DNA from: Haemophilus influenzae
GTDB lineage: Bacteria > Pseudomonadota > Gammaproteobacteria > Enterobacterales > Pasteurellaceae
DNA length: 64,000 bases
Direction of reading: 5' to 3'
NCBI RefSeq assembly: GCF_001457655.1
Contig: NZ_LN831035.1
Location: 62,001 to 126,000, forward strand
This document shows positions 1-64,000 of the stretch, one piece after another; the stretch's first letter is position 1, and the number at the start of each line of letters is the position of its first letter. Position numbers and translations under genes: made by a program. Under the pieces are notes generated by a model. That model had not been told where the DNA came from. It saw only the letters and a program-made list of their open reading frames with translations, and did not search any database.

Positions 1-7
1 GAGAAAA

Positions 8-610
8 GTGAATAGCAAAATTTATTTTGTGCTTTTTACTTTACTCATCGCTATTCCAACTGCTTATTATTTTTCTCTTGATCGTTTTAGTCGTGTTCAA
101 CAAGGCGAGCAATCGATGATTGAGCAACATAATCAAAATGTTGAAATGAATGATGAACACAAAAATCAAAATGTGATTGAGAAGATCCAAAATAAACTGC
201 GTATCGATCCAAATAATGCGGAAACTTGGCTTCAACTTGGGGAAGCCTATGTGCAAAATAATGAATTTGATAGTGCGCTTGTGGCTTATTCTAATGCGGA
301 AAAATTGTCAGGCAGTAAACCTAATATTTTAGGCTTGGCAGCCACCGCACTTTATTATCAAGCAGGCCAGCAAATGACCCAAAAAGTAGAACAACTTTTG
401 AATGAAGCTTTGGCAAAAGATAAAAATGAAGTATCTAGTCTTTCTTTGTTGGCGACAATTGCCTTAGAAAATCGCCAATATCAACAAGCTGGTATGTATT
501 TACAGCAGTTATTAGATTCAGGTAATGCGGCAGTGGATCGTCGTTCAGTTATTCAACGGATGAAGATGTTGGATTTTTTACAACGTGGTGAAAAAGGACA
601 AAATCCGTGA
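8..610 (+). CDS. nrfG: TPR-domain cytochrome c biogenesis protein (NrfG/CcmI C-terminal-like)
   Basis: A 200-residue protein with an N-terminal membrane anchor (about residues 4-24, no cleavage site obvious), a short charged linker, and then tetratricopeptide-like helical repeats from about residue 65 to 165. The phrase DPNNAETWLQLGEAY is a typical TPR A-helix. This is the architecture of the periplasmic apocytochrome-binding part of the CcmI/NrfG heme-lyase machinery, which presents apocytochrome c to the CcmF/CcmH ligase. The start is GTG at base 8, preceded by GAGAAA; the upstream partner genes would lie outside the window. The stop overlaps the GTG of the next gene by four bases, so the two are probably co-translated. 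The TPR fold and anchor are visible. The cytochrome role is inferred from family and remembered Haemophilus gene order. Confidence 0.75.
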   Translation: MNSKIYFVLFTLLIAIPTAYYFSLDRFSRVQQGEQSMIEQHNQNVEMNDEHKNQNVIEKIQNKLRIDPNNAETWLQLGEAYVQNNEFDSALVAYSNAEKLSGSKPNILGLAATALYYQAGQQMTQKVEQLLNEALAKDKNEVSSLSLLATIALENRQYQQAGMYLQQLLDSGNAAVDRRSVIQRMKMLDFLQRGEKGQNP

Positions 611-1812
611 GCCAATATTCTGAAAACATTATTATTGGTGCGGGTGCGGCAGGATTATTTTGCGCGGCACAGTTGGCTAAGCTAGGCAAGTCGGTGACAG
701 TTTTCGACAACGGCAAAAAAATCGGACGTAAGATTTTGATGTCGGGCGGTGGGTTTTGTAATTTCACCAATTTAGAGGTTACGCCAGCTCATTATCTTTC
801 GCAAAATCCTCATTTCGTCAAATCGGCACTTGCTCGTTATACCAATTGGGATTTTATTTCTTTAGTGGCGGAGCAAGGGATTGCTTATCACGAAAAGGAA
901 TTGGGGCAATTATTTTGCGATGAGGGTGCAGAACAAATCGTTGAAATGCTGAAATCTGAATGCGATAAATATGGTGCTAAGATTTTATTGCGTAGCGAAG
1001 TTTCTCAAGTTGAACGGATTCAAAATGATGAAAAAGTGCGGTTTGTTTTACAGGTAAATTCAACCCAATGGCAATGTAAAAATTTGATTGTTGCGACAGG
1101 TGGGCTTTCTATGCCTGGGCTTGGCGCAACGCCATTTGGTTATCAAATTGCGGAACAATTTGGCATTCCTGTTATTCCGCCTCGTGCGAGTTTAGTGCCT
1201 TTTACTTATCGAGAAACAGATAAATTTTTAACCGCACTTTCAGGTATTAGCTTGCCTGTCACTATCACGGCACTGTGCGGAAAATCTTTTTACAACCAGC
1301 TTTTGTTTACTCATCGTGGTATTTCAGGCCCTGCGGTGTTACAAATTTCTAATTATTGGCAGCCCACTGAGTCAGTGGAAATCGATTTATTACCGAACCA
1401 CAATGTGGAAGAGGAAATTAATCAAGCAAAACAACATTCACCAAAACAAATGTTGAAAACCATCTTGGTTCGATTATTGCCGAAAAAATTGGTCGAACTT
1501 TGGATTGAACAAGGCATTGTGCAAGATGAAGTTAGCGCTAACATCAGCAAAGTGCGGGTAAAAAATCTGGTGGATTTTATTCATCACTGGGAATTTACTC
1601 CAAATGGCACAGAGGGCTATCGTACAGCTGAAGTCACAATGGGTGGGGTGGATACTAAAGTAATTTCTTCTAAAACAATGGAAAGCAACCAAGTCAGCGG
1701 TTTATATTTTATTGGTGAAGTATTGGATGTGACGGGCTGGCTCGGTGGTTATAACTTCCAGTGGGCGTGGAGCTCGGCTTATGCCTGCGCTCTAAGTATC
1801 TCAAGACAATAA
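607..1812 (+). CDS. YhiN/HI0933-family NAD(P)/FAD-dependent oxidoreductase
   Basis: A 401-residue flavoprotein. The N-terminus carries a Rossmann dinucleotide-binding motif, IIIGAGAAGLFCA, at about residues 8-20. It continues through KIGRKILMSGGGFCNFTN, characteristic of the HI0933-like (YhiN/BaiN) family. The C-terminal TGWLGGYNFQWAWSSAYACA closes the FAD site. Family members are bacterial flavoproteins of poorly defined substrate; some relatives act as ene-reductases on steroid-like molecules, so no substrate is assigned. The GTG start at 607 overlaps the stop of the upstream TPR gene by four bases, indicating translational coupling. Length is normal for the family. Confidence 0.88.
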   Translation: MSQYSENIIIGAGAAGLFCAAQLAKLGKSVTVFDNGKKIGRKILMSGGGFCNFTNLEVTPAHYLSQNPHFVKSALARYTNWDFISLVAEQGIAYHEKELGQLFCDEGAEQIVEMLKSECDKYGAKILLRSEVSQVERIQNDEKVRFVLQVNSTQWQCKNLIVATGGLSMPGLGATPFGYQIAEQFGIPVIPPRASLVPFTYRETDKFLTALSGISLPVTITALCGKSFYNQLLFTHRGISGPAVLQISNYWQPTESVEIDLLPNHNVEEEINQAKQHSPKQMLKTILVRLLPKKLVELWIEQGIVQDEVSANISKVRVKNLVDFIHHWEFTPNGTEGYRTAEVTMGGVDTKVISSKTMESNQVSGLYFIGEVLDVTGWLGGYNFQWAWSSAYACALSISRQ

Positions 1813-1917
1813 ATAGATAAAGATCAAAGCATACGCATTTTTTACAAGACAAAATCTCAAAATAGCTTTATCATATCGCCTGTTTTAGGCTCGCCTAACC
1901 CGTTTTAATTAACTTAA

Positions 1918-3243
<1,326 letters not shown>

Positions 3244-3269
3244 TTCACGCTGAATTTACTGTAAAATCT

Positions 3270-3303
3270 CACCGCACTTTGTATAAAAGTGCGGTGTTTT
3301 TAT
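3270..3303 (+). terminator. Terminator made of inverted uptake sequences after eno
   Basis: CACCGCACTTT (3270-3280) and AAAGTGCGGTG (3286-3296) form a perfect 11-bp stem with a 5-base loop, followed by a T-run. The two arms are oppositely oriented copies of the Haemophilus uptake core, a common terminator design in this genus. Confidence 0.9.
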
Positions 3304-3326
3304 ATCTAATATTTAAAGGAAAGAGA

Positions 3327-3746
3327 ATGTTACATTTAACTTTAGAGGACGAACTCTTTTTAGGAACGCCAAAGCAAGTGGGAACACATTCGACAGTATT
3401 TGAGCATTTTGCCGTAATGTTTGAAGATGACGGCGAAACTGGCTATTTTTATGCGCTCGATATGCGTCAAAATGCTCAACCGATAGTGGATATGTTGCAC
3501 GTGTATAATGTTGATTCAACCTCTAATCATCATGAAGCACGCAAACTTGAAATTTGTTGGGATGAGAGTGGTTATTTAGCCTTGTTGCTTATTAATGGCT
3601 ATCCTCATGCTGTATTTGATTTTGCCCGTTTAGTCGGCTATAACAGCAATAAATATCCACAACCAGATTTAATGAGTATGTGGACTCGTGAAGAAATTAC
3701 TAATAAACAGGCTGAGCAATGGCTAGGCGTAAAAACCATTCGATAA
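3327..3746 (+). CDS. Conserved hypothetical protein, no recognised domain
   Basis: A 139-residue acidic, apparently cytosolic protein with no signal peptide or membrane segment. It has several aromatic-rich beta-like stretches (GYFYALDM, YLALLLINGYPHAVFDF) and a C-terminal helix ending near WLGVKTIR. I do not recognise a family with a known function. The ATG at 3327 has AAAGGAAAGAG immediately upstream. It is separated from eno by a strong terminator, so it must have its own promoter in the roughly 30 bases after it or be read at low level. The next gene starts 12 bases after its stop, suggesting a small operon with the lipoprotein and the ATP-grasp gene. Confidence 0.72.
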   Translation: MLHLTLEDELFLGTPKQVGTHSTVFEHFAVMFEDDGETGYFYALDMRQNAQPIVDMLHVYNVDSTSNHHEARKLEICWDESGYLALLLINGYPHAVFDFARLVGYNSNKYPQPDLMSMWTREEITNKQAEQWLGVKTIR

Positions 3747-3758
3747 AAATTGAGAACA

Positions 3759-4340
3759 ATGAAAAAGAAAAATCAGATTTTAGTTAGTTTATCTATTGTG
3801 GCCTTATTAGGAGGCTGTTCAGAAGAGCAAGTACAACGTGATGTGTATCAGTCTTTAGACGATTGTTTAGCGGATTGGAAAAAAATTGAGCTTTGTGAGG
3901 CAGATAAAAATACTGAAAGTACTCAGAAAACTGAAACTACACCACAGCAGGGGCTTGGTTTAAATATTCGTGATAATGGTAATGCAGAAAGTGCGGTAAA
4001 AAATCCAGCTGAAAATAATGTACAAGCTAATCAAAGCGAGAACAATGCTGAATCAACTGCAAAAGCTGAAAGTACCGATCCTTCTTTAGGAGCCGCAATT
4101 GCTGGTGGCGTTATAGGGTATATGGCGGCTCGTGCAATTAGTAGTTTCCTTGGCCCAAGCTATCATCCTGGAAATCGAGCTGTCACCACACCAACAGGGC
4201 AAGTTGTGCAACCTCAAACGAATCGTTCTGTTGGAAAACCAATGCTCGTGAAAGGAAATGCAGGAAGCATGAATAGCAAACCTGTATCTCGTGGTGGTTT
4301 TAGTAGCCCAAATAATACTCATCGTAGCAGTGGGGGCTAA
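3759..4340 (+). CDS. YgiB-like (DUF1190) lipoprotein
   Basis: A 193-residue predicted lipoprotein. A short positive N-terminus (MKKKNQ) precedes a hydrophobic segment ending in the lipobox LLGGC, with the acylated cysteine near residue 20. It continues with a low-complexity Glu/Asn/Thr linker, a glycine-rich helix AAIAGGVIGYMAARAI and a Ser/Gly-rich tail (RGGFSSPNN...SSGG) typical of the YgiB family. The ATG at 3759 is preferred over a TTG three codons upstream because it gives a normal signal sequence. Its stop directly abuts the ATG of the downstream ATP-grasp gene. This is the YgiB-YgiC pairing known from enterobacteria; its function is unknown. Confidence 0.8.
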   Translation: MKKKNQILVSLSIVALLGGCSEEQVQRDVYQSLDDCLADWKKIELCEADKNTESTQKTETTPQQGLGLNIRDNGNAESAVKNPAENNVQANQSENNAESTAKAESTDPSLGAAIAGGVIGYMAARAISSFLGPSYHPGNRAVTTPTGQVVQPQTNRSVGKPMLVKGNAGSMNSKPVSRGGFSSPNNTHRSSGG

Positions 4341-5522
4341 ATGAAACGTGTAACTGGGTTTCCTACTCGACCAAATATGGTGCAACAGCTACTTAATGTT
4401 GGATTTGATTATTATAACTTGCCTTCCAGTGATGGATCTCATTATTGGTCTGATAATGTTGCCTATGAATTTACCTTAGCGGAAATTGATCGCATTGAGG
4501 ATACAACTAATGAATTGCATTCAATATGTTTAGATTTTGCGGCGGATGAAATTAAAAAAGGCGATTATGAAAATTATCATTTTACGGAGTTGCAAAAACA
4601 GCTTGTTGAAACCTCTTGGCGTAATCAAGATCCTTATTTATATGGACGCTTTGATTTTGGCTATGATGGCAACAACCTAAAAATGTTTGAATATAACGCC
4701 GATACACCAACATCTTTGTTGGAGGCAGCGATTGTCCAATGGCAGTGGTTGGAGCAAATTGAGGGCTTGAAACATCGTGATCAATTTAACTGGATTCATG
4801 AAGAATTAATAAAACATTTCCAATTTTTGAAACAACAAAGTGGCAAAACAGATTTCCATTTGAGTGCCATGCAGGATGCTGGCCGTGAAGATTGGGGCAA
4901 TGTGGATTATTTAGCTGATGTGGCTTATAACGCAGGTTGGAATATTCATCAATTAGCGGTGGAAGATATTGGCTATAACAGCGAAACAAAAAAATTTGTA
5001 GATTTAAATGATCAACCTATTGAAATGTTATTTAAATTGTATCCGCTAGAATGGCTAAGCCACGCTGAGTTTGCTCGCCATATTACAACGGCTGAAACAC
5101 GATTTATTGAACCAGCGTGGAAAATGTTGTTAAGTAATAAAGCACTATTGGCAAAACTTTGGGCGCGTTATCCTAATCATCCGAATTTATTGCCTGCTTA
5201 TTTTACGCCTTTTGAATTACCAAAAGATTTATTGATGTGGGTGAAAAAACCATTGTTAGGTCGAGAAGGTGCCAATGTTTTCTATTATGAGAAAAATAAT
5301 GGTGTAGAATTTGCAGCGAAAGGAAGCGAACACTCAACGTTTTATGCTAATTCAGGTTATGTTTATCAACAAAAATTTGAATTGCCAAGTTTTGATGGAA
5401 TGTATCCAATTATCGGCTCTTGGGTTGTGGGGGATGTGGCTTGCGGTATGGGATTACGCGAAGATTTTACTGCAGTGACGGGGAATGATAGCCATTTTAT
5501 ACCTCATTATTTTGTGCCATGA
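4341..5522 (+). CDS. YgiC-like glutathionylspermidine synthase-fold protein
   Basis: A 393-residue soluble protein of the glutathionylspermidine-synthetase-like ATP-grasp family. Visible are the N-terminal GFDYYNLPSSDGSHYWSD, the acidic metal/ATP segment RFDFGYDGNNLKMFEYNADTP, and the C-terminal MWVKKPLLGREGANVFYY typical of ATP-grasp lysines. The YgiC group lacks the amidase domain of bifunctional Gsp and its physiological substrate is not established, so the enzyme name is a fold assignment. The start codon abuts the stop of the lipoprotein gene. No typical terminator follows, only a short hairpin about 80 bases downstream. Confidence 0.88.
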   Translation: MKRVTGFPTRPNMVQQLLNVGFDYYNLPSSDGSHYWSDNVAYEFTLAEIDRIEDTTNELHSICLDFAADEIKKGDYENYHFTELQKQLVETSWRNQDPYLYGRFDFGYDGNNLKMFEYNADTPTSLLEAAIVQWQWLEQIEGLKHRDQFNWIHEELIKHFQFLKQQSGKTDFHLSAMQDAGREDWGNVDYLADVAYNAGWNIHQLAVEDIGYNSETKKFVDLNDQPIEMLFKLYPLEWLSHAEFARHITTAETRFIEPAWKMLLSNKALLAKLWARYPNHPNLLPAYFTPFELPKDLLMWVKKPLLGREGANVFYYEKNNGVEFAAKGSEHSTFYANSGYVYQQKFELPSFDGMYPIIGSWVVGDVACGMGLREDFTAVTGNDSHFIPHYFVP

Positions 5523-5601
5523 TATATATTTAGCATTACTTAAATACAATATTTACCATAAAAAATGGAAGCTATTATAGGTTATTTTTACATTCAAATT
5601 T

Positions 5602-5625
5602 TTGAACGATTACAAAATCGTTCAA
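5602..5625. repeat. Short inverted repeat downstream of ygiC-like gene
   Basis: TTGAACGATT (5602-5611) and AATCGTTCAA (5616-5625) form a perfect 10-bp stem with loop ACAA. No T-run follows on either strand, so it is at best a weak terminator or an mRNA 3'-end stabiliser. Confidence 0.5.
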
Positions 5626-5657
5626 GTATTATGTAATGAATTAGTAATATTTCATTG

Positions 5658-5712
5658 AAAAAAATCTGCACCCTAATCAGTTAAACCTTAGCCTAACTTT
5701 TGGGTGCAGATT
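5658..5712 (-). terminator. Terminator of the catalase gene
   Basis: On the minus strand, AATCTGCACCC pairs with GGGTGCAGATT (arms 5702-5712 and 5663-5673) across a 28-base loop that can fold further, followed by a run of seven T's. It lies about 40 bases past the catalase stop. Confidence 0.75.
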
Positions 5713-5753
5713 CATTACTACTATTATTTATTTAAAATAATTAACTCGAAAGA

Positions 5754-7280
5754 TTATAACAATCCACCTTGACCTAATGCAGGATCAGTATCACGAGCTT
5801 TTAATGCATCTTCAACGGTTAAACCTAATGCTTTCGCAACGCCTTCACCGTATGCGGCATCACACCAGTGGCAGTTACGAATATGACGATATTTGATGAA
5901 ATCAGGTGCATCGCCCATTGCAGCTGCAGTGTTGTTGAATAACGCTTGTTTTTGCTCTGCACTCATTAAGTTAAATAATGCACGCGGTTGGCTGAAGTAA
6001 TCCTTATCATCGTTACGATAATCCCAGTGTGCCGCATCGCCATTGATACGAAGTGGTGGTTCAGCAAAGTCTGGTTGTTGTTGCCATTGGCTGAAGCTGT
6101 TTGGCTCGTAGTGTGGCAAGCTGCCGTAGTTACCATCTACACGACCTTGACCATCACGTTGGTTGCTATGAACAGGGCAACGTGGACGGTTTACTGGAAT
6201 TTGACGGTAGTTCACACCTAAACGGTAACGTTGTGCATCCGCATAGTTAAATAAACGAGCTTGTAACATTCTGTCAGGGCTTGCGCCAATACCCGGAACC
6301 AAGTTACTTGGTGCAAATGCAGATTGTTCTACATCAGCGAAGAAGTTTTCTGGGTTACGGTTTAATTCAAACTCGCCGACTTCAATTAATGGATAGTCTT
6401 TTTTCGGCCATACTTTAGTTAAGTCGAATGGGTGATAAGGCACTTTTTCCGCATCTGCTTCCGACATAATTTGTACAAATAATGTCCATTTAGGGAAATC
6501 GCCACGTTCAATCGCTTCATATAAATCACGTTGATGGCTTTCACGATCATTTGCGATGACTGCAGCCGCTTCTGCATCAGTTAAGTTTTTGATGCCTTGT
6601 TGTGTATGGAAGTGGAATTTTACCCAAAAACGTTCGCCCGCTTCGTTCCAGAAACTATAAGTGTGAGAACCGAAACCGTGCATATGACGATAACTTGCTG
6701 GAATACCACGATCACTCATTACAACAGTGACTTGGTGTAATGCTTCTGGTAATAATGTCCAGAAATCCCAGTTATTAGTTGCTGAACGCATATTAGTGCG
6801 AGGATCACGTTTTACTGCTTTATTTAAATCTGGGAATTTACGTGGATCACGTAAGAAGAATACTGGCGTATTGTTACCTACTAAATCCCAGTTACCTTCT
6901 TCAGTATAGAATTTTAATGCAAAACCACGAATATCACGCTCAGCATCTGCTGCACCACGTTCGCCTGCCACGGTAGTAAAACGTGCGAACATTTCCGTTT
7001 TTTTACCCACTTCACTAAAAATTTTTGCACGAGTATATTTAGTAATATCGTGTGTGACAGTAAAAGTACCAAATGCACCAGAACCTTTAGCGTGCATACG
7101 ACGCTCTGGGATCACTTCACGTACGAAATCAGCTAATTTTTCATTAAGCCATAAATCTTGTGCAAGTAATGGACCACGCGGACCAGCTGTTAAGCTGTTT
7201 TGGTTATCAGCAACGGGTGCACCGTTACCCATTGTTAAGTTTGTTGCAGCTAAGTGCGAGAAAGGACATTGAGAACTCAT
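5754..7280 (-). CDS. hktE: Heme catalase (HktE/KatA type)
   Basis: Monofunctional heme catalase that dismutates hydrogen peroxide in the cytoplasm; 508 residues, the small-subunit clade. The distal His lies in [14 protein letters not shown] (His63) and the Asn in [15 protein letters not shown]. The proximal heme-ligand tyrosine motif is [14 protein letters not shown], about residue 340. The ATG at 7280 is preceded by AAGGAGTC in the message, a strong ribosome-binding site. It is a single-gene unit, divergent from glyQ and closed by its own terminator. OxyR control is known for catalases of this genus, but I could not find a correctly spaced OxyR site by eye. Confidence 0.96.
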
Positions 7281-7542
7281 TGTAGACTCCTTGTGAAGTT
7301 AATAAATTTAGTTAGGTTGAAATGAATTTCTTGCGTATCATATAGAAAGGTTTAAACAATCGAAATCTATTAAATTAATCAAAAAAAACTATAATTAAAA
7401 AAACTTAAAATCTACCTAAATATTCCAAATTACTTACTTGATATCTTTATAAAGCCTGATTTTCAACCGCATTTTTCGCCTTTATCCCTTTTACGGATTC
7501 AAGTATAATACCAACATTTTTAATCACATTAGATCAACGATT

Positions 7543-8451
7543 ATGAGTACAAAATTTAACGTAAAAACATTCCAAGGTATGATTTTAGCCCTGCAAGAAT
7601 ATTGGGCAAACCAAGGCTGCACCATTGTGCAACCTTTTGATATGGAAGTGGGCGCAGGTACTTCTCACCCAATGACCGCATTGCGCGCATTAGGCCCAGA
7701 GCCAATGGCATTTGCTTATGTTCAACCTTCACGCCGCCCAACGGACGGTCGCTACGGTGAAAACCCAAACCGTTTACAACACTACTATCAATTCCAAGTA
7801 GTGATCAAACCTTCTCCAGATAATATTCAAGAACTTTATTTAGGCTCGCTTGAAATGCTCGGTTTCGATCCAACACAAAACGACATCCGTTTCGTGGAAG
7901 ATAACTGGGAAAACCCAACATTAGGTGCATGGGGCTTGGGTTGGGAAGTATGGCTAAACGGTATGGAAGTAACCCAGTTTACCTATTTCCAACAAGTGGG
8001 TGGCTTAGAATGTAAACCCGTAACAGGTGAAGTGACTTACGGTTTAGAGCGTTTAGCGATGTACATTCAAGGCGTAGATTCTGTGTATGACTTAGTTTGG
8101 TCTGACGGTCCATTAGGCAAAACCACTTATGGCGATGTTTTCCATCAAAATGAAGTTGAGCAATCAACCTATAACTTTGAACACGCAAACACCGATTTCT
8201 TATTCTACTGCTTCGATCAATACGAAAAAGAAGCACAAGAGTTATTAGCCTTAGAAAAACCGTTACCATTGCCAGCTTATGAACGTATTTTGAAAGCAGC
8301 ACACAGCTTTAACTTATTAGATGCGCGTAAAGCAATTTCGGTCACCGAACGCCAGCGCTATATTTTACGCATTCGTGCCTTAACCAAAGGCGTGGCGGAA
8401 GCCTATTATGCAAGCCGTGAAGCCTTAGGTTTCCCAGGTTGTAAAAAATAA
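7543..8451 (+). CDS. glyQ: Glycyl-tRNA synthetase alpha subunit
   Basis: Alpha (catalytic) subunit of the alpha2beta2 bacterial glycyl-tRNA synthetase, 302 residues, full length. Class II features are visible: motif-1-like [17 protein letters not shown] at the N-terminus, the motif-2 region [19 protein letters not shown], and the C-terminal [12 protein letters not shown] motif 3. It works with GlyS, which in most gammaproteobacteria is the next gene. Here a 1.3-kb interval containing three small genes and an inverted uptake-sequence hairpin separates them. The ATG at 7543 is preceded by only a weak purine stretch. Confidence 0.97.
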
Positions 8452-8470
8452 CATTTAAAGGTAATTCAAA

Positions 8471-8498
8471 AAAGTGCGGTGAAATTTGACCGCACTTT
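8471..8498 (+). terminator. Inverted uptake-sequence hairpin between glyQ and the next gene
   Basis: AAAGTGCGGT (8471-8480) and ACCGCACTTT (8489-8498) form a perfect 10-bp stem with an 8-base loop, 20 bases after the glyQ stop. It is followed by AGGAGAGC, the ribosome site of the next gene, rather than a T-run. It is therefore more likely a partial attenuator or RNA-stability hairpin than a full terminator. Confidence 0.6.
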
Positions 8499-8509
8499 AG
8501 GAGAGCAAA

Positions 8510-8770
8510 ATGAGCAAACCCATTCTTTTTTATGCAGAAACATGCCCAGATACCGCGCCATTTGTCGCGGAGTTGGATCGCTTAGGTGTGGATTACGATG
8601 AAGTAGAAATTATGACTTCATTACCTAATCTCAAACAATTCATTCGTTTACGCGATAGCAGTGCAGAATTTGATAACTCGAAAGCAAATGGCTATTTAGG
8701 CATTCCTGCATTGTTATTACCAAATGGCGATGTTGTTTTAGACCTATCAAAGTTAAAAGTAATTTTTTAA
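8510..8770 (+). CDS. Small glutaredoxin/thioredoxin-fold protein
   Basis: An 86-residue protein with a thioredoxin-like beginning, ILFYAETCPDTAPFVAELDRLG, where CPDT replaces the usual CPYC/CPxC, leaving a single active-site cysteine. The segment YLGIPALLLPNGDVVLD contains the cis-proline element of the fold. This suggests a monothiol glutaredoxin-like protein; the substrate is unknown. AGGAGAGCAAA sits just before the ATG, directly after an uptake-sequence hairpin. The gene lies between glyQ and glyS and shares their strand. Confidence 0.8.
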   Translation: MSKPILFYAETCPDTAPFVAELDRLGVDYDEVEIMTSLPNLKQFIRLRDSSAEFDNSKANGYLGIPALLLPNGDVVLDLSKLKVIF

Positions 8771-8799
8771 GTTTTGGGAAAGATAGAACAGCAGTTTTC

Positions 8800-9165
8800 A
8801 TGCAACCCTATGAAAAATACTTAAAGCTGAATTCGCAGAAACTGCGAGCGGATCAAACGGATACAGAAAGAAAGCTATGGCAACGCATCAATCGAGATCA
8901 ATTATTAGGATTTCGATTTAATCGACAAAAGCCACTTTTAAGTTATATCGTTGATTTTTATTGTGCAAAGACAAAGCTGATTATTGAATTAGATGGTAGT
9001 CAGCACTATAAACCTGATTATCAGGAAAAAGATGCATTGCGAGATGCAGAATTAAATTCACTTGGTTTTACAGTGATGCGGTTTAGCAATGATGAAGTCA
9101 TGCGTAAAATTGAAGCGGTAGTAGAGCAGATTTATTTGTTTTTAGAGAATGTAAGGACTGATTGA
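8800..9165 (+). CDS. DUF559 nuclease-like (Vsr/PD-(D/E)XK fold) protein
   Basis: A 121-residue protein of the DUF559 family, related to the very-short-patch-repair endonuclease fold. Visible landmarks are NSQKLRADQTDTERKLWQRIN at the N-terminus, FRFNRQKPLLSYIVDFYC, and the putative catalytic LIIELDGSQH (Asp-x-Glu-x-Asp type). VMRFSNDEVM then lies near the C-terminus. Such genes are frequent small accessory genes, often near mobile or variable DNA. A biochemical role has not been settled, so nuclease activity is inferred from the fold. The ribosome site is weak. Confidence 0.85.
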   Translation: MQPYEKYLKLNSQKLRADQTDTERKLWQRINRDQLLGFRFNRQKPLLSYIVDFYCAKTKLIIELDGSQHYKPDYQEKDALRDAELNSLGFTVMRFSNDEVMRKIEAVVEQIYLFLENVRTD

Positions 9166-9180
9166 GTATGAGGTTGGATT

Positions 9181-9218
9181 AACCTCTGCCACAAACGCTT
9201 GCGTTTGTGGCAGAAGTT
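9181..9218. repeat. Near-perfect 38-bp palindrome with 2-base loop
   Basis: TCTGCCACAAACGC (9185-9198) is followed by TT and its exact complement GCGTTTGTGGCAGA (9201-9214). Three further pairs extend the stem outward past one mismatch. No T-run follows on either strand, so it is not a standard terminator. It sits between the DUF559 gene and the secreted repeat protein. Confidence 0.8.
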
Positions 9219-9304
9219 AAACGAAGAAAACAATTAAATCGTGTGTGAGCTATTAAAATTCTCACTCCACATTGAATCAATTATATTAATCTAAGGAAAA
9301 TGCT

Positions 9305-9721
9305 ATGACATTACAGAAATTTTTGTTACCCCCATTATTATTTTTATCAATAAATACCTTTGCAGCACCAGCATATTTGCTTTTTGGTGGAGATAATCAT
9401 GATAAATTTTTAGGCTGTTTGAACTGTAGTAAACATGATAACTCATCAATTTGGAATAAATATGGTGAATTCGGCTCTAAATATAATAGCGATAGTATTT
9501 GGAATAAATACGGAACTTATGGCTCTAAGTATAACAGTGAAAGTCCTTGGAATAAGTATTCTACAAGTGGGCCAGTGATTGTTGATAATGAAGGTAACTT
9601 TTATGGTAAATTCACAACTAATAAGTATGATAATCAGACAAGAATTAAATCTCTTCTTTGGATTTTAGAAAATCATGAATATATTATTGAAAATATTAAT
9701 GATGTGATAGATAAAATGTAA
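9305..9721 (+). CDS. Secreted protein with three tandem WNKYG repeats, function unknown
   Basis: A 138-residue predicted exported protein. A hydrophobic signal peptide (about residues 5-20, ending NTFAAP) is followed by a Cys pair (CLNC) and three tandem 16-residue repeats beginning at residues 49, 65 and 81. The first reads IWNKYGEFGSKYNSDS; the DNA period is 48 bp (about 9449-9592). A charged helical tail ends at residue 138. The repeats are Asn/Tyr/Gly/Ser-rich, as in some surface or periplasmic proteins. I recognise no named family. It is preceded by CTAAGGAAAATGCT. The composition is more AT-rich than glyQ and glyS on either side, consistent with an accessory gene. Confidence 0.72.
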   Translation: MTLQKFLLPPLLFLSINTFAAPAYLLFGGDNHDKFLGCLNCSKHDNSSIWNKYGEFGSKYNSDSIWNKYGTYGSKYNSESPWNKYSTSGPVIVDNEGNFYGKFTTNKYDNQTRIKSLLWILENHEYIIENINDVIDKM

Positions 9722-9766
9722 ATAAGTAATCAATGCAGCAAGTTGCACCTTACCAGAGAAAACAAA

Positions 9767-11935
9767 ATGACAACCCAAAACTTCCTTGTAGAAATCGGCA
9801 CAGAAGAGCTGCCACCAAAAGCTCTCAAAACATTAGCGACCTCTTTTGCGGATAACGTTGAGGCGGAATTGAATCAAGCAGGTTTATCATTCGATAAAAT
9901 CGAATGGTTTGCGGCACCGCGTCGTTTAGCCGTAAAAGTGTTGAACTTAGCAACCCAACAACCGAGCAAAGAAATCGAAAAACGAGGGCCTGCAGTATCA
10001 GCCGCCTTTGATGCGGAAGGTAAACCAACTAAAGCGGCAGAAGGCTGGGCGCGTGGTTGTGGCATTACTGTTGAGCAAGCAGAACGCATTGCAACTGATA
10101 AAGGCGAATGGCTCGTTCACCGTGCAAAAATTAAAGGTCAGCCGACCAAAAACTTACTTAACGATATTGTGGCAAATGCGTTAGCGAAATTGCCAATTCC
10201 AAAACCAATGCGTTGGGCAGATAAAACCGTGCAATTTATCCGCCCAGTTCACACTGTGACTATGTTGTTAGGTGATGAGTTAATCGAAGGCGAAATTTTA
10301 GGTGTGGCAAGTGCTCGCACCATTCGCGGTCACCGCTTCTTAGGCGAGAAAGAATTTGACATTCAACATGCAGACCAATATCCGCAATTATTGCGTGATA
10401 AAGGTTCTGTGGTGGCAGATTTCAATGAGCGTAAAGCAGAAATTTTGGCAAAATCTCAAGCAAAAGCGACCGCACTTGGTGGCGTGGCTGACATTGAAGA
10501 AAGCCTGCTTGAAGAAGTCACTTCCTTGGTGGAATATCCAAATGTTTTAGCGGCAAAATTTGAAGAACGCTTCTTAGCGGTGCCTGCGGAAGCCTTGGTT
10601 TACACCATGAAAGGAGACCAAAAATATTTCCCGATTTATGATAAAGACGGCAGATTATTACCGCACTTTATCTTTGTCTCGAACATCAACCCAGAAGATC
10701 CAACCGCGATTATCGAAGGGAACGAAAAAGTGGTTCGTCCACGTTTAACCGATGCGGAATTCTTCTTCAAAACCGACTTAAAACAAAAACTGGTTGATCG
10801 TTTACCACGTTTAGAAACCGTGTTGTTCCAACAACAACTTGGCACATTGAAAGACAAAACTGACCGCATTGAACAACTTGCAGGCGAAATTGCAAAACAA
10901 ATCGGCGCAGATGAAGCGAAAGCAAAACGTGCGGGTTTACTGTCAAAATGTGATTTGATGACCAACATGGTATTCGAATTCACTGATACGCAAGGCGTAA
11001 TGGGTATGCATTATGCTCGTCACGACGGTGAAGATGAAGAAGTGGCAGTGGCGTTAAACGAACAATATATGCCACGCTTTGCGGGTGATGAATTACCTAA
11101 GTCTTTAGTGGCAAGTGCGGTCGCTTTAGCGGATAAATTTGACACCTTAACGGGTATCTTCGGCATCGGCCAAGCACCAAAAGGTAGCGCAGACCCATTT
11201 GCATTACGTCGTGCGGCATTAGGTGCATTACGTATTATCGTTGAGAAAAATTTGCCTCTTGATCTGAATGACATTATTAGCAAAGCATTTGATTTATATA
11301 AAGAACTTGATAACGAAAGACTACGTAATGCACCTATTGCCAAAACAAGAGGTGGATTTAGTGAATACCCAGAAGGTTATGTTTCATTCTTTACACGTGG
11401 TGATGATTTAGTTCCAAAACAAAAAATCCTTGATGAGGTAGTAGACTTCATGCTCGGTCGTTTCCGTGCATGGTATCAAGATGAAGGCATTGCGGTGGAT
11501 GTAATTCAAGCGGTATTGGCACGTCGTCCAACTCGCCCTGCTGATTTTGATGCGCGCGTGCGTGCGGTTTCACACTTCCGTACTTTAGATTCAGCGGAAG
11601 CGTTAGCAGCAGCAAATAAACGTGTTAGCAACATCTTAGCGAAAGCAGGTGCGGCAATTGGCGAGATCAATTTAACCGCTTGCGTAGAGCCAGCAGAAAA
11701 AGCCCTTGCTGAAGCGGTACTGGCATTACGCACTGAAGTACAACCGCTTATCGCACAAGGCGATTACACCGCAGTATTGGATAAATTAGCAAACTTACGT
11801 GCGCCAGTAGACAGTTTCTTTGATAACGTGATGGTAAATGCTGAAGATCCAGCACTACGCCAAAACCGATTAGCGATTTTAAATACGTTACAAGGGTTAT
11901 TCTTACAAGTAGCTGATATTTCAGTGCTTCAATAA
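9767..11935 (+). CDS. glyS: Glycyl-tRNA synthetase beta subunit, with a 34-residue insertion
   Basis: Beta subunit of glycyl-tRNA synthetase, responsible for tRNA binding; it starts [17 protein letters not shown] as expected. The ATG at 9767 is preferred over the in-frame TTG at 9743 because it matches the family N-terminus. The predicted length is 722 residues against about 688-689 for the E. coli and Rd proteins as I remember them. The extra residues fall between NLPLDL and [11 protein letters not shown], where 59 residues replace about 25 (11267-11443). Reading frame and conserved C-terminus ([18 protein letters not shown]) are intact, so the gene looks functional. A strong terminator follows. 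Confidence 0.96.
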
Positions 11936-11941
11936 TGTAAA

Positions 11942-11980
11942 AAGGGATGGTTGATTTTTCGTCAATCATCCCTTCTTTTA
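11942..11980 (+). terminator. Terminator of glyS
   Basis: AAGGGATGGTTGA (11942-11954) and TCAATCATCCCTT (11962-11974) form a 13-bp stem with one G-U pair and a 7-base loop, followed by CTTTTA. It begins six bases after the glyS stop. Confidence 0.92.
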
Positions 11981-12009
11981 TAGACTTCAAGTGATTATTT
12001 CTCTATAAT
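11981..12009 (+). promoter_or_regulatory. Promoter of tRNA-Ile2
   Basis: A -35-like TAGACT (11981-11986), a 17-base spacer and a perfect -10 TATAAT (12004-12009) end 11 bases before the first base of the tRNA. Position, spacing and the preceding terminator support a dedicated promoter. Confidence 0.8.
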
Positions 12010-12020
12010 TACCGCACTCT

Positions 12021-12097
12021 CCCCCCTTAGCTCAGTCGGTTAGAGCAGGCGACTCATAATCGCTTGGTCACTGGTTCAAGTCCGGTAGGGGGGACCA
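12021..12097 (+). tRNA. tRNA-Ile2 (CAU anticodon, lysidine-modified type)
   Basis: A 77-base cloverleaf including the encoded CCA. The acceptor CCCCCCT (12021-12027) pairs fully with AGGGGGG (12087-12093), then discriminator A and CCA. The anticodon CAU is at 12055-12057 in loop CTCATAA, and the T arm is ACTGG-TTCAAGT-CCGGT. The D arm, anticodon stem (GGCGA/TCGCT) and variable region match E. coli ileX/ileY rather than elongator or initiator tRNA-Met as I remember them. After TilS converts C34 to lysidine it would read AUA as isoleucine. Generic annotation by anticodon would call it Met. Confidence 0.87.
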
Positions 12098-12168
12098 TTT
12101 TTCCAGCAAAAAATTTCTTTTTTATCAAAAATCTTATTTCAATATTGTCTATTTTATTTGCCTTGTGA

Positions 12169-13203
12169 CTACAAACAAATTTTTACAGATAAATCAGCGA
12201 GTTTGATCCACACTTCATCACTAAATTCTTGTTTAGCAAGGCGTTCAATATTGGCGAGTTCTTGGATAATTTCGTAGAGCTTTTGGTAGGTTAAACGTTG
12301 AATTGCACTTAAAAAGAGCGGTCGGCGATTTTGCCAGATTTTTAGACGATCAAATTCAGCCTTAATTTGTTGAGTTGGAAGTTTTTCCGTTGTCATAATA
12401 CGTTGCTGTGGTTTTGTGAGTTCAAGCAACGTAAATAATTCTCGCTGTAGTGTGCGTAATAAAATAACAGGTTGCACATCTTCAGCTTGTAAACCTTTTA
12501 AAATACGTTTAGCACGATTTGCTTTTCCCACTAGCAAAGCATCAATCCATTGAAATGGTGTAAAAATTGAGGATTGTTCCACCGCGCTAATGACACGATT
12601 GTAGTTAAGTTTATGATCAGGATAGAGCAAATCTAAAAGCTGCAGAGCTTGTTTAAGAGCGAACAGGTTATTTTCATAACTATAACAAAGTTGTTGAATT
12701 GCTTCATTATCGGCATCTAATCCCATTGCTTTAGTACGATTTTTTACCCAACGTGGCAAGTTTTCTACCGTCGGTGTTTGACAATTTATCAGTATTACAT
12801 TTGGTTCATATTGATTAAGTGCAATAAACCACGCTTGCTTTTCAATCGCTTTAGTCAATTTTGCTACCTGTAAAATAAGCAAGACATCTTTATTCAATAC
12901 GGATATAAGTTCTTGCAGGTTTTTCTGCAAAAGTGCGGTGAAATTTTCAGGTAAATTCAAGCTTAGTATTTGTTTACTAAAAAATAACCCCATAGATTGA
13001 CAAGATTCTATAAGTTGCACCCAATCAGTTTGGCTATCAACCTGAATGCTATTTTTTTCATCAAAACCTTGCTGGTTTGCCACTTGACAAATAGTATCCT
13101 CAGTTTCACTAAGTAATAAAGGATCTTGCCCATGCGAGAGATAAACTCTAGCTAAACCTTGAGCAAGATTATAATTTAGTTGCTCTGGAAAAATACGGTT
13201 CAT
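12169..13203 (-). CDS. holA: DNA polymerase III delta subunit
   Basis: HolA (delta) is the subunit of the gamma/tau clamp-loader complex that opens the beta sliding clamp. The 344-residue product shows the typical start [33 protein letters not shown] (read as two halves), the segment LLILQVAKLTKAIEKQAWF, and a helical C-terminal domain with LLRTLQRELFTLLEL. The ATG overlaps the TAA of lptE by one base, the usual lptE-holA arrangement. Its neighbour upstream in the transcript is lptE, and leuS lies beyond that. Sequence is divergent between species but length and motifs fit. Confidence 0.93.
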   Translation of the reverse strand: MNRIFPEQLNYNLAQGLARVYLSHGQDPLLLSETEDTICQVANQQGFDEKNSIQVDSQTDWVQLIESCQSMGLFFSKQILSLNLPENFTALLQKNLQELISVLNKDVLLILQVAKLTKAIEKQAWFIALNQYEPNVILINCQTPTVENLPRWVKNRTKAMGLDADNEAIQQLCYSYENNLFALKQALQLLDLLYPDHKLNYNRVISAVEQSSIFTPFQWIDALLVGKANRAKRILKGLQAEDVQPVILLRTLQRELFTLLELTKPQQRIMTTEKLPTQQIKAEFDRLKIWQNRRPLFLSAIQRLTYQKLYEIIQELANIERLAKQEFSDEVWIKLADLSVKICL

Positions 13204-13706
13204 TATTTGCTTTTTATTTGATTTTGTAACGCAATTATTTTTACGATTAATTGACGCGCTACTTGCTCGCGCATATCATTCCAAATTACCTCACGTTCTT
13301 CTGATTTGGCTAATGCTGCACGTGCATTATCAAAGAAAGTACGGTTTACTTTCGCATTGATTGGATAGCTTTCGCCATTAGCAAGGCGAAAAGTGGCTTC
13401 AACTTCCAATATTAAAAGTTTTTCTGCTTCACGTCCGTGCTTAAAAATAGATGCGACTTGATCTGAAGTAATCTGTTTATTAATACGTAAAATGGGAATA
13501 TTTTGTTTTACATTAACAATATTAACCTGATTTTCCTGTAACTTGCGACGCATAATAACAGTGAAATCATTATAAGGGTCATCACTTTCAAGGGCTAATG
13601 TTCGCCATTCATTTGGCATAGTAACCGACTGTTGAAAATGCCAACCGCAAGCAGAAAGAATTGCTAATGTTGCGATAAGCAGTAAAGTCTTGATTGATTT
13701 GATCAT
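13203..13706 (-). CDS. lptE: LPS-assembly lipoprotein LptE
   Basis: LptE (formerly RlpB) is the outer-membrane lipoprotein that plugs LptD and helps insert lipopolysaccharide into the outer leaflet. The 167-residue product has a signal peptide ending in the lipobox LSAC (Cys about residue 19), followed by [11 protein letters not shown], the family-typical start of the mature protein. [20 protein letters not shown] is the conserved C-terminal region (20 residues). The stop overlaps the holA start by one base. A terminator-like hairpin between leuS and lptE suggests lptE-holA has its own promoter or is reached by read-through. Confidence 0.93.
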
Positions 13707-13758
13707 AAAAACTACCTTTAATTGTAGGACGTGTAAAATGTAAATATTTCACGTACGT

Positions 13759-13793
13759 ATAAAAAATGGTGCGTGAATTTTGAATTCACACAC
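13759..13793 (-). terminator. Terminator-like hairpin after leuS
   Basis: On the minus strand, the arms at 13783-13793 and 13769-13779 form an 11-bp stem with one mismatch and a 3-base loop, followed by a run of six T's. It lies nine bases after the leuS stop and before lptE. Confidence 0.75.
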
Positions 13794-13801
13794 CCCACGT
13801 A

Positions 13802-16387
13802 TTATGGTTTCACTACTACGTTTAATAATTTACCTGCGACATAAATCACTTTGACAATATGTTGATTATCAACAAATTTCTTCACATTTTCATCCGCGAA
13901 AGCAATCGTTTTGACTGTTTCTTCATCTGCATCTGCCGCAACGGTAACTTTGCCACGAACCTTACCGTTTACTTGTACCACAATAAGTTTTTCGTCTTCT
14001 ACCATTGCATCTTCGTCGGCTTTTACCCATTCTGCGGTATCAATAGCACTTTCATTGCCAAGAGCTTGCCATAATTCAAAACAGATATGTGGCGTAATTG
14101 GATAAAGCATACGAACAACTGCACTTAATGCTTCCGCCATGACTGCTCGATCTTGATCGCTTTCTAAGGAAGCCTTAGTCAGTTTATTCATCAACTCCAT
14201 TACTGCTGCAATCGCAGTATTAAATGTTTGACGACGACCAATATCATCACTCACTTTCGCAATTGTTTTATGTACTTCACGACGAAGCGATTTTTGCGCG
14301 GCTGAAAGTGCGGTGATATCTAGGCTAGTTTTTGCTGGATTCTGTTGATATTGATATACCAAATTCCAAACACGTCCTAAGAAACGTTTCGCACCTTCTA
14401 CGCCAGATTCTTGCCATTCCAAGGTCATTTCTGCTGGAGAGGCAAACATCATAAAGAGACGAACAGTATCGGCACCATATTTTTCTACCATTTCTTGTGG
14501 GTCAATACCGTTATTTTTAGATTTCGACATTTTGGTCATGCCACTGTGGACTAGTTCACGCCCTTCAGGATCGGTGGCTTTAATAATTCTGCCTTTTTCA
14601 TCACGCTCAAGGGTCACTTGGGTTGGGCTTACCCAAATACGCTCGTTGGTTGGGCTGGTGTAGTAGAAAGCATCTGCAAGCACCATACCTTGACATAATA
14701 ATTTATCGGCTGGTTCCTCACTGGTTACAAATCCTGCATCGCGTAACAATTTGTGGAAGAAACGGAAGTAGAGCAAGTGCATTGTTGCATGTTCAATACC
14801 ACCGATATATTGATCCACTGGTAACCAATAGTTTGCTTCTTCCGCATCAAGCATGCCATTTTGATATTGTGGACAAGTGTAGCGCGCGTAATACCAAGAG
14901 GATTCCATAAAGGTATCAAAGGTATCCGTTTCTTTTAATGCAGGTACACCGTTGAAAGTGGTTTTCGCCCAGTTTGGATCCGCTTTAATTGGGCTTTTCA
15001 CGCCATCCATTACCACATCTTCAGGCAGAATAATAGGTAAATCTTCTAACGGTGCAGGCACAACATCGCCATTTTCAAGGGTTAGCATCGGAATTGGTGC
15101 ACCCCAATAACGTTGGCGAGAAACGCCCCAGTCACGTAAACGGTAATTAACTTGACGTTTTCCAACACCTAATTTTTCTAATTTATCTGCAATGCCGTTG
15201 AATGCGCCATCAAAGTCTTTACCATCAAATTCAGCTGAGTTCACTAATTTACCGTGCTCAACGAAAGCTTGTTTAGTTAAATCAATTTCTTCATCTGCAA
15301 GCGGTGCGATCACTTGTTTAATTGGCAAACTGTATTTTTGAGCAAATTCAAAGTCACGTTGGTCGTGAGCTGGAACCGCCATTACTGCGCCAGTACCGTA
15401 GTGCATTAACACGAAATTAGCGACCCAAATCGGTAATTTATCCCCCGTCAATGGATGAATGGCGAACAAGCCCGTTGCCATTCCTTTTTTCTCCATTGTC
15501 GCAAGATCAGCTTCTGCCACTTTGGCGTTTTTCGCTTCTTGGATAAAGGCGGCTAATTCAGGATTATTTTGAGCCGCTAAACTTGCTAATGGATGTGCTG
15601 CAGCAATGCCTAAATAACTCACGCCGTAAAAGGTATCTGGACGCGTGGTGTAAACCGCCACTTTTTCGTTGGTATTTGCAACATCAAAGGTAATTTCTAC
15701 CCCTTCAGAACGACCAATCCAGTTACGTTGCATGGTTTTTACCATATCAGGCCATTGCGGAAGGGTATCTAAACCACCTAATAATTGCTCTGCATAGTCA
15801 GTAATTTTGATAAACCATTGTGGGATTTCTTTTTGTTCCACCGGTGTATCACAACGCCAGCAACAACCTTCGTGTACTTGCTCGTTTGCGAGCACTGTTT
15901 CATCATTCGGGCACCAGTTTACGGTTGAGGTTTTTTTGTACACTAAGCCTTTTTTGTAAAGCTCTGTGAAGAACCATTGTTCCCATTTGTAGTATTCTGG
16001 TTTACAGGTTGCGATTTCACGATCCCAGTCGAAACCAAAGCCTAAAAGCTGAAGTTGTTTTTTCATGTAGGCAATGTTTTCGTATGTCCATTTAGCAGGC
16101 GCAGTTTTGTTTTTGATTGCAGCACCTTCTGCTGGTAAGCCGAAAGCATCCCAACCAAAGGGTTGCAACACGTTTTTACCTAACATGCGTTGATAACGAG
16201 AAATGACATCACCAATAGTATAGTTACGTACATGCCCCATATGCAGGCGGCCAGAAGGATATGGGAACATAGAAAGACAGTAATATTTTTCTTTAGATTC
16301 GTCTTTGATTGCTTTGAAAACTTTATTTTCTGCCCAATATTGTTGAACCTTTGGTTCGATCATATCGGGGCGATATTGTTCTTGCAT
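13802..16387 (-). CDS. leuS: Leucyl-tRNA synthetase
   Basis: Class Ia leucyl-tRNA synthetase, 861 residues, full length. The HIGH-type motif lies in [20 protein letters not shown] (about residues 41-60) and KMSKS in [15 protein letters not shown] (about 618). Between them is the CP1 editing domain with its conserved threonine-rich [20 protein letters not shown]. Zinc-ribbon cysteines are seen in [17 protein letters not shown] and GCCWRCD. It charges tRNA-Leu and hydrolyses mis-charged isoleucyl and norvalyl products. The minus-strand gene is divergent from uppS and followed by a terminator-like hairpin. Confidence 0.98.
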
Positions 16388-16635
16388 AAAATCACCTTAA
16401 ATTTTAACCGCACTTTTGCAGCATTTTGACAATAGAAAATGTGCCATAGAATACCGTAAAATGGCAAAAATTAATAGGGAGAGAAATAAAAAGTGCGGTG
16501 GTTTTTTAGTTGTTTTTCACAATAAATTTTCAATTTTTGCAGAACAGATTAGAACAAAGGAATCCATGGCAAGCCAATATAACTTATGATATAGTTTACC
16601 ACCAAATTTATAGAGGTCTCTCAATAATAAAAATA

Positions 16636-17355
16636 ATGATAGAGTTGGATCAAACAAATATACCAAAACACGTTGCCATTATTATGGATGGTAATGGTCG
16701 TTGGGCAAAACAGAAAAATAAAATGCGAATTTTTGGACACACCAATGGCGTTACTGCAGTACGCAAGGCAGTGGCTTATGCACGACAAATCGGTGTGAAA
16801 GTACTCACACTTTATGCCTTTAGTAGCGAAAATTGGAGTCGCCCAGAACAAGAAATCAGCGCGTTAATGTCGCTTTTTATGCAAGCCTTAGATCGAGAAG
16901 TAAAAAAATTACATAAAAATAATATTTGTCTGAAAATTATTGGCGATGTATCTCGTTTTAGTGAAACTTTACAAGAAAAAATCAAAAAAGCGGAAAATTT
17001 AACAGAAAAAAATACCGCACTTACGCTCAATATTGCGGCAAATTACGGCGGTTGTTGGGATATTGTTCAAGCAGCTAAACAAATTGCAGAAAAAGTTAAA
17101 AAAGAAGAAATGTCAGTTTCAGATATTAATAACTCGACGTTTCAACATCATCTTGCAACGCAAAATGCACCACCTGTAGATTTATTAATTCGCACCAGTG
17201 GAGAACAGCGCATAAGCAACTTTTTATTATGGCAAATTGCCTATGCGGAATTATATTTTTCCGATGTACTTTGGCCCGATTTTAATCAATTAGAATTTAA
17301 TCGTGCTATTGCAAGTTATCAACAACGTCATCGCCGTTTTGGTGGGACAGAATAA
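16636..17355 (+). CDS. uppS: Undecaprenyl diphosphate synthase
   Basis: Cis-prenyltransferase that makes the C55 undecaprenyl diphosphate carrier for peptidoglycan and other envelope glycans. The 239-residue product starts [20 protein letters not shown]; the [10 protein letters not shown]-loop carries the catalytic Asp. [24 protein letters not shown] and the C-terminal [20 protein letters not shown] (20 residues) complete the five conserved regions. An ATG at 16510 would add 42 residues not seen in the family and is rejected. The chosen ATG at 16636 has no good ribosome site close by; AGAGG lies about 20 bases upstream. It heads the uppS-cdsA-rseP-bamA-skp-lpxD run. Confidence 0.95.
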
Positions 17356-17372
17356 TTCAACGGATTAAAATT

Positions 17373-18239
17373 ATGCTTAAACAACGAGTTTTATCTGCTA
17401 TTGTGTTAATTGCTGCAGTTTTATGTGCACTATTTTTATTCACACCTTTTTATTTTGCCCTTGCGTTAGGTATGGTAGCTGCTTTGGGGATCTGGGAATG
17501 GACTCAATTTGCTCGTCTTAAACAACCTTTGATACGTTTTTTTGTGACTACCTTTTTAGGCGTATTTATCTTCTTATGGCTCTATACTGAGGGTAACTAT
17601 TTAGATGCAGGGCGTGTGTTTGAACAACATCTTCAGCTTTTATTGATAAATGCTGTTAGCTGGTGGGGTTTAGCTTTGTTACTTGTGATCAGTTACCCTA
17701 AATCAGCTAAATTTTGGTCTAAAAATCCACTTTTACAACTTTTATTTGCCTTTTCTACGTTGATTCCATTTATCGCAGGTGTATTACGTTTACGTTTAGA
17801 ACACTATACCCATGATCCTTATCACGGCTTATTTTTATTACTTTACGTATTTATACTTGTTTGGGCGGCTGATTCTGGTGCTTATTTTAGCGGACGTGCC
17901 TTTGGCAAACGTAAACTTGCCCCTAAAGTATCGCCAGGTAAAAGTTGGGAAGGGGTCATTGGTGGCTTAATTACAGCATTAGTGCTTGCTTTTATCTTTA
18001 TTCATTTCTCTAACAATACTTTAGTAGGCGATCGAAATATTACTGGATTTATCATTCTTTCTGTAGCGACAGTTGCAATTTCAGTATTGGGCGATTTAAC
18101 TGAAAGTATGTTTAAACGTGAGTCAGGAGTTAAAGACAGTAGCCAATTGATTCCTGGTCATGGCGGTGTGTTAGATCGCATTGATAGCTTGACTGCCGCA
18201 GTACCTTTTTTCAGCTATTTCTATTTCTTTGTCTTATAA
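17373..18239 (+). CDS. cdsA: Phosphatidate cytidylyltransferase
   Basis: CdsA makes CDP-diacylglycerol from phosphatidate and CTP, the branch-point precursor of all phospholipids. The 288-residue inner-membrane protein has about eight hydrophobic segments, starting with LIAAVLCALFLFTPFYFALA. The C-terminal CDS signature is clear: SPGKSWEGVIGG, then SVLGDLTESMFKRESGVKDS (20 residues) and LIPGHGGVLDRIDSL. The gene begins 17 bases after uppS and ends nine bases before rseP, so it is in the same operon. Confidence 0.96.
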   Translation: MLKQRVLSAIVLIAAVLCALFLFTPFYFALALGMVAALGIWEWTQFARLKQPLIRFFVTTFLGVFIFLWLYTEGNYLDAGRVFEQHLQLLLINAVSWWGLALLLVISYPKSAKFWSKNPLLQLLFAFSTLIPFIAGVLRLRLEHYTHDPYHGLFLLLYVFILVWAADSGAYFSGRAFGKRKLAPKVSPGKSWEGVIGGLITALVLAFIFIHFSNNTLVGDRNITGFIILSVATVAISVLGDLTESMFKRESGVKDSSQLIPGHGGVLDRIDSLTAAVPFFSYFYFFVL

Positions 18240-18248
18240 GGATTTTTA

Positions 18249-19580
18249 ATGTCATTTTTGTGGTCACTAGGTTCTTTTATCATTGCTATTGCTGTATTAG
18301 TATCCGTTCACGAATATGGTCACTTTTGGGCAGCGAGAAAGTGCGGTATAAAAGTCCATCGTTTTTCCATTGGTTTTGGAAAAGTAATTTGGAAACGCAT
18401 TGACAAATATGGTACAGAATTTGCGATTTCAATGATTCCTTTAGGCGGCTATGTAAAAATGCTTGATGGACGTAATGAAGTAGTTCCTGCTGAGCAAAAA
18501 TCACAAGCATTTGACAGTAAAAGCGTATTACAACGGTCATTTGTAATTATTGCAGGCCCTTTAGCTAATTTTATTTTTGCAATTTTTGCTTATTGGATCA
18601 TCTACCTTTATGGAATGCCAATGGTTAAACCTGTGATTGAATTAATAACACCAAACTCAATCGCAGCACAAGCCCACATTGAACCCAATACGCAAATTCT
18701 TACAATTGATGGCGAAGAAACTCAAGATTGGGAAACCATCAATATGCTACTTGCCACAAAAATGGGGGAACCTAATGTTAAGATTAGCCTTTCTCCTTTC
18801 AATTCTAATGTTGAACAACAACGGACTTTAAATCTTACAAATTGGATATTCGATCCTGAAAAAGAAAGTGCTTTTGAGGCATTAGGGATTATGCCTATGC
18901 GTCCTAAAATTGAAATGGTGCTTTCTAAAGTTGTTCAAAATTCTCCCGCTGAGAAAGCTGGTTTACAAATCGGTGATAAAATTTTAACAGAAAATTTAAC
19001 CGCACTTCCTTGGCAAGATTTTATAAAACAGGTCGAACAAGGCGAATCTTTTTCTATTAAAGTTGAACGTAATGGGGAAACGCTTGACAAAATTATCACT
19101 CCAGTGCGTAATCAAAATGGCAAATGGTTTGTTGGGGTTAGCCCAACCTTAACAAAATTAGCGGATGAATACCGTACTGAATTAAAATATGGTATTCTTG
19201 AATCTTTACAAAAAGGCATTGAAAAAACAGGACAGCTTTCCCTTTTAACCTTGAAAATATTAGGGAAATTACTTACTGGCGATTTGTCATTAAATAATTT
19301 AAGTGGGCCAATTTCTATTGCAAAAGGTGCTGGTGCATCAGCAAATATTGGATTGGTGTATTTTTTAAGTTTTATGGCATTGATTAGTGTAAATTTAGGG
19401 ATTATGAATTTATTTCCATTACCAGTATTAGATGGCGGTCATTTAGTTTTTTTAACAATGGAAGCTGTTAAAGGAAAACCTGTTTCTGAGCGGGTGCAAA
19501 GCATCTGTTATCGAATTGGCGCAGCACTGTTATTAAGCTTAACGGTGTTTGCATTATTTAATGATTTTTTACGTCTATAA
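18249..19580 (+). CDS. rseP: RseP site-2 intramembrane zinc metalloprotease
   Basis: RseP cleaves the anti-sigma factor RseA within the inner membrane to release sigma-E, and clears remnant signal peptides. The 443-residue product shows the HExxH zinc motif in [16 protein letters not shown] (His near residues 22 and 26). Two periplasmic PDZ domains follow (about 115-200 and 205-285, the second with [18 protein letters not shown]). The third zinc ligand is Asp in [10 protein letters not shown], about residue 398. It is translated with the preceding cdsA, and bamA follows after 19 bases, the standard gammaproteobacterial order. Confidence 0.97.
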
Positions 19581-19599
19581 TTTATATAGGATACAATCG

Positions 19600-22008
19600 A
19601 TGAAAAAACTTCTAATCGCAAGTTTATTATTCGGTACGACAACGACTGTGTTTGCCGCACCTTTTGTGGCAAAAGATATTCGTGTGGATGGTGTTCAAGG
19701 TGACTTAGAACAACAAATCCGAGCAAGTTTACCTGTTCGTGCCGGTCAGCGTGTGACTGACAATGATGTGGCTAATATTGTCCGCTCTTTATTCGTAAGT
19801 GGTCGATTCGATGATGTGAAAGCGCATCAAGAAGGCGATGTGCTTGTTGTTAGCGTTGTGGCTAAATCGATCATTTCAGATGTTAAAATCAAAGGTAACT
19901 CTATTATTCCCACTGAAGCACTAAAACAAAACTTAGATGCTAACGGGTTTAAAGTTGGCGATGTTTTAATTCGAGAAAAATTAAATGAATTTGCCAAAAG
20001 TGTAAAAGAGCACTATGCAAGTGTAGGTCGCTATAACGCAACCGTTGAACCTATTGTCAATACGCTACCAAATAATCGCGCTGAAATTTTAATTCAAATC
20101 AATGAAGATGATAAAGCAAAATTGGCATCATTAACTTTCAAGGGGAACGAATCTGTTAGTAGCAGTACATTACAAGAACAAATGGAATTACAACCTGATT
20201 CTTGGTGGAAATTATGGGGAAATAAATTTGAAGGTGCGCAATTCGAGAAAGATTTGCAGTCAATTCGTGATTATTATTTAAATAATGGCTATGCCAAAGC
20301 ACAAATTACTAAAACGGATGTTCAGCTAAATGATGAAAAAACAAAAGTTAATGTAACCATTGATGTAAATGAAGGTTTACAGTATGACCTTCGTAGTGCA
20401 CGCATTATAGGTAATCTGGGAGGTATGTCTGCCGAGCTTGAACCTTTACTTTCAGCATTACATTTAAATGATACTTTCCGCCGTAGTGATATTGCAGATG
20501 TAGAAAATGCAATTAAAGCAAAACTTGGAGAACGCGGTTACGGTAGCGCAACGGTAAATTCAGTACCTGATTTTGATGATGCAAATAAAACATTAGCGAT
20601 AACCCTTGTTGTTGATGCTGGACGACGTTTAACTGTTCGCCAACTTCGCTTTGAAGGAAATACCGTTTCTGCTGATAGCACTTTACGTCAGGAAATGCGC
20701 CAACAAGAAGGAACTTGGTATAATTCACAATTAGTTGAGTTAGGAAAAATTCGCTTAGATCGTACAGGTTTCTTCGAAACAGTCGAAAACCGAATTGATC
20801 CTATCAATGGTAGTAATGATGAAGTGGATGTCGTATATAAAGTCAAAGAACGTAACACGGGTAGTATCAACTTTGGTATTGGTTACGGTACAGAGAGTGG
20901 TATTAGTTATCAAGCAAGTATTAAACAAGATAATTTCTTAGGAACAGGGGCGGCAGTAAGTATAGCTGGTACGAAAAATGATTATGGTACGAGTGTCAAT
21001 TTGGGTTATACCGAGCCCTATTTTACTAAAGATGGTGTAAGTCTTGGTGGAAATGTTTTCTTTGAAAACTACGATAACTCTAAAAGTGATACATCCTCTA
21101 ACTATAAGCGTACGACTTATGGAAGTAATGTTACTTTAGGTTTCCCTGTAAATGAAAATAACTCCTATTATGTAGGATTAGGCCATACCTATAATAAAAT
21201 TAGTAACTTTGCTCTAGAATATAACCGTAATTTATATATTCAATCAATGAAATTTAAAGGTAATGGCATTAAAACAAATGACTTTGATTTTTCTTTTGGT
21301 TGGAACTATAACAGCCTTAATAGAGGCTATTTCCCAACTAAAGGGGTTAAAGCAAGTCTTGGTGGACGAGTTACAATTCCAGGTTCTGATAACAAATACT
21401 ACAAACTAAGTGCAGACGTACAGGGTTTCTACCCATTAGACAGAGATCACCTCTGGGTTGTATCTGCAAAAGCATCTGCAGGATATGCAAATGGTTTCGG
21501 AAACAAGCGTTTACCGTTCTATCAAACTTATACAGCGGGTGGCATCGGCTCATTACGTGGTTTTGCTTATGGTAGTATTGGTCCTAACGCAATTTACCAA
21601 GATCAAAATAATAATAATAATAATAAAAAAAATAATAATAATAAATTTACAAAAGTCAGCTCAGATGTTGTTGGTGGCAATGCAATTGCAACCGCAACTG
21701 CAGAATTAATTGTGCCAACTCCATTTGTGAGCGATAAAAGCCAAAATACAGTCCGAACCTCCCTATTTGTTGATGCGGCAAGTGTTTGGAATACAAAATG
21801 GAAATCAGATAAAACTGGATTAGATAGCAATGTATTAGCAAGATTGCCTGATTATGGCAAATCAAGCCGTATTCGCGCCTCTACAGGTGTCGGATTCCAA
21901 TGGCAATCTCCTATTGGACCATTGGTATTTTCTTATGCTAAACCAATTAAAAAATATGAAAATGATGATGTCGAACAGTTCCAATTTAGTATTGGGGGTT
22001 CTTTCTAA
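19600..22008 (+). CDS. bamA: Outer-membrane protein assembly factor BamA (D15/Oma87)
   Basis: BamA is the core of the Bam complex that folds and inserts outer-membrane beta-barrels. The 802-residue product has a signal peptide ([12 protein letters not shown]...VFA), five POTRA domains to about residue 425, and a 16-strand barrel ending in a terminal Phe (FQFSIGGSF). The start at 19600 is chosen over 19549 because it gives a normal signal sequence. The loop-6 RGF motif is present in [17 protein letters not shown]. About 15 residues later comes a 13-residue Asn/Lys run (residues 670-682) encoded by AAT repeats, which looks like a strain-variable surface insertion. D15 is a known protective surface antigen of H. 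influenzae. Confidence 0.97.
21607..21645 (+). repeat. AAT trinucleotide tract inside bamA
   Basis: Six AAT codons (21607-21624), two AAA, four AAT (21631-21642) and one AAA encode N6-K2-N4-K. Changes in copy number would alter loop length without shifting the frame. Confidence 0.9.
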
Positions 22009-22115
22009 TAAATTGAACTTTTTTCTTCATCAGAACTCAAAAACAACGTTCTCTGTCTAATTTAATTGGGCAGAGAAAATATTAAACCCATCATTTAATT
22101 AAGGATATTTATCAA

Positions 22116-22709
22116 ATGAAAAACATCGCAAAAGTAACCGCACTTGCTTTAGGTATTGCACTTGCTTCAGGCTATGCTTCCGCTGAAGAAAAAATTGCTT
22201 TCATTAATGCAGGTTATATTTTTCAACATCACCCAGATCGCCAAGCGGTAGCAGATAAACTTGATGCTGAATTTAAACCTGTAGCTGAAAAATTAGCAGC
22301 AAGCAAAAAAGAAGTTGATGATAAAATTGCTGCTGCTCGTAAAAAAGTAGAAGCAAAAGTTGCGGCTTTAGAAAAAGATGCACCTCGCTTACGTCAAGCT
22401 GATATTCAAAAACGCCAACAGGAAATTAATAAATTAGGTGCGGCTGAAGATGCTGAATTACAAAAATTAATGCAAGAACAAGATAAAAAAGTTCAAGAAT
22501 TCCAAGCTCAAAATGAAAAACGTCAAGCTGAAGAACGTGGTAAATTATTAGATAGCATTCAAACTGCGACAAATAATTTAGCAAAAGCAAAAGGTTATAC
22601 TTATGTGCTTGATGCAAATTCAGTTGTATTTGCGGTAGAAGGTAAAGATATTACTGAAGAAGTATTAAAATCTATTCCTGCTTCTGAAAAAGCACAAGAG
22701 AAAAAATAA
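22116..22709 (+). CDS. skp: Periplasmic chaperone Skp (OmpH)
   Basis: Skp is a trimeric periplasmic holdase that carries unfolded outer-membrane proteins to BamA. The 197-residue product has a cleavable signal peptide ending GYASAEEK, then KIAFINAGYIFQHHP and a long Lys/Ala/Glu-rich coiled-coil (about residues 55-145) forming the 'tentacles'. It ends with YTYVLDANSVVFAVEGKDIT, the trimerisation core (20 residues). It is somewhat longer than E. coli Skp (about 160 residues), with the extra length in the coiled coil. An uptake sequence is embedded in the signal-peptide codons. It sits 107 bases after bamA and 12 bases before lpxD. Confidence 0.94.
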   Translation: MKNIAKVTALALGIALASGYASAEEKIAFINAGYIFQHHPDRQAVADKLDAEFKPVAEKLAASKKEVDDKIAAARKKVEAKVAALEKDAPRLRQADIQKRQQEINKLGAAEDAELQKLMQEQDKKVQEFQAQNEKRQAEERGKLLDSIQTATNNLAKAKGYTYVLDANSVVFAVEGKDITEEVLKSIPASEKAQEKK

Positions 22710-22721
22710 TAGGTTCTCATA

Positions 22722-23747
22722 ATGCAAAAATCCTATTCTTTACAAGAATTGGCAACTCAAATCGGCGCTACCGTTCGCGGTAACGCCGATGTTGTTGTTG
22801 AGAATATCGCGCCTCTCGATAAAGCCCAATCAAATCAACTCACTTTTATTTCTAACATAAAATTTCGTGCATTATTGAAAGATTCTAAAGCAGGGATTTT
22901 GGTTGTTTCTGAAGAGGATGTTGAACACTGTTCTCCAGAAAGCAATTTACTTATTGTTAAAGATCCTTATGTGGCTTACGCAATTTTAGCTCAATATATG
23001 GATAGCACGCCAAAAGCAGCACAAGGAATCGCAAAAAGTGCGGTCATTTTTGATGACGTTTTATTGGGCGAAAATGTATCTATTGGTGCGAACGCAGTGA
23101 TTGAAGAAGGTGTTGTACTTGGTGATAACGTGATCATTGGTGCAAATTGCTTTGTTGGTAAAAATACCAAGATAGATTCAGGCACTCAGCTCTGGGCTAA
23201 TGTCACTGTTTACCATAACGTTGAGATTGGAGCTAATTGCTTAATTCAATCAGGAACAGTTATCGGTAGTGATGGTTTTGGTTATGCAAATGATCGTGGT
23301 CGTTGGATTAAAATTCCACAAGTTGGTCAAGTAATAATTGGTAATAACGTTGAGATTGGTGCGAATACCTGTATTGACAGAGGTGCATTAGATGCCACGA
23401 TTATTGAAGATAACGTTATTATCGATAACCTTTGTCAAATTGCGCATAATGTTCATATTGGCACTGGTACAGCGGTTGCGGGTGGAGTTATTATGGCAGG
23501 TAGCTTAACTGTTGGTCGCTATTGCTTAATTGGTGGTGCAAGTGTGATTAATGGTCATATGGAAATTTGTGATAAAGTAACCATTACTGGAATGGGAATG
23601 GTTATGCGCCCAATTACAGAGCCTGGCGTATATTCCTCTGGTATTCCATTGCAAACGAATAAAGAATGGCGTAAAACGGCAGCTCTAACATTAGGCATTG
23701 ATGGCATACATAAACGCTTAAAAGCATTAGAAAAGAAAATTTCTTAA
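22722..23747 (+). CDS. lpxD: UDP-3-O-(3-hydroxyacyl)glucosamine N-acyltransferase
   Basis: LpxD adds the N-linked 3-hydroxyacyl chain in lipid A biosynthesis. The 341-residue protein has an N-terminal uridine-binding domain ([20 protein letters not shown]) and a long left-handed beta-helix of hexapeptide repeats. Examples of the repeats are [20 protein letters not shown] and [20 protein letters not shown]. The catalytic His lies in [10 protein letters not shown] short C-terminal helix ([12 protein letters not shown]) closes it. It is the last recognised gene of the uppS-to-lpxD run before the convergent tsf. Confidence 0.97.
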
Positions 23748-23840
23748 TTGATACCCCATCATTACAAGTTTAATAACTGATTAAAATGCAGATTTTTATG
23801 TGTATAAAATTTACTTAACGAAATAAGTTGAAATTCTTTT

Positions 23841-23873
23841 AAAAATAAATAAGCCCAACTTTAAATTGGGCTT
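23841..23873 (-). terminator. Terminator of tsf
   Basis: AAGCCCAA (23851-23858) pairs with TTGGGCTT (23866-23873). On the minus strand the stem is followed by ATTTATTTTT. It sits 30 bases after the tsf stop and could also stop lpxD transcripts weakly, since the genes are convergent. Confidence 0.8.
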
Positions 23874-23902
23874 ACAAGCATACATTTTTTATCGTTAAAG
23901 AA

Positions 23903-24754
23903 TTATGCGTTACCGCCAGTGATTTTTGCAACTTCAGCAGCAAAATCTTCTTCTTTTTTCTCAATACCTTCGCCTACTTCTAAACGAATGAAGTTAGAAA
24001 CAGAAGTATTTACTGATTTTAAGAAATCCCCTACAGATACAGAAGGATCCATTACAAATGCTTGACCTGTTAATGAAACTTCACCAGTGAATTTCTTCAT
24101 ACGACCTTCAACCATTTTCTCTGCGATTTCTTTTGGTTTACCAGAGTTGATCGCAATATCGATTTGGATTTGGCGTTCGTGTTCAACCACTTCAGCAGAT
24201 ACATCTTCTGGGTTCACGAATTCAGGTTTAGATGCAGCTACGTGCATTGCTACTTTTTTCAGTTCATCAGCAGAACCTTCGCCCGCAACTAATACGCCAA
24301 TTTTTGCACCGTGTAAGTATTGTGCAATTACTTGACCATCTAGGTAAGCAACACGACGAATATTCATGTTCTCACCGATTTTAGCAACTAATGCAGCACG
24401 TTTTTCTTCAAATTGCGCTTGTAATGCTTCGATAGTGGTACCTTTGTTTGCTGCTGCGAAATCAGCTACTTCGTTTGCTAAACCTAAGAAACCTGCATCT
24501 TTTGCTACGAAGTCAGTTTCACAGTTCATTTCAACTAATACACCGAAACCATTTTCTACACGAGCAAGGATAACACCTTCAGCTGCAACACGGCCTGCTT
24601 TTTTAGCTGCTTTAGCTTGACCAGATTTACGCATATTGTCGATTGCTAACTCAATATCACCGTTTGCTTCAACTAATGCTTTTTTACATTCCATCATACC
24701 TGCGCCAGTACGGTCACGAAGTTCTTTTACTAATGATGCTGTGATTTCAGCCAT
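23903..24754 (-). CDS. tsf: Translation elongation factor Ts
   Basis: EF-Ts is the guanine-nucleotide exchange factor for EF-Tu. The 283-residue product starts [20 protein letters not shown] with the family signature [17 protein letters not shown], followed by the [18 protein letters not shown] region (here [18 protein letters not shown]). The C-terminal module is [17 protein letters not shown]. Upstream GAGGATTTTAAAA precedes the ATG. It follows rpsB after a 133-base spacer containing a strong hairpin, the conserved rpsB-tsf operon. Confidence 0.98.
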
Positions 24755-24805
24755 TTTTAAAATCCTCTGTCGAAAATGCGGTTTATTTTGACCGCACTTT
24801 TAGAT

Positions 24806-24836
24806 AAAAATATAGGGGCTAAATTTTAGCCCCTAT
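24806..24836 (-). terminator. Attenuator-like hairpin between rpsB and tsf
   Basis: ATAGGGGCTAA (24812-24822) pairs with TTAGCCCCTAT (24826-24836). On the minus strand it is followed by ATTTTTATC, so some transcripts should end before tsf. An uptake-sequence near-pair (24777-24800) lies between it and the tsf ribosome site. Confidence 0.75.
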
Positions 24837-24887
24837 GCCAATTAATCGCTTGATTATTAAGGGCTTCGCCTTATTGCAAAACTTAAA

Positions 24888-25610
24888 TTATTCTGCGTCA
24901 GCTGCTAATTCTTCAGCAACTTGAGCTTCGTTACCACGACCTTCTTTAACCGCTGCTGCAGCTGCAGAAACGTAAAGTTGGATAGCACGAGTCGCATCAT
25001 CGTTACCAGGGATAACGAAATCTACGCCAGCTGGTGTTGAGTTAGTATCAACGATAGCAAATACAGGAATACCTAGGTTGTTTGCTTCTTTAACAGCGAT
25101 ATGTTCGTGGTCTGCACCGATAACGAATAACGCATCTGGTAAGCCGCCCATATCTTTGATACCGCCAAGGCTTAATTCAAGTTTTTCCATCTCACGGCTA
25201 CGCATTAACGCTTCTTTTTTGGTTAATTTATCAAAAGTACCGTCTTGAGATTGGGTTTCTAAATCTTTTAAACGTTTAATTGATTGACGAACGGTTTTCC
25301 AGTTAGTCAACATACCACCTAACCAACGGTGGTTTACGTAATATTGCTGACAATCTAATGCTGCTGCTTGAACTGCTTCAGACGCTGCACGTTTTGTACC
25401 AACGAATAATACTTTACCGTTGTTGCTAGCAATGCGAGTTAATTCCGCTAAAGCTTCGTTGAATAAAGGTAAAGTTTTTTCAAGATTGATGATGTGAACA
25501 CCGTTACGAGCACCAAAAATGAAAGGTTTCATTTGTGGGTTCCAGTAACGAGTTTGGTGTCCGAAGTGTACGCCTGCGTTGATCATGTCGCGCATTGAAA
25601 CTTGTGCCAT
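24888..25610 (-). CDS. rpsB: 30S ribosomal protein S2
   Basis: Ribosomal protein S2, 240 residues, binding at the head-body junction of the 30S subunit and needed for recruitment of S1. Signatures are [20 protein letters not shown] at the start (20 residues), [20 protein letters not shown], and the C-terminal [19 protein letters not shown] with the double-Asp region. The ATG at 25610 is preceded by AAGGAAAAT. An in-frame start 11 codons upstream lies inside the structured leader and is rejected. A putative S2-responsive leader lies directly upstream. Confidence 0.98.
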
Positions 25611-25620
25611 AATATTTTCC

Positions 25621-25700
25621 TTTTGTTGGGGTTGAGCCTCCACATATCAGCTAATCGACCGTTTGGCACCCCGATTAAGCCTTGTTAATATGTGTGTGTT
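25621..25700 (-). promoter_or_regulatory. Structured 5' leader of rpsB, candidate S2 autoregulatory site
   Basis: On the minus strand, TAATCG (25672-25677) pairs with CGATTA (25652-25657). A GGGGT block within that loop side can instead pair with AACCCC just before the ribosome site (25628-25632), giving two competing folds or a pseudoknot. S2 is known to repress rpsB-tsf through a conserved leader in gammaproteobacteria, and the TGTGGAGG...ACCCC pattern resembles the E. coli leader as I recall it. The fold was made by eye. Confidence 0.6.
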
Positions 25701-25787
25701 GTTAGTAATTAAAAAACTGCTTTTGAAAGGCAAAAACAGCGGGGCGATTTATACCATAAAGTGCGGTTAAAAACCAGTTTATTTTGT

Positions 25788-26552
25788 TTATTTCTCCACT
25801 TTTCTTGCTTTGATAAATAACAATGGTGGTCGGTGTGATAAATCTTTAAATTCATTATGCCATTGCGGTTGGTCAGCAAGCATGGGTTCTTCCATTTGCT
25901 CAATTTGAAACCTTGCATGAATTAAATTATTGATAATTGTTGCTGTTGTTCGATGATAGGTTTGAAAAGGTTGTTTGAACCAATTTCTATTGCGTTCGCC
26001 CTCTTCTCGGTAATGATTTAAACGATAAGCGACTTGCTGTTTTTTGTCATTTTTTTCCCAGCGTTCTCCCTCTTTATGGCAGGTAGTTATCGGATGTTCT
26101 TGTGAGAAAATTAATGTGCCATTAGACGAGAGTTTGTCATGGATCGTTGATAATAATGTCGGAAAATTTTCAATATAATGAAAGGCAAAAGAGCTAGTAA
26201 TCACATCGAAATGACTTTCTGGTAACTCAGCTAATTTTTCTATTGGTAAGTGATATAAGGAAAAACGCCCTGAAAATTGACCGCACTTTTGAAGATCTTT
26301 TTCAGCTTGTTCGAGCATTTTTTCGGAAAGATCAGTTCCAATTACTTTAGCCGCCCCTCGTTCTAAATAAAGTTGTAAATGCCCTCCCGTACCACAGCCT
26401 AAATCGAGTAATTTCTTCCCTTTTAAATTAGGCAACAATGAAAGCATGGTGGGCTTTTCGATAATTTCATTGAGGCTAATTGGATTTGCACGGAGTTTCT
26501 GATAAAGCTCAAAGAAATTATCTTTATCATAAACACTAATTTTATTATTCAT
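25788..26552 (-). CDS. Class I SAM-dependent methyltransferase
   Basis: A 254-residue soluble protein with a clear Rossmann-type methyltransferase core: motif I KLLDLGCGTGGHLQLYLERG (20 residues), motif II AKVIGTDLSEKMLEQA, and motif III/IV HFDVITSSFAFHYIENF. This resembles small-molecule methyltransferases of the Methyltransf_11/25 type; the substrate cannot be told from sequence. It is monocistronic on the minus strand, between rpsB and the KefB-like antiporter. The region around 25756 upstream of its stop holds a single uptake sequence. Confidence 0.88.
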   Translation of the reverse strand: MNNKISVYDKDNFFELYQKLRANPISLNEIIEKPTMLSLLPNLKGKKLLDLGCGTGGHLQLYLERGAAKVIGTDLSEKMLEQAEKDLQKCGQFSGRFSLYHLPIEKLAELPESHFDVITSSFAFHYIENFPTLLSTIHDKLSSNGTLIFSQEHPITTCHKEGERWEKNDKKQQVAYRLNHYREEGERNRNWFKQPFQTYHRTTATIINNLIHARFQIEQMEEPMLADQPQWHNEFKDLSHRPPLLFIKARKVEK

Positions 26553-26652
26553 TTATTGCCTTAAAATAAAAATTTACGTGATTTAAATCACTCAAAAGTA
26601 AATACTTAAACGAGAAGTTAAAATTTAATATTTTTATAGATAAAAAATAATT

Positions 26653-28509
26653 TTATGAATGATCATTTGATATTTCTTCTTCAATTTTCTCACTTAGAAT
26701 TTCTTCTGTTTCTTTATTTAATGCTTTTGTATCAAGATGCGGTTTAATAAATGGTCTTGGTGTCCAATATTTTTTTACTATTTCATTCGAAAAACCGTGT
26801 AAAACTTCTTCATTTAACCGTTCTTGATCCAATGTTCGTACTTCCTTAATAATTTCTTCCGCTTCAATTTTATCAATACCTAATTTCATCAATGTTGCTC
26901 GACTAAGTGTAATTGCTGATTCAAAAGTTTCACGCACAATAAAATCTACATCCTGCTTAATCAAACTAACTGTTGTTTTTCTGTCATAAGTTCGGGTTAA
27001 AATCGGTAAATTTGGATAAGCCTCTTTCATTTGACTGACAATATGTTCAATTCTTTGTGTATCGTTAATACCTAATACGACACATTTCGCCTTTTCAATT
27101 CCTGCGGCTCGTAAAACATCTAATCGAATACCATCGCCATAATAAACTTTAAAACCAAACTTTGCGGCAGCACGGATATTTTCGATATTACGATCAATCA
27201 CTGAAACGCTAATTCCACGAATTAATAATGTTTGGCAGACAATTTGACTAAAACGTCCAAAACCAATAACTAAAACGTTATCTTCCAAATCCACGATGGT
27301 GTCTAGATCATTTTCATCAAGTTGATCAAGATGTTTAGGCTCTGTACGCTGTATAAGTTTGCGAGCAATTTGAGCGATAATAGGCGAAAAAAGCATCGAA
27401 ATAATCACTGCAGCAGTGAATGTCGCTTGTTCTTCATTACTGATTACTTCTGCAGTTGCTGCGGCTGAAAAAAGAACGAAAGCAAATTCACCACCGTGTG
27501 CCATCAAAGACATTCGCCCTATGGCTTCTCGATGATCAAGACGGGTAATTCGGGCAATAATATAAACAGCACTGGCTTTTCCAAGTATATAAAGAAAAAC
27601 AATTCCAAGTAGCAATATCCAATGATTAAACACTAAATGCAAATCTAAGGACATTCCTACGCCCATAAAAAATAATCCAAGTAATAAACCGCGAAATGGT
27701 TCTATATCCGCTTCAAGCTGATGGCGAAAAGCTGATTCAGACATCATCACACCAGCAACAAACGCGCCCATTGCCATTGAAAGCCCGCCAATTTCCATTG
27801 CTAATGCCGCACCTAAAACGACCAATAATGCACCAGCTGTCATCATTTCACGAATACGTGCTTTAGAAATTAAACGAAATAGTGGGTTCATTAACCATTT
27901 TCCAGCCACAATTAACCCCACAACAGCACTTAATGCTATGCCAATTGATACCCAATCAGTGTGTGGTGTAGCTTCTTTCGAATGGGGAGCAAGAAAAGCG
28001 ACAGACGCCAAAAGTGGTACGATAGCAATATCTTCAAAAATTAATGTCGAAATTACACGTTGTCCTTTTGACGTAGAAGTAAGCCCCCTTTCTTCTAGTG
28101 ATTGCATTACAATAGCAGTAGAGGAAAGCGTGAAACCCATACCAGCAATAAATGCAACTTCTTTTGTTAATCCTAATAAATAAATACCCGAAAAAGTGAG
28201 TAAGCAACCACATAATCCAACTTGTAACAAACCTCTGCCGAAAATAGCTTTACGCATTGCCCAAAGGCGTTCTGGATACATTTCAAGCCCGATAATAAAA
28301 AGAAACATTACCACACCTAATTCCGCTAAATGTACCACTGCTGTTGGATCTTGCACTATGCCAAAAACAGATGGGCCGATCAAACAACCTGCGACTAAAT
28401 AACCTAGCACGCTACCCAACCCGAGTCTTTTAAATAACGGCACAATTGTTACACTAGATGCGAGTAAAATAACGACTTTAATCAGTTCTGGATTGGCAAG
28501 TTGAGACAT
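26653..28509 (-). CDS. KefB/KefC-type CPA2 cation:proton antiporter with TrkA-N domain
   Basis: A 618-residue inner-membrane protein. About 12-13 hydrophobic segments span residues 5-380, with the CPA2 pattern TLSSTAIVMQSLEERGLTS and a conserved Asp in ALAMEIGGLSMAMGAFVAG. These are followed by a cytosolic Rossmann RCK/TrkA-N domain beginning VLVIGFGRFSQIVCQTLL. This is the layout of glutathione-gated potassium efflux systems (KefB/KefC), which protect against electrophiles by acidifying the cytoplasm. The ancillary KefG/KefF is not next to it, so gating by glutathione is inferred. Start 28509 is chosen because GGGAG sits eight bases before it, whereas an ATG at 28521 has no ribosome site. 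Confidence 0.9.
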   Translation of the reverse strand: MSQLANPELIKVVILLASSVTIVPLFKRLGLGSVLGYLVAGCLIGPSVFGIVQDPTAVVHLAELGVVMFLFIIGLEMYPERLWAMRKAIFGRGLLQVGLCGCLLTFSGIYLLGLTKEVAFIAGMGFTLSSTAIVMQSLEERGLTSTSKGQRVISTLIFEDIAIVPLLASVAFLAPHSKEATPHTDWVSIGIALSAVVGLIVAGKWLMNPLFRLISKARIREMMTAGALLVVLGAALAMEIGGLSMAMGAFVAGVMMSESAFRHQLEADIEPFRGLLLGLFFMGVGMSLDLHLVFNHWILLLGIVFLYILGKASAVYIIARITRLDHREAIGRMSLMAHGGEFAFVLFSAAATAEVISNEEQATFTAAVIISMLFSPIIAQIARKLIQRTEPKHLDQLDENDLDTIVDLEDNVLVIGFGRFSQIVCQTLLIRGISVSVIDRNIENIRAAAKFGFKVYYGDGIRLDVLRAAGIEKAKCVVLGINDTQRIEHIVSQMKEAYPNLPILTRTYDRKTTVSLIKQDVDFIVRETFESAITLSRATLMKLGIDKIEAEEIIKEVRTLDQERLNEEVLHGFSNEIVKKYWTPRPFIKPHLDTKALNKETEEILSEKIEEEISNDHS

Positions 28510-28617
28510 AATGGCTCCCATAATGCAAAAAATACAAATATTTTGGCTAGTATATTAAAAAGTTATATGTGATAAATCATACTACATCTTTTAATATAAC
28601 TTTAAACTACATTCATT

Positions 28618-29028
28618 TTATATGAAATTGTGAGTTTCATTTAGTAACCGATGAATTAATTTTGCATTCGCAGGTGGAAACTGTCCTGCATCTAGTTCGC
28701 GTTGTTCGATCCAAAAACCTTCTTGCCCCTCTCGCCCAAAAGGTTCGCCAATCCATTCATCTACCAGATAAAAGAAAAAAGAAATAATCTTTGTTGGATA
28801 TTCAAATTGAAAACGTTCATAAAGTTCAGCATTTAATGCAACGATGCCTATTTCCTCTTCCAGTTCACGTTTTAAAGCCTGTTCTGAGGTCTCTCCCGCA
28901 TCTACTTTTCCACCAGGGAATTCTAAAGATTGGGCAAAATCCTGTCCTTCTAAACGCTGCGTTAAATAGATCTGACCAAATTCATTACGAATAATCCCCG
29001 CAGCAACTTGTATAATTTTTTTATCCAT
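28618..29028 (-). CDS. mutT: 8-oxo-dGTP pyrophosphatase MutT
   Basis: MutT hydrolyses oxidised guanine nucleotides (8-oxo-dGTP) so they are not incorporated into DNA. The 136-residue protein contains a perfect Nudix box, GGKVDAGETSEQALKRELEE followed by EIG, about residues 37-59. It also has the N-terminal IIQVAAGIIRNEFGQIYLTQ (20 residues) typical of MutT. The ATG at 29028 follows TTGGATAGAAAA. Reading further upstream in frame to 29322 would add 98 residues of Lys/Val-rich non-homologous sequence antisense-shifted through the secA 3' end, so it is rejected. It follows secA, as in other gammaproteobacteria, after a terminator. Confidence 0.95.
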   Translation of the reverse strand: MDKKIIQVAAGIIRNEFGQIYLTQRLEGQDFAQSLEFPGGKVDAGETSEQALKRELEEEIGIVALNAELYERFQFEYPTKIISFFFYLVDEWIGEPFGREGQEGFWIEQRELDAGQFPPANAKLIHRLLNETHNFI

Positions 29029-29052
29029 TTTTCTATCCAATGTAGAGGTATG

Positions 29053-29083
29053 AAAAAAGTGCGGTGAAAAATCACCGCACTTT
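29053..29083 (-). terminator. Inverted uptake-sequence terminator of secA
   Basis: AAAGTGCGGTG (29056-29066) and CACCGCACTTT (29073-29083) form an 11-bp stem with a 6-base loop. On the minus strand it is followed by a T-run of six (29058-29053), ten bases past the secA stop and upstream of mutT. Confidence 0.88.
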
Positions 29084-29092
29084 GATTGTTCA

Positions 29093-31798
29093 TTAGTGGC
29101 GTGCCACACGACTGCCGTGACAATGCTTATATTTTTTACCCGACCCACAAGGACAAGGCTCGTTGCGTCCAATGCGACGATCTGAATAATCTTCAGTCTC
29201 TGAATTTTGAGTTGTCTGACTATTTTCATCCACAGGTAAATTATTTTGATTGATACGAGCAGCCATTTCTTGACGAGCACGTTCAGCTTCTTCCATTTCT
29301 TCTTGAGTACGCACACGTACACGGGTTAAAGTCGTGATAACGTGGTGTTTTAAGGAATCTAGCATTTCCGTAAACATACGGAAAGATTCTTTTTTATACT
29401 CTTGTTTTGGATCTTTTTGCGCATAGCCACGTAAATGAATACCTTGGCGTAAATAATCCATCGAAGCTAAATGTTCTTTCCAAAGTTCATCTAAGGTTTG
29501 TAACATAACACCTTTTTCAAAGTGGCGCATAGCGTCTTCGCCAGCCAAAACCTCTTTTTCTTTGTATTCCTTTTCTGCAATTTCCACAATGCGTTCGCGC
29601 AAACTTTCTTCGTGAAGATTATTATCTTCTTCTAACCAATTAGAAATCGGTAATTCCATACCAAACTCTTGGGCTAAACGTTCTTCAAGCCCTTTAATAT
29701 CCCATTGTTCTTCCAAAGATTGCGGTGGAATATATTGATCAATCACACCATTAAACACATCGTGGCGAATGGCATTGATGGTTTCAGAAATATCATCATT
29801 ATCAAGCAAATAATTGCGTTGCTCATAAATGGCATGACGTTGGTCATTTGCCACATCATCATATTCAAGTAGGTTTTTACGACCATCGAAATGGAAAGCT
29901 TCAACTTTTGCTTGAGCGGATGCAATCACTTTCGCCAACATTTTCGATTCCATTGCCTCGCCCGGTACAGTAAACGCTTTACGCATTAAATTGAGCTTAC
30001 CCTCATTCAAATAAATGCGCATTAAACCATCTTCTAAAGAAAGATAGAAACGAGAAGAACCGGGGTCACCTTGACGACCTGAACGGCCACGTAACTGGTT
30101 ATCAATACGGCGAGATTCGTGACGCTCTGTACCGATAATATGCAACCCACCTGCTTTCATTACAATTTCGTGGTTTTTCTCCCACTCTGCTTTAAGGGCT
30201 TCAATTTGTTCTTGAGTTGGATTTTCTAATTTAGCAGCCTGCGCTTTCCAGTTACCACCAAGAATAATATCCGTACCTCGCCCAGCCATATTCGTTGCGA
30301 TAGTCACCGCACCAGGATAACCAGCTTCTGCCACGATTTCAGCTTCTTGTTGGTGGAATTTCGCATTCAACACATTGTGTTTGATGCCCGCTTTATCTAA
30401 CGCTTTAGATAATTCTTCTGATTTTTCGACTGAAATCGTCCCCACTAATACTGGTTGCTGGCGTTCTACACAATCTTTAATATCTTCAATAATCGCATTA
30501 AATTTATATTGTTCATTTTCAAACATCACATCAGTGCGATCATCACGAATCATTGGACGATTTGTTGGAATTACAACAGTTTCCAAGCCGTAAATTTGTT
30601 GGAACTCAAACGCTTCAGTATCCGCAGTCCCCGTCATACCTGCAAGACGCTCATATAAACGGAAGTAGTTTTGGTAAGAAATTGACGCGACAGTTTGGTT
30701 TTCGCTCTTAATATCCACCCCTTCTTTTGCCTCAATGGCTTGGTGCAAACCATCTGACCAACGACGCCCCGCCATTGTACGACCAGTGTGTTCATCAACA
30801 ATCACGATTTCACCGTCCTTCACAATGTAATCGACATCTTTTTCAAACAATGTGTGCGCACGCAATGCAGCCATAACGTGATGAAGCAATACAATTCGAC
30901 TAGGAGAATACAAAGAGTCCCCCTCAGGCATTAAACCTTGCGTAATTAACCAATCTTCTACTTTTTCTTGACCACGTTCGGTTAAATGCGCCTGTTTAGA
31001 TTTCAAATCTAAAGTGAAATCGCCCTCTCCTTGATATTCTTCCGTATCTTCTTTTTCTTGTTTAATTAAACTTGGGATCAATTTATTTACCGCAATATAA
31101 AGCTCTGAACTGTTTTCTGCCTGGCCAGAAATAATCAATGGCGTACGTGCTTCATCGATTAAGATAGAATCCACTTCATCCACCAACGCATAGCCTAAAG
31201 TACGTTGGAAACGCTCTTCTTTTGAGTGGGCTAAGTTGTCACGTAAATAATCAAAACCAAGTTCACTATTGGTTGCATAAGTAATATCTGCCGCATAAGC
31301 TGCACGTTTTTCTTCTGGCGATAAACCAGGAATATTGACGCCTACGCTCATACCCAAAAATTCAAATAACGGACGGTTTGTTTCTGCATCTCGGCGAGCA
31401 AGATAATCATTCACCGTGACAACATGAACGCCTTTACCTTCAAGAGCGATTAAATAACAAGGAAGAGTCGCCGTTAATGTTTTACCTTCACCAGTACGCA
31501 TTTCTGCGATACAGCGGTTAGTCAATACCATCCCACCGATAAGCTGCACATCAAAATGGCGCATACCAAGCACACGCTTACTTGCTTCGCGTACCGTTGC
31601 GAATGCTTCTGGTAAAATTTGTTGCAAAGTTTCGCCACCACTTAAACGATCACGAAACTCTTGTGTTTTTGCTTTTAATTCATCATCACTTAATGCCTCA
31701 AAAGCAGGCTCCATTTTATTAATTTTTACGACTTGTTTTTTTAATTTACGTAAAACGCGTTCATTACGACTACCAAAAATTCTTGTTAAAATGCTCAT
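29093..31798 (-). CDS. secA: Preprotein translocase ATPase SecA
   Basis: SecA is the motor that drives unfolded preproteins through SecYEG. The 901-residue product is full length. It has NBD1 with Walker [15 protein letters not shown] (residues 100-113), the preprotein cross-linking domain, NBD2 with [13 protein letters not shown], and the helical scaffold/wing. The C-terminal zinc-binding tail [14 protein letters not shown] contacts SecB. The ribosome site AAAAAGAGAAA precedes the ATG. It lies 124 bases downstream of a secM-like gene on the same strand, an arrangement in which ribosome stalling on SecM up-regulates secA translation when export is limiting. Confidence 0.98.
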
Positions 31799-31840
31799 AA
31801 TTTCTCTTTTTAAATATATAAGTTAAATAGTTAAATGCTT

Positions 31841-31896
31841 ATGAAATACTTTATTTCATGCACAATAATTTTTTAAAATATCGCTATTTCAATAGC
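31841..31896 (-). other. Two hairpins in the secM-secA spacer
   Basis: GCTATT/AATAGC (31883-31888 and 31891-31896) and the perfect ATGAAATA-CTT-TATTTCAT (31841-31859) lie between the secM-like stop and secA. Neither covers the secA ribosome site (about 31802-31812) as drawn by eye, unlike the single occluding stem in E. coli. Confidence 0.5.
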
Positions 31897-31922
31897 AATA
31901 TTCTTCACAAAAAACAGAAAAA

Positions 31923-32234
31923 TTAAATAAGTAAGGGGCCTGCTCGAATTGGCGCACTAAGATTCAATACATCCGCTAAAAAGTGCGGTTGAATTTTAGG
32001 TTGTTTTTCAGTTTGACGGGAAATTGAAGGTTGAGGAATGGCTTGTCGTTGCACTTCACGAGCAACTTTTACCGTTTCTAACGCTTGTTGAATGGAAACA
32101 CTTGAGGAATAATTTTCCGTATTATTTTGATTTTCAAAACTTTGTGCGTTAGGCAAAGCAAAAATCGCGATGATACTTAAAAGTAATCGCGACCAAAAAT
32201 TCGGTTTGACAGTGCCTGAAATCATTCGTCTCAT
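31923..32234 (-). CDS. secM: SecM-like secretion monitor with C-terminal IRAGP arrest motif
   Basis: A 103-residue exported protein: a long positively charged N-region, a hydrophobic core (LLLSIIAIFALPNAQS, about residues 17-32), a Gln/Ser-rich middle, and a C-terminus ending FLADVLNLSAPIRAGPLLI. E. coli SecM stalls the ribosome with F-x4-W-I-x4-G-I-R-A-G-P. Here the IRAGP core and the distal Phe are kept, but Trp is Leu, Ile is Asn, Gly is Pro, and the Phe-to-Pro span is 16 rather than 17 residues. Position directly upstream of secA, the signal sequence and the terminal motif together support SecM. Stalling strength is unknown. The start at 32234 lacks a good ribosome site; ATG 32225 is an alternative. 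Confidence 0.85.
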   Translation of the reverse strand: MRRMISGTVKPNFWSRLLLSIIAIFALPNAQSFENQNNTENYSSSVSIQQALETVKVAREVQRQAIPQPSISRQTEKQPKIQPHFLADVLNLSAPIRAGPLLI

Positions 32235-32304
32235 TGTTTATTATGAAAATTGCGTGTATTGTAGCGGAAATCTAAACTGATGTCATTTACTGGGGGCTGA
32301 CTTT

Positions 32305-32619
32305 ATGGAAAACAAGGCTGATCGTTATCAAAAAGCAGTCAATATTATGGATGTGCTTGAGCAATCGCCCTTTGCCAAAATAATCAAAAAAGGTCTTGCC
32401 ATCAATGAACTTAATCAAAAATTTAACCGCATTTTTCCACAGGAATTTCACGGCAAATTTCGTATTGGCAACATAACAGATCATTTAATTTTTATTGAAG
32501 TGTCTAATGCTATTGTTCGGCAGGGGATTCTATTTAAACAAATTGAATTATTAACACTAATTCAAGAAGAATTTCCGCAAGTAACAGGGTTTGAGATAAC
32601 GATCAATCCTGGATTTTAA
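32305..32619 (+). CDS. dciA: DciA-type (DUF721) replicative-helicase loader
   Basis: A 104-residue protein of the DUF721 family, recognised by its small KH-like fold and motifs such as FRIGNITDHLIFIEVSNAIV and the C-terminal FPQVTGFEITINPGF. DciA loads the DnaB helicase in bacteria that lack DnaC/DnaI-type loaders. Pasteurellaceae are among the groups reported to use it. It is transcribed divergently from the secM-secA unit, a location shared by other gammaproteobacteria. No signal peptide or membrane segment is present. Confidence 0.82.
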   Translation: MENKADRYQKAVNIMDVLEQSPFAKIIKKGLAINELNQKFNRIFPQEFHGKFRIGNITDHLIFIEVSNAIVRQGILFKQIELLTLIQEEFPQVTGFEITINPGF

Positions 32620-32646
32620 GTTTCAAATATAAGGAAAAATAAAGAA

Positions 32647-33168
32647 TTACTTATCAATCAAACTTTTTAATAATGCTTTCTCTATTTTTTTCTCCTCGCG
32701 TCTTTTCTGAAAAAATGTACTCAATTTTTGACTACACTCTTCTGCCAATACGCCAGATGTAATCTCTAAAGTATGATTCATCTTGTAATCATCAAAAAAA
32801 TGAAAACGTGATCCAATCGCGCCAGTTTTATAATCAGATGCACCGAACACAAGGCGTTTAATACGGCTATGCAAAATTGCCCCTGCACACATTGTGCAAG
32901 GCTCTAATGTCACATAAAGCGTGCTATTCAGTAGGCGATAATTTTGAATATTTTTCGCGCCATTACGCAAAGCGATAATTTCAGCATGTGCGGTAGGATC
33001 GCTTTGAACAATGGAGAGATTCCAACCTTCTCCAATAATATTTCTAGCGTCATCAACCAAAACCGCCCCCACAGGAATCTCACCTAACGCTTCCGCTTTA
33101 TCGGCAAGCTCAAGGGCGTAGCGCATCATTTTCTCGTCAAATTCTGACCGCACTTTTGCTGCATCCAT
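32647..33168 (-). CDS. tadA: tRNA-specific adenosine deaminase
   Basis: TadA deaminates A34 to inosine in the anticodon of tRNA-Arg(ACG). The 173-residue protein has the zinc-dependent deaminase motifs HAEIIALR (His ligand and catalytic Glu) and PCTMCAGAILHSRIKRLVFG (two Cys ligands, 20 residues), plus FGASDYKTGAIGS. The ATG overlaps the thyA stop by one base (TAATG), so translation is coupled. The N-terminal codons contain an uptake sequence. No terminator is seen before the convergent dciA. Confidence 0.95.
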   Translation of the reverse strand: MDAAKVRSEFDEKMMRYALELADKAEALGEIPVGAVLVDDARNIIGEGWNLSIVQSDPTAHAEIIALRNGAKNIQNYRLLNSTLYVTLEPCTMCAGAILHSRIKRLVFGASDYKTGAIGSRFHFFDDYKMNHTLEITSGVLAEECSQKLSTFFQKRREEKKIEKALLKSLIDK

Positions 33169-34019
33169 TAGACGGAAAAAGGATATTTAATTGGCTCATG
33201 AGATTGATAGCCAACGACTTTAAAATCATCCATCGTGACCCAAGTTTCTAAATCTTCAAGGCTTTTTATATCTGGATTGATTTCTAATTTTGGCAAGGGG
33301 AAAGGCTTGCGTTTAAGTTGCACATCACGCATTAACTCAAGCTGATCTTCATAAATGTGCGCATTCACAATTTTATGATATGCCTTACCTGCTCTTTTAC
33401 CCGTAATCTGAGCCATCAGAGCCAAGAAAGTAAACACCTGAATTTGATTGAAATTCAATCCAAGCGGAACATCACAGGAACGTTGATAACTAGTAAGATG
33501 TAAAGTATCGCCCACAAGAGAAAAAGTATGCGTGTGCATACAAGGACGAAGACAACCAAGATCAAATTCCCCAGGGTTAAAAAAAGTTAAAATCTCTCCT
33601 CTATCATCAATACCTTTCGTTAAGTTATTAACAATTTTACGTAGCTGATCTATGGTTTCTCCATTAGGCTTACGCCATGCTCTGCCTTGCACACCATATA
33701 CGCGCCCCATATCATCAACGCCTCTACGATGCGGATTTGCAAGCCAAGCTGCATTTACATTCGCATTAGCATCCCAAGTTTTCGTGCCAAGTGCGCGGAA
33801 ATCAGCGGCATTGTCATATCCACGAATATAACCTAGAAATTCAGCAATGGCCGCTTTCCAATAACTTTTACGGGTAGTAATCAGCGGAAATTGATTATTC
33901 GCCACATCATATTCTAAATCTGCATTAATGACCGTGAGGCAATGCTTACCTGTACGTTCATTAGCAACCCACTCCCCTTCACTAACAATGCGGCGACAAA
34001 GATCAAGATATTGCTTCAT
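33168..34019 (-). CDS. thyA: Thymidylate synthase
   Basis: ThyA methylates dUMP to dTMP using methylene-tetrahydrofolate, the source of dihydrofolate that FolA must recycle (folA is 3.5 kb away). The 283-residue protein has the catalytic Cys in [20 protein letters not shown] (20 residues), the substrate-binding [18 protein letters not shown], and [18 protein letters not shown]. It is longer than E. coli ThyA (264). It lies between lgt and tadA in one minus-strand run, separated from lgt by nine bases, so lgt and thyA are probably co-transcribed as in enterobacteria. Confidence 0.97.
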
Positions 34020-34028
34020 AAAAATCTC

Positions 34029-34835
34029 CTATTTTATGACCGCACTTTTGCGTGAATAAGCCCAAGCCATAATGAAAGCACCACCAATAATCATTGGTAA
34101 GCAAAGGGCTTGCCCTCGTGTAATAATCCCAAAGAAATTTTCAACTTCAGGTTCACGCACATATTCCACAATAAAACGGAAGACACCATAACCAATTAAG
34201 AATAAACCTGCAACAGAAGCCATTGGACGTGGCTTTTTAATAAAAATATTCAGAATCGCAAACAACACCAGGCCTTCTAAAAAGGCTTCATAAAGTTGTG
34301 ATGGATGACGAGGCAGTAAAAGAGGATCATTCGGGAAAATCATTGCCCAAGGCACATTCGTTTCGCGTCCCCATAGTTCAAGATTAATGAAATTACCAAT
34401 TCTGCCTAAACCTAAACCAAACGGAATCAAAGGCGCAACAAAATCAGCCGTTTGCCAAAAATTACGTTTTTGTGAATAGGATGTCCAAATCATAGCAACA
34501 ATTACACCAATTAAGCCACCGTGGAACGACATTCCACCTTCCCAAACGCGGAATAAATAAAGTGGTTCTTGTAAGAAATGATCGAGATTATAGAAAAATA
34601 CATCGCCAACACGTCCGCCAATAAACACCCCCATAAAACCATTGAAAAGTAAGGTATCAACTTGATCTACTGTCCAACCGCTATTTGGGCGATTAGCACG
34701 GCGAACCGCAAGCCAACGTGCAAAAACAAAACCTAAAAGGTACATCAAACCATACCAACGTAAGCCGATATTACTATCGCCAAGCGTAAAAATACTCGGA
34801 TCAAAGTGGGGAAGAAGTAAATAATTTGAATTCAT
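34029..34835 (-). CDS. lgt: Prolipoprotein diacylglyceryl transferase
   Basis: Lgt transfers a diacylglyceryl group from phosphatidylglycerol to the lipobox cysteine of prolipoproteins, the first step in lipoprotein maturation. The 268-residue inner-membrane protein has about seven hydrophobic segments. The family signatures are [15 protein letters not shown] and [17 protein letters not shown] (the Lgt motif with its essential Arg and Asn). The gene lies between a TauE-like permease gene, eight bases upstream, and thyA, nine bases downstream. Confidence 0.97.
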
Positions 34836-34843
34836 AATTTTCC

Positions 34844-35638
34844 TTATTTCAGAAACATATTGATCGCAACCACAATTAAGAAAAGGGCGAAACCTTTTTT
34901 TAAGGTTGAAACAGGCAATTTAGCGGTTGCACTTGCGCCTAATTTGGAAGTAAAAAATGAAGTGGCAGTAATACCTAACACTGCGGGAAGATAAATATAA
35001 CCGAGCGAATATTCAGGCATTAATGGATTTCCCCAACCACTCACTATAAAACTAAACATCCCTGATATACCCAATAACATCCCACAAAATGCGGAAGAAC
35101 CGATAGCTTGTTTGATATTAATGCCACGAGCAGTTAAAAACGGTACAATAAATCCACCACCGCCAATTCCCGCAGCACTAGATGCCATACCAATCAAAAT
35201 ACCGCCGATTACGGAAGCAAGGGGGGTAAGTGGTTTTGTTGTGACTTGATCTTTTTTAATCGAAAGTACCATTTTTGTGGCTAAATATACCACTAAGCAA
35301 GCAAAAATTTTGGCAGAAATTTCACGATCAAGTCTTCCAATGAATAAACCACAAATAAAAACAGAAAACATAATAACCGGAGCTAAAATGCGAACTGCCT
35401 GCCAGACTATGTTACCTAATTTATGATGACGTTGTGCCGATCCAATGCCAGTAATCACAATGGTAGCAAATGATGTTCCAAGTGCGGTAGACATCAACAA
35501 AGACTCTGGTACATCTACAATAGGCAGTAAATACACTAACGTTGGCACAATTACTAACCCACCGCCGATACCAAATAATCCTGCAAGAAAACCCGCTAAT
35601 GCACCAACAAGTAAACAAAGAAGAATAAAAGTGAACAT
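34844..35638 (-). CDS. TauE/SafE (DUF81)-family membrane permease
   Basis: A 264-residue inner-membrane protein with about eight hydrophobic segments in two homologous halves. Each half carries the glycine-rich family motif: [20 protein letters not shown] near the N-terminus and [20 protein letters not shown] (20 residues) in the middle. Members export or import sulfoacetate, sulfite and related organosulfur anions, but substrate cannot be assigned here. Its start codon overlaps the rppH stop by one base, so it is translated together with rppH, and lgt follows after eight bases. Confidence 0.88.
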
Positions 35639-36228
35639 TATTGGCCTCTTGATTTATAAAAATGGCGTTTCGTGTATTTTGCCTGAGAATATTTTTTGTT
35701 TGCCGAATAATGCTGTGAATTTGCTTCACGAGATGCGGAAAATATTAGTGGATTGTCCGTAAATAGTATCGAAGCAAACTCTTTCATTACCTTTCGATAA
35801 ACATCTCGCTTAAAAGACACAACTTGACGAACAGGATACCAAAAACTTACCCAACGCCACCCGTCAAATTCTGGCGATTTAGTTGTTTGCATATTGATGT
35901 TTTTTTCATCGCTAACAAGCTGTAGCAAAAACCAGCGTTGTTTCTGCCCAATACACATCGGCTTGCTATCATAACGCAATAAACGCTTTGGCAATTTATA
36001 GCGTAACCAATGTTTAGAAACATATAACAGACGCACATCTTTAGGTTGTAAACCAACTTCCTCGTGTAGTTCGCGATACATCGCTTGCTCAGCACTTTCA
36101 TTATCATTAATGCCACCTTGCGGAAACTGCCACGAATTTTGCCCACAACGCTTCGCCCAAAGCACTTGCCCTTTGCGATTACAAATCACAATACCCACAT
36201 TTGGACGGTAGCCATCAAAATCGATCAC
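35638..36228 (-). CDS. rppH: RNA pyrophosphohydrolase RppH
   Basis: RppH removes pyrophosphate from the 5' end of mRNAs and so triggers RNase E-dependent decay. The 196-residue protein begins [20 protein letters not shown], diagnostic of RppH, and has the Nudix box [20 protein letters not shown] followed by VGL at about residues 38-60. It has a basic C-terminal tail ([20 protein letters not shown]). It heads the rppH-TauE-lgt-thyA-tadA run; proB lies upstream in the same orientation after an 80-base gap. Confidence 0.95.
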
Positions 36229-36308
36229 TATCGTTTTACCTTAAATTTTTCCTATAAAAATAGCTCAAGATTGTTTCATAAATCAGTGCTTTTATCAACC
36301 AAAGGACA

Positions 36309-37415
36309 TTATGACAAAATAATCATATCATCACGATGCATTGCCACCGCGCCATATTCATAGCCTAAAACATTCTCAATGTCTGCTGATTTTCTGCCCT
36401 TAATTAATTGTAGAGCATCGCTGTTATAGCGTGGCATACCCAGCGCAATGTCTTTACCTGATTGAGTGCGTATTTTGACTACTTCACCACGCGAAAAACG
36501 CCCTTCCACGTTAATAATACCAGCGGGTAATAAAGATTTATTTTGTTCAAGAATGGCATTTTGCGCACCGTTATCAATGGTAATAATACCTGCCGATGGT
36601 GCGGCGAAAAGCCATTGTTTGCGGCTTTCTAATCGATCAGATTGGTGTGCAATAAATTTTGTACCAATATTTTGTTCATAAGCAAGATCTGCAATTACAT
36701 TTGGGCGATTACCTGGAGCAATAATGGTTTCAATTCCAGAGCGAGTCGCAACATCGGCAGCAATGATTTTGGTCATCATTCCACCAGTACCAAGATTTGT
36801 ACCACTTCCTCCTGCAATTGATCGAATATGATCGGTGATTTGTTCTACAACTGGAATTAATTTCGCTTCAGAATTTTTACGCGGATCACTATCAAATAAA
36901 CCTTGTTGATCAGTCAATAAATAAAGCTGTTCCGCTTGCACAAGAATAGCGACTAATGCCGATAAATTGTCATTGTCACCTACTTTAATTTCCGCAGTCG
37001 CCACTGCGTCATTTTCATTAATCACAGGAATAATGTGGTTATCTAAAAGTGCGTGTAAAGTATCTCGCGCATTTAAAAAACGTTCGCGATCTTCAATATC
37101 TGCACGAGTTAATAAAAGTTGCCCGATATGGATATCATAAATAGCAAATAATTTTTCCCAAGCCTGAATTAATTGGCTTTGACCAACCGCTGCAAGCAGT
37201 TGCTTTGAGGCGATAGTGGGTGGTAATTGAGGATGATTTAAATAATGGCGACCCGCTGCAATCGCACCAGAAGTCACGATCACTATACGAAATCCATCAT
37301 TATGCAATTGTGCAATTTGACGAACGATTTCCATCATGTGCGGTGAATTCAGTTTTGGCGAACCCTGAGTTAGCGTGCTTGTACCGAATTTCACAACGAT
37401 TGTTTTTTTGTTCAT
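36309..37415 (-). CDS. proB: Glutamate 5-kinase
   Basis: ProB phosphorylates glutamate to gamma-glutamyl phosphate, the first and feedback-inhibited step of proline synthesis. The 368-residue product has the amino-acid kinase domain ([47 protein letters not shown] with the substrate site) and a C-terminal PUA domain from about residue 275 ([20 protein letters not shown], 20 residues). The ATG at 37415 follows AGGATT; an ATG four codons upstream is poorly placed. proA is not adjacent here. It is divergent from folA. Confidence 0.96.
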
Positions 37416-37515
37416 AATCCTTTCCAAGTTCTTAAAATTGGCATTAACGTTATCACTAAATCAATGAAAAATCACTTAATATCAGGTATAGTAACGGCAA
37501 ATTTTAGGGGGATTT

Positions 37516-37998
37516 ATGACATTTAGTTTAATTGTGGCGACAACATTAAATAATGTGATTGGTAAAGATAACCAAATGCCTTGGCACTTGCCTGCAGATT
37601 TAGCTTGGTTTCGTCAGAACACCACTGGTAAACCTGTCATTATGGGGCGTAAAACCTTTGAAAGTATTGGTCGTCCACTACCTAAACGTACCAATATCGT
37701 ACTTTCTCGCCAGCTTTTTGAACACGACGGTGTGGTATGGAAAGATAGCCTTGAAAGTGCGGTCAATTTTGTCAGAGATTTTGATGAAATTATGTTGATT
37801 GGTGGGGGAGAGTTATTCAAACAATATTTACCCAAAGCAGATAAGTTATACCTTACTCAAATTCAAACAGAACTAGATGGCGATACTTTTTTCCCTCAAT
37901 TGAATTGGGAGGAGTGGGAAATTGAATTTGATGAATATCGTAAGGCGGATGAACAAAATCGCTATGATTGCCGATTTTTAATTCTTACCCGAAAATAA
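37516..37998 (+). CDS. folA: Dihydrofolate reductase
   Basis: FolA reduces dihydrofolate to tetrahydrofolate with NADPH and is the trimethoprim target. The 160-residue protein shows SLIVATTLNNVIGKDNQMPW (20 residues) with the Met20 loop, HLPADLAWFRQNT with the catalytic acidic residue (Asp in LPADLAW), GRKTFESIGRPLPKR for the NADPH site, and IMLIGGGELFKQYLPKA. The ATG has GGGGGATTT directly upstream. It is a single-gene unit, divergent from proB. Length is normal. Confidence 0.97.
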   Translation: MTFSLIVATTLNNVIGKDNQMPWHLPADLAWFRQNTTGKPVIMGRKTFESIGRPLPKRTNIVLSRQLFEHDGVVWKDSLESAVNFVRDFDEIMLIGGGELFKQYLPKADKLYLTQIQTELDGDTFFPQLNWEEWEIEFDEYRKADEQNRYDCRFLILTRK

Positions 37999-38170
37999 AT
38001 CAAATAAATGAAACAATACTTCTAGAACATTCATTAATCTAGCAAAAACAAAGAGATGACAATTTCCCCTTGAGTTCCCCTTTTTAAAGTTTCATAATGA
38101 CCTTTCATTTTATTTTTGATAGTTTTAAATATCCCATTTTTAAACATTATCCCAGCTTAGGGAAGGCATT

Positions 38171-39343
38171 ATGACGCAAATTGCAACTGAAAACCCATCA
38201 ACTAAATCTGTATCAAATAAAACTGACCGTAAAAAAGGCTTAAGCATTTTTATTCTTGTCCTGCTTATTATTGGTATTGCTTGTGCTTTGTATTGGTTTT
38301 TCTTCTTGAAGGATTTTGAAGAAACAGAAGATGCTTATGTGGGTGGTAATCAAGTGATGGTGTCATCACAAGTTGCAGGTAATGTGGCGAAGATTAATGC
38401 TGACAATATGGATAAAGTCCATTCAGGCGATGTACTAATTGAATTAGATGATACCAATGCAAAACTTAGTTTTGAACAAGCAAAAAGCAATCTCGCCAAT
38501 GCGGTGCGTCAAATAGAACAACTGGGTTTTACTGTGCAGCAATTGCAATCCGCTGTGCACGCCAATGAAATTTCTTTAGCTCAAGCACAAGGCAATTTGA
38601 CACGCCGAGTTCAACTTGAAAAAATGGGCGCAATTGATAAAGAATCTTTCCAACACGCAAAAGAAGCTGTCGAGCTTGCCAAAGCAAATTTAAATGCCTC
38701 TAAAAATCAATTGGCTGCTAATCAGGCTTTATTGCGTAACGTTCCATTACGTGAACAACCGCAAATACAGAATGCAATTAGTTCACTCAAACAGGCTTGG
38801 TTAAATTTGCAACGTACAAAAATTAGAAGTCCAATTGATGGCTATGTAGCGCGTCGTAATGCTCAAGTAGGGCAAGCCGTTTCAGTGGGCGGCACATTAA
38901 TGGCGGTGGTTTCTAATGAACAAATGTGGTTAGAAGCTAACTTCAAAGAAACCCAATTAACGAATATGCGCATTGGCCAGCCGGTGAAAATTCATTTTGA
39001 TTTATACGGTAAAAATAAAGAATTTGATGGCGTGATAAATGGTATTGAAATGGGGACTGGTAATGCGTTTTCTCTCTTACCTTCACAAAATGCTACTGGT
39101 AACTGGATTAAAGTGGTGCAACGTGTACCTGTGCGAATTAAATTAGATCCACAACAATTTGCCGAAATGCCATTGAGAATTGGTCTTTCTGCAACGGCAA
39201 AAGTAAGAATTGCAGATTCATCTGGCCCAATGTTACGAGAAAAATCAGAACAGAAAACTTTATTTGCTACTGATACACTTAAATATGATGAAAGTGCGGT
39301 AGAAGATTTAATTGAATCTATCATTCAGCAAAACAGCCATTAA
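38171..39343 (+). CDS. emrA: Multidrug efflux membrane-fusion protein EmrA
   Basis: A HlyD/EmrA-family periplasmic adaptor, 390 residues, with one N-terminal membrane anchor (about residues 25-46). It then has a lipoyl/biotinyl-like half (AYVGGNQVMVSSQVAGNVAK, 20 residues), a long alpha-helical hairpin (about 95-205), the second lipoyl half (IRSPIDGYVARRNAQVGQAV), and a beta-barrel domain. It links the inner-membrane transporter EmrB to an outer-membrane TolC-type channel, which is not encoded nearby. The ribosome site AGGGAAGGC precedes the ATG. emrB follows after nine bases. Confidence 0.94.
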   Translation: MTQIATENPSTKSVSNKTDRKKGLSIFILVLLIIGIACALYWFFFLKDFEETEDAYVGGNQVMVSSQVAGNVAKINADNMDKVHSGDVLIELDDTNAKLSFEQAKSNLANAVRQIEQLGFTVQQLQSAVHANEISLAQAQGNLTRRVQLEKMGAIDKESFQHAKEAVELAKANLNASKNQLAANQALLRNVPLREQPQIQNAISSLKQAWLNLQRTKIRSPIDGYVARRNAQVGQAVSVGGTLMAVVSNEQMWLEANFKETQLTNMRIGQPVKIHFDLYGKNKEFDGVINGIEMGTGNAFSLLPSQNATGNWIKVVQRVPVRIKLDPQQFAEMPLRIGLSATAKVRIADSSGPMLREKSEQKTLFATDTLKYDESAVEDLIESIIQQNSH

Positions 39344-39352
39344 GGCAGTGCT

Positions 39353-40885
39353 ATGGACAATTCCGCAAAAAAATTCCCACCTATTCAAGGTGGTGCCCTG
39401 ATTTTATTAACGCTGGCTTTATCTCTCGCCACCTTTATGCAGGTATTAGATTCTACGATTGCAAATGTGGCGATTCCTACTATTGCCGGCGATTTAGGCG
39501 CATCTTTTAGTCAAGGTACGTGGGTAATTACTTCTTTTGGTGTGGCAAACGCGATTTCTATTCCAATAACAGGTTGGTTAGCAAAACGTTTTGGCGAAGT
39601 GCGGTTATTTTTAGTCTCAACTTTTTTATTCGTTGTCTCTTCTTGGCTTTGTGGGATTGCAGATAGTCTTGAGGCATTAATTATTTTTCGCGTCATTCAA
39701 GGTGCTGTCGCAGGCCCCGTGATCCCTCTTTCGCAAAGTTTATTATTAAATAATTATCCTCCAGAAAAACGCGGAATGGCATTGGCGTTTTGGTCAATGA
39801 CTATTGTTGTTGCACCTATTTTTGGCCCAATTTTAGGCGGATGGATTAGTGATAATATCCACTGGGGATGGATTTTCTTTATCAATGTTCCGATTGGTTT
39901 GCTAGTTGTGCTAATCAGTTGGAAGATTTTGGGTAGCCGAGAAAGTGAAATTGTTCATCAACCTATTGATAAAGTTGGTTTAGTCTTACTTGTCTTAGGT
40001 GTGGGATCTTTGCAATTAATGCTTGATCAGGGTCGTGAGCAAGATTGGTTTAATTCTAATGAAATCATTATATTAGCGGTGGTTGCTGCGGTTTGTCTGA
40101 TTGCATTAATTATTTGGGAACTAACAGATGACAATCCTGTAGTGGATATTTCGCTTTTCCATTCTCGTAATTTTAGCGTAGGGTGTTTATGTACTAGTTT
40201 AGCCTTTTTGATTTATCTAGGTTCTGTGGTATTAATTCCGCTCTTGCTACAACAAGTCTTCCATTACACCGCGACGTGGGCAGGGCTTGCGGCTTCCCCA
40301 GTTGGATTATTCCCAATTTTGCTTTCACCGATTATTGGGCGTTTCGGTTATAAGATCGATATGCGAATTTTAGTGACGATAAGCTTTATTGTATATGCAA
40401 TAACATTTTATTGGCGAGCGGTAACTTTCGAGCCATCAATGACATTTGTTGATGTAGCTTTACCACAATTAGTGCAAGGTTTAGCGGTGTCCTGTTTCTT
40501 TATGCCACTTACTACAATAACGCTGTCTGGCTTGCCTGCGCATAAAATGGCTTCAGCCTCTAGCTTATTTAACTTTTTGAGAACTTTAGCGGGTTCTGTA
40601 GGAACATCTTTGACCACATTTATGTGGTATAACCGTGAAGCTGTTCACCACACTCAATTAACAGAACACATTAATCCTTATAACCCGATTTCCCAAAGTT
40701 TTTACCATCAAATGAATCAATTTGGTTTAAGTGATACGCAAACTTCAGCTTACCTCGCTCAACAAATAACATCGCAAGGATTTATTATTGGCGCAAATGA
40801 AATATTTTGGTTATCAGCTATGGGATTCTTAGGATTGCTTATTGTGATTTGGTTTGCAAAACCACCTTTTAGTACTCAGCATTAA
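39353..40885 (+). CDS. emrB: Multidrug efflux MFS transporter EmrB (DHA2, 14 TM)
   Basis: A 510-residue major-facilitator drug:proton antiporter of the 14-helix DHA2 family. Visible are motif D1-like LDSTIANVAIPTIAGDLGAS (20 residues) in TM1, motif A-like GWLAKRFGEVRLFLVS between TM2 and TM3, and motif C in TM5 (IVVAPIFGPILGGWISDNIH). With EmrA it forms an EmrAB-type tripartite pump for hydrophobic toxicants such as uncouplers. No EmrR/MprA regulator gene is adjacent. It is convergent with ftsN, with only 12 bases between the stops and no obvious terminator. Confidence 0.95.
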   Translation: MDNSAKKFPPIQGGALILLTLALSLATFMQVLDSTIANVAIPTIAGDLGASFSQGTWVITSFGVANAISIPITGWLAKRFGEVRLFLVSTFLFVVSSWLCGIADSLEALIIFRVIQGAVAGPVIPLSQSLLLNNYPPEKRGMALAFWSMTIVVAPIFGPILGGWISDNIHWGWIFFINVPIGLLVVLISWKILGSRESEIVHQPIDKVGLVLLVLGVGSLQLMLDQGREQDWFNSNEIIILAVVAAVCLIALIIWELTDDNPVVDISLFHSRNFSVGCLCTSLAFLIYLGSVVLIPLLLQQVFHYTATWAGLAASPVGLFPILLSPIIGRFGYKIDMRILVTISFIVYAITFYWRAVTFEPSMTFVDVALPQLVQGLAVSCFFMPLTTITLSGLPAHKMASASSLFNFLRTLAGSVGTSLTTFMWYNREAVHHTQLTEHINPYNPISQSFYHQMNQFGLSDTQTSAYLAQQITSQGFIIGANEIFWLSAMGFLGLLIVIWFAKPPFSTQH

Positions 40886-40897
40886 AATAAATATATA

Positions 40898-41668
40898 TTA
40901 CATACCAATCACAACACAATCGGTAACAGTTTTAGCTCTACTTTGCGCCTGTACTGCAAGCTCTCGAGTATCAAAACTTGCTACACGAACACGGTTCCAT
41001 TCGCCGTTAGTTTGTATTTGAGCATTTAATCCTGTCATCTGTAAACGACCTTGCAAATTTTCAGCTTGCGCTCGATTTTTAAAAGCACCGCATTGTAAAC
41101 CAAATTTCTTGCTATCCCGTACATTATTAACCGTTTTTATTTGTTCTACTTTTTTTGCGCTTTCAATTTTCTGTGAGTCTTGCTTTTTAATTGATTCCAA
41201 TTTTACGATTTCTGACTCTGTATTTTTCATATCTTCCGTTTTTTTGGATTGAGTTCTCGTTGCATCTTCTATTCTCTGTTGCTCAGCCAGTTTTCTAGCT
41301 TCATCAGCCGCTTTTTGATCTCTTTCTATTTGAATTAAAACTTGACGTTGTTCTTCTGTTAAACGCATATTTTGTTCTACACTCGCTGGATTATTATCTA
41401 CAGGTACAGTACGCGTTTCTAAGGCTTTAATATAACTCCACACTTCCTCTGGACGATTAGGTAACACACTTTTAGGTTGAGCTTTTTCCTGTTGTGTTAT
41501 AGCTTGCTGCACGCTTACCTTACTGTTCTGATTTTTCAACAAATAAAGTCCAACAACAAAAACTAGAACAATAAATAAAGCAAGAAAAATCAAGACATTT
41601 GTATTCTTTTTCTTATTTTTTTTCTTATTATTTGAGCTACGACGCGCAGCAAAATCTCGATGTGCCAC
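40898..41668 (-). CDS. ftsN: Cell division protein FtsN (SPOR domain)
   Basis: A 256-residue bitopic membrane protein. It has a basic cytoplasmic tail (RDFAARRSSNNKKKNKKKN), one transmembrane helix (about residues 28-47), and a long Gln/Lys/Glu-rich periplasmic linker. The C-terminal SPOR domain (about 180-256, with FGLQCGAFKNRAQAENLQGR and WNRVRVASFDTRELAVQAQS, 20 residues each) binds denuded septal glycan. This matches FtsN, the late divisome activator. The short FtsN activating motif in the linker is not obvious by eye. Distinguishing FtsN from other SPOR proteins rests on the basic tail, TM and length. Confidence 0.85.
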   Translation of the reverse strand: MAHRDFAARRSSNNKKKNKKKNTNVLIFLALFIVLVFVVGLYLLKNQNSKVSVQQAITQQEKAQPKSVLPNRPEEVWSYIKALETRTVPVDNNPASVEQNMRLTEEQRQVLIQIERDQKAADEARKLAEQQRIEDATRTQSKKTEDMKNTESEIVKLESIKKQDSQKIESAKKVEQIKTVNNVRDSKKFGLQCGAFKNRAQAENLQGRLQMTGLNAQIQTNGEWNRVRVASFDTRELAVQAQSRAKTVTDCVVIGM

Positions 41669-41787
41669 AATAAATTCCTAGATTTGAAGTGATAATTTTA
41701 ATAATTCAACAAAATTCGCTAAGTTTACTGAAAAATAGTCTTTAAATAAAGACTAACATAAGTGGATTATTTATATAATTAACAGAA

Positions 41788-41882
41788 TAAAAAAATACCG
41801 CACTTATACAGGTTATGCTCAAAAAAGTTGGATAAAACAACTATTTATAAGTACAAATTACGTAAGATAACCTAAGTGCGGT
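41788..41882 (-). terminator. Long interrupted hairpin with uptake-sequence arms after acrB
   Basis: ATAACC-TAAGTGCGGT (41867-41882) is complementary to ACCGCACTTA (41797-41806) plus GGTTAT (41811-41816), with a 4-base bulge and a 50-base loop. On the minus strand it is followed by ATTTTTTTATTC, about 20 bases past the acrB stop. T's also follow on the plus strand. Confidence 0.65.
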
Positions 41883-41902
41883 TTGTTTTTTCTATGTTTT
41901 AA

Positions 41903-44900
41903 TTAGTGGGTTGTTTTATTTTCATCAAAAACCGGTAATGGTTTGTGTTCAGTTGCGATATAGCTATATACCACAGGCAAGACGAACAAGGTGAAAATAG
42001 TACCAATGGATAATCCCGCTACAATCACTATCCCAATACTAAAGCGAGATACCGCTCCCGCACCTGTTGCATAGAGTAATGGAATTAAGCCAGCTACCAT
42101 TGCCGCCGTTGTCATTAGAATTGGACGCAAACGCACTTTTGCCGCGTGAGTGATTGCCTCAATTCGAGTTTTACCATAGTTTAGCTGTTCTTCTTTTGCC
42201 ACTTCACACATTAAGATACCGTGTTTAGTGATTAATCCCACGAGAGTAATCAACCCAACTTGAGAGTAGATATTTAATGTTGTTCCTGCGATGCTAAAGA
42301 AGGATAAAATATTTAAGCTCACCAATGCACCACTTACGGCTAATGGTACGGAAATCATAATTACCATTGGGTCACGTATAGATTCAAACTGAATGGCAAG
42401 CACCAAGAAAATAATTACAACAGCAAGAATGAAAGTCGTCGTAAGTGCATTACCCTCTTGTACTAATTGACGAGCTTCGGATTTGAAATCATAAGTGTAT
42501 CCTTGTGGCAAATTATCATTTGCCTGTTGTTGAAGCCAAGCAATGGCATCACCACTTGATATACCCGGCATTGGTACAGCACTGATTTCAGCCGAATTTA
42601 ATTGGCTGAAACGCGGTAATGATGTTGGCTGAGTTTCTAATTTCATACTAATAACACTACTTAATGGCACTGATTGACCATTAGATGCAGTTAAATAATA
42701 ATTTTGGAAACTTTCTGGCGATAAGCGATCATCTCGTTTTACCTGCGAAATGACTTTATAAGCGCGTCCATCCGCATCCACACGCGTAACTGTCGCACCA
42801 GATAAGAAACTCCCTAAAGTATTACTGATTTGTTGCATCGTGATGCCGTAAGTACCAGCTTTCTCTTTATCTACTGAAATTGTCATTTGCGCCGTGTCAT
42901 AGGTCAAATCTAAATTTGTATAAATAAATTTGCCAGAGGCTTTCATCGCACTGAGGAATTTCTCTGCGGTGTTTGCCAAAGATTTATAATCTTGCGCAGT
43001 TTTCAATACAATAGAGACTGGAGCGCCTTGTTCCCCTGTATCAATTTCAGGAATGTTAAATGCTGATACTGACACTTCTGGAATTGATTTTGCTTTTTCA
43101 TTAATTTCATTCATTATTGCGGATTGTTTACGTGAACGTTCTTTCCAATCTTTCAATGTGATGATATTTAACGAGCTATTAGAAGTTGGCGCACCAGCAA
43201 TGCTCATACCAAAAGAGACTTCGGGTGTTTCCATTACATTTTTCATATATGGTTGCATTGCATTTTGAATGTAATCCACATTTACGCTAGATGGCGCGTT
43301 ACCAATTGCAATAAATGCGCCTTTATCTTCATTTGGCGTTAATTCACTAGAAAGTGAATTAAACAAAAATGGGAGCGTTGAGAAAATCACGACCGCAAAA
43401 GCCAGCATTGATTTACGATTGAGCATAACGAGATCAAGCATGTATTCGTAAACACGATTTACTTTACCTAAGGTATGTTCTACGCGTTCTTCCATCCATG
43501 TTGGTTTAGCATTGGATTTGAGTAACTTACTACTCATCATTGGCGATAACGTTAATGCCACAACACCAGAAATAAATACTGCACCAGCAAGGGTTAAAGC
43601 AAACTCTTTAAACAATGTGCCAGTAATCCCCCCCATTAAAGCCATTGGTGAGTAAACTGCGATCAATGCGATAGTCATAGAAATTACAGGCACGGCAATT
43701 TCACGCGTACCAATAATCGCCGCTCGGAATGGCGTTTCTCCCGCTTTAATATGACGATCAATATTCTCCAGCACCACAATAGCATCATCTACAACTAAAC
43801 CTATGGCAAGAATTAAAGCAAGCAAGGTCATTAAATTAATAGAAAAGTTGAAACTTTGTAGCAGCATTAATACGCCAATAAGAGAAATTGGAATAGCCAA
43901 TATTGGAATTAAAATAGCACGGAACGAACCGATAAACATTAAAATTACCACTAAAACGATCAAAGTAGCTTCACCAATAGTTTTTATGACCTCGTGAATA
44001 GAGCTATTAATGGCAATAGTGCGGTCATAAAGAATATCGCTTTCCATACTGTCTGGCAGTTGTGTTTTTATACTTTCATATAAAGGGCGAATTTTTTCTG
44101 CGACAGTCAAAGGGTTTGCTGTCGAGGTTGGATTGATGGCTAACACAACGGACTCTGCACCATTTGCCGTAGCACGCGAATTATCATTTTCTTTATTTAA
44201 TTCAACGGTTGCAATATCACGCAAACGCACTAAATCATCGCCATTTGATGAAATAATTAAGTTGCTGAGTTGTTCCACTGATTTCGTTGTAGTCTCTACT
44301 TTATTACGATAACTCACATAATAGCCATTATCGTTCCCCGCAGCCGTTTGTACATTATTTGCAGAAAGGGCAGACATCACTGTTGGCACAGAAAGATTTT
44401 GAGCTGCCATTTTTTGTGGATCTAGCCAAATACGTAATGCATACTCAGCCGCACCAAATACTTGTACTTCTGCCACGCCTTCAATCGTAAAGAATTGAGG
44501 TTTGACTACACGATTGATGTAATCAGTTACCTGACTAGAATCTAGTTTTTTAGATCGGAAACTGATATACATAATACCGCTCCCACCTGAAGAAGAGGAT
44601 ACACTAGGATCTTCAATACCATTTGGTAATGCTGACTTTACTGCATTCACTTTGGCTAACACATCTGCTAACGTGCCTGCAGGATCGGTATTTAATTTCA
44701 TTTTTATTGTAATAGTCGAACTACTAGGCGCACTAGTCGAAGACATATAATCAATATTATCGGCTTGCGCGATAGATTCTTCCAATTTTGACGTAACAAA
44801 TGCTTGGATTAAATTCGCATCTGCCCCTGGATATGCGGTACTCACTGTAATGACTGTAGTAGTCATTTTAGGGTATTCACGCACTGCCAATTTCGAGATT

Positions 44901-44983
44901 GCTTGCAACCCTAAAATAATCATTAACAAACTAATTGAAACTGCTAAAACAGGACGGCGAATAAATATATCGGTAAATTTCAT
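41903..44983 (-). CDS. acrB: RND multidrug efflux transporter AcrB
   Basis: A 1026-residue resistance-nodulation-division pump, the inner-membrane proton/drug antiporter of the AcrAB efflux system. It starts MKFTDIFIRRPVLAVSISLL (20 residues), the standard RND N-terminus. The TM4 proton-relay Asp pair is in LLALILAIGLVVDDAIVVLE (20 residues). Twelve membrane segments and two large periplasmic loops fit the family. The ATG at 44983 follows TGAGGAAATCCG; an ATG 18 bases upstream would precede that ribosome site. It begins 17 bases after the acrA stop and is followed by a hairpin terminator. Confidence 0.96.
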   Translation of the reverse strand: MKFTDIFIRRPVLAVSISLLMIILGLQAISKLAVREYPKMTTTVITVSTAYPGADANLIQAFVTSKLEESIAQADNIDYMSSTSAPSSSTITIKMKLNTDPAGTLADVLAKVNAVKSALPNGIEDPSVSSSSGGSGIMYISFRSKKLDSSQVTDYINRVVKPQFFTIEGVAEVQVFGAAEYALRIWLDPQKMAAQNLSVPTVMSALSANNVQTAAGNDNGYYVSYRNKVETTTKSVEQLSNLIISSNGDDLVRLRDIATVELNKENDNSRATANGAESVVLAINPTSTANPLTVAEKIRPLYESIKTQLPDSMESDILYDRTIAINSSIHEVIKTIGEATLIVLVVILMFIGSFRAILIPILAIPISLIGVLMLLQSFNFSINLMTLLALILAIGLVVDDAIVVLENIDRHIKAGETPFRAAIIGTREIAVPVISMTIALIAVYSPMALMGGITGTLFKEFALTLAGAVFISGVVALTLSPMMSSKLLKSNAKPTWMEERVEHTLGKVNRVYEYMLDLVMLNRKSMLAFAVVIFSTLPFLFNSLSSELTPNEDKGAFIAIGNAPSSVNVDYIQNAMQPYMKNVMETPEVSFGMSIAGAPTSNSSLNIITLKDWKERSRKQSAIMNEINEKAKSIPEVSVSAFNIPEIDTGEQGAPVSIVLKTAQDYKSLANTAEKFLSAMKASGKFIYTNLDLTYDTAQMTISVDKEKAGTYGITMQQISNTLGSFLSGATVTRVDADGRAYKVISQVKRDDRLSPESFQNYYLTASNGQSVPLSSVISMKLETQPTSLPRFSQLNSAEISAVPMPGISSGDAIAWLQQQANDNLPQGYTYDFKSEARQLVQEGNALTTTFILAVVIIFLVLAIQFESIRDPMVIMISVPLAVSGALVSLNILSFFSIAGTTLNIYSQVGLITLVGLITKHGILMCEVAKEEQLNYGKTRIEAITHAAKVRLRPILMTTAAMVAGLIPLLYATGAGAVSRFSIGIVIVAGLSIGTIFTLFVLPVVYSYIATEHKPLPVFDENKTTH

Positions 44984-45000
44984 TCGGATTTCCTCATACA

Positions 45001-46197
45001 TTAAAGTGGTGTTTTATGTGCAGGCTCTACTGCACCCACAATGTCTTTTTTAATCCATTCCACAAGACTTCCATTACCAATACCTTGCTGACCGCCTGTA
45101 ATAATTTTATCTCCCGCTTTAACTTCATTTCCCTGTAATTGAGCATAAACACCTTGACGATCTTTAGTAAATACGGTGATCTGTTTCGCACGATAGAGAC
45201 GATCCAATTTTTCATTACCTGACATTTTTCCTTTTTCTTCTTCAGATAATGGTTCAAGTAAATAGGCAATTTCGCCATACATATTGTAGCTAATAGCTAC
45301 TTGTGGAACGACAACTTGATTTGTTTCAGTTGGTAGCGCAATGCGTAAACGAGAGAACATACCTGAAAGCAATTTATGCCCATCTTCAGGATTAAATGTA
45401 GCTTGAACATCAACTAAACCTGTTGATGAATTAATGGCAGGTTCAATAGCCGTAATTCGAGCTGAAAATGTTTCGCCCAAGCGAGCATCTGTTGTCGCTG
45501 TAACGCGCTGACCGATATGTAATTTATCTAAATCATTTTGTGAAAGAGCAAAATCCACTTTCATTGAGCTAGTATCTTCTACACGCACAATTTCTGTTCC
45601 AACATTCACATATTGTCCAACATTGATTTTCACAATACCTGCTTTGCCATCAAATGGCGCAACAATTTTACGGCGCTCAATTACTGCTTTTAAAGATTCG
45701 ATATTGGCTAGTTGAGCGTCATAAGCCGCTTTTGCGTTATCCATTTCTTGACGTGATACAGCATTGCTGTTTAATAAACCCACATAACGCTGGTAAGTTT
45801 GACGAAGTGCTGATAATTGTGCCTGAGCAGCTTGTAGATTAGCTCGTTCAACAGAACTATCAAGTTCCACAAGCACCTCACCTTTTTTCACATTTTGTCC
45901 ATTTTGCACAAGTACTTGAGAAATCGTACCTGCATTTTGTGTACTGAGCAATGCGCCTTGATTTGGACGCACAAGACCTGTTGTGTTAATAACTGGCGTC
46001 CATTCACGCGGTTGAACTTCAAGTGCGGTTACTGGGCTTGAAGATTCTGGCATTTCTGCAATGGCTCGGCTTATCATTACGCCTTTTATTATATTAAAAC
46101 CGATGACACCGACAAAAATTAAGACAAATACCACTAAAATTATTTTCATCAAGAAAATATGTGAGCGTTTTGGTCTTTGATGTTGAGTTTGACTCAT
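45001..46197 (-). CDS. acrA: RND efflux periplasmic adaptor AcrA
   Basis: A 398-residue membrane-fusion protein of the RND type. It has an N-terminal membrane-spanning segment (about residues 16-38; no lipobox, so it is anchored rather than lipidated). The first lipoyl half is QNAGTISQVLVQNGQNVKKG (20 residues), then a helical hairpin, the second lipoyl half IVAPFDGKAGIVKINVGQYV (20 residues), and a beta-barrel. It bridges AcrB to a TolC-like outer-membrane channel. Start 46197 (MSQTQHQRPKR) follows GGAGCTTTAAAC and is preferred over 46260, which would overlap acrR. It lies between acrR and acrB in one operon. Confidence 0.94.
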   Translation of the reverse strand: MSQTQHQRPKRSHIFLMKIILVVFVLIFVGVIGFNIIKGVMISRAIAEMPESSSPVTALEVQPREWTPVINTTGLVRPNQGALLSTQNAGTISQVLVQNGQNVKKGEVLVELDSSVERANLQAAQAQLSALRQTYQRYVGLLNSNAVSRQEMDNAKAAYDAQLANIESLKAVIERRKIVAPFDGKAGIVKINVGQYVNVGTEIVRVEDTSSMKVDFALSQNDLDKLHIGQRVTATTDARLGETFSARITAIEPAINSSTGLVDVQATFNPEDGHKLLSGMFSRLRIALPTETNQVVVPQVAISYNMYGEIAYLLEPLSEEEKGKMSGNEKLDRLYRAKQITVFTKDRQGVYAQLQGNEVKAGDKIITGGQQGIGNGSLVEWIKKDIVGAVEPAHKTPL

Positions 46198-46228
46198 GTT
46201 TAAAGCTCCGTTATAAAAATAACAACAA

Positions 46229-46792
46229 TTATTTCTGAATCGCACGCCAAGAGCGTTCAATCACAGATTCTAAAATTTCAGGCTTAAGATCGAAATCGAT
46301 AAATTTTGCATCAGAGGCTAAATTTATCGCCGTTTTCAAACTTAATAAAAAGAGAATATCTTCAGATAATTCCGCTAATAAGCCAGCTTTTTTGGCTTGG
46401 TCACAAAATAAATCCCAACGACAATTTTTAACGTTTTTACAAATATCCTTGAAATTAGGCAAAGATTCATATTGCTTTAAATTGGATAGAATGGTGGGAT
46501 TTTCTTGTAAGAAATACCAAATATTTTTCCACATTTGTCGATACTGTTCGAAAAAAGGCTTAGATTCATCAAAATCTTTTTCAAGTGTTGCCATAAACAT
46601 TGAAAACACTCTATGTGCAAATTGTTCAAGCAACTCATCTTTGTTTTTGAAATAAAGGTAAATCGTTCCTGCTGCTACATTTGCCTCTTTTGCGATTTTA
46701 TGCATAGAAAGCCGATCTAAACCTTCTTTTGCCATTAAACGATCGGTAGCAAGAAAAATTTGTTCGGCTAAATCAGTTTTAGCTTGTCGCAT
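46229..46792 (-). CDS. acrR: TetR-family repressor AcrR of the efflux operon
   Basis: A 187-residue TetR-type regulator. The N-terminal helix-turn-helix LSMHKIAKEANVAAGTIYLY (residues 29-48) is followed by the typical FKNKDELLEQFAHRVF. The C-terminal ligand-binding domain is divergent, as usual. It is the first gene of acrR-acrA-acrB, ending 31 bases before acrA, so it should autorepress the whole operon. Two palindromes lie immediately upstream. The start at 46792 (MRQAKTDL) is preferred; an ATG nine codons further upstream is possible. AcrR loss-of-function changes are known to raise AcrAB levels in H. influenzae; this copy is intact. Confidence 0.92.
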   Translation of the reverse strand: MRQAKTDLAEQIFLATDRLMAKEGLDRLSMHKIAKEANVAAGTIYLYFKNKDELLEQFAHRVFSMFMATLEKDFDESKPFFEQYRQMWKNIWYFLQENPTILSNLKQYESLPNFKDICKNVKNCRWDLFCDQAKKAGLLAELSEDILFLLSLKTAINLASDAKFIDFDLKPEILESVIERSWRAIQK

Positions 46793-46813
46793 AAGATCCT
46801 TGAGTAAAATAAG

Positions 46814-46851
46814 GAGCAATAATTGCTCAAAAATGAATGGACGTTCATTTT
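46814..46851 (-). promoter_or_regulatory. Candidate AcrR operator region: two adjacent palindromes
   Basis: GAGCAAT-A-ATTGCTC (46814-46828) is a perfect 15-bp palindrome. AAAATGAA-tggacg-TTCATTTT (46830-46851) is a perfect 8+8 inverted repeat. Both lie 22-59 bases upstream of the acrR start. TetR-family repressors bind such sites next to their own genes; binding itself is inferred. Confidence 0.65.
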
Positions 46852-47033
46852 ATTTATTTTTTATTTTTTGGCAAGTTAAAAAACAAAAAGCGTAACAATA
46901 CTTATCTGTAGGTAATCCGTAAACCCATAAGATGAATGATAAACAAAGGAGGATATAAAAAATAGGAATATAAAATGCAGTCAAAATTAACCGCACTTTT
47001 CATCATCAAATCAAGGTGTAGAATGAGGCTACC

Positions 47034-48281
47034 TTATTTTGTGTGATAAGAACGATGTCTTGTATGCCCTTGCGGTGGTACTGCACGTTTTAACCGATAC
47101 GGTTTCGGCAGTTCAAGCAAGGCTTCTGTTTCATATTGGCTCACTGGGATAGAATGGCCAATATATTCTTCAATTCCTGGTAAATTCATCGCATATTCTT
47201 CGCAAGCAAAACTAATCGAAACGCCACTTTCCCCTGCTCGTCCAGTACGGCCAATTCGGTGAACGTAATCTTCCCTATCATCAGGTAAATCATAATTGAA
47301 AACATGCGTCACATCAGAAATATGCAAGCCACGAGCAGCCACATCTGTTGCTACTAAAATATCTAAATCACCGTCGGTAAATTGTTTTAATAACGATAAA
47401 CGTTTTTTCTGGGCTACATCGCCAGTCAGTAAACCAACACGATGTCCATCAGCCGCCAAATAACCCCAAATTTCTTCACAACGATGTTTTGTATTCGCAA
47501 ACACAATACAGCGCTCAGGCCATTCATCTTCCATTAAGGTTAAGAGAAGTGCCATTTTATCCTGATTAGATGGATAAAAAAGTTCTTCTTTAATACGATG
47601 ACCTGTTTTTTGTTCCGGTTCTATTTCAATATATTCAGGATCATTCATATCCTCAAATGCTAATTCACGCACTTTATAAGAAAGCGTCGCTGAAAATAAC
47701 ATCGTTAAACGCGCTTGCGGAGCGGGGCATTTACGCAATAAATAACGAATATCACGGATAAACCCAAGATCAAACATTCGATCCGCTTCATCTAGCACGA
47801 CAACTTGGATTTCATCTAAACCAATTACGCCTTGTTTTACATAATCAATGACTCGCCCCGTCGTACCAATCAAAATATCTACGCCACGCTCAATCACTTG
47901 TAGTTGTTTATCATAACCATCGCCACCATAGGCAAGTGCGGTCTTTAATCCACTCGCTTTTGCAAGAAATTCTGCGTCATTACTAATCTGTACCGCTAAT
48001 TCTCGAGTAGGTGCTAAAATCAAAGCTCTTGGGTGAGGATATTCAAGATTAGGATCTTGGTGAGTTAAAAGATGGTGAAAAGTAGCCGTTAAAAAAGCCA
48101 TTGTCTTGCCTGTACCCGTTTGAGCTTGTCCTGCAACATCTCGTCCATTTAAACTGATAGGCAAGGATAAAGCCTGAATTGGGGTACAAAAATCAAAGCC
48201 TTTTTTTGCCAAAGCACCTCGCACAATCGGATGTAGAGGAAGAGCGGAGAATCGTTGTTGGCTTAAATAATCTTGTTGCAT
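47034..48281 (-). CDS. rhlB: DEAD-box ATP-dependent RNA helicase RhlB
   Basis: RhlB is the degradosome helicase that unwinds mRNA for PNPase and RNase E; the other degradosome member enolase is also in this window. The 415-residue protein has the Q-motif ([14 protein letters not shown]), AQTGTGKT (motif I), PTRELAVQI (Ia), [13 protein letters not shown] (II), SATL (III) and [11 protein letters not shown] (VI). A short basic C-tail ([17 protein letters not shown]) follows. The start at 48281 (MQQDYLS) is preferred over the ATG three codons upstream. It is monocistronic on the minus strand. Confidence 0.93.
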
Positions 48282-48363
48282 AAAAATCACATTTTAGAAT
48301 AATAAAATCACGTTTAGCATAGCATTTTTAGGAAAAATCCTCAAAAAAAGCACCGCACTTATA

Positions 48364-48395
48364 AAAATTAACCGATAGGGTTTCCTATCGGTTAA
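48364..48395 (-). terminator. Terminator of coaE-yacG
   Basis: TTAACCGATAGG (48368-48379) and CCTATCGGTTAA (48384-48395) form a perfect 12-bp stem with loop GTTT. On the minus strand it is followed by TTTTTAT. It begins four bases past the yacG stop. Confidence 0.92.
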
Positions 48396-48398
48396 TCT

Positions 48399-49260
<862 letters not shown>

Positions 49261-49288
49261 AAACATATAATCAACGAAAGAAAATAAA

Positions 49289-50554
49289 TCATTTCGGATA
49301 AACTGGAAGACGTTTACAAATTGCTAATACTTTTTCTTTAGTTTCAGCAATCACTTGTTCTTCATTTTCTTTGCCTAAAGCATCTAAAACATCACACATC
49401 CAGCCAGCTAATTCACGCACATCATTTTCATTGAAACCACGGCGAGTCACAGATGGTGTACCTACACGGATGCCAGAAGTGACGAATGGTTTTTGCGGAT
49501 CGTTTGGTACAGCATTTTTATTCACTGTAATATTTGCTTTGCCTAATGCCGCATCAGCTGCTTTACCTGTTAATCCTTGTTTAATAAAACTTACTAAGAA
49601 CAAGTGGTTTTCAGTGCCATTTGACACAACGTCATAACCACGTTGTTTAAATACCTCAACCATTGCTTTCGCATTTTTGATTACATTTGCTTGGTATTCT
49701 TTATATTGAGGCTCTAATGCTTCTTTAAAGCAAACTGCTTTTGCCGCAATAATATGAACTAATGGACCACCTTGATTTGCAGGGAATACGGATGATTGTA
49801 ATTTTTTGTAGATTTCTTCATCGCCACAAGATGAAAGAATTAAACCACCACGCGGACCGCCCAACGTTTTATGGGTTGTTGTTGTCACAACATGTGCATG
49901 AGGGAGTGGATTTAGATATAAACCCGCTGCAATTAATCCCGCTACATGCGCCATATCCACAAATAAATACGCACCAACTTCATCTGCGATTTCACGCATT
50001 TTCGCCCAATCCACAACTTGTGAATAAGCCGAGAAACCAGCAACGATAAGTTTTGGTTTACATTCTAATGCTTTTTGACGAACATCTTCATAATCAATTA
50101 AGCCATCCGCAGTAATTCCATAAAGTACGGAGTTATAAATTTTGCCAGAGAAACTGACTTTTGCACCGTGAGTTAAATGACCACCGTGAGCCAAATCCAT
50201 ACCTAAAATAGTATCGCCTGCATTAATCAATGCACCATACACCGCAGCATTCGCTTGTGATCCAGAGTGCGGTTGAACATTCACGTAATCTGCACCAAAT
50301 AATTCTTTCGCACGGTCAATTGCTAACTGTTCCACAATGTCCGCATACTCACAACCACCGTAATAACGTTTACCTGGATAGCCTTCCGCATATTTATTAG
50401 TGAATTGTGAACCTTGCGCTTCCATCACACGTGGACTCGCATAGTTTTCAGATGCAATGAGTTCGATATGTTCTTCTTGACGACGATTTTCATCTTGGAT
50501 CGCTTGCCACAATACTGGATCGTAATCAGCGATAGTCATATTTCTTGTAAACAT
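49289..50554 (-). CDS. glyA: Serine hydroxymethyltransferase
   Basis: GlyA converts serine and tetrahydrofolate to glycine and methylene-tetrahydrofolate. This feeds purine (purH) and thymidylate (thyA) synthesis, both also encoded in the window. The 421-residue PLP enzyme begins [20 protein letters not shown] (20 residues). It has [20 protein letters not shown] for substrate binding and [20 protein letters not shown] with the PLP lysine (20 residues). AGGAGAACACA precedes the ATG. It ends with its own terminator; the AT-rich phosphoethanolamine transferase gene lies upstream. Confidence 0.98.
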
Positions 50555-50676
50555 TGTGTTCTCCTGTTATGTAATTTATGGCAGATAGTTTAACTGTTTA
50601 TGGATAAAAACTTAATTAAAATTTCATTCCTAAATTTTCATTACTTAAATGAAATTAATTCATCATAGCGTCTAAT

Positions 50677-52266
50677 TTAATGAACATACTCTTGTTTACC
50701 ATTAGATTCTATTTTTAGGTATCCAGCATCACCTGTGAGAATATTTCCATTAACAACCCCCTTATCGCAAGTGCTAACTGAATAGTTATATCCCATTATA
50801 TTAATAATAAAGCTAGATAACTGATTATGAAATGAAATCTTACATGATTCAAAATTGTCCAACACTAGTTTCTGTATTTCTTCATTTGGACTATATAGAA
50901 CTAATGGCACAATATAATTATCTTCATCAAATGTCCCTTGCTTATAAGTGTCGCCTTTTACATATTGACCATGATCTGATGTATAGGCAATTATCCAATC
51001 TTTAGAAGATTTATTAGATAAGTAATGGTAAACCTCTGAGATAAAGTTATCAGTATTTAGAATAGTATTATCATAATTATCTGTTGCGTTATTTTTTCCA
51101 AACACCTTCTCTTTTTCATCTAATAATGCCCCATAGGGAATATGACTCCCTCTATGATGTAAAACAACAAAATGATAACCATTATCTAAATTAATATTTT
51201 TAAAAGCAGGAAGTAATTTATTATCAGGCATTGAATCTCTTAAAGAATACCCTTCATTATCTGGAAAACGAATATCATCAATCCAAGCTCCTCCTAAAAA
51301 ATTGATCATATGCATATCATCCCTAGCTTGAGCTGAATAAAAATATGTCTGAAAGCCTTGCTCTTTCGCTAAATTAAATAAATTCGTATCTCCTTTAGCT
51401 ATCTGTTGTATTCCATTTGGATAAGGAATTGCATTAAAAAACATTGGTAAAGAAATTGCTGTTAGCTTTCCTCCTGAATAAGTTTTACCAACAAGAGCTC
51501 CTGATTTATATTTTAAGCTATCTAAAAAAGGAGATGTTTTTCTCCCGTAACCAAAAGCACTAAAATGACTTGAGGTCGCACTTTCCCCCATAATTAAAAT
51601 TATATTCTTAATTTTCGGAGAGCCCGATTTCATAGGCTTAGATTTATGATAAAGAGGAATATTAGATAAAGAAAATATCTCATAAGGAACAATTCGTCCT
51701 ATAAAATAACCCAACGATAAATAATTGGATTTTAATCGAGAATAAACAGTGTTAGGTGAAATAAAACGCTCATGGGATTTTGTTGTATACGCTCGAACAA
51801 AAACATACATCATCACAGCATAAAAAATAAAGTCAAAAATCCAAGAAAGTTTATATACTTTTCTTTTTATGAAACTTAAACTTAAAAACACAGCAACTTC
51901 AAATAAACCAAATAACAATGGATATATGAATTTATCTATCATTGTTAAGCCAGCATTTGTTATCTCATTAATTTCTTTAAATGCAAGTGAGTAATTAACA
52001 GGTCCAATCCAAGATTGGTATACTGCATAATGTACATTATTAACAACAATACTTATTGCAAATAAAGCGCCAACTAATATTCTTGTAATTCTATATTTTG
52101 AAAAAACAAACAAACAAACAAACAAACAAACAGACAAATAACTTTCAGTGTATCTCTCAATACTAGAAATATTAAATAATTTTCTATAAATAACTTCTAA
52201 TGAAAGAAGAATTGCAGAATATAATACTACGATGACAAATTGTCGCATAAGTTGATATAACCTCAT
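50677..52266 (-). CDS. Phosphoethanolamine transferase (EptA/Lpt family), candidate phase-variable
   Basis: A 529-residue inner-membrane enzyme of the sulfatase-fold phosphoethanolamine transferase family, which decorates lipid A or inner-core LPS. About five N-terminal membrane segments (to about residue 160) precede a periplasmic catalytic domain. That domain has the nucleophile motif LIMGESATSSHFSAFGYGRK (20 residues; Thr in ESATS), KTYSGGKLTAISLPMFF, HHRGSHIPYGAL and the metal site AYTSDHGQYVKG. Base composition is clearly more AT-rich than glyA and purD around it, with many ATA/AGA codons. Codons 43-55 are made from tandem TTTG units; loss or gain of one would shift the frame near residue 47. 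In this sequence the frame is open (ON). The exact LPS acceptor cannot be told. Confidence 0.9.
   Translation of the reverse strand: MRLYQLMRQFVIVVLYSAILLSLEVIYRKLFNISSIERYTESYLSVCLFVCLFVFSKYRITRILVGALFAISIVVNNVHYAVYQSWIGPVNYSLAFKEINEITNAGLTMIDKFIYPLLFGLFEVAVFLSLSFIKRKVYKLSWIFDFIFYAVMMYVFVRAYTTKSHERFISPNTVYSRLKSNYLSLGYFIGRIVPYEIFSLSNIPLYHKSKPMKSGSPKIKNIILIMGESATSSHFSAFGYGRKTSPFLDSLKYKSGALVGKTYSGGKLTAISLPMFFNAIPYPNGIQQIAKGDTNLFNLAKEQGFQTYFYSAQARDDMHMINFLGGAWIDDIRFPDNEGYSLRDSMPDNKLLPAFKNINLDNGYHFVVLHHRGSHIPYGALLDEKEKVFGKNNATDNYDNTILNTDNFISEVYHYLSNKSSKDWIIAYTSDHGQYVKGDTYKQGTFDEDNYIVPLVLYSPNEEIQKLVLDNFESCKISFHNQLSSFIINIMGYNYSVSTCDKGVVNGNILTGDAGYLKIESNGKQEYVH
52101..52138 (-). repeat. TTTG tetranucleotide tract in the PEtn transferase gene
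   Basis: Six perfect tandem units (CAAA on the plus strand, 52107-52130; TTTG in the message) are flanked by one degenerate CAGA unit, a further CAAA, and an A-run. In frame they encode repeating Val-Cys-Leu-Phe in a membrane helix. Confidence 0.92.
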
Positions 52267-52403
52267 AAAGTAACAAAATAATAATTCTAATTTATTGTCA
52301 GAGCAATCGTAAACGTTGCCCTAACAAAATCCTAAATCCTAGGAAAATACAATTCTACCCTGTACAATATTTTTTATCTAATTAAATTCAACAAGATTTC
52401 TAA

Positions 52404-53693
52404 CTATTTTGCTTGTTCTCGTTCCACAGCCCTGTAACCAATGTCTCGACGATAAAAACGCCCAGACCATTGAATTTGCTCAGCCAATTTTAACGCTTTT
52501 TGTTGTGCTTCAAATACACTTTCGCCTAACGCAGTCACACAAAGTACACGACCGCCGTTTGTGACTAGCTTGCCTTCTTGTTCTGCGACACCCGCTAAGA
52601 AAACTTTCTCGTTTTTGACCGCACTTTTAGGCAATCCGCTGATTTCATCGCCTTTGCGATAATCCTTTGGATATCCCTCTGCAGCCAATACGATACCTAA
52701 AGAAGCTCGTGGATCCCATTGTGATATTACTTCATCTAATTTGCCGTCACATGCTTTAAGACAGAGTTCAACAAGGTCTGATTTGAGACGTAGCATTATT
52801 GGCTGCGTTTCTGGATCACCAAAACGACAATTAAATTCGATCACTTTCGGCTGCCCATTTGGCATAATCATTAATCCTGCATATAGGAAACCCGTGTAAA
52901 CACTGCCTTCCGCTGCCATGCCATTAACGGTTGGGTAAATCACTTCCTTCATAATGCGACTATGAATTTCGGGTGTTATTACTGGTGCAGGCGAATACGC
53001 GCCCATACCGCCTGTATTTAACCCCGTATCATTTTCGCCCACGCGTTTATGATCTTGGCTAGTAGCCATAGGTTCTACGTTTTTACCATCTACCATGACG
53101 ATAAAACTTGCTTCTTCGCCATCTAGAAATTCTTCAATCACTACTCGGCTGCCCGCTTCGCCAAAGGCATTACCAGAAAGCATATCGCGTACTGCATCTT
53201 CGGCTTCTTGCAATGTCATCGCAACGATTACGCCTTTACCCGCCGCCAAGCCATCCGCTTTAACGACAATTGGTGTGCCTTTTTCACGCAAGTAAGTCAA
53301 TGCAGGTTCGACTTCGGTGAAGTTTTGATATTCCGCTGTTGGAATTTTATGACGAGCGAGAAAATCTTTAGTGAATGCCTTTGAACCTTCCAATTGCGCA
53401 GCCGCTTTAGCTGGCCCAAAAATCTTCAATCCAGCTTCACGAAATGCATCAACTACCCCAATCACTAAGGGGGCTTCAGGACCAACAATGGTTAATCCAA
53501 TTTGTTTATCTTGAGCAAATTTCACTAATGCTGGAATATCTGTCGCAGAAATATTCACGTTTTCTACTTTGTGTTCCAATGCAGTACCAGCGTTACCCGG
53601 TGCGACAAAAACTTTATCTGCTAATGGAGATTGTGCAACTTTCCAAGCCAAGGCGTGTTCACGACCGCCGTTTCCGATGATGAGGATGTTCAT
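52404..53693 (-). CDS. purD: Phosphoribosylamine-glycine ligase
   Basis: PurD (GAR synthetase) joins glycine to phosphoribosylamine, step 2 of de novo purine synthesis. The 429-residue ATP-grasp enzyme begins MNILIIGNGGREHALAWKVA (20 residues). It has KADGLAAGKGVIVA for ATP binding, RVGENDTGLNTGGMGAYSPA (20 residues) and FNCRFGDPETQ for metal. The ATG at 53693 follows AAGGACTACAAC; a start 19 codons upstream overlaps the purH-purD spacer hairpin and is rejected. It follows purH after a 95-base spacer. Confidence 0.97.
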   Translation of the reverse strand: MNILIIGNGGREHALAWKVAQSPLADKVFVAPGNAGTALEHKVENVNISATDIPALVKFAQDKQIGLTIVGPEAPLVIGVVDAFREAGLKIFGPAKAAAQLEGSKAFTKDFLARHKIPTAEYQNFTEVEPALTYLREKGTPIVVKADGLAAGKGVIVAMTLQEAEDAVRDMLSGNAFGEAGSRVVIEEFLDGEEASFIVMVDGKNVEPMATSQDHKRVGENDTGLNTGGMGAYSPAPVITPEIHSRIMKEVIYPTVNGMAAEGSVYTGFLYAGLMIMPNGQPKVIEFNCRFGDPETQPIMLRLKSDLVELCLKACDGKLDEVISQWDPRASLGIVLAAEGYPKDYRKGDEISGLPKSAVKNEKVFLAGVAEQEGKLVTNGGRVLCVTALGESVFEAQQKALKLAEQIQWSGRFYRRDIGYRAVEREQAK

Positions 53694-53752
53694 GTTGTAG
53701 TCCTTGCGTATGCCTAATTTAAAAAAAGTACGGCTATTTTTTACCTGCAATT

Positions 53753-53775
53753 CCCCCTCTTTTGTAAAGAGGGGG
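53753..53775 (-). repeat. GC-rich hairpin in the purH-purD spacer
   Basis: CCCCCTCTTT (53753-53762) and AAAGAGGGGG (53766-53775) form a perfect 10-bp stem with loop TGT, 13 bases after the purH stop. No T-run follows on the minus strand, so read-through into purD is expected; it may tune the purH:purD ratio or mRNA stability. Confidence 0.75.
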
Positions 53776-53788
53776 ATAGTTAGATAAA

Positions 53789-55387
53789 TTAATGTCTAAA
53801 ATGTCGCATTCCAGTCAATACCATTACCATATTATGTTCATCCGCCGCATCGATGACTTCTTGATCGCGCATTGAACCACCTGGATGGATCACACATTGA
53901 ATTCCCACTTTCGCTGCAGCATCAATGCCATCACGGAATGGGAAGAACGCATCAGATGCCATCACACAACCTGCCACGGTCAAGCCTTCATCCTGTGCTT
54001 TGATACCTGCAATTTTGGCCGAATACACACGGCTCATTTGACCTGCACCAATGCCGATAGTTTGATTGTCTTTGGCGTAAACAATGGCATTCGATTTCAC
54101 AAATTTTGCCACTTTCCAGCAGAATAATAAGTCTTTTAATTCTTGTTCAGTTGGCTGACGTTTACTCACGACTTTTAAATCATCCACGCCAACCATACCT
54201 AAATCCGCATCTTGTACTAATAAACCGCCGTTTACACGTTTGAAATCCAAACGTTCGGAACGAGAAGTCCATTCACCACATTCAAGCAAACGCACATTTT
54301 TCTTACGCTTCATTACTTCTTGCGCTTCAGCAGAAACTTTCGGTGCGATAATCACTTCAACGAATTGGCGTTCCACAATTTCATTCGCCGTTTTTTCGTC
54401 TAATTCACGGTTAAAAGCAATAATGCCGCCAAAAGCAGACGTTGGATCGGTTTGGTAAGCGCGATTATAAGCGTCTAAAATATCCTTACCTAACGCCACG
54501 CCACATGGATTGGCATGTTTAACGATTACGCAAGCTGGATCGTCAAATTCTTTCACGCATTCAAGTGCTGCATCAGTGTCGGCAATATTATTGTAAGACA
54601 AGGCTTTACCTTGCAGTTGATTAGCTGTAGCCACGCTCGCTTCTTTCACATTTAAATCAACATAAAATGCCGCATTTTGATGGGCGTTTTCGCCGTAACG
54701 CATAGTTTGTTTACGCACGAAGTTAAGGTTTAAAGTCCGTGGGAATTGACCGCACTTCGCATTCGCCTCTTCTTCCTCTGCAATATGATAAGGTTTTACT
54801 AGCTGACCGAAATAGTTGGCAATCATAGAATCATATTGAGCGGTATGTTCAAATGCTTTAATCGCAAGGTCAAAACGAGTTTCAAAAGTTAGGCTGTTTT
54901 GATGTTGATCCATTTCGGCTAGAATTGCGTTGAAATCATTGTTATTAACTACGATCGCCACATCTTTGTGGTTTTTCGCTGCAGAACGCACCATGGTAGG
55001 CCCCCCAATATCGATATTTTCTACCGCATCAGTCAAGGTGCAATCAGATTTTGCCACAGTGGCAGCAAAGGGATATAAATTCACCACCACCATATCAATG
55101 CCTTCAATGGCATGTTGCTGCATGATGGCATCATCTGTACCACGACGACCAAGAATCCCGCCATGTACTTTGGGATGTAAGGTTTTCACTCGACCGTCCA
55201 TCATTTCTGGGAAACCTGTGTAATCAGACACTTCCATTACAGGTAAAGCATTTTGTGCTAAAAGTTTTGCCGTTCCACCTGTTGAAAGTAGTTTTACACC
55301 ACGTTTAACTAAACCTTGAGCAAACTCTACAATACCCGTTTTATCAGACACACTCAGTAAAGCCTGACGAATTGGACGATCTGCCAT
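53789..55387 (-). CDS. purH: Bifunctional AICAR transformylase / IMP cyclohydrolase
   Basis: PurH performs the last two steps of IMP synthesis: formyl transfer from 10-formyl-THF to AICAR, then cyclisation. The 532-residue protein has the N-terminal MGS-like cyclohydrolase domain ([45 protein letters not shown]). The C-terminal transformylase has the catalytic Lys-His pair [14 protein letters not shown] and [20 protein letters not shown] (20 residues). A PurR-type operator lies about 50 bases upstream of the start. purD follows, as in E. coli purHD. Confidence 0.98.
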
Positions 55388-55435
55388 TGTATTTTCCTTT
55401 CATTAAATAGTTAAAAATAAGCGATGAGAATTATA

Positions 55436-55451
55436 ACGCAAACGTTTGCTT
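55436..55451 (-). promoter_or_regulatory. PurR operator upstream of purH
   Basis: ACGCAAACGTTTGCTT matches the PurR consensus ACGCAAACGTTTGCGT at 15 of 16 positions, with the CG-centred palindrome intact. Its position 49-64 bases upstream of the purH start suits repression of purHD by PurR with hypoxanthine or guanine. Confidence 0.88.
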
Positions 55452-55511
55452 AAATATAGAAAAGATTAAATATAATTTCTTAAAGTGCGGTAAAAATACG
55501 ATAAATTTCAG

Positions 55512-55540
55512 GCATAAAAAAGCCCACATAAATGTGGGCA
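55512..55540 (-). terminator. Terminator of the doxX-like gene
   Basis: GCCCACAT (55522-55529) and ATGTGGGC (55532-55539) form an 8-bp stem. On the minus strand it is followed by TTTTTTATG. It lies about 35 bases after the doxX-like stop. Confidence 0.88.
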
Positions 55541-55574
55541 AAAATAAGGATAAAATTATGAAACTACAACTAAA

Positions 55575-55979
55575 CTACTTTTTAAAAAACTTATTATCTA
55601 AAGCACAAGCACCTGCGCCAGAAAATACAAAATATAGAAAGAGAAGTGAGTAAAGTAATGCAAGCTCACCGCCATTTGCAATTGGGAAAAATAGGTTTCC
55701 TTTTCCTGCTACGTGGAGAAAGAAATAGGCATATGCCATTTCCACTGACAAAATAAACGCGGCTTGGCGTGTAAATAAACCTAAGATTAATAAAATGGAA
55801 CCAACAATTTCAATTACGCCTGCCACTAGTAGCATTGGATCGCCTACTGCACCATTTCCTCCAGTCATAGAAATTGGAAATTCCAAAAATTTTGCCGTGC
55901 CGTGTAAAATAAACATATAAGCGACAACGATACGTAAAAATGCCAAGAAATACGGGCGATATTTTTCAAGATTGTTCAT
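55575..55979 (-). CDS. DoxX-family membrane protein
   Basis: A 134-residue inner-membrane protein with four hydrophobic helices. It starts FLAFLRIVVAYMFILHGTAK (20 residues) and has VAGVIEIVGSILLILGLFTR (20 residues), the DoxX/DoxD pattern. Family members have been linked to thiosulfate-quinone oxidoreductase subunits in archaea and to redox-stress complexes in some bacteria, but in Pasteurellaceae the role is unknown. The ATG follows AAAAGGAAAGCAA. It is monocistronic, with a terminator downstream. Confidence 0.88.
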   Translation of the reverse strand: MNNLEKYRPYFLAFLRIVVAYMFILHGTAKFLEFPISMTGGNGAVGDPMLLVAGVIEIVGSILLILGLFTRQAAFILSVEMAYAYFFLHVAGKGNLFFPIANGGELALLYSLLFLYFVFSGAGACALDNKFFKK

Positions 55980-56090
55980 TTGCTTTCCTTTTGTTTAAAG
56001 ATGAATTAAAACGGCGTCATATTAATCTTTAACGGGTAGTTAAACAATAATTAAAATTGAAAAATACTTTTTACCAAAAGTAAAAAATAA

Positions 56091-57830
56091 CTAAAGTAGC
56101 TTTTCAATCCAATTAGAAAAAGCATCAGCATCCATAAAGCCCGTTACTCTACTTCCTTTAATTTCATTATTTTGCTGATCAAAAAATAAAATCGTAGGCA
56201 ATCCCATCACATTAAAGCGTTCCATTAATGCTTTATTTTCTGGGCTATTCTTTGTCATATTCACTTGTAACAATAAGATATTTTGAAATTGCTGTTGCAC
56301 TTGTGGATCTGAAAACGTCAGCTTTTCAAATTCTTTACAAGCAACACACCAATCCGCGTATAAATCCAACATAGCAATTGAATGCGGATTTTCCGCTAAA
56401 GTGCGGTCAAGTTCTTCAGTATTTTTAATTTGCTTAAATTTAACTTGAGAAACAGGCATATTTTCTACCGCACTTTGTGTTGTAGTTTGAGTTTGCCAAA
56501 TCCAATTTTGCAGGGGTTGTACAGTAACCATAGCCAACGCAAAACTAATAATTTTAATAGCATAGCCAAAACCGTTCTTAGACATCTGCAACGCAAACCA
56601 AATAAAAAATACTGTCGCTAATCCAGCCCATAAGCGTGGCTCCCATACTTCAGGCAAAATACGAGAAAGTAAAAATACAGGTAACGCCAACATCACAAAG
56701 CCGAATGTTTGTTTTACGGTATTCATCCACTCACCTGATTTGGGCAAAATTTTATTACCAAACAATGTGATTAACATTAGCGGCACGCCCATACCAAGTG
56801 CGAGCAAATAAAGGGTTACTGCGCCTGTAAATAAATCGCCACTTTGTGCCACATAAAGTAAAGCACCAGAAAGTGGCGCAGATGTGCAAGGCGATGCCAC
56901 CAGCCCAGCAATCATTCCCATCGCAAAGGCACCGCCAAAAGCACCCGAGGTTTGTTTTTGGCTCCATGTATTCAATTTATTTTGTAAGCTATTTGGCAAT
57001 TGAATGGTAAATAAGCCAAACATTGAAAGGGCAAGAGCAACAAATAAAATAGAAAGCCCGATCATCACATAAGGATGTTGCAAGGCGATTTGAAACGGTA
57101 AACCGATGGCTGCCACTGCAAGACCTAACAAAGTGTAAGTCAGAGCCATGCCTTGAACATAAAGAAAAGCTAAACTAAACGCTCGCATCATATTTGGACG
57201 TTGTTGCTGACCGATAACAATAGCAGAAAGCAACGGTAACATTGGCAATACGCAAGGCGTAAAAGCCAGTCCCAATCCTAATACAAAGAAACCAAAAATT
57301 GCCCATTTACTATGGAATAAACCATCAGCTAAACGATCTTGTTCAGATAAAAGTGCGGTATTTTTTTCAACTGTTTTTTCGACAATTTGCTTTTGAGAAA
57401 CGGCTAAATCCCCAATTCGTAATACTTTAGTTTCAGGCGGATAGCAAAAACCTTCGGTACATCCTTGATAAGTGATTTCAACCTTATCATCAGCATTATT
57501 AAATGCGCCCCTAAATATGCCATCAATTGAGTGAGTAAAAACTTTTACTTCGCCAAAATAAGGATCTTGATGTAATTCCGCCGCCTGTTGGGTATGTAAA
57601 GAGAGAGGATTTGATTTACCGACTAACTCAGCACTAATTTTATCTTGATACAAATAATAGCCATCGGCAATATCCCAATGGGCTTGTAACTGGCTTTTAT
57701 CTGTAGATAAAGTAGCAGAAAAAGCAAAAGCATCATCTACTTTTAAGAAGGTTTGTTTTTTATCGAATAAACCTGAATTAGCCGCAAAAGCGGTGAAAAT
57801 CAGCGTAAAAAAAAGAAAGAGTTTTTTCAT
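56091..57830 (-). CDS. dsbD: Thiol:disulfide interchange protein DsbD
   Basis: DsbD carries electrons from cytoplasmic thioredoxin to periplasmic DsbC/DsbG and CcmG, so it supports disulfide isomerisation and cytochrome c maturation. The 579-residue protein has a signal peptide, an N-terminal immunoglobulin-like domain with the redox pair region YQGCTEGFCYPPETK, and eight membrane segments with TPCVLPMLPLLSAIV and SPCTSAPLSGALLY. A C-terminal thioredoxin domain carries YADWCVACKEFE. All six redox cysteines are visible. The start region faces arcA, with a CRP-like site in between. Confidence 0.96.
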   Translation of the reverse strand: MKKLFLFFTLIFTAFAANSGLFDKKQTFLKVDDAFAFSATLSTDKSQLQAHWDIADGYYLYQDKISAELVGKSNPLSLHTQQAAELHQDPYFGEVKVFTHSIDGIFRGAFNNADDKVEITYQGCTEGFCYPPETKVLRIGDLAVSQKQIVEKTVEKNTALLSEQDRLADGLFHSKWAIFGFFVLGLGLAFTPCVLPMLPLLSAIVIGQQQRPNMMRAFSLAFLYVQGMALTYTLLGLAVAAIGLPFQIALQHPYVMIGLSILFVALALSMFGLFTIQLPNSLQNKLNTWSQKQTSGAFGGAFAMGMIAGLVASPCTSAPLSGALLYVAQSGDLFTGAVTLYLLALGMGVPLMLITLFGNKILPKSGEWMNTVKQTFGFVMLALPVFLLSRILPEVWEPRLWAGLATVFFIWFALQMSKNGFGYAIKIISFALAMVTVQPLQNWIWQTQTTTQSAVENMPVSQVKFKQIKNTEELDRTLAENPHSIAMLDLYADWCVACKEFEKLTFSDPQVQQQFQNILLLQVNMTKNSPENKALMERFNVMGLPTILFFDQQNNEIKGSRVTGFMDADAFSNWIEKLL

Positions 57831-57891
57831 AGAATTGAGTGTAAAAATATAGATGCTCGAAATTCTATCACAAAGAAAGTTGAATACCTAA

Positions 57892-57913
57892 AACTATGAT
57901 TTAGATCACAAAA
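57892..57913. promoter_or_regulatory. Candidate CRP site between dsbD and arcA
   Basis: TATGA-N6-TCACA (57895-57910) with flanking AAAC/AAA resembles the CRP consensus TGTGA-N6-TCACA, one mismatch in the left half. It sits 62 bases upstream of dsbD and about 110 bases upstream of arcA, so either could be the target. Assigned by eye. Confidence 0.5.
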
Positions 57914-57948
57914 AGGAAAATCAGGTAAAAAATCACCGCACTTTTTTA

Positions 57949-57977
57949 TTGTTACAATAATGTTGCACAGATAGAAT
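57949..57977 (+). promoter_or_regulatory. Candidate sigma-70 promoter of arcA
   Basis: TTGTTA (57949-57954), a 17-base spacer and TAGAAT (57972-57977) lie 45 bases upstream of the arcA ATG. Hexamers match 4/6 and 5/6. An uptake-sequence core overlaps just upstream of the -35. Confidence 0.5.
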
Positions 57978-58021
57978 GATAGCTTTGATAGCATACGCCA
58001 AAATAAGTATAAGGATGGAAA

Positions 58022-58732
58022 ATGACTACTCCAAAAATTCTCGTTGTTGAAGATGAAATTGTCACTCGAAATACGCTTAAAGGGATTTTTGAAGCGGAAG
58101 GATATGATGTGTTTGAAGCAGAAAATGGTGTTGAAATGCATCATATATTGGCAAATCATAATATTAATTTGGTTGTGATGGATATTAATTTACCAGGTAA
58201 AAACGGCTTATTATTGGCAAGAGAACTCCGTGAAGAATTAAGCTTACCTCTTATTTTTTTAACTGGTCGAGATAATGAAGTGGATAAAATTTTAGGTCTG
58301 GAAATTGGTGCCGACGATTATTTAACCAAACCTTTTAACCCTAGAGAACTGACTATCCGCGCACGTAATCTATTGCATCGCACAATGCCGCATCAAGAAA
58401 AAGAAAATACATTTGGTCGAGAATTCTATCGTTTTAATGGTTGGAAATTAGACCTAAATAGCCACAGTTTAATTACACCAGAAGGACAAGAATTCAAACT
58501 TCCTCGCAGTGAATTTCGTGCAATGTTACATTTCTGTGAAAATCCAGGAAAATTGCAAACGCGCGAAGAATTGCTGAAAAAAATGACGGGACGAGAGTTA
58601 AAACCTCAGGATCGTACCGTAGATGTCACAATTCGACGTATCAGAAAACATTTTGAAGATCATCCAAATACTCCAAATATCATTATGACTATACATGGAG
58701 AAGGCTATCGTTTTTGTGGAGATATTGAATAA
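58022..58732 (+). CDS. arcA: Two-component response regulator ArcA
   Basis: ArcA, phosphorylated by ArcB under low oxygen, represses aerobic respiration genes; in H. influenzae it also affects serum resistance. The 236-residue OmpR-family regulator has a receiver domain with the phospho-acceptor Asp54 in [11 protein letters not shown], the acidic pair VVEDE and the switch Lys in [12 protein letters not shown]-terminal winged helix ([20 protein letters not shown], 20 residues; [10 protein letters not shown]) binds DNA. The ATG is preceded by AAGGATGGAA. The arcB sensor gene is not in the window. Confidence 0.95.
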
Positions 58733-58837
58733 AGTGATTTTTCTACAGAAAAATTCCTTTTTGAAATTCACTTCCTGTTTTGTTAGAATTCGCACACTTT
58801 TCAATATCTAATGGAAAGTGAGTTCGGATGAAGGTAG

Positions 58838-59020
58838 CTGGAGAGCGGGGAATTGACCCCACACCGACGATGTAAAATCTTTCAGGTGCGATGGCAGGGA
58901 CTGTTACTGGACGAACCCTTGGAGAGATCCATTTTAGAAATGGACGCCGAAGGCGCAAAAGAGCGGTTAATTTTTCAATCGTTTTTCAAACGCTCAGGCA
59001 AAAGGACAGGGGCAAAAGAC
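58838..59020 (+). ncRNA. Tandem glycine riboswitch
   Basis: Aptamer 1: GGAGAGC (58840-58846), CACCGACGATGTAAAATC and CTTTCAGG (about 58862-58886). Inter-aptamer linker: TGGACGAACCC. Aptamer 2: GGAGAG (58921-58926), ACGCCGAAGGCGCAA, a GAGCG/CGCTC stem, and GCTCAGGCAAAAGGACAGGG (58993-59012). These are the hallmark blocks of the gcvT glycine riboswitch, including the kink-turn linker. Aptamer 1 departs from consensus after CAGG (GTGCGATGGCAGGGAC), so it may be weaker. It lies 110 bases upstream of the Na+/amino-acid symporter; no clear intrinsic terminator is visible, so the expression mechanism is open. Confidence 0.93.
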
Positions 59021-59130
59021 AATCTATTGTAAGTGTGGAAATTATTTATTTTTTACGGCACTTTCTTTTCCATTGTATCTTTTCGTCTTCTTGTCGTGTT
59101 TATTTTTGATTTAAACGACGAGGAATCACA

Positions 59131-60501
59131 ATGACAATTGAGTCAATTCTTTCAGCTATTGATAGCTTTATTTGGGGTGCACCTCTACTCATACTCTTAT
59201 CGGGCACGGGGCTCTATTTAACGTTACGCTTAGGCTTTATTCAAATTCGCTATTTACCACGTGCACTAGGTTATTTATTTAAAAAAGATAAAGGTGGAAA
59301 GGGGGACGTTTCCTCTTTTGCCGCACTTTGTACTGCATTAGCAGCAACAATTGGAACGGGTAATATTGTGGGCGTGGCAACTGCGGTACAAGCAGGTGGG
59401 CCAGGGGCTATTTTTTGGATGTGGCTGGTTGCTTTGTTAGGAATGGCAACAAAATATGCTGAATGTTTACTCGCGGTTAAATACCGTGTTCGCGATAAAA
59501 ATGGCTTTATGGCTGGCGGCCCGATGTATTACATTGAACGTGGACTAGGTATCAAATGGTTAGCAAAATTATTTGCATTATTTGGTGTGATGGTGGCCTT
59601 TTTCGGGATCGGCACATTCCCACAGGTCAATGCGATTACCCATGCAATGCAAGATACTTTTAATATTCCAGTTTTAGTTACTGCAATTATTGTGACGCTT
59701 TTAGTCGGCTTAATTATTCTTGGCGGTGTAAAACGTATTGCAACCGCATCATCGGTAATTGTGCCGTTTATGGCGATTTTATACGTCACGACTTCACTGG
59801 TTATTATCCTTTTAAATATAGAAAAAGTACCAGATGCGATTTTATTGATTATTGATAGTGCTTTTGATCCGCAAGCTGCGCTAGGTGGGGCTGTTGGCTT
59901 TACCGTAATGAAGGCTATTCAATCAGGCGTTGCACGCGGCATTTTCTCCAATGAATCAGGTTTAGGAAGCGCACCAATTGCAGCTGCAGCGGCACAAACT
60001 CGTGAACCTGTTCGACAAGGCTTAATTTCCATGACAGGTACATTCTTAGATACCATCATCGTCTGTACAATGACAGGTATTGTATTGGTATTAACGGGAG
60101 CGTGGAACAATCCTGAATTAGCGGGTGCTACCGTCACAAACTATGCCTTTGCACAAGGTTTAGGCACATCAATTGGTGCAACGATTGTAACAGTTGGTTT
60201 ATTATTTTTTGCATTCACGACTATTTTAGGTTGGTGTTACTACGGTGAACGTTGCTTTGTTTATCTCGTCGGTATTCGTGGCGTAAAACTATATCGTCTA
60301 GCTTATATTATGTTGGTTGGTTTAGGGGCATTCTTACACTTAAATTTAATATGGATTATCGCCGATATTGTAAATGGTTTGATGGCTTTCCCAAATCTTA
60401 TCGCGCTTATTGGATTGCGAAAAGTGATCATTGAAGAAACAAAAGATTATTTTCAACGTTTAAAAATTAATCATTATGATCAAGATGAAGTGATAAAATA
60501 G
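59131..60501 (+). CDS. Sodium:alanine/glycine symporter (AGCS family)
   Basis: A 456-residue inner-membrane transporter of the alanine-or-glycine:cation symporter family. The family signature GTGNIVGVATAVQAGGPGAI (20 residues) lies near residue 73 and SNESGLGSAPIAAAAAQTRE near residue 275; 10-11 hydrophobic segments are seen. GACGAGGAATCACA precedes the ATG. The glycine riboswitch in its leader strongly suggests glycine as substrate or regulator. Members annotated alsT/dagA/glyP belong here. The riboswitch is likely the main regulator. A terminator is shared with the convergent queH. Confidence 0.94.
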   Translation: MTIESILSAIDSFIWGAPLLILLSGTGLYLTLRLGFIQIRYLPRALGYLFKKDKGGKGDVSSFAALCTALAATIGTGNIVGVATAVQAGGPGAIFWMWLVALLGMATKYAECLLAVKYRVRDKNGFMAGGPMYYIERGLGIKWLAKLFALFGVMVAFFGIGTFPQVNAITHAMQDTFNIPVLVTAIIVTLLVGLIILGGVKRIATASSVIVPFMAILYVTTSLVIILLNIEKVPDAILLIIDSAFDPQAALGGAVGFTVMKAIQSGVARGIFSNESGLGSAPIAAAAAQTREPVRQGLISMTGTFLDTIIVCTMTGIVLVLTGAWNNPELAGATVTNYAFAQGLGTSIGATIVTVGLLFFAFTTILGWCYYGERCFVYLVGIRGVKLYRLAYIMLVGLGAFLHLNLIWIIADIVNGLMAFPNLIALIGLRKVIIEETKDYFQRLKINHYDQDEVIK

Positions 60502-60508
60502 TGAAATA

Positions 60509-60555
60509 AAAGGTGCTGTTCAGCAAATTCTGTGAAACAACACCTTTATTTTTCT
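60509..60555. terminator. Shared terminator between the symporter gene and queH
   Basis: AAAGGTG (60509-60515) pairs with CACCTTT (60541-60547), with additional inner pairing (TTCA 60519-60522 with TGAA 60533-60536). On the plus strand it is followed by ATTTTTC. It lies between convergent stops and may act in both directions. Confidence 0.72.
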
Positions 60556-60559
60556 ATTT

Positions 60560-61297
60560 TTAATCAGCACTATAATACAATTTTCCGATTTCAATTTTTT
60601 GACGACCCGTCTCTTCTCGCCATTTATTACTATCACGTAAAGAATACACACAACCGCAATATTCCTGTTGATAAAACCGCTCACGCTTACTAATTTCAAT
60701 CATGCGTTGCGAGCCACCTTCTTTTCGCCAGTTATAATCCCAATAAATAACATCATCATATTTTTCCGCCGCACGATGTCCACAGCCATTGATTTGATTC
60801 ATATCTTTCCAGCGAGAAATTCCCAAGCAACTAGTAAATACAGGGAAACCATGTTCATGAGCATATTCAGCAGCTTTTTCAAAGCGCATATCAAAACACA
60901 TTGTGCAGCGAATACCTCTTTCAGGCTCCCATTCCATACCCTTAGCACGATCAAACCAATTTTGACGATCGTAATCAGCATCAATAAATGGAATACCAAA
61001 TTTTTTTGCAAAACGGATATTTTCTTCTTTACGAATCAAATATTCTTTGAGTGGATGAATGTTTGGATTATAAAAATAAATTGTAAATTCAATGCCTGAT
61101 GCAAGAATTGCTTCCATCACTTCGCCAGAGCAAGGCGCACAACAAGAATGCAAAAGGAGCTTATTGTGTCCATCTGGCAACTCAAGTTTTTCACGAATAA
61201 AAGGTGCGTTAGGATCCTTACGGATTTTTTGTTTTCGCGGTTTAGCTTGAAAATTGACCGCACTTTTTTCTAGTTTAGGTTGAAGTTCTGTATTCAT
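60560..61297 (-). CDS. queH: Epoxyqueuosine reductase QueH (DUF208)
   Basis: QueH reduces epoxyqueuosine to queuosine at tRNA position 34, a non-orthologous replacement for QueG. The 245-residue protein shows the full cysteine set: [14 protein letters not shown] (CC-x2-C), [16 protein letters not shown] (C-x2-C) and [13 protein letters not shown] (C-x-C), as expected for its Fe-S cluster and metal. [20 protein letters not shown] (20 residues) is also conserved. The N-terminal 40 residues are basic and variable. It sits 50 bases downstream of ispB on the same strand. Confidence 0.93.
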
Positions 61298-61347
61298 AAA
61301 GTTTAATTAAAATTAATGGGTATCAAGTATATAAGCTAAATTATAGA

Positions 61348-62337
61348 CTAATAATTTCTATCTACAGACAAATATGCCAATGAAATCAACGCTTGTTTAT
61401 ATTCACTTTCTGGCAAAATTTCGATTGCATCCACTGCTTTTTGAGCCTCTTCTTTTGCACGATTCATTGCGTAATCTAAAGACTTATGCTCAGTCATAAT
61501 AGCTAATACTTCATCAATTGCTTCACGTTTACCACCTTGCTCAATCGCTTCGCGAATTAAAGCTGCCTGTTGAGCATTTCCATGACGCATAGCGTGTAGT
61601 AGAGGAAGGGTTGGTTTTCCTTCAGCTAAATCATCGCCTACATTTTTACCTAGAGCTTGTGCATTTGCACTATAATCCAATACATCATCCACGAGCTGAA
61701 ATGCAGTGCCAAGATAACGCCCATAATCTTGTAAAGCCTTTTCTTGAGCTTCTGTTCCACCGGCGACAATTGCCGCAGCCTGACCAGCCACTTCAAACAA
61801 ACGGGCAGTTTTGCTATAAATTACACGCATATAATTAGCTTCGCTCGTTTCGGGATCATTAACATTCATTAACTGCTGAACTTCGCCTTCCGCTAAAACA
61901 TTAGTCGCATCAGCCATAATACTTAAAATTTTTAATGATTCTAACTGTGCAACTAATTGAAATGCACGCGTATAAATAAAATCGCCTACCAACACACTCG
62001 CCGCATTGCCAAATTCAGCATTCGCCGTAGCACGCCCACGACGCATATCAGACTCATCTACGACATCATCGTGTAACAAAGAAGCGGTATGAATAAATTC
62101 AACAAAAGTAGCACAAGTAATTGAATTAGATCCTTCAAACCCTAAAGATCGTGCTGCGAGAACTGCGATCAACGGGCGGATCCGCTTACCACCACCTTGA
62201 ACAATATAAAAACCTAACTGTCCTATTAGCGGTACATCTGAATTAAGCTGAGCAAGAATATTTTGATTAACTTTTTGCATATCTGGATCTGCAAGTTTCT
62301 GGATCTCGTCTATGCTCATAAGATCTTGTTTCTTCAT
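61348..62337 (-). CDS. ispB: Octaprenyl diphosphate synthase
   Basis: IspB makes the C40 isoprenoid tail of ubiquinone and menaquinone. The 329-residue trans-prenyltransferase has the first aspartate-rich motif LLHDDVVDESDMRRG (about residues 90-104) and the second FQLVDDVLDYSA, with GGGKRIRPLIAVLAARSLGF (20 residues) for diphosphate binding. Several ATGs lie near the N-terminus; 62337 is kept, but MSIDEIQKL seven codons in is possible. It is divergent from rplU, the standard gammaproteobacterial arrangement. Confidence 0.95.
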   Translation of the reverse strand: MKKQDLMSIDEIQKLADPDMQKVNQNILAQLNSDVPLIGQLGFYIVQGGGKRIRPLIAVLAARSLGFEGSNSITCATFVEFIHTASLLHDDVVDESDMRRGRATANAEFGNAASVLVGDFIYTRAFQLVAQLESLKILSIMADATNVLAEGEVQQLMNVNDPETSEANYMRVIYSKTARLFEVAGQAAAIVAGGTEAQEKALQDYGRYLGTAFQLVDDVLDYSANAQALGKNVGDDLAEGKPTLPLLHAMRHGNAQQAALIREAIEQGGKREAIDEVLAIMTEHKSLDYAMNRAKEEAQKAVDAIEILPESEYKQALISLAYLSVDRNY

Positions 62338-62447
62338 TTTTCATCATTTATCAGTCAAAAGTGCGGTGCATTTTACCCGAATTTTCAGACTTTCTGAAAT
62401 CAATCCGCAAATGAAGGGAATTTTTTTATTTTATTATAAATAAATTC

Positions 62448-62476
62448 TTGCCATAGGTAGGATTTTTCCGTAGAAT
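62448..62476 (+). promoter_or_regulatory. Promoter of rplU-rpmA
   Basis: TTGCCA (62448-62453), a 17-base spacer and TAGAAT (62471-62476) give a good sigma-70 promoter about 65 bases before the expected leader end; the rplU ATG is at 62550. The leader CTGCTAAGAAGCAG (62510-62523) can form a small hairpin before the ribosome site. Confidence 0.75.
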
Positions 62477-62549
62477 TTGCGACCTATTTATATGAATTTT
62501 TAAGTGTGGACTGCTAAGAAGCAGGAAAACACAATTAAGCGGAGTATTT

Positions 62550-62861
62550 ATGTACGCAGTTTTCCAAAGTGGCGGTAAACAACACCGTGTGAGCGAAGGT
62601 CAAGTTGTTCGTTTAGAAAAACTTGAACTTGCAACTGGCGCAACAGTTGAGTTCGATTCTGTGTTGATGGTCGTTAATGGTGAAGATGTTAAAATTGGTG
62701 CACCAGTAGTTGCTGGCGCAAAAGTAGTGGCTGAAGTAGTTGCACAAGGTCGTGGCGAGAAAGTTAAAATCGTTAAATTCCGTCGTCGCAAACACAGCCG
62801 TAAACAACAAGGTCATCGTCAGTGGTTCACAGAAGTGAAAATCACTGGGATTCAAGCATAA
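62550..62861 (+). CDS. rplU: 50S ribosomal protein L21
   Basis: Ribosomal protein L21, 103 residues, binding 23S rRNA. It begins [20 protein letters not shown] (20 residues) and has the signature [20 protein letters not shown] (20 residues) near the C-terminus, ending KITGIQA. GCGGAGTATTT precedes the ATG. Codon use is strongly biased, as in other ribosomal protein genes. rpmA follows after 20 bases. Confidence 0.98.
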
Positions 62862-62881
62862 TTTCAGAGGAGATCAAGTAG

Positions 62882-63139
62882 ATGGCAACTAAAAAAGCTG
62901 GTGGTTCAACTCGTAACGGTCGCGATTCTGAAGCTAAACGCCTTGGTGTTAAACGTTTCGGTGGCGAATCTGTATTAGCAGGTAGCATTATTGTTCGCCA
63001 ACGTGGTACTAAATTCCACGCAGGTAACAACGTAGGAATGGGAAGAGATCACACCTTATTCGCAACCGCAGATGGTAAAGTTAAATTTGAAGTAAAAGGC
63101 GAGAAAAGCCGTAAATACGTAAGTATTGTTACTGAATAA
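62882..63139 (+). CDS. rpmA: 50S ribosomal protein L27
   Basis: Ribosomal protein L27, 85 residues, whose N-terminal tail reaches the peptidyl-transferase centre. It reads [20 protein letters not shown] (20 residues) with the signature [20 protein letters not shown] (20 residues). No cleavable N-terminal extension of the Firmicutes type is present. It is the second gene of rplU-rpmA, followed by a terminator; in many relatives obgE lies downstream, here a permease gene comes first. Confidence 0.98.
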
Positions 63140-63157
63140 TTTAAAATCTATTCCATT

Positions 63158-63195
63158 GAAACGCCCTACAAATTTTGTGGGGCGTTTTGTCTTTC
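63158..63195 (+). terminator. Terminator of rplU-rpmA
   Basis: AAACGCCCTACAA (63158-63170) pairs with TTGTGGGGCGTTT (63174-63186), one G-U pair, loop ATT, followed by TGTCTTTCTT. It lies 19 bases after the rpmA stop. Confidence 0.9.
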
Positions 63196-63219
63196 TTAAT
63201 TTCACATAAGTGAGAACGC

Positions 63220-64000
63220 AATGAAACAACAACCTTTACTAGGCTTTACCTTTGCGCTTATTACCGCTATGGCTTGGGGGTCATTGCCTATTGCCTTGAA
63301 ACAAGTTTTGTCTGTAATGAATGCGCAAACTATCGTATGGTATCGTTTCATTATTGCTGCAGTTTCATTATTGGCTTTACTTGCTTATAAAAAACAATTA
63401 CCTGAGTTAATGAAAGTTCGCCAATATGCGTGGATTATGCTTATTGGAGTAATTGGTCTTACCAGCAATTTTCTATTATTTAGTAGCTCGCTGAATTACA
63501 TTGAACCGTCAGTTGCACAAATTTTTATTCATTTATCCTCTTTTGGAATGCTCATCTGTGGTGTACTGATTTTCAAAGAAAAATTAGGGTTGCACCAAAA
63601 GATCGGACTTTTCTTATTATTAATTGGTTTAGGCTTATTCTTTAATGATCGTTTTGATGCATTTGCTGGACTAAATCAGTATTCAACAGGTGTCATTTTA
63701 GGTGTAGGGGGTGCTCTTATTTGGGTCGCTTATGGAATGGCGCAAAAATTAATGTTACGTAAATTTAATTCACAACAAATCTTGCTAATGATGTATTTAG
63801 GTTGTGCCATAGCCTTTATGCCGATGGCTGAATTCTCGCAAGTACAAGAACTCACACCTTTAGCTCTGATTTGTTTTATTTACTGCTGTTTAAATACCTT
63901 AATTGGATACGGCTCTTATGCGGAAGCACTTAATCGTTGGGATGTATCAAAAGTCAGTGTTGTTATCACACTTGTACCTCTTTTCACAATTCTATTTTCC
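63220..64000 (+). CDS. EamA/DMT-family permease, 3' end outside the window
   Basis: The first 260 codons of a drug/metabolite transporter with ten expected helices, about eight or nine of them visible. It starts MKQQPLLGFTFALITAMAWG (20 residues) and includes an internal EamA repeat (GVILGVGGALIWVAYGMAQK, 20 residues, is the start of the second half). WYRFIIAA and NFLLFSSSLNYIEPSVAQIF are typical of EamA proteins. The substrate cannot be assigned. The gene begins 80 bases after rpmA, past a terminator, with GTGAGAACGCA before the ATG. It is cut by the window edge, not truncated in the genome as far as can be seen. Confidence 0.88.

Follow-up and report, generated by a model that had tools for sequence, protein, structure and literature searches.

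A short tetranucleotide tract in a putative phosphoethanolamine transferase gene of Haemophilus influenzae as a candidate low-rate ON/OFF switch

In a 64,000-nucleotide stretch of the Haemophilus influenzae genome (contig NZ_LN831035.1, positions 62,001 to 126,000; hereafter the window), an intact gene for a phosphoethanolamine (PEtn) transferase of the Lpt3/EptA type contains seven tandem GTTT units. We consider it likely, with a probability of about 0.7, that this tract is a low-rate, frame-shifting ON/OFF contingency locus of a lipopolysaccharide (LPS) PEtn transferase, the enzyme being presumed to transfer PEtn and the switch presumed to be reversible within a clone. In the proposed mechanism, slippage would be the cause of changes in the number of GTTT units. 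Seven units, as found in the window, would permit read-through to the full transferase, and the other unit numbers seen would stop translation after about 53–62 residues, before the catalytic domain. The ON form would then transfer PEtn to what is presumably an inner-core acceptor, and switching back and forth would presumably benefit the cell.

We favor this reading because the tract lies beyond chance and seven of ten short natural products fit five, six, eight or nine units on several backgrounds; because the in-frame allele has conserved catalytic residues and a confident structure model; and because the published sections consulted hold precedents, namely the LPS genes with tetranucleotide repeats, the poly-T tract of Neisseria EptA and the TTTA tract in a helix of HI0687. 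While this kind of mechanism is already known, no report of an AAAC-tract transferase locus was found in the open-licence papers searched, and its natural out-of-frame alleles are directly evidenced. If the reading is correct, PEtn decoration of LPS is to be counted among the surface properties that H. influenzae varies through slippage of repeats. Isolates compared by the seven-locus LOS switching panel of PMC6479036, which comprises no PEtn transferase as far as the consulted sections of that paper go, may then differ in an unseen trait. The locus would also be a case of protein structure capping repeat length, and hence switching rate. The features concerned are listed in Table 1.

Table 1. 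Features of the transferase locus, in window coordinates
Feature	Position	Strand	Description and basis
Perfect period-4 tract	52104..52132	(-)	29 bp, (AAAC)7.25 on the + strand; seven GTTT units in message sense
Degenerate unit AGAC (GTCT in message)	52132..52135	(-)	Message-5' of the tract; read from sequence
Run of six A (T in message)	52101..52106	(-)	Overlaps the message-3' end of the tract; sequence; P0124 would fit a one-T loss here, judging from its peptide
Predicted second helix, codons 39–55	52102..52152	(-)	Contains the tract; structure model
PEtn transferase ORF (Lpt3/EptA-like)	50677..52266	(-)	529 aa, intact, in frame; ORF translation, Pfam, structure matches, model
Met7 codon	52246..52248	(-)	Alternative, perhaps true start (523 aa); close orthologues begin there
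purD, upstream neighbour	52404..53705	(-)	ORF; 433-aa reading served as query
glyA, downstream neighbour	49289..50554	(-)	ORF, locus comparison

The transferase reading frame harbors, from codon 46 onwards, a non-triplet tandem repeat far beyond chance. Three perfect tracts with periods of 1–9 exceed our thresholds in the window, and this one is the longest. In 200 order-4 Markov simulations of the window, tracts grew to 16 bp at most, short of the 29 bp observed, and among 200,000 random synonymous recodings of residues 41–62, just 35 and 52 attained 29 bp with the two codon tables used. A preliminary description of this DNA had counted six TTTG units with degenerate flanks; TTTG is a rotation of the same motif, and the tract as well as a degenerate GTCT unit were borne out, with the count now standing at seven. 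In the genome that contains the window (G000), a search for four AAAC units gave four matches, the number expected from one seven-unit tract. The other tracts sized there are longer (CAAT 27.75, CCAA 29, GACA 35 and 16 units), and that seven units are short against these 16–35 speaks against a switch; the tracts were found by motif searches, the sizes refer only to those that were sized, and one search is represented by the first places of its 206 matches.

Several other repeats were observed alongside. The CAAT tract of 27.75 units (G000:C1:131932-132042), about 6 kb past the end of the window, is of a kind typical of classic contingency loci. Seven of the ten genus genomes (G000, G001, G002, G003, G004, G006 and G008) have AAAC tracts with four or more units, and matches in the others of these seven are often far more numerous than in G000. 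The window itself also holds a slightly imperfect AAT trinucleotide tract (21607-21644, 12.7 copies), a 48-bp unit (9449-9555, 2.2 copies, 80% matches) and 49 copies of the uptake-signal core, which, like the gene order, point to H. influenzae.

To a search with the N-terminal 47 residues of the window protein, the protein collection returned ten matches, every one of them short (53–63 residues). Their unit numbers were read from these peptides by codon arithmetic. On this reading, seven of the ten fit five, six, eight or nine units rather than seven, with both wrong frames represented. Six units fit P0122 on a plain background, P0121 if an extra GTCT unit is included, P0126 with Ser45 replaced by Phe, and the diverged allele P0128; five fit P0129, which carries an upstream duplication, eight fit P0123, again on a plain background, and nine fit P0125, including an extra GTCT unit. 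P0124 fits seven units minus one T beside the tract, and P0127 and P0130 already diverge before the tract and look rearranged or unclear, which counts against the switch. Half of the ten (P0121–P0125) are 100% identical to the query across the aligned part. Together, the short proteins comprise 31 member sequences on 64 contigs, these being database counts rather than isolates; P0122 is found on 18 contigs and P0126 on 26, the longest contig having 1,979,786 bases. The in-frame form, P0001 (506 residues, 175 members), has the same repeat peptide as the window protein.

Since seven of the short proteins fit a count different from that of the window, the tract is of variable length in nature, and alleles out of frame occur; at the peptide level, the repeat number differs among natural sequences and shifts the frame. 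The preliminary description had anticipated that a change of one unit would shift the frame and remove the catalytic domain, and the short products in both wrong frames indeed end before that domain. It had also named a constant repeat number as the finding that would speak against an ON/OFF switch; at the peptide level, the number is not constant, which supports the candidate. As a control, the 41-residue N-terminus of the repeat-less orthologue in G002 (84% identical) matched a single short protein, which has one member, from one contig. This comparison is unmatched in sampling, with 513 members in the control's full-length relative P0002 versus 175 in P0001, members that are not isolates, and queries of 41 versus 47 residues; we take the contrast as support rather than as proof. 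A Fisher test on cluster member counts was set aside, as members are not isolates.

The protein encoded by the in-frame allele has the hallmarks of a PEtn transferase. Its reading frame is intact over the 529 residues described earlier, although close orthologues suggest that translation may truly begin at Met7. The Pfam Sulfatase model passes at residues 220–465. Among the 14 NCBIfam models that match, all below cut-off or marginal, 12 are named for PEtn transfer or for MCR/CptA/EptA; no curated family model passed, the best of the 14 scoring 59.3 against a cut-off of 500. Seventeen sequences of solved structures match, with Neisseria EptA on top, and E228, T269, D431 and H432 align with E240, T280, D452 and H453 of EptA. 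In an alignment of the window protein with 52 of the 120 homologues found, E228 and D431 are invariant, and T269 and H432 are at least 90% conserved. By these alignments, the catalytic domain is of the sulfatase type and retains both the catalytic Thr and the metal-site residues. A structure model built on the same 53 proteins (mean pLDDT 91.8) has MCR-1 and EptA as its best fold matches, which are modest over the full length (TM about 0.45, rmsd about 15) and better for the soluble domain alone (TM 0.68 by target length). As modelled, N-terminal membrane helices are joined to a soluble domain in an EptA-like fold.

Judged by its sequence, the gene product probably adds PEtn to LPS. Neisseria homologues are 48–49% identical to it over nearly the whole protein, the putative link to Lpt3 being taken from the consulted sections of PMC2651432. 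By analogy with Lpt3, the acceptor is most likely the LPS inner core. More speculatively, the enzyme, if acting at HepII O-3, could compete with sugar extension there, and the switch might then pick between PEtn and chain growth. A role in cationic-peptide resistance, which had been put forward in the preliminary description, was set aside for the Lpt3 subfamily, probably the nearest characterised one: the link is weak there, as inactivation of gonococcal lpt3 left polymyxin susceptibility unchanged according to the part consulted of the review PMC10525099.

That the repeat falls in a membrane helix had been proposed before and agrees with the predicted helix 39–55, which holds the tract. This helix aligns gap-free with the eight closest orthologue clusters (P0002–P0009), none of which contains the full repeat peptide, and gaps at the helix occur in 4 of 52 distant alignment rows. 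Because of the gap-free alignment, seven units appear to keep the ancestral helix length. A count of four or ten would stay in frame but alter the helix by four residues. Regarding the rate, the class table in the consulted part of PMC4235727 assigns 3–9 TAAA or 3–12 AGTC units to the mutable class, with rates of 1e-7 to 1e-5 per division, and places the hypermutable class above about 9–10 units for these motifs. By analogy, seven AAAC units, a motif absent from that table, would be mutable and not hypermutable, in keeping with the low rate guessed earlier. Being outside the hypermutable class, the short tract makes fast switching less credible but does not weaken the case for slow switching. 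That the repeat number sets the rate in H. influenzae is credited to De Bolle 2000 in the section consulted of the review PMC11868660.

A joint reading of a length-locked slow switch in an lpt3-like family that is a recurrent target is one that we put forward tentatively, with the odds leaning against it. As one unit number alone would give the ancestral helix length, the structure would keep the tract short and the switch slow, in contrast to classic contingency loci, where the encoded repeats form loops and are free to lengthen. That such tracts may arise repeatedly in the family is suggested by a heptanucleotide tract in another of its homologues.

The transferase gene differs from its neighbours in GC content (29.1%, versus 44.5% for purD and 39.8% for glyA). 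While purD is present in all ten genus genomes, the transferase adjoins it in G000 and G002; purD and glyA lie 126 bp apart in seven of the ten, and neither neighbour was found in the stretch of G003 examined. G005 and G006, although labelled as the same species, do not have the gene, which counts against the switch, and G004 and G008 have 45–46% homologues elsewhere in their genomes. The low GC content and the genomes with 126 bp between purD and glyA suggested a recent horizontal insertion, but this need not be the sole origin: the gene also lies between purD and glyA, in the same order, in G002 and in four Rodentibacter-like genomes, so that an ancient gene with losses in many lineages would explain the data equally well.

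In the wider family, 30 of 140 genomes match the transferase at E <= 1e-60. A scan of these 30 loci, covering the match and 300 bases on each side, found the AAAC tract in the window's locus only, a heptanucleotide tract of five units at L109, and none above the thresholds in the other 28. At least one neighbour gene was found in 13 of the 30 stretches. Six have the full order purD, transferase, glyA; another six have purD alone, after the transferase; and one has glyA alone. Across the family, lpt3-like genes recur beside purD or glyA, with purD on varying sides (L094–L097, L100, L103, L104, L106, L115, L117, L119). The homologues at L113, L117, L118 and L119 look broken, with frame changes or in several pieces, and have no repeat tract; the L113 homologue shifts frame close to where the counterpart of the tract-bearing helix ends. 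An AGTC-switched gene adjoining purD did not turn up in the genus: G001 alone among the ten genomes has an AGTC tract, and neither purD nor glyA nor the transferase was found within the surrounding 3 kb. Promoter-like and terminator-like sites were not informatively above shuffles.

The out-of-frame alleles might instead be dead ends on the way to one-way loss of a dispensable gene, with the tract as its commonest break site. The absence of the gene from G005, G006 and most family genomes is consistent with this, as are the four homologues that look broken without a tract, the one-base change behind P0124 and the single short product of the repeat-less control. Yet in seven of the ten short products the difference amounts to whole units, with counts both above and below seven and on several backgrounds, and the window copy is intact with its catalytic residues conserved; we regard such loss as unlikely. 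It is also quite improbable, in our estimate, that a helix rich in Val, Cys, Leu and Phe merely drifted into a perfect repeat with no regulatory role. The helix peptide does predate the tract, since tract-less relatives encode nearly the same helix (e.g. LFVCLFVVLFVY in Rodentibacter), but synonymous recodings produce such a tract very rarely. Moreover, even a tract born by chance now varies and shifts the frame, so that this explanation differs from the ON/OFF switch solely in whether selection keeps the tract.

Repeats miscounted in draft genomes, through assembly or sequencing errors, could in principle yield short proteins as well, and the single homopolymer T that sets P0124 apart and the rearranged appearance of P0127 and P0130 would suit such an origin. 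The numbers of contigs bearing P0122 and P0126, and the length of some of them, argue against it, and common reads are unlikely to miscount a tract of 28 bases by an entire 4-base unit. We therefore hold an artefact to be very improbable and return to the low-rate ON/OFF switch in comparing the locus with known systems.

The nearest precedents in H. influenzae are licA, lic2A, lic3A, lgtC, lex2A and oafA, which, according to the sources as consulted, likewise have a tetranucleotide tract within a surface-decoration ORF and shift the frame by whole units. According to the consulted sections of PMC2651432 (Power et al. 2009), the tracts of those LPS loci are mostly found where the ORF begins, and the peptides that they encode are hydrophilic and loop out, whereas here seven units lie in a membrane helix. 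In the same sections, Table 5 lists 28 tetranucleotide loci in 16 strains, none being an AAAC tract in a PEtn transferase, and CAAA tracts (AAAC rotated) appear only with YadA-type genes. The lpt3 homologue of strain 86-028NP, NTHi_1053, resembles the window gene in its low GC content (under 30% versus 29.1%), but these sections list no AAAC tract for it, which counts against the switch; at its site, strain R2846 instead has an AGTC-switched glycosyltransferase. The exporter HI0687 has a TTTA tract (six and four units) that is also short and has a hydrophobic product in a predicted membrane helix, but it differs from the window locus in gene class and motif. For P. multocida lpt3, one review, as far as consulted, states that it is phase variable, and another that phase variation is not in evidence in the species; we drew on neither.

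PEtn transferases that switch are already known from Neisseria, where, in the part consulted of PMC6111236, slippage within the 5' portion of the coding sequence turns EptA/LptA ON and OFF, as is proposed here, and the OFF product has 62 residues. It differs from the window locus in that the tract is a mononucleotide poly-T, the enzyme acts on lipid A and the reported rate is 1e-4. Finally, a homologue from Pasteurellaceae bacterium Pebbles2 (P0050; L109, in G088) belongs to the same transferase family and also has a frame-shifting repeat: at about 2244-2279 of L109, the heptanucleotide ACAGCAA is repeated within the coding sequence of an lpt3-like gene, with the same peptide in P0050. Unlike the tract described here, that of Pebbles2 is located in a loop of the catalytic domain.
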